Below are positions 1-33,788 of a stretch of 33,788 nt of DNA, one piece after another. Source of the stretch: a candidate division NC10 bacterium CSP1-5 (GTDB taxonomy: Bacteria > Methylomirabilota > Methylomirabilia > Methylomirabilales > CSP1-5); contig LDXR01000024.1 in assembly GCA_001443495.1 (NCBI GenBank), positions 1 through 33,788 on the forward strand, in the 5' to 3' direction. Position numbers and translations under genes: made by a program. The notes beneath the pieces are model-generated. The model was not told the DNA's origin. It saw only the letters and a program-made list of their open reading frames with translations, and searched no databases. Numbering within the stretch: the stretch's first letter is position 1; every line of letters starts with the position of its first letter.

Positions 1-1
1 C

Positions 2-217
2 GAGGCGATCCTGAAGGACAAGAAGAAGATCCTTCCCTGCTGTGCCCACCTGAACGGCGAGTACGGTGTGAAGGGGCTCTTCGTGGGGGTCCCCGTCAAG
101 CTCGGTCGGGGCGGCATCGAGCAGATCATCGAGATCAGCTTGACCCCCGAGGAGCAGACGGCCCTTGACAAATCGGCCGCCGCCGTTCGCGAGCTAGTGG
201 AAAAACTGAAACTGTAA
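2..217 (+). CDS. mdh: Malate dehydrogenase, C-terminal fragment
   Basis: This is the last 71 codons of a gene that enters from the left edge. The protein reads [13 protein letters not shown], then [17 protein letters not shown], a GGIEQIIEI strand and a closing [10 protein letters not shown] helix. That is the C-terminal domain of the LDH-like bacterial malate dehydrogenases, which oxidise malate to oxaloacetate with NAD in the TCA cycle. The catalytic His and the NAD-binding domain lie outside the window. The stop is followed 26 bp later by the succinate dehydrogenase anchor gene, so it is probably the upstream member of a TCA operon. A lactate dehydrogenase cannot be strictly excluded from the C-terminus alone, but the TCA neighbours favour Mdh. 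Confidence 0.88.
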
Positions 218-243
218 GCGGTTTGTCTCCGGGGAAACGAGCC

Positions 244-1023
244 ATGGCGATCGAGGCGGTGAAGCATGCGGGGGATCGGGGCGCTGCTCCGACAGCGCTC
301 CGGAAGGATGCCTGGTGGGTTCAGCCCGCCCTCACGGTCCTGGGGCTCGGCGCCTTTATCGTGTACTCTACGTGGGCGGCGTTCCAGAATGCCTATTACT
401 ACGCGGATCCATATCTCTCGCCTTTCTATTCTCCCTGCGTTGCCGCGAACTGCCAGCACCTCACAGTCCAGCTCGTGGGTTCGTGGTGGACCTGGTCCCC
501 CGCCTTTTTAATCCTGTGGGCGCCGGGGGTCTTCCGCCTCACGTGTTACTATTACCGAAAGGCGTATTATCGGTCATTCTGGTGGGCGCCGCCCGCCTGT
601 GCGATGCCTGATGCGCGCCGGGGGTATGATGGCGAAACCTCCTTTCCCCTCGTCTTTCAGAACATCCATCGCTACACCTTTTATCTCGCTGTGCTCTTTA
701 TCGTCATCCTGACCTGGGATGCCATATTGGCGCTCCGGTTCCCTGATGGTTTCGGGGTCGGGGTCGGGACGCTCGTCCTCTGGGTCAACGTGGTGCTGCT
801 CGCCCTGTACACGTTTTCCTGCCACTCCTGCCGGCATCTGTGTGGGGGGCATGTGGATATCTTCTCCAGGGCGCCGTTTCGATACCGGATCTGGCATCGG
901 CTGAGCATGCTGAACGAGCGACACGCCCTCTTCGCCTGGTTGAGTCTGACCAGCGTGGGGCTGGCCGACCTGTACGTCCGGCTGGTCGCAATGGGGATTC
1001 TTCGCGACGTGAGGTTGCTCTAA
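244..1023 (+). CDS. sdhC: Succinate dehydrogenase membrane anchor, type F-like SdhC
   Basis: A 259-residue integral membrane protein with about five hydrophobic segments (roughly residues 25-48, 82-102, 143-165, 173-193 and 226-250). It lies directly upstream of sdhA and overlaps it by one base. It does not look like the classical heme b SdhC/SdhD anchors. A Cys/His cluster, CHSCRHLCGGH at 193-203, sits at the end of the fourth segment, and C65, C70 and H72 lie in the loop after the first. The anchor-flavoprotein-FeS order and a single five-helix anchor match mycobacterial Sdh1 (type F complex II), whose SdhC carries a membrane-embedded Rieske-type [2Fe-2S] cluster with two His ligands. The cluster here is inferred from these residues. 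ATG 244 follows a GGGGAAA ribosome site at 231-237; a TTG 21 bp upstream lacks one. Family assignment is by context and motif, not by alignment. Confidence 0.8.
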   Translation: MAIEAVKHAGDRGAAPTALRKDAWWVQPALTVLGLGAFIVYSTWAAFQNAYYYADPYLSPFYSPCVAANCQHLTVQLVGSWWTWSPAFLILWAPGVFRLTCYYYRKAYYRSFWWAPPACAMPDARRGYDGETSFPLVFQNIHRYTFYLAVLFIVILTWDAILALRFPDGFGVGVGTLVLWVNVVLLALYTFSCHSCRHLCGGHVDIFSRAPFRYRIWHRLSMLNERHALFAWLSLTSVGLADLYVRLVAMGILRDVRLL

Positions 1024-2825
1024 TGGCGGACGAGAAATACGAGACGCACGAATACGATGTGATCGTCATTGGCGCCGGGGGGGCCGGGCTCCGTGCCGCT
1101 ATCGAGGCGTCGGCGCAGGGCGTCCGGACGGCGCTGATCTGCAAGTCGCTGCTGGGCAAGGCGCACACGGTCATGGCCGAGGGGGGAATTGCTGCGGCCC
1201 TGGGGAACGTCTACCCCGAAGATAACTGGCAGGTGCACTTCCGCGATACGATGCGCGGGGGCAAGATGCTGAATAACTGGCGCATGGCGCAGCTCCATGC
1301 ACAGGAGGCGCCGGCGCGCGTCGTCGAGCTGGAGGCGTGGGGGGCGCTCTTCGACCGGACCAAGGACGGACGGATTCTCCAGCGAGACTTCGGCGGCCAT
1401 CGCTACGCGCGGTTGGCCCACGTCGGCGACCGCACCGGCCTGGAGATGATCCGGACCCTGCAACAGCACGCCGTGCACAAGGGGATCGACGTCTTCATGG
1501 AGTGCACCATCGTCCGTCTCCTCAAGGAGGGGGAGCGGGCGTGCGGGGCCTTCGGATACTGGCGGGAGACCGGCCGCTTTGTGGTCTTCAAGGCCAAGGC
1601 GGTGGTCCTTGCGACAGGTGGCATCGGCAAGGCCTGGAAGATCACCTCGAACTCCTGGGAGTACACGGGCGACGGCCACGCCCTGGCCTACGGGGTGGGG
1701 GCCGATCTGATCGACATGGAGTTCGTCCAATTCCATCCGACGGGAATGGTCTGGCCCCCGAGCGTCCGCGGCATCCTGGTCACCGAAGGGGTCCGGGGAG
1801 ATGGCGGGACCCTGAAGAATGCCCTCGGGGAGCGCTTCATGTTCAACTACATCCCGGAATTCTTCCGGGCCGAGACGGCGGAGACGGAAGCAGAGGCCGA
1901 TGGGTGGTACACCGATAAGAAGAAAAACCGGCGTACGCCCGATCTCCTGCCGCGGGACGAGGTGGCGCGGGCCATCGTGGCGGAGATCAAGGCAGGGCGC
2001 GGGAGTCCTCACGGGGGTGTCTTCCTCGATATCGCCTCGCGCCGCGATCCCGAGACCATCAAGCGGCGCCTCCCCTCGATGTACCACCAGTTCAAGGAGC
2101 TTGCCGATGTCGACATCACCAAGCAGCCGATGGAGGTAGGGCCGACCTGCCATTATGCCATGGGCGGGGTGCGCGTCGATGCCGACACCACCGCGGCCAC
2201 GGTGCCGGGGCTCTTCGCCGCCGGGGAGGTGGCGGGGGGGATGCACGGCGCGAACCGCCTGGGGGGAAACTCCCTCTCGGACTTGGTCGTCTTTGGGCGA
2301 CGCGCGGGCCTCTACGCCGCGGAGTACGCAAAGCGCTCCCCCGGGTCGTTCACAGTCGACGCCGGGCAGCTCGGGGCCATCGCGCGGGAGTGCCTGGAGC
2401 CGTTCGAGCGGGGCGGCGATGAGAACCCCTACACGGTCCACCGCGACCTGCAGGAGTGCATGCAGATCCTGGTGGGCATCATTCGCAACGAGGGCGAGCT
2501 GAAAAAGGCGCTGGAGGAGCTGGCGGTGCTCCGGGAACGGCAGGGACGGGTACGAGTAGCCGGGAACCGTCAGTACAACCCCGGCTGGCACCTGGCCATG
2601 GATCTCCACTCGATGCTCACCGTCTCGGAAGCGGTCGCCCGCGCCGCCCTGGAGCGCAAGGAGAGCCGCGGGGCGCATACGCGCGAGGACTATCCGCGGA
2701 TGGATCCGACATTCGGCAAGGTCAACGTGGTGGTGCGTCGCGTCGGGGACGCGATGTCCGTGTCGCAAGAGCCACTTCCCCAGATGCCCGACGACCTGAG
2801 GCGGCTGTTCGAGGAGAGCAAGTAA
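1023..2825 (+). CDS. sdhA: Succinate dehydrogenase flavoprotein subunit
   Basis: A 600-residue flavoprotein that oxidises succinate to fumarate and passes electrons to SdhB. The N-terminal dinucleotide fold VIVIGAGGAGLRAA is at residues 13-26. H48 in KAHTVMAEGG corresponds to the histidine that binds FAD covalently in this family. Later come the FHPTGM substrate-site motif, HGGVFLDIASR, GPTCHYAMGGVRVD and the FAD-capping GANRLGGNSLSDLVVFGRRAG region. Length is typical. The ATG overlaps the sdhC stop by one base (TAATG), indicating translational coupling. A longer in-frame reading upstream would run through sdhC and is not the real start. Fumarate reductase activity is possible in principle, but the TCA neighbours favour succinate oxidation. 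Confidence 0.96.
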   Translation: MADEKYETHEYDVIVIGAGGAGLRAAIEASAQGVRTALICKSLLGKAHTVMAEGGIAAALGNVYPEDNWQVHFRDTMRGGKMLNNWRMAQLHAQEAPARVVELEAWGALFDRTKDGRILQRDFGGHRYARLAHVGDRTGLEMIRTLQQHAVHKGIDVFMECTIVRLLKEGERACGAFGYWRETGRFVVFKAKAVVLATGGIGKAWKITSNSWEYTGDGHALAYGVGADLIDMEFVQFHPTGMVWPPSVRGILVTEGVRGDGGTLKNALGERFMFNYIPEFFRAETAETEAEADGWYTDKKKNRRTPDLLPRDEVARAIVAEIKAGRGSPHGGVFLDIASRRDPETIKRRLPSMYHQFKELADVDITKQPMEVGPTCHYAMGGVRVDADTTAATVPGLFAAGEVAGGMHGANRLGGNSLSDLVVFGRRAGLYAAEYAKRSPGSFTVDAGQLGAIARECLEPFERGGDENPYTVHRDLQECMQILVGIIRNEGELKKALEELAVLRERQGRVRVAGNRQYNPGWHLAMDLHSMLTVSEAVARAALERKESRGAHTREDYPRMDPTFGKVNVVVRRVGDAMSVSQEPLPQMPDDLRRLFEESK

Positions 2826-3575
2826 ATGGCTGACGTGACCGTACGGGTCTGGCGGGGGAACGCGCAGGGCGGCGCCTTTCACGAATACCGGGTCCCGGTC
2901 GAGGAGGGCATGGTGGTCCTGGATGTCCTGCATCGGATCCAGGCGATCCACGCCAACGACCTCGCTCTCCGCTGGAATTGCAAGGCGGGGAAGTGCGGCT
3001 CGTGCGGCGCAGAGGTGAACGGGCATCCACGGCTGACCTGTATGACCCGCATGAACATCTTCACGCCGGGCGAGACGATCACCGTGGCGCCGATGAAGAC
3101 CTTCCCGATCATCAAGGACCTCGTCACGGACGTGTCCTTCAACTTCCAGGTCGCGAAGAAGATTCCCGCCTTCCAGTCGCGCCCCCCGGATGCGCCGGAC
3201 GGGAGCTGGCGGATGATGCAGGAGGACATTGACCGGGTCCAGGAGTTCCGCAAGTGCATCGAGTGTTTTCTCTGCCAGAACGTCTGCCACGTCATCCGTG
3301 ACCACGAAGGGAAAAAGCAGCACTTCGCCGGTCCGCGCTTCTTTGTCCGGCTGGCGGAGCTGGAGATGCACCCGCTGGACACCGGCACGCGGACCGGTCT
3401 CGTCAAGGAGTTCGCCGGCATTGGGCTGTGCAACATCACGAAGTGCTGCACCGAGGTCTGCCCAGAGCACATCCGCATCACCGATAATGCCATTATCCCA
3501 CTGAAGGAGCGGGTCGTGGACGAGCACTACGACCCGGTCGTGTGGCTGCTGCGAAAGGTCCTCGGCAAGCGGTAG
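2826..3575 (+). CDS. sdhB: Succinate dehydrogenase iron-sulfur subunit
   Basis: A 249-residue electron-transfer subunit linking the SdhA flavin to the membrane anchor. All three cluster motifs are intact. C52, C57, C60 and C72 form the plant-ferredoxin-type [2Fe-2S] site. C144, C147, C150 and C154 (CIECFLCQNVC) form the [4Fe-4S] site. C202, C207/C208 and C212 (CNITKCCTEVC) lie in the region of the [3Fe-4S] and remaining [4Fe-4S] ligands. The first cluster keeps the usual fourth ligand as Cys. The ATG begins on the base after the sdhA stop, so the two are co-translated. The next gene is 120 bp away. The C-terminal half, with FLCQNVCHVIRDHEG, resembles the mycobacterial Sdh1 type more than the proteobacterial one, which agrees with the unusual anchor. 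Confidence 0.96.
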   Translation: MADVTVRVWRGNAQGGAFHEYRVPVEEGMVVLDVLHRIQAIHANDLALRWNCKAGKCGSCGAEVNGHPRLTCMTRMNIFTPGETITVAPMKTFPIIKDLVTDVSFNFQVAKKIPAFQSRPPDAPDGSWRMMQEDIDRVQEFRKCIECFLCQNVCHVIRDHEGKKQHFAGPRFFVRLAELEMHPLDTGTRTGLVKEFAGIGLCNITKCCTEVCPEHIRITDNAIIPLKERVVDEHYDPVVWLLRKVLGKR

Positions 3576-3695
3576 CCTCGGGACGCTCTGTCCGGGCGCG
3601 AGTGATACCGAATCCTCATCTGCCTGGCCGGTGGGGCCCTGCCCTTTCCAGCACGTCACTTTCGTCGATCGGTCATCTGAAGACGCGAGGCGCGT

Positions 3696-4331
3696 GTGAA
3701 GATTCACGAGTATCAGGCCAAGGCGATTCTGACGGAGTTCGGGGTGCCCATCCCCCGGTCCTACGCCCTGTTCATCCTGCGGGAGCTTACCAGTGTCTTT
3801 GTGGGGCTGTTTGCCGTTGGCCTGCTGTGGCACCTCCGGGTGTTAATGGAGGGCCCGGAGGCCTATGCGTACTTCCTCGCCCAGTTGCGGAGACCGATCT
3901 TCGTAGCCCTCAATAGTGTCGTCTTGCTCTTCATTCTCTTTCATACCATTAGCTGGTTCAACTTGGCTCCAAAGGCGATGGTCGTGCGACCCAGCACACC
4001 GCTCTTCCGGACCCTGTTCGGCGCGGGGGGGACGATCGCAGCACTCCTCTTCCCCGTCCATCTCATGTTGAGCGGGTTGGCCTTTCCGTTGGGGGCGCTC
4101 GAAGCCCCCAGCTACGATTTCCTGTACGGCCTGGTGGGGCATCCCGTCACACGGCTGTATCTGTTGGTCATCATTACCCTTCCGCTGTTCCACTGGGCCC
4201 ATCGGTTCCTCTATACACTCTACAATGTTCTGCAGTTGAAACATCTGTACCGCTTCATCGCTGTGCTCTGCTACAGTGCCGTCCTTCTCGGAAGCGCCGT
4301 AGCGGCCTATACGGTGTGGCGTATTCCCTAG
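3696..4331 (+). CDS. Chimeric membrane protein: SucC-like leader fused to FrdC-FrdD-like anchor
   Basis: A 211-residue protein in three parts. Residues 1-21 ([18 protein letters not shown]) are the start of a succinyl-CoA synthetase beta subunit. Thirty-four consecutive bases after the first base of the start codon match the local sucC start near 8632. Residues 22-98 match fumarate reductase FrdC from its first helix (LRELTSVFVGLF) through its second (LLFILFHTISWFNLAPKA), with E30 and H83 at the positions of the E. coli quinone-site residues E29 and H82. Residues 99-211 match FrdD (PLFRTLFGAGG, then LPLFHWAHR), with H169 near FrdD H80. The FrdC N-terminus and third helix are absent. About five membrane helices remain. 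Starts at GTG with a weak upstream AGGCG. No frdA/frdB lies nearby; sdhA/sdhB are just upstream. Whether it is expressed and pairs with SdhAB is unknown. Confidence 0.8.
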   Translation: MKIHEYQAKAILTEFGVPIPRSYALFILRELTSVFVGLFAVGLLWHLRVLMEGPEAYAYFLAQLRRPIFVALNSVVLLFILFHTISWFNLAPKAMVVRPSTPLFRTLFGAGGTIAALLFPVHLMLSGLAFPLGALEAPSYDFLYGLVGHPVTRLYLLVIITLPLFHWAHRFLYTLYNVLQLKHLYRFIAVLCYSAVLLGSAVAAYTVWRIP

Positions 4332-4436
4332 TGCCGTTCCAACGCCTCTCACCTGGAACAGAGGTGTGCGATGATAAGACTGGAGCGGACCTTGTCCGTG
4401 TTCAATGCTCCGCTACCTCGATGGGCATTGACGATG

Positions 4437-4449
4437 TATAATAATATAT
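4437..4449 (+). promoter_or_regulatory. AT-rich candidate -10 region upstream of acnA
   Basis: In the 145-bp gap before acnA there is an AT-only run beginning TATAATAATATAT, conspicuous against the GC-rich background. TATAAT at 4437-4442 would be a perfect -10 box, but no good -35 stands 16-18 bp upstream; TTGACG at 4428 is too close. The gap also holds overlapping short inverted repeats at 4336-4366 (GTTCCA/TGGAAC and CACCT/AGGTG). Position and composition suggest a promoter for acnA-ndh, but the call is weak. Confidence 0.35.
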
Positions 4450-4479
4450 GCAGCGCGTAATGGCAGGGGAGGACGGGTG

Positions 4480-7218
4480 ATGAAGTACCGGGACGAATTT
4501 GGTGCCAAGCGTGCTCTGGAGAGCGTGGGTGGCACCCTTGCTTACTTTGATATCAACGCCCTCGAGAAGCGGGGGATTGCCCGCGTCTCAACGCTTCCCT
4601 TCTCGATCAAGGTCATGCTGGAGAGCATCCTGCGCAATGTGGACGGCTACCAGGTGCTGCCCGGAGACGTGGAGGCCCTCGCCCGTTGGCAGCCGGAGCC
4701 CGGGGAGATCAACGTGCCCCTGATGCTGGGCCGGGTGGTTCTCCAGGACTTCACCGGCGTGCCGGTGGCCGTGGACCTGGCAGCCATGCGGAGCGCCATG
4801 GCCCGCCTGGGGGCCGACCCCAAGCGGATCAACCCCCTCGTCCCCGCGGACCTGGTGATCGACCACTCGGTGCAGGTGGACTTCTTCGGGACCACCGACG
4901 CCTTCCGCGCCAATGTGGAGAAGGAGTACGAGCGCAATCGGGAGCGGTACACCCTGCTGAAGTGGGCGCAAAAGTCGCTCACCAACTTCCGGGTGGTGCC
5001 ACCCGGGGCCGGGATTGTCCACCAGGTGAATCTGGAGTACCTCGCCAAGGTGGTCATGACCCAGCGAAGGAATGGGGAGACCTACGCCTTTCCCGACACC
5101 CTGGTGGGGACCGACTCGCACACCACCATGATCAACGGCCTGGGGGTGCTGGGGTGGGGTGTCGGCGGCATCGAGGCCGAGGCGGTGATGGTGGGACAGC
5201 CCTACTATATGCTGGCCCCCAAGGTGGTGGGCTTCAAGCTCACGGGGGAGCTACCCGAGGGTGCCACGGCCACCGACCTGGTCCTCACGATCACCCAGCG
5301 GCTCCGTCAATACGGGGTGGTCGACAAATTTGTCGAGTTCTACGGCCCGGGTCTCCGCAAGCTCTCGGTGGCAGACCGGGCCACCATCGCCAACATGTCT
5401 CCCGAATACGGAGCCACCATGGGCTTCTTCCCGGTGGACGAGGAGACCCTGACGTACCTTCGCCTGACGGGGCGGGACCCCGCGCTGGTAGATTTGGTAG
5501 AGCGGTACACCAAGGCCGTGGGCCTCTTCTTGACGGACGGGGCGCCAGAGCCCCTCTTCTCCACGACTCTGCAGCTCGACATGTCCACCGTGGAGCCCAG
5601 CCTTGCAGGGCCGAAGCGCCCCCAGGACCGGGTGTCTCTGAAGGAGGCGAAGAGCAGCTTCCTCGAGCACCGGATGAGACCCCTCAAGGAACGGGGCTTC
5701 GGACTGAATGAGGAGGAGCTCCAGAGGCGGGTCAGCGTAAAGCGAGAGAGCGAAACGTTTGACGTCGCCCATGGCTCGGTGGTCATTGCCGCCATTACCT
5801 CTTGTACCAACACCTCCAACCCTTCGGTGATGCTCGGGGCCGGGCTCTTGGCGAAGAACGCTTTGGAGGCGGGTCTCCGCGTCCAGCCTTGGGTGAAGAC
5901 CTCCTTAGCCCCGGGCTCCAAGGTCGTCACCGACTACCTTCAGGCCTCGGGATTGATGTCCTCCTTGGAGGCCCTCCGCTTCCACCTGGTGGGATATGGC
6001 TGCACCACGTGCATCGGTAACTCGGGCCCCCTGCCGGAGGACATCGGCAAAGCCGTTGATCAGGGAAATCTGGTCGGCGTGGCTGTCCTCTCCGGGAACC
6101 GGAACTTCGAGGGACGCATCCATCCGCAGGTGAAGGCCAACTACTTGGCCTCGCCCATGCTGGTCGTGGCGTACGCCCTCGCCGGGCGGATTGACATTGA
6201 CTTTGGCACCGAGCCGGTCGGCTATGGCCCCAGCGGCAGGCCCGTCTCCCTCAAGGACATTTGGCCGACCCAGGAACAGATCCGGGAGACGATCCGAAAA
6301 ACCCTGGACCCCAAGATGTTCAAGGAAGAGTACGGTAGAGTGTTCGACGGGGATGAGCATTGGAAGACCCTGCCCGCCTCTGAGAGCGAGTTGTACACGT
6401 GGGACCCCGACTCGACCTACATCCAGGAACCCCCCTTCTTTCAGGACCTGTCGCTCGAGCCCCCGCCCGTTCGGGACATCCGCGGGGCACGGGTGCTGGC
6501 GGTCGCGGGAGACTCTGTGACCACCGACCACATCTCACCTGCCGGCTCGTTCTCGGCCAACAGCCCTGCGGGTCAGTACCTCATCGGCAAGGGTGTCTCC
6601 CCCAAGGACTTCAATTCGTACGGGTCCCGCCGCGGCAACCACGAGGTGATGATGCGGGGCAGCTTCGCCAACATCCGCTTCAAGAACCTCCTGCTCGATG
6701 GGGTAGAGGGATGGGTCACCCTGAAGTTCCCCGAAGGGAAACAGATGAGCATCTTTGACGCGGCCATCCAGTACAAGGCGGAAGGCACCCCCCTGATCAT
6801 CCTGGCTGGCAAGGAGTATGGTTCAGGCTCAAGCCGCGACTGGGCTGCGAAAGGGCCCTACCTCCTCGGCGTCAAGGCGGTTATCGCCGAGTCCTTTGAG
6901 CGGATCCACCGATCCAACCTGGTGGGGATGGGTGTGCTGCCCCTGCAGTTCAAGCCGGAGGAGAGCGTGCAAACGCTGGGCCTGACCGGCCGAGAGGTGC
7001 ACGACATCCTGGGCTTGGAGGAGGGTCTTCGGCCGGGGAAGGAGCTCACCGTTGTGGCTCGGCGGGAGGACGGGGGTGAGTGCCGCTTCACGGCCATTGC
7101 ACGGGTGGACACACCCGTCGAGGTGGACTACTACAAAAATGGCGGCATTCTCCAGACAGTCCTCCGCCGTCTCGTGAAGGCGCCCAAGGATGGTAAGGCG
7201 GGCAGTCCAGCACGGTGA
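4480..7218 (+). CDS. acnA: Aconitate hydratase, AcnA/IRP type
   Basis: A 912-residue aconitase that interconverts citrate and isocitrate using a [4Fe-4S] cluster. The cluster ligands are C442 ([11 protein letters not shown]) and C508/C511 (GCTTCIGN), offset by seven from E. coli AcnA C435/C501/C504. The C-terminal swivel domain contains [12 protein letters not shown] and [13 protein letters not shown]. The length is that of the AcnA/IRP1 family, not AcnB. ATG 4480 is preferred over the GTG directly before it because GGAGG at 4468-4472 then has a 7-bp spacing. The last base of its stop codon is the first base of the next gene, a type II NADH dehydrogenase, so the two should be co-translated. 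It supplies the step between citrate synthase and isocitrate dehydrogenase, both outside the window. Confidence 0.97.
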
Positions 7219-8504
7219 TGGAGAAGCCACATCATGTCGTCATCATCGGCGGCGGCTTTGGGGGGCTGTATGCGGCGCAATCGCTGAAGCGGACGCGGGT
7301 GCAGGTAACACTCCTCGATCGCCGCAACTTCCACCTCTTTCAGCCACTTCTGTATCAGGTAGCGACCGGGACCCTTTCGCCTGCCAACATCGCCGCACCC
7401 CTGAGGGCCATTCTCAAGCGCCAGGAAAACATCAGAGTGCTTTTGGCTGAGGCGATCGACATCGATGTGTCGAACCGCCGGGTGGTGCTGAGCGATGGCG
7501 AGGTGGGCTACGATACGCTGATCGTCGCCGCGGGCGTGCGGCATCACTACTTCGGTCGCGACGAATGGGAGAGGCTCGCGCCCGGGCTGAAAACGATCGA
7601 AGACGCGACGGAGATGCGGCGGCGCATCCTGGTGGCGTTTGAGGCCGCCGAGCGTGAGGGTGATCCTGAAAAACTCCGGGGCTGGTTGACGTTTGTCATC
7701 GTCGGCGGGGGTCCCACCGGGGTTGAGCTGGCCGGTGCGGTGGGAGAGATCGCGAGACACACACTCGCGCGTGACTTCCGGGCCATCAATCCGGCTGACG
7801 CGCGGATTGTGCTGGTGGAGGGGATGGACCGGGTGTTGCCTCCCTATCCCGCGTCCCTCTCGGCCAGGGCTGAAGCGGCGCTCAACCGGTTGGGCGTGAC
7901 CGTTCGGACCGGGGCGATGGTGACTGACATTCAACCGGATGTGATAACGATTCGCTCTGGCGAGCGGAACGAGCGGATCTCCACCCGAACGGTCTTGTGG
8001 GCGGCCGGCGTTCAGGCGTCTACCCTGGGCGGCATCCTCGCGTCTACCACAGGGGCTGCCGTTGACCGTGTCGGTCGCGTGGTGGTGGAGCCGGATCTGA
8101 GTGTCGTCGGGCATCCGGAGATCTTCGTGATTGGCGACCTGGCCCACTTCGGCCATCAGACCGGCAAGCCCCTCGCCGGTGTGGCGCCGGTGGCCATGCA
8201 GCAGGGCCGGTACGTGGCCACCCTGATCATGCGCAGGCTTCGGGGGGAGACCATGCCCCCGTTCCGCTACAGAGATCATGGGAACATGGCCACAATTGGG
8301 AGAGCCGAGGCGGTGGCCGACCTGGGGTGGGTCCGCTTCTCCGGCTTCTTCGCCTGGCTGGCCTGGCTGTTCATCCATCTGATCAACCTGGTGCAGTTTC
8401 AGAATCGGGTCCTCGTGCTGATCCAGTGGGCGTGGAACTATGCCACCTGGAACCGCTACGCCCGACTCATCACTGGGAAGAACCCGTTGCCGTTGCTGCG
8501 CTAA
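7218..8504 (+). CDS. ndh: Type II NADH:quinone oxidoreductase
   Basis: A 428-residue, non-proton-pumping NADH dehydrogenase: a membrane-bound FAD enzyme that passes electrons from NADH to quinone. Two dinucleotide-binding folds are visible, [14 protein letters not shown] near the N-terminus (FAD) and [19 protein letters not shown] near residue 160 (NADH). The conserved [15 protein letters not shown] follows the first fold, and VFVIGDLAH-type FAD-contact residues appear as [10 protein letters not shown]. The C-terminus ([19 protein letters not shown], then [15 protein letters not shown]) is hydrophobic and amphipathic and is the expected membrane anchor. Its ATG overlaps the acnA TGA by one base, a coupling that ties this respiratory enzyme to a TCA gene. 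A sulfide:quinone oxidoreductase is less likely because the sequence follows the Ndh pattern throughout. Confidence 0.93.
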
Positions 8505-8558
8505 GGAGCCAGCAGAGCCTGTCGTGCCCGGTGGACGCGGCCCATCAGGTCTCAGTGC

Positions 8559-8586
8559 TTGATGTTTTCGGGGTTTGCGGTAAGAT
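8559..8586 (+). promoter_or_regulatory. Candidate sigma70-type promoter for sucCD
   Basis: TTGATG at 8559-8564 and TAAGAT at 8581-8586 are separated by 16 bp, in the 127-bp gap between ndh and sucC. Each hexamer matches consensus at four of six positions. It would give a leader of about 40 nt before the sucC ATG. Confidence 0.45.
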
Positions 8587-8631
8587 CGACGCCTCCTCTC
8601 CGATGGTGAACCATGGCTCCTTGAGGTGCAG

Positions 8632-9804
8632 ATGAAGATTCACGAGTATCAGGCCAAGGCGATTCTGGGGGAAGGCGGCGTGCCGGTGCCGGCGGGCGAG
8701 GTGGCCGACACACCGGCTGCCGCCAGGGCCGTTGCGGAGCGCCTCGGCGGCCGCGTGGTGGTCAAGGCCCAGGTCCACGCGGGGGGTCGGGGGAAGGCCG
8801 GGGGGATCAAGATTGCCGACGATCCTGGCGGGGCGGAGGCCGCCGCGCGGGCCATTCTTGGCATGAGACTCAAGACCCCCCAGACCCCGCCCGAGGGGAT
8901 CGAGGTCCGCAAGGTTCTGGTCGAGGAGGCCTCGAGCGTTGCCCGGGAGCTCTACCTCTCGGTGACTCTCGATCGGGCCCGTGCCAGCCATGTGGTCATG
9001 GCGTCGGAGGCAGGCGGCATGGAGATCGAAGAGGTCGCCGTCCGGCACCCCGAGAAGATTATTCGCGAGTGGGCGCACCCGGCCCTTGGCCTCCAGGACT
9101 TTCAGGCGCGCCGCGTGGCGTTCGGCCTCGGGCTCGCCGGCGAGCAGTTCAAGCAGGGGATCGGGTTGATCCGCAATCTCTTCAGGCTCTATCTCGCCAA
9201 GGATTGCTCGCTGGCAGAGATCAACCCTCTGGTCGTGACGACAGATGGGCGGGTCCTCGCCCTGGACGCAAAGCTGAACTTCGACGACAATGCGCTGTAC
9301 CGCCACGCGGATGTCGCGGCCCTGCGGGACATTCACGAGGAGGACCCCCTCGACGTCGAAGCCTCGAAGTTTAACCTGAACTACATCAAGCTTACCGGGA
9401 ACGTCGGGTGCATGGTGAACGGCGCGGGGCTCGCCATGGCCACCATGGACATCATCAAGCTGGCCGGTGGGGAACCGGCCAATTTCCTCGATGTCGGCGG
9501 CGGGGCGTCCGCCGAGCAGATCGAAAACGCCTTCCGTATCCTGTCGTCTGACCCGAGCGTGAAAGCGGTCTTCATCAACATCTTCGGCGGCATTCTCCGC
9601 TGTGACCGCCTGGCTGAGGGGATGATTGCTGCCGTGAAGAAACTCGGGTTGCGGCTGCCGGTTGTGGTGCGGATGGAGGGCACCAACGTCGAGCTAGGCA
9701 AAAAGATGCTGGCGGAGTCAGGGCTCAGCCTCGTTACGGCGGAGGACATGGCCGATGGGGCGCGGAAAGCCGTCGCGCTTGCCAGACGGGTTCAGAGTTC
9801 ATAG
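8632..9804 (+). CDS. sucC: Succinyl-CoA synthetase (ADP-forming) beta subunit
   Basis: A 390-residue ATP-grasp subunit that, with SucD, converts succinyl-CoA to succinate with synthesis of ATP or GTP. It begins [12 protein letters not shown] and continues with [18 protein letters not shown], the nucleotide-binding lobe, then [11 protein letters not shown] and [12 protein letters not shown], which are metal and nucleotide contacts. The C-terminal ligase domain includes LDVGGGAS and [11 protein letters not shown]. Length is close to the family norm. ATG 8632 follows GAGGTG at 8623-8628; a GTG six bases upstream lies inside that site. The final codons and stop fall inside a 7-bp repeat array, so the last few residues (VQSS) may have been contributed by the repeat. 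The first 11 codons are duplicated at 3696. Confidence 0.97.
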
Positions 9805-9872
9805 TTCAGAGTTCATGGTCAGAATTTGGATTCGGTCCAGTTCGATGAACCATGAACCATTCACCATGAACG
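9789..9872. repeat. Inverted pair of heptamer repeat arrays between sucC and sucD
   Basis: Left array 9789-9816 has four 7-bp units (GGTTCAG, AGTTCAT, AGTTCAG, AGTTCAT). Right array 9845-9872 has four units (ATGAACC, ATGAACC, ATTCACC, ATGAACG). The right units are reverse complements of the left with a TGAAC core, so the two arrays face each other across about 28 bp. GTTCATGGT (9811-9819) pairs perfectly with ACCATGAAC (9849-9857). The left array contains the sucC stop codon and the right array ends three bases before the sucD ATG, so no normal Shine-Dalgarno remains there. Confidence 0.85.
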
Positions 9873-9875
9873 AAC

Positions 9876-10751
9876 ATGAGTATACTGGTTGACAAGTCGA
9901 CGCGGGTCGTCGTGCAGGGGATCACCGGCCGAGAGGGGGCGTTCCACGCGGCGCGGTGCAAGGAGTACGGTACCACCGTCGTCGGGGGTGTCACCCCGGG
10001 AAAGGGGGGGACCACCCATGACGGGTTTCCCGTCTGGAATACGGTCGTCGAGGCGGCGGCGCAGGAAGGGGCGAATTGCTCCCTAATTTTCGTGCCGCCT
10101 TCCGCGGCTGCCGACGCGATCATGGAAGCAGCCGCTACGGGCATCCCCGTTATCGTCTGCATCACGGAGGGCGTTCCCGCCACCGACATGGTTCGGGTGC
10201 GGGAGTTCCTCGCCTCGACCGGGAGCCGACTGATCGGCCCGAATTGCCCCGGCGTGATCACCCCCGGGCAGGCCAAGGTCGGGATCATGCCAGGCCACAT
10301 TCATCGCGAGGGACCGGTCGGGGTCGTCTCCCGGAGCGGCACGCTCACCTACGAGGTAGTCCATCAGCTCACGGGGCGCGCAATCGGCCAGTCGACATGC
10401 GTGGGGATCGGCGGCGATCCCGTGGCCGGCACCAGCTTCGTGGACGCGCTCCGACTGTTTAACGATGACCCCGAGACGCGCGCGGTCATGCTGATCGGGG
10501 AGATTGGGGGAACGGCCGAGGAGGAGGCGGCGGCCTTCGTCAAGGCCCACATGCAGAAACCGGTGATCGGGCATGTGGCGGGGATGACGGCCCCGCCCGG
10601 CCGGCGGATGGGACATGCGGGGGCGATCATCGCCGGCGGCAAGGGAACGGCGGCAGAGAAGGTGAAGGCCATGGAGACGGCGGGGATGCACGTCTGTCGG
10701 TCTCCGGCTGAGATGGGAGCCGTGGTCGAAAGGGTTCTCCGGGCCTGTTAG
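9876..10751 (+). CDS. sucD: Succinyl-CoA synthetase alpha subunit
   Basis: A 291-residue subunit carrying the CoA site and the phosphohistidine. The N-terminal Rossmann domain begins [18 protein letters not shown] and holds the CoA-binding GVTPGKGG. H247 in [14 protein letters not shown] is the phosphorylated histidine (E. coli H246). [12 protein letters not shown] and [13 protein letters not shown] are also typical. It follows sucC by 71 bp, all of it repeat DNA, and the sequence directly before the ATG (accatgaacgaac) has no purine-rich ribosome site. Translation may therefore depend on RNA folding of the repeats or on coupling with sucC. The stop is followed by a hairpin and an intrinsic terminator, so this is probably the end of the TCA transcript. 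Confidence 0.97.
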
Positions 10752-10768
10752 CTACGCAAGGAATTCCA

Positions 10769-10798
10769 GGGGGCTCTTCCGTGTGTCACGGGGCCCCC
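10769..10798 (+). promoter_or_regulatory. GC-rich hairpin between sucD and ndk
   Basis: GGGGG (10769-10773) pairs with CCCCC (10794-10798), and inside it CCGTG (10779-10783) pairs with CACGG (10787-10791) around a TGT loop. No T tract follows, so it is not a stand-alone intrinsic terminator. It lies 9 bp upstream of the terminator hairpin at 10808. Confidence 0.55.
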
Positions 10799-10805
10799 GA
10801 GATAA

Positions 10806-10831
10806 GGCCACCTGCTTGCCAGGTGGTTTTT
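10806..10831 (+). terminator. Intrinsic terminator after sucD, just before ndk
   Basis: A perfect 7-bp stem, CCACCTG (10808-10814) with CAGGTGG (10820-10826), closes a 5-base loop and runs directly into TTTTT then CTTT. It stands 21 bp before the ndk ATG, leaving little space for a promoter between terminator and gene. Confidence 0.82.
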
Positions 10832-10852
10832 CTTTCGAAACAGGGGGCGTCC

Positions 10853-11299
10853 ATGGAACGGACACTGGCCATCGTCAAACCGGATGCGGTCGCCCGCGGG
10901 AAGATCGGCGAAATCATGCGCCGGTTCGAGGAAGCGGGACTCCGGATCTCGGCCCTCAAGATGGTACGCCTGAACAAAAGGCAGGCAGAGGAGTTCTACC
11001 ATGTCCACCGGGCACGCCCCTTTTTTGACAGTTTGACCACCTTCATGGCTTCAGGACCCGTGGCGGTCCTCGTCTTGGAGGGTGAGGCGGCCATCTCGAC
11101 CGTCCGCACCATCATGGGAGCGACGGACCCCGCTCGGGCATCCCCGGGGACGATTCGCCGAGATCTGGGGACGAGCATTGAACAGAATGCAGTCCACGGT
11201 TCCGATTCGCGAGAGTCAGCGGGCTTCGAGGTCTCCTATTTTTTCCGTGGGGCTGAGACCTTCGATTACGATCGCGTCGATCGTCGCGGGGGTGGATAG
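10853..11299 (+). CDS. ndk: Nucleoside diphosphate kinase
   Basis: A 148-residue cytoplasmic kinase that equilibrates nucleoside tri- and diphosphates. The sequence starts [13 protein letters not shown] and contains the catalytic histidine H115 in [24 protein letters not shown] and [19 protein letters not shown] are also diagnostic. It is a few residues longer than most homologues because of a charged C-terminal tail ([11 protein letters not shown]). ATG 10853 has AGGGGG at 10842-10847 as its ribosome site; in-frame codons upstream run through the terminator hairpin and are not used. It stands alone between the sucD terminator and the strong fab-operon promoter. The commonly seen sucCD-ndk adjacency links it to the nucleotide product of succinyl-CoA synthetase. 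How it is transcribed past the terminator is unclear. Confidence 0.96.
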
Positions 11300-11380
11300 T
11301 GCTTCTGCTTCCGGAACCGCTTCGGCGCATGGAATGCTGTTGCGTCGCGGGTTTATCCGTCTAATTGGGCCGTTTTTCGC

Positions 11381-11409
11381 TTGACATGTGTAGGTCCCGC
11401 CAGTATAAT
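11381..11409 (+). promoter_or_regulatory. Perfect-consensus sigma70-type promoter for the DUF177-rpmF-plsX-fab operon
   Basis: TTGACA at 11381-11386 and TATAAT at 11404-11409 are both exact consensus with the optimal 17-bp spacer. The predicted start near 11416 gives a leader of about 18 nt before the DUF177 ATG. The operon downstream has short gaps or overlaps throughout to fabF. Confidence 0.93.
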
Positions 11410-11434
11410 TCGCCGACTTATGGGGTGAAGCTGG

Positions 11435-11947
11435 ATGTTCGTCGACATCGCCCAGATCCCCGCAGAGGGTCTGGACGTCCAGTTTCGCGGGACCGAGGAC
11501 TTTCTGGACCCCTCAGGGGAGTGGGTTCGTCTTCTCCGGCCGGTCGAGGCCGCGCTGCATTTCTGCCGGAACCCAACCGGGGTCCTTGTGCGGGGGCAGA
11601 TCTCCTCTGACCTTCAGCTCCATTGCAGTCGGTGCTTCGAGCTGTTTACTCTCCCGATCCGTGAGGGGTTTGAGGTACAGTATCGCGGTCCTCTCGGGGC
11701 GGAGGTGGGGGAGGAGCGCGAGCTGGGGCACGGGGAACTCGATGTGGACTTTCTCGACGGCTCGCGAATCAACGTGGAAGGGCTTGTGCGGGAAAATGTT
11801 CTGCTCACACTGCCTGTGCAAGCTCTCTGCCACGACGAATGTCGGGGGCTGTGTCCCCAGTGCGGCACCAACATGAACCGGGGAACCTGCCCGTGTTCCT
11901 CCACCGCCATCGATCCCCGGTGGAGAAGCTTGGAACCACTGCGCTAG
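11435..11947 (+). CDS. yceD: DUF177 / YceD family protein
   Basis: A 170-residue cytoplasmic protein of the DUF177 (YceD) family, which almost always lies next to rpmF and is thought to act in large-subunit rRNA metabolism. Visible signs are C64-x2-C67 in LHCSRCFELF, the strand region VDFLDGSRINVEGLVRENVLLTLP, and a cysteine-rich tail (C132, C136, C140, C143, C152, C154), including CRGLCPQCGTNMN, which could bind zinc. The tail matches the common bacterial form that ends near C-x2-C-G. ATG 11435 follows GGGGTGA. It is the first gene after the perfect promoter at 11381 and is 12 bp upstream of rpmF. Function is assigned by family and gene neighbourhood only. Confidence 0.9.
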   Translation: MFVDIAQIPAEGLDVQFRGTEDFLDPSGEWVRLLRPVEAALHFCRNPTGVLVRGQISSDLQLHCSRCFELFTLPIREGFEVQYRGPLGAEVGEERELGHGELDVDFLDGSRINVEGLVRENVLLTLPVQALCHDECRGLCPQCGTNMNRGTCPCSSTAIDPRWRSLEPLR

Positions 11948-11959
11948 CGAGAGAGGATC

Positions 11960-12142
11960 ATGCCGCTCCCCAAGCGTCGCCATTCGAACGCACGGACCCG
12001 GAAACGGCGGGCACACGATGCCCTTTCCCTGCCTGCGGTCGGGGTCTGCCCTCACTGCCGGGAGCGGATGCTTCCCCATCGGGTCTGTCCTAACTGTGGC
12101 CACTACCGCGGCCGCGAAGTGATCAAGCGGGAAGAGACATAG
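11960..12142 (+). CDS. rpmF: 50S ribosomal protein L32
   Basis: A 60-residue basic protein of the large ribosomal subunit. The start MPLPKRRHSNARTRKRRAHD is characteristic. A zinc ribbon is formed by C30, C33, C43 and C46 (CPHC and CPNC), so this is the zinc-containing C+ form. ATG 11960 has GAGAGGA directly upstream. It follows DUF177 by 12 bp and precedes plsX by 37 bp, the usual bacterial order that couples ribosome and lipid synthesis genes. Confidence 0.97.
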   Translation: MPLPKRRHSNARTRKRRAHDALSLPAVGVCPHCRERMLPHRVCPNCGHYRGREVIKREET

Positions 12143-12179
12143 GAAAGGAGCCGTCACCGTTCCCGGACGGCGAGGCAGG

Positions 12180-13211
12180 ATGGAACACACGCCCTTGTGG
12201 CTGTCCCACCGGGGTCGAGTGACCGTAGCCCTTGATGCCATGGGTGGGGATGGCGGAGTCGCCGTGACCGTCGATGGAGCAGTCGCGGCGGCACGGGAGT
12301 TCGGGCTTTCGGTTGTCCTCGTCGGGATCGAAGACGAGGTCGCCCGGGAACTCTCCCGATTCGACACACGCGGGGTGGACATCCGCATCCGGCATGCACC
12401 GGAGGTGGTCGGGATGCAGGAATCCCCTTCGGTGGCGCTCCGGAAAAAGAAGGATTCATCCATCCGGGTAGCGATAGACCTGGTCAGAGAGGGCGAGGCG
12501 GAGGCCATGGTGAGCGCCGGAAACACCGGGGCGGTCATGGCGACCGGCCTGGTCGTTCTTGGTCCTCTGGCTGGCGTGGAGCGGCCCGCCATTGCTGCTC
12601 AGATTCCCACGCTGGCCGGGCATGCGATCCTCCTCGACGTGGGGGCGAACGTGGATTGCAAGCCCCGCCATCTGGTACAGTTCGCCATCATGGGAACGGT
12701 CTACGCCAGGAAGATGCTCGGAAGGACCAATCCTCGCGTCGGCCTCCTGAGCATCGGAGAGGAAGAGACCAAGGGGAACGAGTTGACCAAAGAGGCCTTC
12801 CGGTCCCTAGAGGATGTCCCCGAGGTGGAGTTTATCGGTAATGTGGAGGGGGCCGATGTCTTCAACGGGAAGGCCGATGTGATAGTCTGCGACGGGTTCA
12901 CCGGGAATGTCGCGCTCAAGATGGGGGAGAGTGCGGCCGAGATGTTGATCACACTCTTCAAGAGCGAGCTGAGCCGGGACCTGCTCGGGAAGGCGGGGCT
13001 GTTCCTGCTGCGCGGATTGCTGGAGCGTTTCCGGCGGCGGATCGATTACACCGAGTACGGCGGGGCCCCGCTCCTGGGTGTCAACGGGGTGGTGATCATC
13101 AGTCACGGGCGATCCACGGCCAAGGCTATCAAGAACGGCGTGCGCGTGGCGGGAGAGTGCGTCAAGAACCGGATGCTCGAGAGCATCCGGGAAGGGATTG
13201 CCCAGAACTAG
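12180..13211 (+). CDS. plsX: Phosphate acyltransferase PlsX
   Basis: A 343-residue peripheral membrane enzyme that makes acyl-phosphate from acyl-ACP, the first committed step of phospholipid synthesis through PlsX/PlsY. Recognised by VALDAMGGDGG near residues 16-26, then MVSAGNTGAVMA, LLDVGANVDCKP, SIGEEETKGNELTKEAF, and VCDGFTGNVALKMGES. The C-terminal amphipathic helices (LFLLRGLLERFRRRIDYTEYGGAPLLGVNG) are also typical. There is a short N-terminal extension (MEHTPLWLSHRGR) before the conserved VTVALDAMGGD, so an internal start cannot be excluded. ATG 12180 has GAGG just upstream. Followed 10 bp later by fabH. Confidence 0.96.
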   Translation: MEHTPLWLSHRGRVTVALDAMGGDGGVAVTVDGAVAAAREFGLSVVLVGIEDEVARELSRFDTRGVDIRIRHAPEVVGMQESPSVALRKKKDSSIRVAIDLVREGEAEAMVSAGNTGAVMATGLVVLGPLAGVERPAIAAQIPTLAGHAILLDVGANVDCKPRHLVQFAIMGTVYARKMLGRTNPRVGLLSIGEEETKGNELTKEAFRSLEDVPEVEFIGNVEGADVFNGKADVIVCDGFTGNVALKMGESAAEMLITLFKSELSRDLLGKAGLFLLRGLLERFRRRIDYTEYGGAPLLGVNGVVIISHGRSTAKAIKNGVRVAGECVKNRMLESIREGIAQN

Positions 13212-13221
13212 GGGAGGTGTC

Positions 13222-14205
13222 ATGGAGCGCAGCCGAATTCTCGGTACGGGGTCAGCGGTGCCGACCCGGATCGTGCGCAACGCGGACCTGGAAGCGCTGG
13301 TGGACACGAGCGACGAGTGGATTACGTCCCGGACCGGAATCTCAGAACGCCGGGTCTGCAGCGCCGGGGAGGATACCGCCACCCTGGCGGAGGAGGCAGC
13401 CGAGAAGGCGCTGGAGGCTGCCGCGCTCGACCCCATGGATCTCGACCTCATCCTGGTGGCGACCATCACCCCGGCCATGCCCTTCCCGGCCACGGCCTGT
13501 CTGCTGCAGGATGGCCTGGGGGCCCGACGCGCTGCGGCGCTGGACGTCTCGGCGGCGTGCTCAGGATTCATCTATGGTCTTGCCGTGGCCGATAGCTTCA
13601 TCCGCACCGGGATGTATCGCACCGTGCTGCTGGTTGGGTCCGAGACCCTCTCTCTCCTCACGGATTGGAGCGACCGAAACACGTGTGTCCTTTTTGGCGA
13701 CGGGGCGGGGGCGGTCGTCCTGCAGGGTCAGCGGGGGGGGCGGGGAGTGCTCTCAACCCACCTGTACTCCGACGGATCGCAGTGGGGACTCCTTATGGCG
13801 CCGGGGGGAGGATCGCGGCACCCGATCACACCAGAACTCCTCGAGCAGCGTCTCAACACGATCAAGATGCCGAACGGCAATGAGGTCTTCCGGACGGCCG
13901 TCCGGGCGATGGAGGATGCGTGCATCGCGGCTTTGAAGCACAACCATCTCGAAATCGCCGACGTCGACCTCGTCGTTCCTCACCAGGCCAACGCCCGGAT
14001 CATTCAGGCCCTCACCCATCGGCTTTCCCTTCGTCCAGAGAAGGTCATCGCGAACATCGCTCGGCACGGCAATACCTCGGCCGCCTCCGTCCCGTTGGCC
14101 CTCGATGAGGCGGTCCGGACGGGAAAGGTTCACGACGGAAACCTGGTCCTCCTGGTGGCGTTTGGAGGGGGTCTTACCTGGGGATCGGCCGCGATCCGGT
14201 GGTGA
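13222..14205 (+). CDS. fabH: 3-oxoacyl-ACP synthase III
   Basis: A 327-residue condensing enzyme that starts fatty acid synthesis by joining acetyl-CoA (or a branched primer) to malonyl-ACP. The catalytic triad is complete: C113 in SAACSGF, H254 in VPHQANARI and N284 in NIARHGNTSAAS (E. coli C112, H244, N274). It opens with ILGTGSAVPTRIV and contains DEWITSRTGISERR. ATG 13222 has a very strong GGGGAGGTG ribosome site at 13211-13219. Part of plsX-fabH-fabD-fabG-acpP-fabF. Primer preference (straight or branched) cannot be read from this sequence. Confidence 0.97.
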   Translation: MERSRILGTGSAVPTRIVRNADLEALVDTSDEWITSRTGISERRVCSAGEDTATLAEEAAEKALEAAALDPMDLDLILVATITPAMPFPATACLLQDGLGARRAAALDVSAACSGFIYGLAVADSFIRTGMYRTVLLVGSETLSLLTDWSDRNTCVLFGDGAGAVVLQGQRGGRGVLSTHLYSDGSQWGLLMAPGGGSRHPITPELLEQRLNTIKMPNGNEVFRTAVRAMEDACIAALKHNHLEIADVDLVVPHQANARIIQALTHRLSLRPEKVIANIARHGNTSAASVPLALDEAVRTGKVHDGNLVLLVAFGGGLTWGSAAIRW

Positions 14206-14253
14206 GGGAGACCCAGGCCGGTAACGCAGGGGAGGCTCGGCCGGACGGAGTTG

Positions 14254-15195
14254 ATGGGACGAAGGACAGCATTCGTTTTTCCCGGCCAAGGGTCCCAGTA
14301 TGTTAGCATGGGTCGCGACTTGGCGGAGAGCTTTCCGGCCGCGCGGGCCCTTATGGCGGCGGGGAGTGAGGTTCTCGGGGTCGATCTGCAGACGCTGTGC
14401 TTCAAGGGCCCGGAGGAGACCCTGAGCCTGACGGCGAACACCCAGCCGGCAGTACTCACGGTGGGTGCCATGGCGTGGGCGGTAATGCACGAGCATGGGG
14501 CGCGTCCAGACTTTGTGGCCGGGCACAGCCTGGGGGAATACACGGCCCTCGTCGCTGCGGGCTCTTTGAGCTTTGAAGATGCGCTGCGGGCGGTCCGGCG
14601 CCGCGGCGAGTTGATGCAGGAGGCGGTCGCCGTCGGGGCCGGCGCCATGGCGGCCGTCATTGGTCTCGGTCCTGACGTGGTTGCAGAGATATGCCGGGAG
14701 GTTGCGCAGGGGGATGTGGTGGAAGTGGCGAACTTGAATGCGCCCATGCAGACGGTGGTCGCCGGGCATACCGCTGCGGTAGATCGGGTAGGCGCGACGG
14801 CGCGAGCTAGAGGGGCAAAGCGGGTCCTCCTCCTCCCCGTGAGCGCCCCGTTTCACTCGAGCCTCATGCGGCCAATTGCGATGGCATTCGCGACCGTCCT
14901 GGGCGGCCTGGATATCCGTGACCCTCGTATTCCATTCATCGCCGGGCGTGACGCGCAGCCCAAACGGACCGCGGGTGAGCTCACCCAGAGCCTGATCGAG
15001 CAACTGGACAGTCCCGTGCGTTGGGTCGAGGTCGTCCGCCGCCTGATGGGAGAAGGGGTCGAGACCTTTATCGAGCTCGGTCCTGGCAAGGTCCTCTCGG
15101 GCCTGATCAAGCGGATCGATGAAACGGTGCAGGTCTACCACATCGAGGACCGGGAGAGCTTGGAAGAGACGCTGGCGGCGGCAGCACTGGCATGA
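14254..15195 (+). CDS. fabD: Malonyl-CoA:ACP transacylase
   Basis: A 313-residue enzyme that loads malonate from CoA onto ACP. The N-terminal motif AFVFPGQGSQYVSMG, the nucleophile S92 in GHSLGEY and the catalytic H201 in SAPFHSSLM sit at the same positions as in E. coli FabD. ATG 14254 is preferred to the TTG directly before it because GGACGGAG lies at 14243-14250. The gene follows fabH by 48 bp, and its TGA overlaps the fabG ATG by four bases. Confidence 0.97.
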   Translation: MGRRTAFVFPGQGSQYVSMGRDLAESFPAARALMAAGSEVLGVDLQTLCFKGPEETLSLTANTQPAVLTVGAMAWAVMHEHGARPDFVAGHSLGEYTALVAAGSLSFEDALRAVRRRGELMQEAVAVGAGAMAAVIGLGPDVVAEICREVAQGDVVEVANLNAPMQTVVAGHTAAVDRVGATARARGAKRVLLLPVSAPFHSSLMRPIAMAFATVLGGLDIRDPRIPFIAGRDAQPKRTAGELTQSLIEQLDSPVRWVEVVRRLMGEGVETFIELGPGKVLSGLIKRIDETVQVYHIEDRESLEETLAAAALA

Positions 15196-15932
15196 CCTTG
15201 CACGGAAAGGTGGCCGTTGTCACGGGGGGATCGCGGGGGATCGGTCGAGCGGTGGCCTGTGCATTGGCGCGGGAGGGCGCAGCGGTGACGCTGTGTGCCC
15301 GGGATCGCGTTGCCCTGGAGAAGGCTGCAGCAGAACTTGAGGCGTCAGGGGCTCAGGTCTTGGCAATCCAGGCCGATGTGGCCCAGGCGCCTCAGGTCGA
15401 GCAGGTGATCGAAGGCTGTCTTGAGCGGTTCGGGTCGGTGGACATCCTGGTGAACAATGCCGGAATCACCCGGGACAACCTTCTGCTGCGGATGAAGGAT
15501 GAGGAATGGGAGGCGGTGCTGGGCGTCAATCTGAAGGGGGTCTTTCATTGTACGCGGGCTGCCCTCCGACCCATGTTGAAGCGACGGGGGGGACGCATCA
15601 TCAATCTCACCTCGGTGGTGGGGGTCATGGGAAATGCCGGGCAGGCCAACTACGTCGCCGCCAAGGCGGGGATCATCGGTCTGACCAAGGCGACCGCCAA
15701 GGAGGTGGCCTCTCGGGGAATCACCGTCAACGCCGTCGCCCCCGGATTCATTGAAACCGATATGACGCACGCCTTGGACCCGGGGCGCCAGGAAGAGATC
15801 CGTTCCAAGATTCCTCTGGGGCGATTCGGCTTGCCCGAGGAGGTGGCGGAGCTGGTTGTTTTCCTGGCCTCGGATCGCGCGGCGTACATCACGGGTCAAG
15901 TCGTCCATATCAACGGGGGCTTGTGGATGTAA
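15192..15932 (+). CDS. fabG: 3-oxoacyl-ACP reductase
   Basis: A 246-residue short-chain dehydrogenase that reduces 3-oxoacyl-ACP with NADPH. The cofactor fold [10 protein letters not shown] is at 11-20, NNAG at 88-91, and the catalytic S141, Y154 and K158 are all present (E. coli S138, Y151, K155). The C-terminal GFIETDMT and [15 protein letters not shown] complete the family pattern. Its ATG overlaps the fabD stop (ATGA), so it is translationally coupled. Position between fabD and acpP distinguishes it from the many other short-chain dehydrogenases. Confidence 0.97.
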
Positions 15933-15969
15933 CGCACCGGGCGCGCTCGTTTTCGCTGGAGGTGGGGAG

Positions 15970-16212
15970 GTGAGCGGGACTGTGGATGTCGCGGAGAAGG
16001 TCAAGAAGATCATTGTAGAGCAACTCGGCGTTGATGGAGCGGAGGTGACCCCTGATGCCTCCTTCGTTGAGGATCTGGGGGCTGACTCGCTGGATACCGT
16101 AGAACTGATCATGGTCCTAGAAGAGGAATTTGGGATTGAGATCCCGGACGAGGATGCGGAAAAGATCGTTCACGTCAAGGATGCCGTACAGTATATCAAG
16201 GATCGCATCTAA
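15970..16212 (+). CDS. acpP: Acyl carrier protein
   Basis: An 80-residue acidic carrier of acyl chains. S40 in [13 protein letters not shown] receives 4'-phosphopantetheine. The four-helix pattern with [11 protein letters not shown] and [15 protein letters not shown] is typical. The start is taken as GTG 15970 because GGAGG at 15958-15962 gives a 7-bp spacing; GTG 15982 is an alternative four codons downstream. The open frame extends further upstream into fabG, but that part has no ACP character. It follows fabG by 37 bp and precedes fabF by 33 bp. Confidence 0.97.
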
Positions 16213-16245
16213 GCCAGGGGGCAGCCCAGCTTGCGGGGAGATGTC

Positions 16246-17484
16246 ATGAGGCGTGTGGTGGTGACGGGGGTGGGAGTGGTTTCTCCCATCGGCATCGGCG
16301 TCGATCGCTTTTGGAAGGCCCTCGTGAGCGGCACCTCGGGGGTGGGGCGGATCACGACCTTTGACCCGACCGATCACGACTGTCAGATCGCGGCGGAGGT
16401 GAAGGACTTTGATCCCCTGCAGTGGATCGAGAAGAAAGAGGTCCGTAAGATGGATCTCTTCGTCCAGTACGCGGTGGCAGCGGCCATGATGGCGGTCGAG
16501 GATAGCCAGCTGAAGGTGAGCGACGAGAGACCAGATCGGGTCGGGGTGCTGGTGGGGACGGGCATGGGCGGGATCCCTATGCTCGTGGAACAGCACCGGA
16601 TCCTTTTGGAGAAGGGGCCGGGCCGGGTGAGTCCGTTCTTCATCCCCGGCATCATTACCAACATGGCCTCAGGGCGCATCTCCATGCAGGTCGGGGCCAA
16701 AGGCCCCAACTCCTGCGTCTCCACGGCCTGTGCCACGGGCAATCACGCCATTGGGGATTCCTTCCGCATCATCCAGCGGGGGGAAGCGGACATCATGCTG
16801 GCCGGGGGGACTGAGGCAGTGATCGCCCCCTTGTGCGTTGCCGGGTTTAGTAGCTGCAAGGCTCTCTCGACCCGGAACAACGAACCGGAACGGGCCAGTC
16901 GTCCCTTCGATAAAGAGCGGGACGGCTTTGTCATGGGCGAGGGTGCCGCGGTGCTCATCGTGGAGGCGTTAGACCACGCCCTAGACCGCGGGGCGACGAT
17001 CTATGCGGAGGTGATCGGATACGCGATGAGCGCGGATGCCTATCACGTTACCGCTCCGGCTCCCGGAGGAGAGGGGGCAGCACAGTCCATGCAGGGAGCC
17101 CTCCGGGATGCCGGCCTTGTCCCGGAGGCGGTGGACTATATCAATGCCCACGGGACCTCCACGCCCTACAATGACGCCAATGAGACATTGGCGATCAAAA
17201 CCGTCTTCGGGGAGCACGCGTATCGGCTGGCGGTCAGCTCCATCAAATCGATGATCGGGCATACGCTGGGGGCCGCCGGGGCGATTGAGGCGGCGGCGAC
17301 GGTGTTGTCGCTGACGCATGGGATCCTCCCCCCGACGATCAACTACGAATACCCCGACCCCGACTGCGACCTGGACTACGTTCCGAATAAGGCACGGGAG
17401 CTTCCGATCCGGGTTGCCCTCAACAACTCCTTCGGCTTCGGGGGAACGAACGCCACGACAGCCTTCCGCCGTTACGACGGGTAG
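16246..17484 (+). CDS. fabF: 3-oxoacyl-ACP synthase II
   Basis: A 412-residue elongating condensing enzyme. The Cys-His-His triad is complete: C162 in [14 protein letters not shown]302 in [11 protein letters not shown] and H339 in [13 protein letters not shown] (E. coli FabF C163, H303, H340). The C-terminal [11 protein letters not shown] is also typical. ATG 16246 follows GGGGAG at 16235-16240; a TTG 15 bp upstream is in frame but lies before this site. This is the last gene of the fab operon. In many bacteria rnc and smc follow fabF; here they are on the opposite strand about 9 kb away. No fabZ or fabI is present in the window. Confidence 0.97.
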
Positions 17485-17562
17485 GCAGCCCGAATCCCCT
17501 TCCCCCCCTGGATCAATTCCGCGGTCCGGCTTCTCGGCGAACCCCGTTCGACCGTCGTATTT

Positions 17563-18051
17563 TCACCGGGCCTGTCCCCATAATCCCGGCCGACCCTCGT
17601 CCTCATAGGCGAGGAAGGTGATCGTCGGAGGGGCGGCCGACTGTTCGCCTAAGGTTCGCAGGGTGGCCGAGAAGAGATCGATCACCTCGTGAACCCTCGT
17701 GTCCGGTGAGTCGGGCACGACGATGCGGACGTCTCGGGCGTGCAGATCGTGGAGGAGGCTCTGGAGGTGGCTCGCGGCCGACTGAAGCGTCAAAGCGTTG
17801 ACCCTTGCCCGCGGCCCGAGCCCGAGGACCAGGATCTTTTCGACCTGAAACTTGCCAGAGGGGTGGAAGAGGGCGGCGCTCCCCACGCCACCCGTAAACT
17901 TCCCGTCCACCGCGAGCCGAGACACGGCCCCCGCGAGATACCAGTCGACCTTCCCGAGGGTGTGCCTGGGCACGGGGACATCCTCGTAATGGAACAGCAC
18001 CAGCACCTCGCCGCGAACCTCTTCGACGGGGTCAACGGGTGGAGGGGTCAT
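17563..18051 (-). CDS. Stand-alone M17 (leucyl aminopeptidase) N-terminal-like domain protein
   Basis: A 162-residue soluble protein. GEVLVLFHYEDVPVPRHTLGKVDWYLAGAVSRL, an alanine/glycine-rich middle, and KILVLGLGPRARVN followed by an Ala-rich helix follow the pattern of the N-terminal macro-like domain of M17 leucyl aminopeptidases (PepA). The catalytic metallopeptidase domain is absent: after residue 130 the protein ends in FLAYEDEGRPGLWGQAR. It cannot be a peptidase by itself. Its ATG overlaps the nusB stop by four bases, so it is the last gene of the rib-nusB operon. In PepA this domain contributes to hexamer assembly and, in some species, DNA binding; a ligand-binding or regulatory role is only an inference. 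The start is fixed by the ATGA overlap and by the end of homology. Confidence 0.75.
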   Translation of the reverse strand: MTPPPVDPVEEVRGEVLVLFHYEDVPVPRHTLGKVDWYLAGAVSRLAVDGKFTGGVGSAALFHPSGKFQVEKILVLGLGPRARVNALTLQSAASHLQSLLHDLHARDVRIVVPDSPDTRVHEVIDLFSATLRTLGEQSAAPPTITFLAYEDEGRPGLWGQAR

Positions 18052-18479
18052 CGTTCGGCTGCTTCCAAGAGAGGAGGGCGGGTGATGGCGCGGATCCGAT
18101 CCAGGATCCCGTTGACGAACCGGCTGGAATCCTCGCCGCCATACTGCTTGGCGATCTCGATAGCCTCGTTGAGGATGACCTTTTCCGGGATTTCCTTGCG
18201 GAAGAGGAGCTCGTACGTTGCCACACGGAGGATGTTGCGGTCCACCAGGGCGATGCGTGAGAAGTGCCAATGCTCGGTGTGGCTGGCAATAAGACTGTCG
18301 ATCTCTTCGCGATGCGCGACGGTCCCCGCGACGAGCTCCTCGGCGAAAGCTTGGACCTCGGGCGGGCAGGGATGATCCGCCCAGTAGGCACGAAAGACCT
18401 CCGGATAATTCTCGGACCGGAACTCAAGTTGGTAGAGGATGCTCAGAGCAGCCTCGCGCGCGCTTCGCCGCTTACCCAT
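18048..18479 (-). CDS. nusB: Transcription antitermination protein NusB
   Basis: A 143-residue all-helical RNA-binding protein that joins NusE (S10) at boxA in rRNA antitermination. Visible family features are the start [20 protein letters not shown], then [35 protein letters not shown], then [34 protein letters not shown] 18479 overlaps the end of ribH by eight bases, and its stop overlaps the next start by four, the usual compact ribH-nusB arrangement. A longer upstream reading would lie inside ribH and is not coding. Confidence 0.96.
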
Positions 18480-18981
18480 CTGATCCCCTTCGCCCGCGGC
18501 CTTCACCCTGCTCCTTGTCGAGTTGAGCGAAGAGATGGGCCATCTCGATGGCGGCCAGGGCCGCCTCGAATCCCCTGTTGCCGAGCTTGGCGCCTGCCCG
18601 CTCGATTGCCTGCTCAATGGTATCGGCGGTGATGACCCCGAAGATGGTCGGCACACCGGTTTTCAGCGCGGTGGCCGCGACACCCCTGGCGGCCTCGCCC
18701 GCGACATAGTCGAAGTGCCGCGTGGCACCCCGGATGACCGCCCCCAGGCAGATGACCGCATCGTACCGGTGCATCGAGGCCAGACGCTCCGCAGTCACCG
18801 GGATCTCAAAGGCACCGGGCACCTTGACCACATCGATCTTATCCGGATCCGCCCCGTGGCGCATGAGGGCGTCCAAGGCCCCCTCGAGGAGCTTGGTCGT
18901 GATGAATTCGTTGAAACGGCTGATGACGATGGCGAAGAAAAATCCCTGGGCCGACAGGTGTCCTTCGAAATTCCGTGACAT
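18472..18981 (-). CDS. ribH: 6,7-dimethyl-8-ribityllumazine synthase
   Basis: A 169-residue enzyme that condenses the ribityl-pyrimidine with dihydroxybutanone phosphate to form lumazine; it assembles as pentamers or icosahedra. Features: [60 protein letters not shown] and [17 protein letters not shown]. The catalytic histidine lies in [10 protein letters not shown]. The C-terminus has a Gly/Arg-rich tail ([11 protein letters not shown]) that is longer than usual and overlaps the nusB start. ATG 18981 begins 14 bp after the ribBA stop. Confidence 0.97.
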
Positions 18982-18995
18982 GATTCCTCCGTACC

Positions 18996-20213
18996 CTACC
19001 CGTGTCCCCCGCTGATTCGGTGGAGCAGGTGACCCAGCTTCTCCTGCTTGGCTGCCAGGTAGTCTCGGTTTTCCGGAACCGGCTGGACTTCCAGGGGGAC
19101 GCGCTCCACGATGCGAAGCCCGTATCCCTCGAGGCCCACGATCTTGCCGGGATTGTTGGTGAGGAGGCGCATCTTGCTCACCCCGAGATCGACCAGGACC
19201 TGAGCGCCGATCCCGTAATCGCGGAGATCCGCCTTGAAGCCCAGCTTCTCGTTCGCCTCCACCGTGTCATACCCCTCGTCCTGCAGTTCATAGGCCCGGA
19301 ACTTGTCGGCGAGCCCGATACCCCGCCCCTCCTGGCGCATGTAGAGGAACACGCCTCCGCCTTCCGCGGCAATCAGGGCAAGGGCCCGATCCATCTGTGG
19401 GCCGCAATCACAGCGCAAAGAGCCAAAGACATCGCCGGTCAGGCATTCGGAATGCACTCGGACCAGCACCTCATCGGCCGGGGTGATGTGCCCCAGGGTC
19501 AGGGCCAGGTGTTGATCGTTGCCGACCAGGCTCTGGTACAGGAGGGCTCGGAAGGTCCCGTGACGCGTGGGGACGGTGGCCGCCGCAGCCCGACGGACCA
19601 GCTTTTCGCGCCGCATCCGGAACGTAATCAGGTCCTGCACGGTGATCGTGCGAAGACCGTGACGCCTGGCAAACTCAAAGAGCTGGGGGACCCGGGCCAT
19701 GCTCCCGTCCTCGTTCATGATCTCGCAAATCACCCCGGCGGGGTAGAGTCCCGCGAGCCGGCTCAGATCCAGCGCCGCTTCAGTCTGGCCAGCCCGGGCG
19801 AGGACGCCTCCTTCGCGTGCCCGAAGAGGAAAGATGTGGCCGGGCACGGCCAGGTCCTCTGGTCTCGTCTTCGGGTCCACGAGGGCCCGGATGGTCGTGG
19901 CCCTGTCCTGGGCTGAGACTCCGCTGGTGATGCCCCGCCGGGCCTCGACGGAGACGCAGAAGGCGGTTTCGTAGAGCGAGGTATTCTCCGAGACCATCAG
20001 GGGGATCTCCAGCTCGTCGAGGCGCCCACCCGGCAGGGAGACACAGATGAGGCCGCGCCCTTCTCTGGCCATGAAGTTAATGGCCTCCGGGGTGACGCGC
20101 TCGGCGGCCATCGTCAGGTCCCCTTCGTTTTCCCGGTCCTCGTCATCGACGACAATCACGATCCGCCCCTCTCGGATCTCTTTGATGGCGCTTTCGATGC
20201 TGTCAAAGGCCAT
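18996..20213 (-). CDS. ribBA: Bifunctional DHBP synthase / GTP cyclohydrolase II
   Basis: A 405-residue fusion supplying both precursors of riboflavin. The N-terminal half (about 1-200) is 3,4-dihydroxy-2-butanone-4-phosphate synthase, with the acidic motif [11 protein letters not shown] at 23-33 and [10 protein letters not shown] at 161-170. The C-terminal half is GTP cyclohydrolase II, with the zinc site [17 protein letters not shown], the RQEGRGIGL motif and TNNPGK. In the first half the motif usually written G-H-T-E-A reads G-Q-T-E-A (Q143): the histidine that is a metal ligand in E. coli RibB is glutamine. I recall Gln at this place in other RibBA proteins too, so this need not mean loss of function. 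ATG 20213 lies 19 bp after the ribE stop. Confidence 0.96.
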
Positions 20214-20232
20214 GGATGTCTCCCGTCCCGAT

Positions 20233-20880
20233 CTACGCGAACCCCTGCTCGCGGAGGAGTTGGGTGGTCAGGGGAGATCGGTCCCGCATGATCTGGCTGG
20301 AGAGCAGCCGTTCGAGATAGCGACTTAACAGATCCACCTCTACATTGACGAAACTGCCCGGTCCCTTCCACCCGAGGGTCGTTATCGCCAGCGTGTGGGG
20401 GACAAGGCACACAGAAAAGGTCTCGCGCAAGACCTCGACGAGGGTGAGACTCACCCCGTCGACGGCGATCGAGCCTTTGGGCGCCAGGTAAATACCCAGG
20501 GGAGGGGCAAAGCCGATCCATATCCACGTGGACTCCCCCGCCGGCTGCCGCCGGATGATTTGGCCGACCCCGTCCACATGCCCGGTCACGAAATGCCCTC
20601 CCAGGCGGTCCCCTACCTTGAGCGGCCGCTCCAGATTGACCCGATCTTGCGGCTTGAGATCACCGAGCGTGGTCCGCGCCAGGGTCTCGGAGGAGAGGTC
20701 CGCGGTGAAGATGGTCCCGTCGCCACGCACGACCGTGAGACAGACGCCGTTCACGGCAATGCTCTGTCCAACGGTGAGATCCATCAATTGCGTGTCCGTC
20801 TCGATGGTGAGGCGCGCGCCGGCCTCATCGCGCGTGAGGGCGACCACTCTTCCCTGAGTCTCCACGATGCCGGTAAACAT
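20233..20880 (-). CDS. ribE: Riboflavin synthase alpha subunit
   Basis: A 215-residue riboflavin synthase that dismutates two lumazines. It begins with the diagnostic [12 protein letters not shown] and contains two similar lumazine-binding barrels: the first with [14 protein letters not shown], the second with [27 protein letters not shown] joins them. Length is normal. ATG 20880 is four bases after the ribD stop. Gene naming follows the B. subtilis convention (ribE; ribC in E. coli). Confidence 0.97.
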
Positions 20881-20884
20881 CTCG

Positions 20885-22006
20885 CTATGGCACCCACGGG
20901 GAGGCTGGGGCGCTCAGGTAGCCCTCGAGGATGCAATCATCCCCGATGCGCTCCACAGTCAGGTGCCTGACGCGCAGGGCCTCCGCGAGCTTCTCCACCC
21001 CTTCCCCTTGCAGGAGCATCGGGGCCCTCTTGCCACCAACCAGGATAGGCGCAAGCATCAGCATCAGCTTGTCCACGATCCCTGCCTCAAGCGCGGAGGT
21101 GGCCAATCTTCCCCCTCCCTCGATCATGACCGAAGTGATCTCGCGACGTCCTAACTCACGGAGCAAGTCGGGGAGGGACACCCCCCCTTCGCCGGGTGGG
21201 AGCACCGTGACCTCTGCCCCGTGCTCTTCGAGTGTGCGGAGGCGAGCCCGGGAGATCCGGGGGGAGGTGGCCACGAGCACTGGACGTGACCCACTCCGCA
21301 AGAGGCGTGCCGTGACGGGGAGGCGGCCCCGGCTGTCGACGATTACCCGCAAAGGATCGCGCCCCTCCTGCCCACCCAACCGGGTCGTGAGCATCGGGTC
21401 ATCTCGCAGGACCGTCCCGATGCCCACAACGACCGCATCCACCACGTTGCGGAGCTCGTGGACCCGACGCCTGGCCTGTTCGCCGGTGATCCATTGAGAG
21501 TCACCGGTCCGCGTGGCGAGCTTGCCGTCCAGGCTCATCGCGGCCTTGAGGATGACCAGAGGTTCCCCGGTCCGAATGTATTTGAAGTACGCCTCATTCA
21601 GTCGAACGGCCTCTTCCTCGAGCAGGCCCACCTCGACCGGGATCCCGGCCTCTCGAAGTCTCTGCATGCCACGGCCTGCTACGGCCGGGTTAGGGTCGTA
21701 CGTGGCGGCGACCACCTTTACCACTCCGGCCTGAATCAGGGCGTCGGCGCAAGGAGGAGTCCTCCCGTAATGGGCACACGGCTCGAGGGTGACACAGCAC
21801 GTCGCTCCCGTGGCCGATGCTCCGGCTGCCTTGAGGGCGACCACCTCGGCATGGTCACTCCCGAGAGCAGCATGGAACCCTTCCCCGATGATCATGTGGT
21901 TGCGCACCAGGACGGACCCGACCATGGGATTTGGGCTCGTCCGTCCCCTTCCCCGCGAGGCGAGCGCGAGGGCGCGCTCCATGTATCTTTGATGTACTTC
22001 GGCCAT
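20885..22006 (-). CDS. ribD: Bifunctional diaminohydroxyphosphoribosylaminopyrimidine deaminase / reductase
   Basis: A 373-residue fusion. The N-terminal cytidine-deaminase-like domain has the zinc ligands H52 (HAEVVAL, with E54 as proton shuttle), C77 and C86 (TLEPCAHYGRTPPCADAL). The C-terminal NADPH reductase starts near VILKAAMSLDGKLATRTGDSQWIT and includes VMIEGGGRLATSALEAG. It performs the second and third steps of the pathway. It is the first gene of ribD-ribE-ribBA-ribH-nusB and has a candidate promoter at 22048-22076. No FMN riboswitch is visible in the short leader. Confidence 0.97.
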   Translation of the reverse strand: MAEVHQRYMERALALASRGRGRTSPNPMVGSVLVRNHMIIGEGFHAALGSDHAEVVALKAAGASATGATCCVTLEPCAHYGRTPPCADALIQAGVVKVVAATYDPNPAVAGRGMQRLREAGIPVEVGLLEEEAVRLNEAYFKYIRTGEPLVILKAAMSLDGKLATRTGDSQWITGEQARRRVHELRNVVDAVVVGIGTVLRDDPMLTTRLGGQEGRDPLRVIVDSRGRLPVTARLLRSGSRPVLVATSPRISRARLRTLEEHGAEVTVLPPGEGGVSLPDLLRELGRREITSVMIEGGGRLATSALEAGIVDKLMLMLAPILVGGKRAPMLLQGEGVEKLAEALRVRHLTVERIGDDCILEGYLSAPASPWVP

Positions 22007-22047
22007 CGCCGTCCCGTAACAGGCAGATTTTTAAGGAACTTTTGCCC

Positions 22048-22076
22048 AAGCTAACACCGGGGGTGGAGGGTGTCAA
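22048..22076 (-). promoter_or_regulatory. Candidate promoter for the rib operon
   Basis: On the minus strand TTGACA (22071-22076 on +) and TAGCTT (22048-22053) are separated by 17 bp. The -35 is perfect and the -10 keeps the T-A---T frame. A transcript would have a leader of about 35 nt before the ribD ATG, too short for an FMN riboswitch. Confidence 0.62.
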
Positions 22077-22109
22077 GGTCAATTGCCGTCGAAGCCGACA
22101 GGATGCGGA

Positions 22110-23018
22110 TCAGATGTCTACCGTGAAGAGGGCGGCGGCGAAGGCCGAGGGAGAGAAGGGCTGCAGATCCGTAATCCCTTCCCCGAGCCCCACATACCGG
22201 ACCGGAATCTGCAGTTCGGTGACAATTCCTACCACCGCTCCACCTTTCGCCGTGCCGTCCAGTTTGGCGAGAATGAGCCCCGTAATGCCGATGGCCTGAT
22301 GGAACTCTCGTGCCTGGACGGTGGCGTTGAGCCCGGTCGTGGCGTCCAGGACCAGCAGGGTCTCATGGGGGGCCCCGGGAAGATTTTTCGCAACGATCCG
22401 CTGGATCTTCTTGAGTTCCTCCATCAGGTTCTTTTTGGTGTGGAGCCGGCCGGCGGTATCGATCAGCAAGAGATCCACACCCCGCGCCTGGGCCGCCTGG
22501 AGGGCATCAAAGACCACGGCGGCTGGATCGCCCCCCGGCTGATGGGCGATGACCTCTGCGCCGGCCCTTTTCCCCCAGATGTGGAGCTGCTCGATGGCGG
22601 CCGCCCGGAAGGTGTCACCCGCCGCCAGCAGGACCCGCTGCCCCTCACGGGTCGCCCGATGTGCGAGCTTGGCAATGGTTGTGGTCTTGCCCACCCCGTT
22701 CACCCCTGCCGTCAACACGACATGAGGACGGCCCAAGGTGGTGGATGTCTCGGGGACCGAGAGGAGGGTCGCAACCTGCTGCTCCAGGAAGCGGAGAAGC
22801 TCCGCAGGATCGATCATTGACGCGGGGATGGCGTCCAGGAGGCGCCGGACCGTGGGCATCCCGAGGTCCGCGGTGATCAAGGTCTCCTCGAGCTCCTCCA
22901 GGAGATTCTGGTCTATACGGGGACGTCCGAGCAGCCGAGTCATGCGATCAGCAATCGCTTCTCGGGTCTTGCGGAGGCCAGCCACGAAGGGGGAGAAGAG
23001 GGCGGGGTAATCTGCCAT
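22110..23018 (-). CDS. ftsY: Signal recognition particle receptor FtsY
   Basis: A 302-residue SRP GTPase that docks ribosome-nascent chain-SRP complexes to the membrane. The NG domain is complete: the N-domain helices (EELEETLITADLGMPTV), P-loop GVNGVGKTTT at 105-114, DTFRAAAIEQL, LIDTAGRLHTK, VLDATTGLNA, and AKLDGTAKGGAVVGI. The long acidic A domain of E. coli FtsY is missing, as in many bacteria; membrane contact would rely on the N-terminal helix. ATG 23018 lies 21 bp after the smc stop, giving an smc-ftsY operon. Ffh is distinguished by its M domain, which is absent here. Confidence 0.97.
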   Translation of the reverse strand: MADYPALFSPFVAGLRKTREAIADRMTRLLGRPRIDQNLLEELEETLITADLGMPTVRRLLDAIPASMIDPAELLRFLEQQVATLLSVPETSTTLGRPHVVLTAGVNGVGKTTTIAKLAHRATREGQRVLLAAGDTFRAAAIEQLHIWGKRAGAEVIAHQPGGDPAAVVFDALQAAQARGVDLLLIDTAGRLHTKKNLMEELKKIQRIVAKNLPGAPHETLLVLDATTGLNATVQAREFHQAIGITGLILAKLDGTAKGGAVVGIVTELQIPVRYVGLGEGITDLQPFSPSAFAAALFTVDI

Positions 23019-23039
23019 GGTGCGATGGCCCGGCCTCGG

Positions 23040-26000
23040 TCACGGGACGGGTGCGGCCGCCGCCTGTTCCATCCGCTCTCCGAGCCGAACCGAAATCAAC
23101 TTCGAGACCCCGGGCTCCTCCATGGTGATCCCGTAGAGCAGATCGGCTGTCTCGATGGTCCGGGGGTGGTGAGTCACGATGACGAACTGGGAGGCGGAAC
23201 CGAGTTCGCGGATGAGGGAGGCGAAGCGATCCACGTTGAGATCATCCAGGGCAGCGTCGACCTCGTCCAACACGACGAAGGGGCTGGGATTGGTCGCCCA
23301 CAGGGCCATGAGGAGGGCGATGGCCCCGAGGGTCTTCTCGCCGCCCGACAAGAGCGAAAGAGTCGTGGTCCGCTTGCCTGGGATCCGCACCCGGATTTCC
23401 ACCCCGGGCTCCTCGACCTCGTCGCCGTCGCTCAGGACCAGCTCTGCTTCGCCGCCCCCGAAGAGACGCTGCCAGAAGCGGTTGAGCTGTTCGCTGACCG
23501 CAGCCAGGGTCTTCGCGAAGCGTTCCTGGATAGTCCGATTGATCTCGACGATGCTGGCCTTGAGCGAGGTGGCGGAGGCGGTGAGGTCTGCCGCCTGATC
23601 CGTCAGGAAGCGGAAACGCTCAGAGAGGGCCTCGTACTCCTCCAGGGCAGCCATGTTGATGGGGCCCATCGCCCCCATCTTCTGGCGGAGCTCTTCTCCC
23701 TCGTGTGCGAGGAGCTCCGGGTCCTGCAGGTGTTCTTCCGTCTGGAGACGCTCCCGGAGCGCATCCCCCTCCGGCACCTCCTCCTGCAGGCGCTTGTGGA
23801 GCAACGAACGCTCTGTGTCCAGAGCCGCCCTCGTCGCGGCGATGGCGGCCTGCGCCTGCTGGGCCTCGGCGAGCTCCCTCCTCGCGGTCTTGAGGGCCTC
23901 TTCCTGGATGATGAGAGCCTGCCGGAGTTGATCCCTCTCCCGCTGAAGTTCCTGGACCGCGTCGGTCTCCTCGGCCTCCCGCTGGTTGAGGAGTGTAACG
24001 GAGTGCTGGAGCGTGGCGATCTCCCGGGTGAGTCCGGCCTCCCGGGAGCGATCTGCCTCCTCCTCCTGATGGATCTCCGCCTCGCGCGTGCGCTCCCTGG
24101 CCAGATCGGCCTCGAGGCGATCTAGGGAGCGGGCGAGGGCCTCCCGGCGCTCCTGGAGAGACGTCGATCGAATCCGGGCCTCTGCCATCTCCCGTTCGCA
24201 TTCCTGCCGTCGCGTCTGAAGCAGGGTGGCGTGCCGGTCGCGCTCGGCGGTTTCTTGCCTGAGCACCTCCTCCTGCCGATCCGACGCCACGAGCTTCGTC
24301 TGCGCATCCTGCAACACTTTTTCGAGATCGCCGAGTTCCTCGTCGAGGCGCGTAAGCTCCGAAGCCAGGAACGTTGTCTGGCTCCCGAGACGGAAGGCGA
24401 CCCCGCGCACCTCGGCGAGCGATCGCTCCACCGCGTGGCGGGCCTCCTCCGCCTCTTTGAGAGATTCCTCGTGCCCGCTCAACACCTGCTGGCGATGTGA
24501 CCGTGCCTCTTGGACCTTTTCCCATTCGCCTTCGACCCCGCGCAACTCTTCCGTCACCCGGGCGATGACGGCGGGAAGCTCCTCGAGCTCTCTGTGCCGA
24601 CTCAGGAGGCTCCAGGCAATGGTGTTGCCTCCCTGTATGGGACCTCGCGAGCTCAGCACCGCCCCGGAGGTCGTGGCGACCCGAACTGGCCCGGGTAGTT
24701 TCCGCAGGAGCGTGAGGGCTGTGGGGAGATCCCGGACAATCACCGCGTCTCCCAAAAGGCCGCGGAGGAGGGGTTGCAGTTCTGCCGGTCCCTTCACGAA
24801 CTCCAGGGCCAGTCCAACGATCTGCTGGGCTACCTCGGGCCCAAGGGAGGCTCCGACCTCTTCTAATGCCTTGCGAAGATGCGACGCCTCTTGACGCTCG
24901 GCAAGCCATTCCCCCTGGCGCGGTAGCAGCGTCGCCCACCCCGTTCCCTCCTGCTCGAGATAGCGGATCAGGGAGAGGGCGTCGGCGGCGGTCGGAATGA
25001 GAAGCCCCTGCTGGAGATCGCCCAGGAGGGCCTCTATTGCCCGCTCGCAGGCGGCTTCGGCCCGAATCAAGCGGGAGAGGGGACCAGCAATGGTCTGGCA
25101 GGCTTTCACCCCTGCCGCCTTCCCCTTGAGGAGAAGCTGCTGGCCTTCGCTCAGTCCCGCGAAGCCCTCCTCGAGTTCCCGGAGAGAGCCGAGGCGGCCC
25201 TCGAGTCGGCGGAGTTCTTCGCGGAGCTCGGCGCGCCGCCCGCCCAGCACTTCCTGGTGGGCCTGCAGGTTGGCCAGTTCCTCGGCAAGGGCCTTCCGCT
25301 CGCCGGTGAGGGCCTCAATCCGGGACGCGAGCTGGCCGAGCTGGAGGGTCAGTTCTCGGTCGCGGCCCGTGACGCTCTCTGCCTCGGTCCGCGACGCGTG
25401 AAGCTGCCGATCCGTGGTCTCCCGGTCTTGCCGGAGGAGTCGCTGCCGTTCCGTTAACGAGGCCACGTGGTTTCGCTCGCTGAGCAGTCGTTCGGTGAGC
25501 GTAAGGATCTCTTTCTTTCGCCCTCCCAGGGCCGCTTCGCACTGCTTCAGGTCCGTCTCGACGCTGGTCAGGGCCTCATGGAGTTCCCGGAGCTGCCGGG
25601 AACCCACCTCGATATCCTCCTCCGTGGCGGCCCGCCTCTTGCCGTCGGCCTCGAAATCCTGAAGGAGCCGATGGAGCCGCTCTGCGACACCCCTCAGTTG
25701 CTCCTGACGCTCCTCGCGTCGGCGCGTGAGGTCCTGGAGGAGGTTTTCGCGGGACCGCACCTCCGCCTCCTCACGCTCGCGCTGGCTTCGCAGGCTGTAC
25801 AGCCGCTCCTGGCCCGCGGTGATCCGCTTCTCCAGCTGCAGGTCGTGAAGGCGGCCGGCCTCGAGCGAGGTCTCCTCCTTTGAGACGCGGAGCTGGCAGG
25901 ACTCCTGCGCCGTGGCCACATCCCACTCCTGGTGGGTGATACGGTCGAGCTCCTCGTCGAGGCGGCGCTCTTCCCTCAAGAGGACAAGAACGTGAAGCTC

Positions 26001-26669
26001 CTTCAACCGGAGCGCCATGCGCTGGTATCGTTCCGCCTTTTTCGCCTGGCGGTGGAGAGAGGTGCGCTGCCGTTCGATCTCCTGCAGCACATCCTTGACC
26101 CTCAGCAGATTATGCTCCGCGGCCTCGAGCCGACCCAGGGCGGTGTTCCGGTTCACCTTGTACGACATGGTTCCTGCCGCCTCCTCGAGGAGGGCCCGCC
26201 GGTCGGCCGGTTTTCCGTTGAGGAGGGATCCGATGGCCCCCTGCTGGATCAAGGCGTAGGGTTCCCGGCCGAGCCCGGTGTCGAGGAAGAGGCGGGTGAT
26301 GTCTTTGAGGCGACAGGGATTCTGATTGAGGAGATACTCGCTCTCGCCAGAGCGATAGAGCCGGCGGGCGATGGTCACTTCGTCGTAGGGGACTGCAAGT
26401 CGACCTTGGACATTGGACAGGGTGAGGGAGACTTCAGCCATGCCGACCGGCTTCCGGTGGGCGTTGCCTGCGAAGATGAGGTCTTCCATGCGCTCCCCGC
26501 GGAGAGCCTTCGGGCTCTGTTCCCCCAGCACCCACAGCATGGCATCGATGATGTTGCTCTTGCCACAGCCATTGGGCCCTACGAGGGATGTCACCCCTGG
26601 TTGGAAATCGATGCTGACGCGGTCAACGAAGGACTTGAAACCGAAGAGGGTCAGGTTGCTGAGGTGCAT
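23040..26669 (-). CDS. smc: Chromosome segregation protein SMC
   Basis: A 1209-residue condensin ATPase. It starts MHLSNLTLFGFKSFVDRVSI, with Walker A GPNGCGKSN at 31-39 and the R-loop/Q-loop region WVLGEQSPKALRGERMEDLIF. Two long charged coiled coils flank a hinge at roughly 520-670 (including SRGPIQGGNT). The C-terminal head has the signature LSGGEKTLGAIALLMAL and Walker B PFVVLDEVDAALDD. The coiled coils are rich in Glu, Arg and Leu, which creates very long spurious frames on the opposite strand. The scpA and scpB partners are not in the window. A candidate promoter and a structured leader lie upstream. Confidence 0.97.
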   Translation of the reverse strand: MHLSNLTLFGFKSFVDRVSIDFQPGVTSLVGPNGCGKSNIIDAMLWVLGEQSPKALRGERMEDLIFAGNAHRKPVGMAEVSLTLSNVQGRLAVPYDEVTIARRLYRSGESEYLLNQNPCRLKDITRLFLDTGLGREPYALIQQGAIGSLLNGKPADRRALLEEAAGTMSYKVNRNTALGRLEAAEHNLLRVKDVLQEIERQRTSLHRQAKKAERYQRMALRLKELHVLVLLREERRLDEELDRITHQEWDVATAQESCQLRVSKEETSLEAGRLHDLQLEKRITAGQERLYSLRSQREREEAEVRSRENLLQDLTRRREERQEQLRGVAERLHRLLQDFEADGKRRAATEEDIEVGSRQLRELHEALTSVETDLKQCEAALGGRKKEILTLTERLLSERNHVASLTERQRLLRQDRETTDRQLHASRTEAESVTGRDRELTLQLGQLASRIEALTGERKALAEELANLQAHQEVLGGRRAELREELRRLEGRLGSLRELEEGFAGLSEGQQLLLKGKAAGVKACQTIAGPLSRLIRAEAACERAIEALLGDLQQGLLIPTAADALSLIRYLEQEGTGWATLLPRQGEWLAERQEASHLRKALEEVGASLGPEVAQQIVGLALEFVKGPAELQPLLRGLLGDAVIVRDLPTALTLLRKLPGPVRVATTSGAVLSSRGPIQGGNTIAWSLLSRHRELEELPAVIARVTEELRGVEGEWEKVQEARSHRQQVLSGHEESLKEAEEARHAVERSLAEVRGVAFRLGSQTTFLASELTRLDEELGDLEKVLQDAQTKLVASDRQEEVLRQETAERDRHATLLQTRRQECEREMAEARIRSTSLQERREALARSLDRLEADLARERTREAEIHQEEEADRSREAGLTREIATLQHSVTLLNQREAEETDAVQELQRERDQLRQALIIQEEALKTARRELAEAQQAQAAIAATRAALDTERSLLHKRLQEEVPEGDALRERLQTEEHLQDPELLAHEGEELRQKMGAMGPINMAALEEYEALSERFRFLTDQAADLTASATSLKASIVEINRTIQERFAKTLAAVSEQLNRFWQRLFGGGEAELVLSDGDEVEEPGVEIRVRIPGKRTTTLSLLSGGEKTLGAIALLMALWATNPSPFVVLDEVDAALDDLNVDRFASLIRELGSASQFVIVTHHPRTIETADLLYGITMEEPGVSKLISVRLGERMEQAAAAPVP

Positions 26670-26682
26670 GGGCCTCCGAAGA

Positions 26683-26748
26683 GGTCCGAAGACTTCGACG
26701 AGCTCAGTCGAATCGTCCGATGTCGCCGCCCCCGTCAGGCTTCGGACC
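26683..26748 (-). repeat. Nested inverted repeats in the smc leader
   Basis: GGTCCGAAG (26683-26691) and CTTCGGACC (26740-26748) form a perfect 9-bp outer stem. Inside it TTCGAC (26694-26699) and GTCGAA (26707-26712) form a 6-bp hairpin around gagctca. All of it lies between the proposed smc promoter and the smc ATG, so it would be part of the mRNA leader. The inner motif also resembles dispersed palindromes seen in other bacterial genomes. Confidence 0.55.
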
Positions 26749-26768
26749 GATATTCAGAGATTTTCGGC

Positions 26769-26797
26769 AGGGTAACACAGGCATTCCTTGGTGTCAA
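26769..26797 (-). promoter_or_regulatory. Candidate promoter for smc-ftsY
   Basis: On the minus strand TTGACA (26792-26797 on +) and TACCCT (26769-26774) stand 17 bp apart. The -35 is perfect and the -10 keeps T-A---T. The leader would be about 95 nt. Confidence 0.58.
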
Positions 26798-26821
26798 GGG
26801 AAATCCCACAAAATCAAGGGG

Positions 26822-27523
26822 TCATTCCTGGATGGACCGCAAAATATGGGGGTTCTCTCTCAAGTAGGTGAGCGCGCGGGTGGCTGCGTTCTGCTCGGCT
26901 TCCCGTCGGCTTCCGCCCTTGCCTCTCCCAAGTGTCTGTCCTTTGACCTGTACCTCGACCTCGAAGCGGCGGGCGTGGGGCAGACCTGACAGCTTGAGGA
27001 TGCGGTACCGCGGGAGCGTCTTGAGTACGGCCTGAACACCCGTTTGCAGTTCAGACTTTGCATCGAGGGAAAGGTCAGGGCTCAGCCGGGGAAGGAGATG
27101 TTGCCTGAGGAACTTCGTCACCGCCCCGAGACCCCGATCAAGAAAGAGGGCGGCGACGAGCGCCTCGAACGCAGCGGCCAGGATCGTGGCTCGCCGTCGG
27201 CCTTCCGGCTCCTCGCTTTTTCCCATACGGAGCATCCCGGGCACTCCCAGTTGAATTGCCGCCTGGGCTAACGCGTGCCGATTCACCAGACTGGCCCGGA
27301 GGCGGGTCAATTCTCCCGGGGAGAGATTTGGAAAGCGCCGATACAGGTCGAGCGCTAAGACGAGTGCGAGGACGGCGTCGCCCAAAAACTCCAGGCGCTC
27401 AAAGGCTCTCCCTTTGGCTCCGACCGAAGGGTGGGTGAGCGCGGCCCGAAGCAGCGCCCGATTCCGAAAGCGCTGCCCAAGCACCGCTTCAGCCTCTCGG
27501 AGCCACGAATCCTTCTCCCTCAT
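26822..27523 (-). CDS. rnc: Ribonuclease III, with Ala at one acidic metal-site position
   Basis: A 233-residue double-strand-specific endonuclease of rRNA and mRNA processing. The catalytic domain has the signature ERLEFLGDAVL with E42, E45 and D49 (E. coli E38, E41, D45). A double-stranded RNA-binding domain at about 155-225 starts DAKSELQ and ends SRREAEQNAATRAL. The second acidic motif, usually A-D-x-F-E-A, reads A-A-A-F-E-A: E120 (E. coli E117) is kept but the partner Asp (E. coli D114) is A117, encoded GCT at 27173-27175, one base from GAT. The ATG is only ten bases after a candidate -10, without a Shine-Dalgarno, so it may be leaderless. It lies 153 bp upstream of smc on the same strand, but the smc promoter sits between. 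Confidence 0.94.
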   Translation of the reverse strand: MREKDSWLREAEAVLGQRFRNRALLRAALTHPSVGAKGRAFERLEFLGDAVLALVLALDLYRRFPNLSPGELTRLRASLVNRHALAQAAIQLGVPGMLRMGKSEEPEGRRRATILAAAFEALVAALFLDRGLGAVTKFLRQHLLPRLSPDLSLDAKSELQTGVQAVLKTLPRYRILKLSGLPHARRFEVEVQVKGQTLGRGKGGSRREAEQNAATRALTYLRENPHILRSIQE

Positions 27524-27533
27524 TATGCATCCG

Positions 27534-27562
27534 ATGCTACACGAATCTGGCTGCTTTTACAG
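27534..27562 (-). promoter_or_regulatory. Weak candidate promoter for rnc
   Basis: TAGCAT (27534-27539 on + as its complement) with CTGTAA (27557-27562) 17 bp upstream. The -10 matches four of six positions, the -35 three. If used, transcription would begin three or four bases before the rnc ATG, giving an essentially leaderless mRNA. Confidence 0.35.
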
Positions 27563-27625
27563 CGCGTTTGATCAGGGTGACCCCCATTAACTCTTGGGTC
27601 AGGCGTAGGGGGTAAGTCTATAGGT

Positions 27626-29422
27626 TTACTCGGGGCATGTGGCAGGCCCGAAACGGCTATTATTTACGTTGGTCAGGGAGGGTCTTGCTACTCCTGAGAT
27701 CTCGGATATGCAGATAAATCCACCAGGATTCAAGAGGGCGCCGATGCTTAGCTGAGTGCTGACGGCTCGGTCATCGATCGGCGGGTTCAGAGTTACCGTG
27801 AAGGTCGTGAAGTCTGGTACGGATCCAGTCACCTCGAGGCTTCTGCTATCTACTCGATTGCCGGTCTGGTCCTCTGTTGCTATGGCTTCGATCCGGGCTA
27901 CGCTGACGTTCTTGAATTTCATGGTAACGGTTATCGGCGCAATGCCGGGGATGCGATAAATTGAGTTGCCTCCAGATCCGGTTGCAACCCAATGGGGTCC
28001 CCCCACCCTTTTGATCTTGGCGGCGATGGCGCCTTCCTCATTGCCTAACCGGCCCTGGAAGACCAGGACAAGGGACCGTTCGGAGGTGGGTGGGCTCAGA
28101 GGGAAAGCCAACACGGTGCTGTTAGCCCCTGGACCTAAGCCCAAATCAAAAGATGCCCCCTCCACAGGACTGCGGACACCATTGGCGTCATCGATGTACG
28201 CGGTGAAGGTTCCCTCCATCCTCTCACCGGATGTGTTCGTAATAATTGTCGTAAACGAATCTAGTTGAAAGCTCACCAGGAAGTCGAAGGTCCCGCGGAA
28301 GAAGTAGTCGAGGAGGCTGGCGGAATATCCTACCGCGCGAGGAATGAGGAGTCTCGCATACTCTTCGTGCACCTTATCATCATTCAGTCCACCTCGTATC
28401 TCCTGGGCAACGCCAAAAAACCGGCTCCAAAAGGATCTTTTGCTGACCGTGGCTAAGTGTTGAACGGGTTCGCCTGGGGCGTCAGCTCTCTTGCGCCAAT
28501 ACTTGCGATTGTTCCTCAGGTCTACCCATTCCTCGACGTCTCCAGTGCTTGGAAAAGGCGAAAAGTGGCTGTGGGATGCCTCCAGCCGATTCGCAAACAC
28601 CGTATCGTCGCTGAAGAAATTCGCGTTAGAATATTCGGTGATCCCTATCCCCAATTGAGAAGTGATCGCTGGATTCGTTCCATCGTATCGATCCGTATCC
28701 CATATCCGCGCAATCGGGACAGGCGCATCAACGGCGTCTTGGCCAAGAATGGGAATATCGAGAATGGAGCGATCGGGGCGGAGGGGCGATTGGGCAAAGG
28801 ACCCAAGAAACCGTTCCGTGGCTTCATCCGGCTTCTCTTCGGGCTGTGGTTCCGCCTGAAGCTCGACCCACTCCTCGTAAGGGTCACCACCGGTATGTTG
28901 ATCGTTTCTGACATGGGCAGGAACTGAGGAATCAGCGATCAGGTGCATTACCTGGCCAATTGCGCGAAAGGTCTCGGCAAACCATTTCTCCCTCTCGGTT
29001 GGGCTTGCAGCAATGAGCGCGTTAATGTACGCCTTCCGTGCGTTCACCCACGAAAACCCTTGGTTGGCGTCTTGGCCCCAAAGGATCGAGGAGGTACCAC
29101 TGAGAAGGCCATCGTCCAACCCAGCGTTTCGCCACGGGGAACGAAGGGGCCGGTGAAAGTGGTTGCGAGTATTCGTAACTGGCACGTCCTCGAGAGCGCC
29201 GGCTTCTCCAATCCAGTCGATAACACGCTTACCCATTATGATTTGGTTAGTTCCATTCTCGAAACTAAGATCATTTTGGAGTCGTACGTCGAGGCTTGAT
29301 GCGCGGGCCGCTCCCACATTGATGGCATTATGTGTGCGATCGTGATATGCGTGGGACAAGGGTGTATAGCCCACTAGAAGGGCAAGCACAGCCGCTATTA
29401 GTCTCGTCGGTCGCCTACTCAT
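27626..29422 (-). CDS. Exported zinc phospholipase C / P1-nuclease-fold-like protein
   Basis: A 598-residue secreted protein. A signal peptide (MSRRPTRLIAAVLALLVGYTPLSHA) ends before YHDRTH. The mature N-terminal half carries a histidine/aspartate pattern like the tri-zinc phospholipase C/P1 nuclease fold: H27 and H31 in YHDRTH, H88 and H90 in NHFH, then H160, D164 and H170 in GQVMHLIADSSVPAHVRND. The C-terminal half (after about 390) is beta-rich without a motif I recognise. Substrate could be phospholipid or nucleic acid; I cannot decide. The start at 29422 overlaps the preceding gene by eight bases and gives a clean signal peptide; ATG 29482 would overlap by 68. Third gene of an exported-protein trio. 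Base composition is visibly less GC-rich than the housekeeping genes. Confidence 0.7.
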   Translation of the reverse strand: MSRRPTRLIAAVLALLVGYTPLSHAYHDRTHNAINVGAARASSLDVRLQNDLSFENGTNQIIMGKRVIDWIGEAGALEDVPVTNTRNHFHRPLRSPWRNAGLDDGLLSGTSSILWGQDANQGFSWVNARKAYINALIAASPTEREKWFAETFRAIGQVMHLIADSSVPAHVRNDQHTGGDPYEEWVELQAEPQPEEKPDEATERFLGSFAQSPLRPDRSILDIPILGQDAVDAPVPIARIWDTDRYDGTNPAITSQLGIGITEYSNANFFSDDTVFANRLEASHSHFSPFPSTGDVEEWVDLRNNRKYWRKRADAPGEPVQHLATVSKRSFWSRFFGVAQEIRGGLNDDKVHEEYARLLIPRAVGYSASLLDYFFRGTFDFLVSFQLDSFTTIITNTSGERMEGTFTAYIDDANGVRSPVEGASFDLGLGPGANSTVLAFPLSPPTSERSLVLVFQGRLGNEEGAIAAKIKRVGGPHWVATGSGGNSIYRIPGIAPITVTMKFKNVSVARIEAIATEDQTGNRVDSRSLEVTGSVPDFTTFTVTLNPPIDDRAVSTQLSIGALLNPGGFICISEISGVARPSLTNVNNSRFGPATCPE

Positions 29423-29972
29423 TGCCTTGTTGGCCCCTACCGGGCGTAATAGCAGGAAGCCCAAGTTGAGCGCGTTCCTCATTAAGAGCCTTCAGTAACA
29501 GCGGCGTGTGATCATACGGAAAAGAAGGGGCAAGTCCGAGATCTAACGCCTCCTTCCGGTTTTCTACCCTTCTCATATATACACGCGTGGGATCGCGGTA
29601 TCTGCGTACTCCGGGCCCTACTTCGATGCGATACGGTATATACCCCGGAGCAAAGAAGATAATCGCGGGGCTTTGCACCCGCACGACCGATGGCTCACGC
29701 GTAGTCTTCGGATGGGAGGGTACCTTGAACTTACCATCGGTGTCTGTTTGCATCTCGATGGCCGCGTGAAATTCCTCATGGATGCGCTGTGTAGTCGGCG
29801 AATAGATATCACGCTGCCAAATAAGCACCACGAGCACTCCTGCCAGCGACTTGCCTGTGTCGATGTCGAGGACCTGGCCTCTATAGTAACTATTGGAGGG
29901 CTCGCTGCCTGACGCACAGCTCCCAAGCCCAAGGGCCAGGACGACCGAAAAACACATCCAGAAATGCACCAT
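29415..29972 (-). CDS. Lipoprotein with a carboxypeptidase-regulatory-like (transthyretin-like) domain
   Basis: A 185-residue lipoprotein. The N-terminus MVHFWMCFSVVLALGLGSC is a lipoprotein signal with lipobox LGSC and C19 as the lipidated residue. It is followed by YYRGQVLDIDTGKSLAGVLVVLIWQRD and TDTDGKFKVPS, the pattern of a small beta-sandwich of the carboxypeptidase-regulatory type, which is generally a binding or structural module. The last 60 residues, with RDPTRVYMRRVENRKEALDLG, are unassigned. Start 29972 is chosen because it gives the lipobox at a proper distance and sits ten bases after the upstream stop; a longer frame starts at 30017. No good ribosome site is visible. It overlaps the phospholipase-like gene by eight bases, so the two are probably coupled. 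Composition is AT-richer than the neighbouring housekeeping genes. Confidence 0.65.
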   Translation of the reverse strand: MVHFWMCFSVVLALGLGSCASGSEPSNSYYRGQVLDIDTGKSLAGVLVVLIWQRDIYSPTTQRIHEEFHAAIEMQTDTDGKFKVPSHPKTTREPSVVRVQSPAIIFFAPGYIPYRIEVGPGVRRYRDPTRVYMRRVENRKEALDLGLAPSFPYDHTPLLLKALNEERAQLGLPAITPGRGQQGNE

Positions 29973-29982
29973 TCTGTGCACG

Positions 29983-32127
29983 CTAAAAGAAAGCGATCCG
30001 CCAGATCCCATCAACATCCCTGATGAACTCTACGTTATAGGAGAATGTTACCCCGTCTTCTGTGCTCAGAAGTTCGTATTGAGCCCGGTGTCCCCGGATG
30101 GCCACAAATCGAATGCCCTCAAGTTCTTGACCAAGCGTAGGGAGAAAGGGCGCAAGTGCAGTGAAATCAAGCCGAAACTCTTCCCTGAAGTCCTGTGCAA
30201 TGAACTCAAGAGCCTCCTCGATCCGCCCCTCGCGTAGAGCACCGCGCATCCCAGTCCATTTGCTCTGAAGGACGTTGTCCAGGCCAGCACGGTCGTAAAC
30301 CTGGACAACCGTGCCGGCAGTAAATCGATTCCCATCAGAGTCGGTAATGGTTGCAGATGGGGTGTAGACCCCAGCTTGCGCATAGGTAAAGCTCTGCCCC
30401 TCCAGACTCGTCCCAGTGAATTCTATCAACCCGTCGCCCTCGCGGTCCAACTCGACAGCAGTGGGCACGGGGCCACCAACGAGCGAGAACGACACCCGCA
30501 GCGGCGCTACGCCACTTGCTGGACTCGCCCGGAGCGTGACTGCAGGTGTCGGCGCCGTTGCGACCGTGACCACGATGCTCTGGGTGGCGCTGGCGCCCGT
30601 GACTGTCGTCGCAATGGCGGTCAGGGTCGTCGTCTCGGGGCTCACTGGCACGTGAGCGGCGAAGGTATTGCCCACAACGGCGGCAGGAGACGAGTTGACG
30701 GTGACGCCGACTTCGAGGCCGCCGGCGTCCACGAGGCCACGCACCAAGACAGAGTCGGCCGTAACCGTGGCGCCGGGGGTGGGGTCGGTGATCTGTACGA
30801 CGAGGACGATGCTGGGGGGTGGCGGGGTGGTCTGCTGCTGGGTGGGCGCGAGGGCTGCGGCGCTTGTTAGGCCTTCACCCTTGGCCCCCGTGGCATAGAC
30901 CTTAAGCTGATTGACCTGGTCAGGGAGGAGAGGCACATCGAGGCTGAAGCGGCCTTCACTGTTTGGGAAGGTGGTCACCTCTTCCTGGCCACCGCGGACC
31001 GTGATGCGCGCCTCCGGCTCCGTGGTGCCCGCCAGGGTGACCTGGGCCTCACGGGTTGTTGCCGGGTGGTCTGCGAGCGAGGGCGGAGCGGGCGCGAGGA
31101 AACGGTAGATCCGGCCGGCCTTCGGATCCGTCACGTAGAAGTTACCCTGGGGATCGAATGTCAGGCCCCAGGGTCGCTCAAAGTCCTGCGCAAAGCGGGT
31201 GAAGGTTCCGTCGGGGGCGACCTTGAGCATCAGGCCGCCGTCTTTCGGTGTCTCAGGGTCTTTTTTGACCGCCAGGAAGAACTGTCCGAGGACATCCCGC
31301 ACGAGCCCCTTGGGGCGCTTGAAGCGTTCTTCGACGAGGACGTTCGCGTCACCATTGGCCTCAATCTGAAAGAGGGTCCCTTTGAGTGGGGGCTCCTTGG
31401 GTTTAAAGCCTTTGGCCACGACGGTGAGGGTCCCCGCCTCATCGGCCACGACGCCGGAGGGGCGCCGAAAACCTGGGTGTGAGGCGAGAATCTGTCCATC
31501 CTCGGCATTGATGCGAGACACCGTCCCCCGGAAGGCTTCAGGCGGCTCCTCCGTTTCCTCGTCCTCTTCGGCGTCAGCAGCAGGGGCGTCCTCGGTGCCT
31601 TCGTCGTCGTCCGGCTCGACCTGCTGCTCTTCCACTGCGGGATCCTCCTGGGACCGGAGACCGCCCCGGGTCGAGAGGAGGAGGCGGTTGTCTCTATCGA
31701 ACGCGAGCTGCTTCGGCTTCCGGAAGTTCTCAGCGACGATGCTCACGCTCCCGTCGTTGGGGGTGCGCTTCAGCAGCACGCCCTTCGACCAGGCCCCCTC
31801 CTGGTGTTCCTGGAAGGCGTCCGCAACGACATAGAACGTGCCATCCTCCCCCCGAACGAGCCCCCGTGGTTGCTCCAGCCGTTCGAGGAGAATCGTCAGA
31901 CTCCCGTTGGAGGCACGCTGCCAGAGGCGGCCCTCCTTGCGGTCCGTGAAAAAGACCGTCCCGTCGGGATCGACGGCCACACCGGTCGGGGCGAGGAAGC
32001 CGTGGACCAAGAGTTCAAGGGGAGCTTTGCCGGTGGGCGTTTTGGGCACGTCGGCTCTGACGGAGACGAGCACGAACGTCGCCAGCAGGAGGAGAAGCGT
32101 GAAGAGCGAGAGTCGCCGGAGTGCCAT
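29983..32127 (-). CDS. Exported NHL-propeller / Ig-like / PKD multidomain protein
   Basis: A 714-residue secreted protein. Residues 1-25 are a signal peptide. Residues 40-345 hold six repeats of the form F-x-x-P-x-G-L-x-x-D-x-x-G-x-F-Y-V (for example near 45, 86, 136, 222, 270 and 317), a six-bladed NHL/SMP-30-like propeller. An acidic insert at 161-197, with many Glu and Asp, lies between blades. Two Ig-like sandwiches follow (about 355-425 and 440-525) with a Pro linker (TPPPPS). A PKD domain is at 530-612, and a C-terminal domain at 613-714 ends in DVDGIWRIAFF, which resembles NTF2-like folds. No sorting or membrane anchor is seen. Likely a surface or periplasmic binding scaffold; the ligand is unknown. 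It is first in the trio and has a candidate promoter at 32187-32215. Confidence 0.75.
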   Translation of the reverse strand: MALRRLSLFTLLLLLATFVLVSVRADVPKTPTGKAPLELLVHGFLAPTGVAVDPDGTVFFTDRKEGRLWQRASNGSLTILLERLEQPRGLVRGEDGTFYVVADAFQEHQEGAWSKGVLLKRTPNDGSVSIVAENFRKPKQLAFDRDNRLLLSTRGGLRSQEDPAVEEQQVEPDDDEGTEDAPAADAEEDEETEEPPEAFRGTVSRINAEDGQILASHPGFRRPSGVVADEAGTLTVVAKGFKPKEPPLKGTLFQIEANGDANVLVEERFKRPKGLVRDVLGQFFLAVKKDPETPKDGGLMLKVAPDGTFTRFAQDFERPWGLTFDPQGNFYVTDPKAGRIYRFLAPAPPSLADHPATTREAQVTLAGTTEPEARITVRGGQEEVTTFPNSEGRFSLDVPLLPDQVNQLKVYATGAKGEGLTSAAALAPTQQQTTPPPPSIVLVVQITDPTPGATVTADSVLVRGLVDAGGLEVGVTVNSSPAAVVGNTFAAHVPVSPETTTLTAIATTVTGASATQSIVVTVATAPTPAVTLRASPASGVAPLRVSFSLVGGPVPTAVELDREGDGLIEFTGTSLEGQSFTYAQAGVYTPSATITDSDGNRFTAGTVVQVYDRAGLDNVLQSKWTGMRGALREGRIEEALEFIAQDFREEFRLDFTALAPFLPTLGQELEGIRFVAIRGHRAQYELLSTEDGVTFSYNVEFIRDVDGIWRIAFF

Positions 32128-32186
32128 GCGGCCCTTCCTGATACGGGTTCAGGGCAACCCGCAAGCAGGGCTCCACAACACTCACA

Positions 32187-32215
32187 CCGCTACCAGCGGC
32201 CATCTGCATTGTCAA
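32187..32215 (-). promoter_or_regulatory. Candidate promoter for the exported-protein trio
   Basis: On the minus strand a perfect TTGACA (32210-32215 on +) lies 17 bp from TAGCGG (32187-32192). The -10 is weak, which is common for activated or regulated promoters. The leader would be about 55 nt. Confidence 0.45.
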
Positions 32216-32226
32216 CATCAATGTTG
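32213..32226. promoter_or_regulatory. Palindrome overlapping the -35 box, possible operator
   Basis: CAACAT and ATGTTG form a 6-bp inverted repeat around CA. The left arm shares three bases with the TTGACA box of the minus-strand promoter. Size and place suit a regulator-binding site, and a winged-helix regulator gene begins about 210 bp away on the other strand. That it is the target is only inferred. Confidence 0.4.
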
Positions 32227-32435
32227 GGGATGGAAGCGCTTGCGCTGCAAATTCCTCGACAACATGTCACATAGCGACAGAATGCCACCTCGCTTTCGGA
32301 GTTTTCCGACGTTGCAATCAGAGAAAGAGGGCGAGGCAGATGGGCGCTCAGCGGTTGACAGGGTCGGCGGCGAGCCCGAGAGTGTGTTATTGTGGGGCCC
32401 GACCCGCAACTGCCCCTTGATCCGAGGTGCACCCG

Positions 32436-32780
32436 TTGGCGAAAAGGCCGCGCCCACATAAGGTAATCGAGCGACACGAAACGGTACGGTCGGCGCTCAG
32501 GCAGGTACTCAGGGAGGGCCCGCTCACCGCTCGTGAACTCTCGGCCCGCGTCCGGATCAGCGAGAAAGAAGTCTCCGGCCACCTCGAGCACTTAGCGCGC
32601 TCGCTCAGGCATAGCGGCGAGCGCTTGCGTGTCGAACCGGCGCAATGTCTCGCCTGTGCATTCGTCTTCAAGGAGCGCACGCGACTGACCAAGCCGTCCA
32701 AGTGTCCGGTGTGCAGGAGTGAGCGGTTGGACCCACCGCGCTTCGTCATTCTCGCAGGAGGGCCAGACGACCGTCGCTGA
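32436..32780 (+). CDS. Winged-helix / zinc-ribbon transcriptional regulator (COG3357-like)
   Basis: A 114-residue putative DNA-binding protein. Residues about 12-65 form a winged helix (ERHETVRSALRQVL, then LTARELSARVRISEKEVSGHLEHLARSL). A zinc ribbon follows with C71-x2-C74 and C90-x2-C93 (CLAC, then KPSKCPVC) and the ending CRSERLDPPRFVI. This layout and the ending match a small regulator family best known from archaea (COG3357). TTG 32436 is preferred because GAGGTG at 32424-32429 stands six bases before it; GTG 32427 is inside that site and would add three residues. The gene is divergent from the exported-protein trio and followed by thioredoxin, so it could regulate either, or be autoregulated; the sequence alone does not show it. 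Confidence 0.8.
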   Translation: MAKRPRPHKVIERHETVRSALRQVLREGPLTARELSARVRISEKEVSGHLEHLARSLRHSGERLRVEPAQCLACAFVFKERTRLTKPSKCPVCRSERLDPPRFVILAGGPDDRR

Positions 32781-32806
32781 TGGACATTGGGGATAGATCT
32801 ACATAA

Positions 32807-32844
32807 GACCGCCCTCGCGGGCCGTGCTGTGCCCGGAGGGCGTC
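32807..32844. repeat. Strong imperfect hairpin between the regulator and trxA
   Basis: Left arm 32807-32822 and right arm 32831-32844 pair over 14 bp with two single-base bulges (C32810 and G32817) and an 8-base loop. No T tract lies on either side, so it is not a standard intrinsic terminator. It may still end the regulator transcript or be a structured leader or small RNA. Confidence 0.55.
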
Positions 32845-32991
32845 TGGATGCCTGGGGCGCGGTCGGATGTGCTGACGGTTAAGATGTCTCCTACCCATCT
32901 GATGCCAATGTGGTCAATAAGTTAGCCTTCCTTGGCTTCGCTGTCAACGATCTCGTGGCGACTGGGACCCTGTCGAGGAAAACGGCAACGC

Positions 32992-33020
32992 TTGACAGGG
33001 AAGGGGTGGGGCGGTAGCAT
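32992..33020 (+). promoter_or_regulatory. Promoter for trxA
   Basis: TTGACA at 32992-32997 and TAGCAT at 33015-33020 with a 17-bp spacer. The -35 is perfect and the -10 matches four of six. A start near 33027 gives a leader of about 28 nt to ATG 33055. Confidence 0.72.
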
Positions 33021-33054
33021 AGGATGAAACGGGAACGCGATGATGGGGACAACG

Positions 33055-33387
33055 ATGTCTTCGAACAAGATCGTGAAGGTGAGCGACGCGGATTTCGATC
33101 AGAAGGTCGTCAAGACCCAAGGGCTGACCATCGTCGATTTCTGGGCCGAGTGGTGTGCCCCCTGCCGCATGATCGCGCCGCTCCTCGAAGAGCTGGCCGA
33201 TGAATATTCCGGAAAAGTGACGATCGCAAAGCTGAACGTCGACGAGAACCCTCGGACGGCCGCCCGTTATGGCATCCGGAGCATTCCAACGCTCCTCCTC
33301 TTTAAAGGGGGCGAGCGGGTCGATCAGGTCATTGGCGCGGTGCCCCGGAATGTCATTCAATCCAAGATCGGCGCACACCTCGATTGA
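33055..33387 (+). CDS. trxA: Thioredoxin
   Basis: A 110-residue thiol-disulfide oxidoreductase. The active site is W-C-A-P-C (C34, C37) in VDFWAEWCAPCRMIAPLLEELA; Ala replaces the common Gly between the cysteines. The cis-proline is P78 in IRSIPTLLLFKGGE. The fold is complete to a short terminal helix. ATG 33055 follows GGGGAC at 33045-33050 and gives the usual length; ATGs at 33040 and 33043 are in frame and would add five or four residues. It has its own promoter and stands between the regulator and a gene-poor stretch. The WCAPC form is also found in other bacterial thioredoxins. Confidence 0.95.
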   Translation: MSSNKIVKVSDADFDQKVVKTQGLTIVDFWAEWCAPCRMIAPLLEELADEYSGKVTIAKLNVDENPRTAARYGIRSIPTLLLFKGGERVDQVIGAVPRNVIQSKIGAHLD

Positions 33388-33735
33388 TCCAGCAATTCAG
33401 GGCTCACCGGCTCGGGCAGTCATCCTTCGTCGGCGGAGAATTCCACGAAGTCCTGGTTGTACTGCAACAGCACCTTCGGCCCCTCGCTCCGGGGCTCTCG
33501 CGGCGACCCTGTCCGGCGGCTTACGGCCCGGGTCCCTCCGTGTTCACGATCCGTGCAACGGAGTCGGGCACGGATCGCGCCTCGGTTTCCCAGGCCGTCG
33601 CCTGCCGAGGGACCCCACCGCTTTCGCCAATGTCGCTCGGGACCTGCAGGCGCTGTTGCCGTGGCGGGACCCCGGCCGGTCCGAAGGACGCCGAACTCCT
33701 TCGGGACCGCATACCATTGCCCGCTCATGGCACGC
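33388..33735. other. Stretch without a convincing gene
   Basis: About 350 bp after trxA. It is GC-rich with stop codons scattered over all frames, and no frame gives a protein I recognise. A minus-strand frame of 102 codons is listed separately as doubtful. A decayed gene or plain intergenic DNA are both possible. Confidence 0.5.
33420..33728 (-). CDS. Doubtful small open reading frame
   Basis: A 102-residue frame starting MSGQWYAVPKEFGVL and ending VLLQYNQDFVEFSADEG. The two ends look protein-like, but the middle is Arg/Gly/Pro-rich, as in chance frames of GC-rich DNA. In the +1-shifted frame a middle part (PSDIGESGGVPRQATAWETEARSVPDSVARIV, reported here only by its ends PSDIG and ARIV) looks more natural. 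It may therefore be a gene broken by two frameshifts, or a sequencing error, or nothing. GGAAGGG lies 11 bp before the ATG. It converges on trxA. Confidence 0.22.
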   Translation of the reverse strand: MSGQWYAVPKEFGVLRTGRGPATATAPAGPERHWRKRWGPSAGDGLGNRGAIRARLRCTDREHGGTRAVSRRTGSPREPRSEGPKVLLQYNQDFVEFSADEG

Positions 33736-33785
33736 TTGACCCTTCCTTTTGTTCATGCTAAGTTATCGTGCCCTAGCTACAGGAG
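33736..33785 (+). promoter_or_regulatory. Promoter and ribosome site for a gene beginning beyond the window
   Basis: TTGACC at 33736-33741 and TAAGTT at 33759-33764 with a 17-bp spacer, followed by AGGAG at 33781-33785. With a usual spacing the start codon would be just past the right edge. Confidence 0.6.
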
Positions 33786-33788
33786 TCA

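Follow-up and report, generated by a model that had tools for sequence, protein, structure and literature searches.

An in-frame SucC-FrdC-FrdD gene, most likely a relic, at the probable seam of an operon replacement in a candidate division NC10 bacterium

The locus described here raises the question of how a reading frame came to begin as SucC and to continue as membrane subunits of fumarate reductase, and whether its product is likely to serve any function. The window, 33,788 nucleotides in length, is one whole contig (G000:C24) of a 2.77 Mb assembly in 40 contigs from the candidate division NC10 bacterium CSP1-5. The reading we favor, with a probability of about 0.7, is that the fused gene is most likely a relic marking the seam of an operon replacement, in which sdhCAB and the start of its own sucC took the place of frdAB and the start of frdC.

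Composition of the fused gene

The fused gene (3696..4331, + strand) consists of SucC, FrdC and FrdD parts in a single frame, which starts at a GTG with stop codons upstream, is open over 211 codons and runs through both joints without a shift. An earlier note on this DNA had recognized the SucC N-terminus in the first 21 codons, and the match of residues 1-31 to NCBIfam PRK00696 (E=1.4e-4) bears this out; the Pfam ATP-grasp_2 match is under its cut-off, and a protein with only the first ~21 codons and neither the ATP-grasp nor the CoA-ligase domain is not a member of the SucC family. The note also described a frame entering an FrdC-like helix. FrdC is indeed present, but the membrane part is FrdC plus FrdD rather than FrdC alone, with Pfam placing Fumarate_red_C at residues 21-116 (1.7e-21) and Fumarate_red_D at residues 98-206 (8.4e-21). 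The changeover from SucC to FrdC falls at residue 21-22, in the stretch ...AILTEFGVPIPRSYALFILR, and FrdD runs from residue 98. The fusion of FrdC to FrdD, the loss of frdAB and the strong divergence of the frdC piece had all escaped the note.

The three parts differ in completeness. The sucC stub (3696..3758, +) covers the first ~21 codons of what appears to be a second sucC and supplies the start codon and the probable ribosome-binding context, with GAGG five bases before the GTG at the end of the spacer that separates it from sdhB (3576..3695, +). This spacer matched none of the loci collected for comparison, and a promoter and terminator scan of 3500-4550 gave nothing useful. The frdC piece (3756..3988, +) corresponds to codons 32-109 of frdC in G005, a genome of the same genus. 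Its profile match (PF02300) reaches 77 bits, but it is not an FrdC in the sense of a three-helix chain with an N-terminal WW motif: it lacks the first 31 codons including that motif (44/45 and 46/46 in collected FrdC), and also helix 3 with its invariant Trp (45/45). The frdD part (3984..4331, +) begins at its own first codon, with GTG in place of ATG, and is complete; it continues the frame of the frdC piece and matches the FrdD profile (PF02313) along the whole chain (74.8 bits in Pfam, covering positions 4-112 of the 114 in the profile); the NCBIfam FrdD score of the fused gene, 58.1, is just under the cut-off of 60.

Two enzyme sets before sucCD and the probable history of the hybrid

Gene order places the fused gene between two arrangements that occur separately in relatives. 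The window reads mdh-sdhCAB-[sucC stub]-[frdC piece]-frdD-acnA-ndh-sucC-sucD. On the + strand, the 3' end of mdh (1..216; 98% DNA identity to the G005 mdh that precedes frdA) is followed by the sdhC-like membrane subunit of the replacing set (223..1023), the sdhA flavoprotein gene (PRK07803; 1023..2825) and the sdhB iron-sulfur subunit gene (PRK12386; 2826..3575), after which sucC comes next in relatives. Beyond the fused gene lie acnA (4480..7218, +) and ndh (7215..8504, +), both positioned as in G005 and G002, then the intact resident sucC (8632..9804, +; 96% amino acid identity to G005) and sucD (9876-10751). The G005 order is icd-mdh-frdA-frdB-frdC-frdD-acnA-ndh-sucC-sucD-ndk, and so the frdABCD locus there has the same flanks, mdh before and acnA-ndh-sucCD after; unlike the window it has intact frdAB, a frdC separate from frdD with an ordinary start (MGDEMSPGTQYTPYHPKWYRRRMSVWWWLQNRSYVYFVLRELTS...), and no sdhCAB. 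In G003, also of this genus, the order is mdh-sdhC-sdhA-sdhB-sucC-sucD-ndk, and sdhB and sucC are 46 nt apart. Many more genomes, G008, G035, G036 and G040 among them, likewise keep sucC a short distance after sdhB, and frdABCD followed by sucC is found in G045, G015 and others. Two alternative enzyme sets, frdABCD or sdhCAB, stand before sucCD in this group, and the locus in the window is a hybrid of both arrangements with the fused gene on the seam. A normal FrdC start in a close relative, which the earlier note would have counted against the junction, is seen in G005; because the whole frdABCD set there occupies the place of sdhCAB, however, it explains the junction rather than abolishing it.

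The SdhC-like subunit at 223-1023 has no NCBIfam model and no Pfam match above cut-off, yet it is conserved before sdhA in G003 and the other sdhCAB loci examined. Contig bases 1-156, within mdh where the contig breaks, are identical to G005 in a region that otherwise differs by 5-10%; possible causes are recent exchange and the co-assembly of related strains. A left-hand crossover in mdh at 157, which the positions of the mismatches had suggested, was considered and dropped, as 157-216 is ordinarily divergent and 1-156 is the unusually identical part. The icd gene, next to mdh in G005, lies here on another contig (G000:C3:95935-97136, 92% DNA identity to G005), and its placement suggests rearrangement or splitting in the upstream half of the locus as well.

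The assembly was searched with SdhB, SucC, FrdA, the fused protein and a 5.5 kb piece of G005 DNA, and no frdA, frdB, intact frdC or second sucC was found; the start of frdC is absent from the whole assembly. With FrdA and FrdB missing from the assembly, the fused protein does not belong to a quinol:fumarate reductase (FrdABCD complex). A tandem-duplication joint was rejected, there being no intact frdC, frdD or frdAB elsewhere in the assembly. Sequence resembling frdC or frdD occurs in 20 of the 95 genomes searched in the phylum, and a single gapless FrdC-FrdD match in this genome only (the frdC side of G002 is cut by a contig end). Widespread FrdC-FrdD fusion at distant loci was rejected, since the single gapped tblastn hits there cross a stop codon and the frames end with FrdC.

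Each joint can be located with a precision of a few bases. At joint 1 SucC is left at codon ~21 and FrdC is entered at G005 codon 32, within CCGGTCCTACG, a stretch also present in frdC. If the donor SucC had the common ending CCC CGG GGC, the two ends would share the microhomology CCGG, which is partly assumed given that the donor sequence is itself putative. Joint 2 lies at TGCG (3985-3988), where window position 3985 aligns to both G005 5336 in frdC and 5447 in frdD, and amounts to a 111-nt in-frame loss relative to G005 that removes FrdC helix 3.

A third discontinuity lies inside frdD. Against G005, mismatches occupy 65/270 positions (24%) across the frdC piece plus the first ~45 bases of frdD, and 20/306 (6.5%; 93.5% identical after 4026) across the rest of frdD. 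The best change point is 4025/4026, with a 2-unit interval that defines the mosaic boundary at 4020..4035, and 0/5000 permutations were as strong. Synonymous divergence from G005 follows the same pattern, with dS of 1.03 in the frdC piece against 0.23 in frdD, 0.24 in acnA, 0.31 in ndh, 0.18 in sucC and 0.17 in sucD. Because divergence drops so sharply at 4026, the frdC piece is, judged by its sequence, not from a G005-like frdC but from a diverged source, and the same dS weakens the view that an illegitimate joint formed directly in such a gene. As an alternative, frdC may instead have been replaced in the G005 lineage; G002 is cut at that place.

In the operon-replacement reading that we prefer, sdhCAB with the first ~21 codons of its own sucC would have displaced frdA, frdB and the beginning of frdC, through cuts inside sucC and inside frdC whose ends were joined in frame at the short sequence common to both (CCGG). 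A further in-frame deletion, at TGCG, would have joined frdC to frdD with loss of FrdC helix 3. Since the sequence up to 4026, in the frdC piece and at the start of frdD, is far more diverged than what follows, the block sdhCAB-sucC'-frdC'-frdD' probably formed, on the simplest reading, in a diverged relative; homologous recombination inside frdD would then have brought it into a G005-like chromosome. The gene orders, the junction sequences, the mosaic boundary and the lack of frdAB in the assembly are direct observations, whereas the order of these events, the recombination mechanism and the loss of function are what we infer. The closest known kind of event is an operon replacement that leaves a truncated neighbor at the joint, and a useful comparison is homology-facilitated illegitimate recombination (HFIR), in which insertion and deletion are coupled, one end forming by homologous recombination and the other usually at 3-10 bp of microhomology (PMC3240628). 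In the window the inserted and lost sets are similar in size (~3.5 kb in, 2.6 kb out), joint 2 falls at four shared bases and the putative CCGG of joint 1 would fit, whereas the right-hand boundary at 4026, which looks homologous, lies 270 bases beyond joint 1. HFIR could have made the first joint only, in the lineage where the hybrid arose, and the boundary at 4026 resembles the product of ordinary homologous recombination.

On this reading the locus would be a scar of an operon swap in central metabolism that can be read with unusual clarity, as both parental arrangements survive in related genomes and the mosaic boundary indicates that the hybrid arose outside the present chromosome. It also illustrates how swapping can produce an in-frame chimera that would be annotated as a fumarate reductase subunit in an organism where the enzyme appears to have been lost.

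Relic or working membrane anchor

The fused gene is most likely a young relic that is still translatable, because FrdAB is missing, an invariant FrdD Trp is Arg and a complete SdhCAB is encoded upstream. The rival view that selection has kept the gene, as a one-chain five-helix anchor or as a quinone or haem protein, perhaps acting with SdhAB, is unlikely, and it draws on several properties of the predicted product. All 211 codons are open with both joints in frame, and residues Glu41, His94 and Trp98 of FrdC (E41, H94 and W98 in G005 numbering) are kept. An AlphaFold2 model shows five long helices and an unstructured SucC part (mean pLDDT 68, pTM 0.59, 8 rows), and the nearest solved folds, matched weakly (E 0.08-0.16), are E. 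coli FrdD and the one-chain Wolinella anchor. The dN/dS of 0.13 in the frdC piece would likewise suggest constraint, but this value mostly reflects time before the fusion. The absence of FrdAB from the assembly leaves such an anchor without its catalytic partner, and SdhAB has its own SdhC upstream. In addition to the loss of the FrdC WW motif and helix 3, FrdD W9, invariant in the collected set (48/48), is Arg in the window, and the conserved residues R76, D81 and A100 are also changed. Alignment to 1kf6_D puts W9 at an E. coli Trp (Trp14 of mature FrdD), which we take to be a menaquinone-site residue. After codon 15 of frdD the window lineage has accumulated 6 amino acid and 6 silent changes, compared with 40 and 129 in acnA plus ndh (p=0.08), which is no more than suggestive of relaxed constraint in frdD.

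Fusion of the C and D subunits with loss of a helix is the proposed origin of the one-chain five-helix anchors of complex II. The product resembles the Wolinella FrdC type in having five helices on one chain and a weak fold match; it differs in that its sequence is that of two-chain FrdC and FrdD, it has no catalytic partner and conserved residues are changed. It is improbable that the SucC(1-21)-FrdC-FrdD protein serves as a membrane anchor with five helices in one chain, or as an electron carrier. If it did, the gene would be a recent natural re-run of the C+D fusion with helix loss, its translation start borrowed from sucC, and hence a test case for how such anchors originate. The nearest precedent found in the literature for a fusion of frd anchor genes is the FrdBC and FrdBC'D proteins of the M. 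bovis lineage, where FrdB runs on into FrdC owing to an indel in a poly-G tract (PMC7835394). There, as here, adjoining frd subunit genes were fused in frame by natural mutation. In the M. bovis lineage the catalytic subunits are present, whereas here deletions join SucC, FrdC and FrdD, and a helix and frdAB are lost.

Origin of the sucC stub and ancestry of the locus

The earlier note had offered two origins for the SucC-like codons, capture of the start of the resident sucC at 8632 by recombination and persistence of part of a second sucC after a deletion removed the rest. The first is unlikely as an account of the fused gene, whether the start was copied onto frdC by recombination or by gene conversion, and the case for it is the identity of the two starts. 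The exact tract reported there exists, with a length of 35 nt rather than 34 (3697-3731 = 8633-8667), and lies after start codons that differ (GTG at 3696, ATG at 8632); the DNA upstream is unlike, as had been noted. Chance does not produce such a match (mean 0.00 in 100 dinucleotide shuffles), and the stub also agrees with the G005 sucC over 36/36 bases, start codon included. Among 1,910 cross-genus pairs of sucC starts from related genomes, most have 27-31 of 35 bases in common and the maximum is 34 (13 pairs); pairs at 35/35 are formed only by the stub, the resident sucC and the G005 sucC. The identity is only slightly surprising because sucC starts are strongly conserved, and at slightly above the level set by that conservation it is no proof of copying, although it leaves room for a short conversion.

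Past the tract the SucC-like codons continue with a different sequence. Over 66 nt the stub and the resident gene share 51 bases; the stub reads TEFGVPIP, near the REFGVPVP common to many relatives, and it is the resident sucC that has the unusual form at this place, GEGGVPVP. Over 60 nt, too few for a tree to assign the donor, the stub is nearest to the sucC of G084 (54/60), which starts 23 bases after an sdhB match, followed by G005 (51) and the resident (49). Since its closest match is an sdhB-linked sucC from elsewhere and not the resident gene, the stub was probably not copied from 8632. Copying would also leave the loss of frdA and frdB unexplained, and the stub lies just after sdhB, where many relatives keep sucC. 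Position and sequence together give good support to the view that a second sucC, once part of the sdhCAB set, left its 5' end as the stub, as the second of the two proposals held.

An assembly or binning chimera present in no real cell is very improbable, even for a metagenome-type assembly in 40 contigs with a contig that begins inside mdh and a 35-nt repeat, as the SucC-FrdC joint lies at a few shared bases away from that repeat, a path swap at the repeat would keep the joint and turn acnA-ndh into a closed loop, and an assembly error would hardly give two joints and a mosaic boundary that all keep the frame.

Trees of the flanking genes point to a mixed ancestry across the locus. The sdhA in the window is sister to that of G003 (90/90), its nearest relative in the tree, sdhB is nearest to that of G092 (88/97), and the sucC at 8632 clusters with those of G005 and family f7. 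A lone sdhB elsewhere (L174:102-908, on G006:C8; 75% amino acid identity to that of the window) is found without sdhA or sdhC and adjoins genes for a 4Fe-4S protein and a sulfite-reductase-like protein, possibly a case of SdhB reuse; G003:C27 carries a near-identical copy. The resident SucC is 85-86% identical in amino acids to family f7 and 66-68% to same-genus G001 and G003, a grouping that suggests transfer of the sucCD end of the locus (8632-10751).

Follow-up and report, generated by a model that had tools for sequence, protein, structure and literature searches.

An open frame in the genome of the candidate division NC10 bacterium CSP1-5 joins pieces of three genes, sucC, frdC and frdD, into a single reading frame. 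It runs from a GTG at 3696 to 4331 (+) of the window, the whole stretch of 33,788 nucleotides analysed here (contig LDXR01000024.1), and encodes 211 residues uninterrupted by a stop or a frameshift. It is probably a chimeric leftover of a displaced fumarate reductase operon, and not a membrane anchor kept by selection. As all 211 codons are open, with no disabling stop or frameshift, we speak of a leftover or an orphan gene rather than of a proven pseudogene.

Residues 1-20 of the fused frame are the N-terminus of the SucC beta subunit, residues 21-98 are helices I and II of FrdC, and a complete FrdD occupies residues 98-211. At the DNA level these parts are a sucC 5' stub (3696-3755, +), made up of the 20 opening codons of the gene for succinyl-CoA synthetase beta; a partial frdC, hereafter frdC' (3756-3988, +), in frame with the stub and coding for helices I and II only; and frdD (3985-4331, +), which has all three helices and lacks a start codon of its own. 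Fumarate_red_C (PF02300) matches residues 21-116 with an E-value of 1.7e-21, and Fumarate_red_D (PF02313) matches residues 98-206 with an E-value of 8.4e-21; values around 1e-21 rule out plain chance similarity to FrdC and FrdD. The PF01127 family (Sdh_cyt), an indicator of kinship with type B anchors, scores 17.3 bits against the fused frame, under its cut-off of 25.8.

The single-chain FrdC-FrdD fusion recognized in the original prediction is thus borne out by the one frame and its two family matches. Its proposed start at 3759 has to be moved: the frame extends 63 bases further back, to the GTG at 3696, and includes the 20 sucC codons. The loss had been described as exactly one helix. Helix III of FrdC is indeed missing, with FrdD following directly; the conserved N-terminal segment of FrdC (KWYRRRxSVWWWLQ in relatives) is gone too. 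A class D anchor has a FrdC of three helices with an N-terminal cytoplasmic segment, and the FrdC part of the fused frame has two helices and no such segment. A scan of the plus strand for promoters and terminators found nothing.

In G005, a genome of the same genus, the gene order is icd-mdh-frdA-frdB-frdC-frdD-acnA-ndh-sucC-sucD. FrdC is normal there, with 138 residues, three helices and the N-terminal WWWL motif, and FrdD is separate. The window reads mdh, sdhC-sdhA-sdhB, sucC stub, frdC', frdD, acnA, ndh, sucC, sucD; compared with G005, it has sdhCAB and the sucC stub in place of frdA, frdB and the 5' end of frdC. Such synteny with an intact operon, with parts missing, is what a relic should display. 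On the left, the flank is native: the 3' end of mdh (malate dehydrogenase; 2-216, +) encodes 71 amino acids identical to G005 Mdh, and the DNA of 1-216 is 97.7% identical to that of G005, after which the homology ends. On the right, acnA (4480-7218, +) and ndh, which encodes an NADH dehydrogenase-like protein (7218-8504, +), are collinear with both G005 (95% and 90% amino-acid identity) and the genome G002 (93% and 88%), and the intact sucC (8632-9804, +) is collinear with G005 (96%).

The sucC stub shares 80% amino-acid identity with the intact sucC at 8632, and 35 bases starting at base two of the start codon are identical in both. In G003, also of the same genus, the order is sdhC-sdhA-sdhB-sucC-sucD, and sucC lies directly 3' of sdhB in relatives from the class as well; judging from this arrangement, a G003-type sdhB-sucC order could have been the origin of such a stub. 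Just upstream of sdhC in G003 (C131; L054:4820-5200), what remains of the N-terminal part of icd continues into what remains of the C-terminal part of mdh. It is another decayed joint within this TCA-cycle cluster of the genus; a fuller mdh lies on contig C242 of that genome.

The FrdC/FrdD joint falls on the tetramer TGCG (3985-3988, +), which in G005 is present on the frdC and on the frdD side, and the sequence across it is 111 bases (37 codons) shorter than in G005. DNA identity to G005, with no homology over sdhCAB, is 76.9% in frdC' (about 3755-3988) and 92.6% from 3985 on. The step from 77% to 93% falls exactly at the joint. Since frdC and frdD are equally diverged between other relatives (72% each between G005 and G082, for example), we read this step as a recombination breakpoint in a mosaic rather than as the mark of a faster-evolving gene. 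The segment sdhCAB-sucC'-frdC' would then have a history different from that of its flanks. Of the two genomes compared, the window's own (G000) is the likelier carrier of a replaced frdC, because the alien sdhCAB adjoins it there.

Joints of this kind might also be produced by the assembler, with one or both of them artificial and two separate loci in the cell. The assembly is a draft of 40 contigs, and the overlap at the joint measures four bases. A contig of G002 (L033:1-10, the start of C56) starts a single base ahead of the start codon of frdD, at the very site of the joint in the window; this may perhaps mark a variable region in that genus. Unlike in a random misjoin, however, the mdh and frdD-acnA flanks lie on a single contig and are ordered and oriented as in G005. 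A misjoined frd operon should have left a second frdC, frdB or frdA, and none was found in the G000 genome. Both joints are, moreover, in frame, which chance would give about once in nine cases and which counts against a relic as well. A chimeric contig is therefore rather unlikely in our view.

The enzyme encoded next to the fused frame is a class F complex II. Its sdhC (223-1023, +) encodes a single membrane anchor with a CHSCRH Rieske-type motif, which phmmer matches to SdhC of M. smegmatis Sdh1 (7d6v_C) with an E-value of 4.9e-75. The flavoprotein gene sdhA (1023-2825, +) and the iron-sulfur subunit gene sdhB (2826-3575, +) are both of Sdh1 type, according to the NCBIfam equivalog PRK07803 (1071 bits, cut-off 819) and PRK12386 (434 bits, cut-off 256), respectively. 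A Rieske-motif, Sdh1-type SdhC thus adjoins SdhA and SdhB, as is characteristic of class F, whose anchor is described as one subunit of six helices that carries a Rieske cluster in the membrane (PMC10238741). By family and by position, the SdhC of the window qualifies as the cognate anchor of the adjoining SdhAB, which should therefore need no second one. The SdhC of this class F enzyme, encoded with its partners at 223-3575 of the window, occurs in 53 of the 99 genomes searched, including G000 and one other genome of the same genus. In G037 (L055:2017-9405), frdABCD and sdhCAB are adjacent on one strand, so both types of complex II can coexist in the class.

A class D anchor is encoded with its cognate FrdA and FrdB. 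No E. coli-type FrdA or FrdB was found in the G000 genome, which is 99.7% complete by the tool's estimate, in a search with G005 as positive control. The single match to PF13085 (Fer2_3) in G000 is the SdhB of the window. Searched with the FrdB of G005, the genome yields only this SdhB, at no more than 34% identity, and a 658-residue frame that matches weakly; in G005 the same query finds itself. Two frames of G000 match FAD_binding_2 strongly. One is the SdhA of the window; the other, at C2:359874, is probably NadB and corresponds to a frame that G005 has beside its FrdA.

The fusion is private to one lineage, as a relic would be. We searched 95 genomes of the class for FrdC and FrdD (E <= 1e-8), and 20 of them, G000 included, carry one or both. 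The fusion is absent from all 18 other genomes that have both genes; in G002, frdC lies beyond the contig edge. A wider scan of named genomes, which partly covers the same ones, gave 79 loci with both genes, none of them fused. In every two-gene relative a stop or a change of frame separates the genes, which rules out a conserved architecture, and the homologues of like build that the original prediction called for are missing from the class genomes and two-gene loci scanned. One candidate, G015, looked unbroken in the search table; on translation, a stop turned up between its two genes. At 55 of the 79 loci frdC and frdD lie in the same reading frame, so that the loss of a multiple of three bases would fuse them. 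We found no description of an FrdC-FrdD fusion in the open-access literature, whose coverage is such that this absence says little.

FrdC without helix III is seen once more, on an Acidobacteria MAG contig (JACQDI010000684.1; L086:17-628). Relative to the locus L085, about 69 bases are missing in frame and this FrdC ends IRIGGKRLLLGG*; the FrdD of the contig is separate and retains its Trp (see below). It hints that FrdC can do without helix III.

Three residues of the fused frame, E30, H83 and H169, are the counterparts of FrdC E29, FrdC H82 and FrdD H80 of E. coli. Their positions are conserved in 71/71, 72/72 and 72/75 relatives, respectively, and to this extent the quinone-site residues are kept, as had been predicted. 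The prediction fails for one FrdD residue: 74/74 relatives have Trp at this position, and the fused frame has Arg105. Aligned to 1kf6_D, R105 falls on the Trp called W14 in E. coli FrdD, a residue of the quinol (QP) site. Given W105R, the set of quinone-site residues is not wholly kept. This substitution is one of several that fall where none of the class relatives examined varies, among them I100S, R172L, D177N, L187F and A196V; in frdD, W105R, R172L and D177N are private to G000 among the class relatives. Over the wider set of relatives, the position of T86 is Thr in 72/72, that of A196 is Ala in 74/74 and that of R172 is Arg or Lys in 72/75.

Several rate tests on these short genes gave moderately significant results, with p values uncorrected for the number of tests. 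Private codon changes in frdD are nonsynonymous and synonymous in the ratio 10:8 in G000, 0:7 in G005 and 4:10 in G002 (p 0.024), and acnA with ndh has no comparable shift (p 0.92). A two-ratio codon model gives frdD an omega of 0.29 on the G000 branch and 0.10 elsewhere (p 0.025), the former still below 1 (p 0.012). For frdC' the two values are 0.10 and 0.07 (p 0.67); for frdC' and frdD jointly, 0.19 and 0.10 (p 0.07). This pattern would fit constraint on part of the G000 branch and then relaxation, and a moderate relaxation is in keeping with a relic. An omega below 1 in frdD implies some constraint, either before or after the fusion, and weighs on the other side. The absence of a stop also speaks against a relic; only 2.7% of random substitutions in the frame create one, however, so it would be unsurprising to find the frame still open after some twenty neutral changes.

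We modelled the 211-residue protein alone with AlphaFold2, from a 40-row alignment of FrdC-FrdD read-throughs. The model is a compact five-helix bundle with a mean pLDDT of 87.4 and a pTM of 0.80, the SucC part being of low confidence; built from a family alignment, it says nothing on assembly or activity. It superposes on Wolinella QFR FrdC over 197 residues (Z 14.4); E. coli FrdD is matched by the second half of the model (Z 10.3). The fused protein is thus predicted to be a single chain whose five transmembrane helices are arranged as in complex II. In this respect the topological argument made earlier, that a workable fusion would have to lose helix III, holds good.

A well-folded model of type B likeness and the retention of E30, H83 and H169 count against a mere relic. 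Together with the open frame, the feasible topology, a branch omega below 1 and the resemblance to the anchors of Wolinella, Desulfovibrio gigas and Chloroflexus, they would suit a compact single-chain anchor of five helices at work, either docking with SdhAB or taking part in quinone chemistry beside it. We nevertheless hold this to be very unlikely: SdhAB has a class F anchor of its own, the genome is without QFR FrdAB, SucC residues replace the N-terminal segment of FrdC, the quinol-site Trp has become Arg, the fusion recurs in no second genome, and the nonsynonymous rate is raised. With these facts and the mosaic joint, the conclusion that the fusion reflects selection rather than decay is left without support. 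More specifically, there is only a slim chance that recombination turned a 3+3-helix pair into a working five-helix anchor for the new SdhAB or for an unknown partner. An open frame, a folded model and an omega below 1 are also what one would see if the protein had been recruited to another role, for example as a membrane protein unrelated to complex II; this is most improbable, as it has no positive sign in its favour, no conserved partner or context, and occurs in a single genome.

The preferred reading, that of a leftover, suggests the following course of events. The ancestor would have had a class D frdABCD between mdh and acnA, as G005 retains. A class F sdhCAB with a sucC segment, in a G003-like order, would have arrived between mdh and acnA by recombination, and frdA, frdB, the 5' end of frdC and most of the incoming sucC would have been lost. 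A first joint would have placed 20 sucC codons in frame ahead of frdC. A second, at the four-base TGCG common to frdC and frdD, would have removed helix III and fused the frames. The resulting SucC'-FrdC'-FrdD would have been left with no enzyme to anchor, because FrdAB is gone and Sdh1 carries its own anchor. It would then be an orphan or decaying gene without function, whose frame is not yet broken.

As a relic, the locus is a snapshot of a class F succinate dehydrogenase displacing a class D fumarate reductase in place, in an NC10-related lineage, with the joints of the complex II replacement still readable. It also calls for caution, as a by-product of recombination may show an open frame, conserved residues and a sensible topology. 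If the fusion did work, it would be a natural replay of a possible route to the single-chain type B anchors, and direct evidence of how two anchor chains become one.

Among known systems, the E. coli-type class D QFR (1kf6, 1l0v) shares PF02300 and PF02313 with the fused frame, along with FrdC helices I-II, FrdD helices I-III and the residues like E29, H82 and H80. Its FrdC and FrdD are two three-helix proteins, whereas the window has a single chain, which lacks helix III and the N-terminal segment of FrdC, has Arg for the QP-site Trp and is left with no FrdAB partner. The window's sdhCAB belongs with the class F complex II of Mycobacterium Sdh1 (7d6v); in known members of that class, the fused frame has no part in the complex. 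Type B anchors (Wolinella FrdC, 2bs4/1qlb; D. gigas, 5xmj; Chloroflexus, 9lay) likewise have five helices in one chain, and 188-199 of their residues superpose on the model with Z of 13.4-14.4. Identity to them is 10-13%, whereas the window sequence is plainly FrdC plus FrdD, with a recent and private joint. In M. bovis BCG Moreau, a 10-base poly-G insertion fuses FrdB to FrdC with both subunits complete, and the fused allele partly complements a knockout (PMC7835394). Unlike that fusion, the one in the window has lost parts as well as FrdAB; like it, it is a recent, lineage-specific mutation that fuses neighbouring frd subunits in frame.
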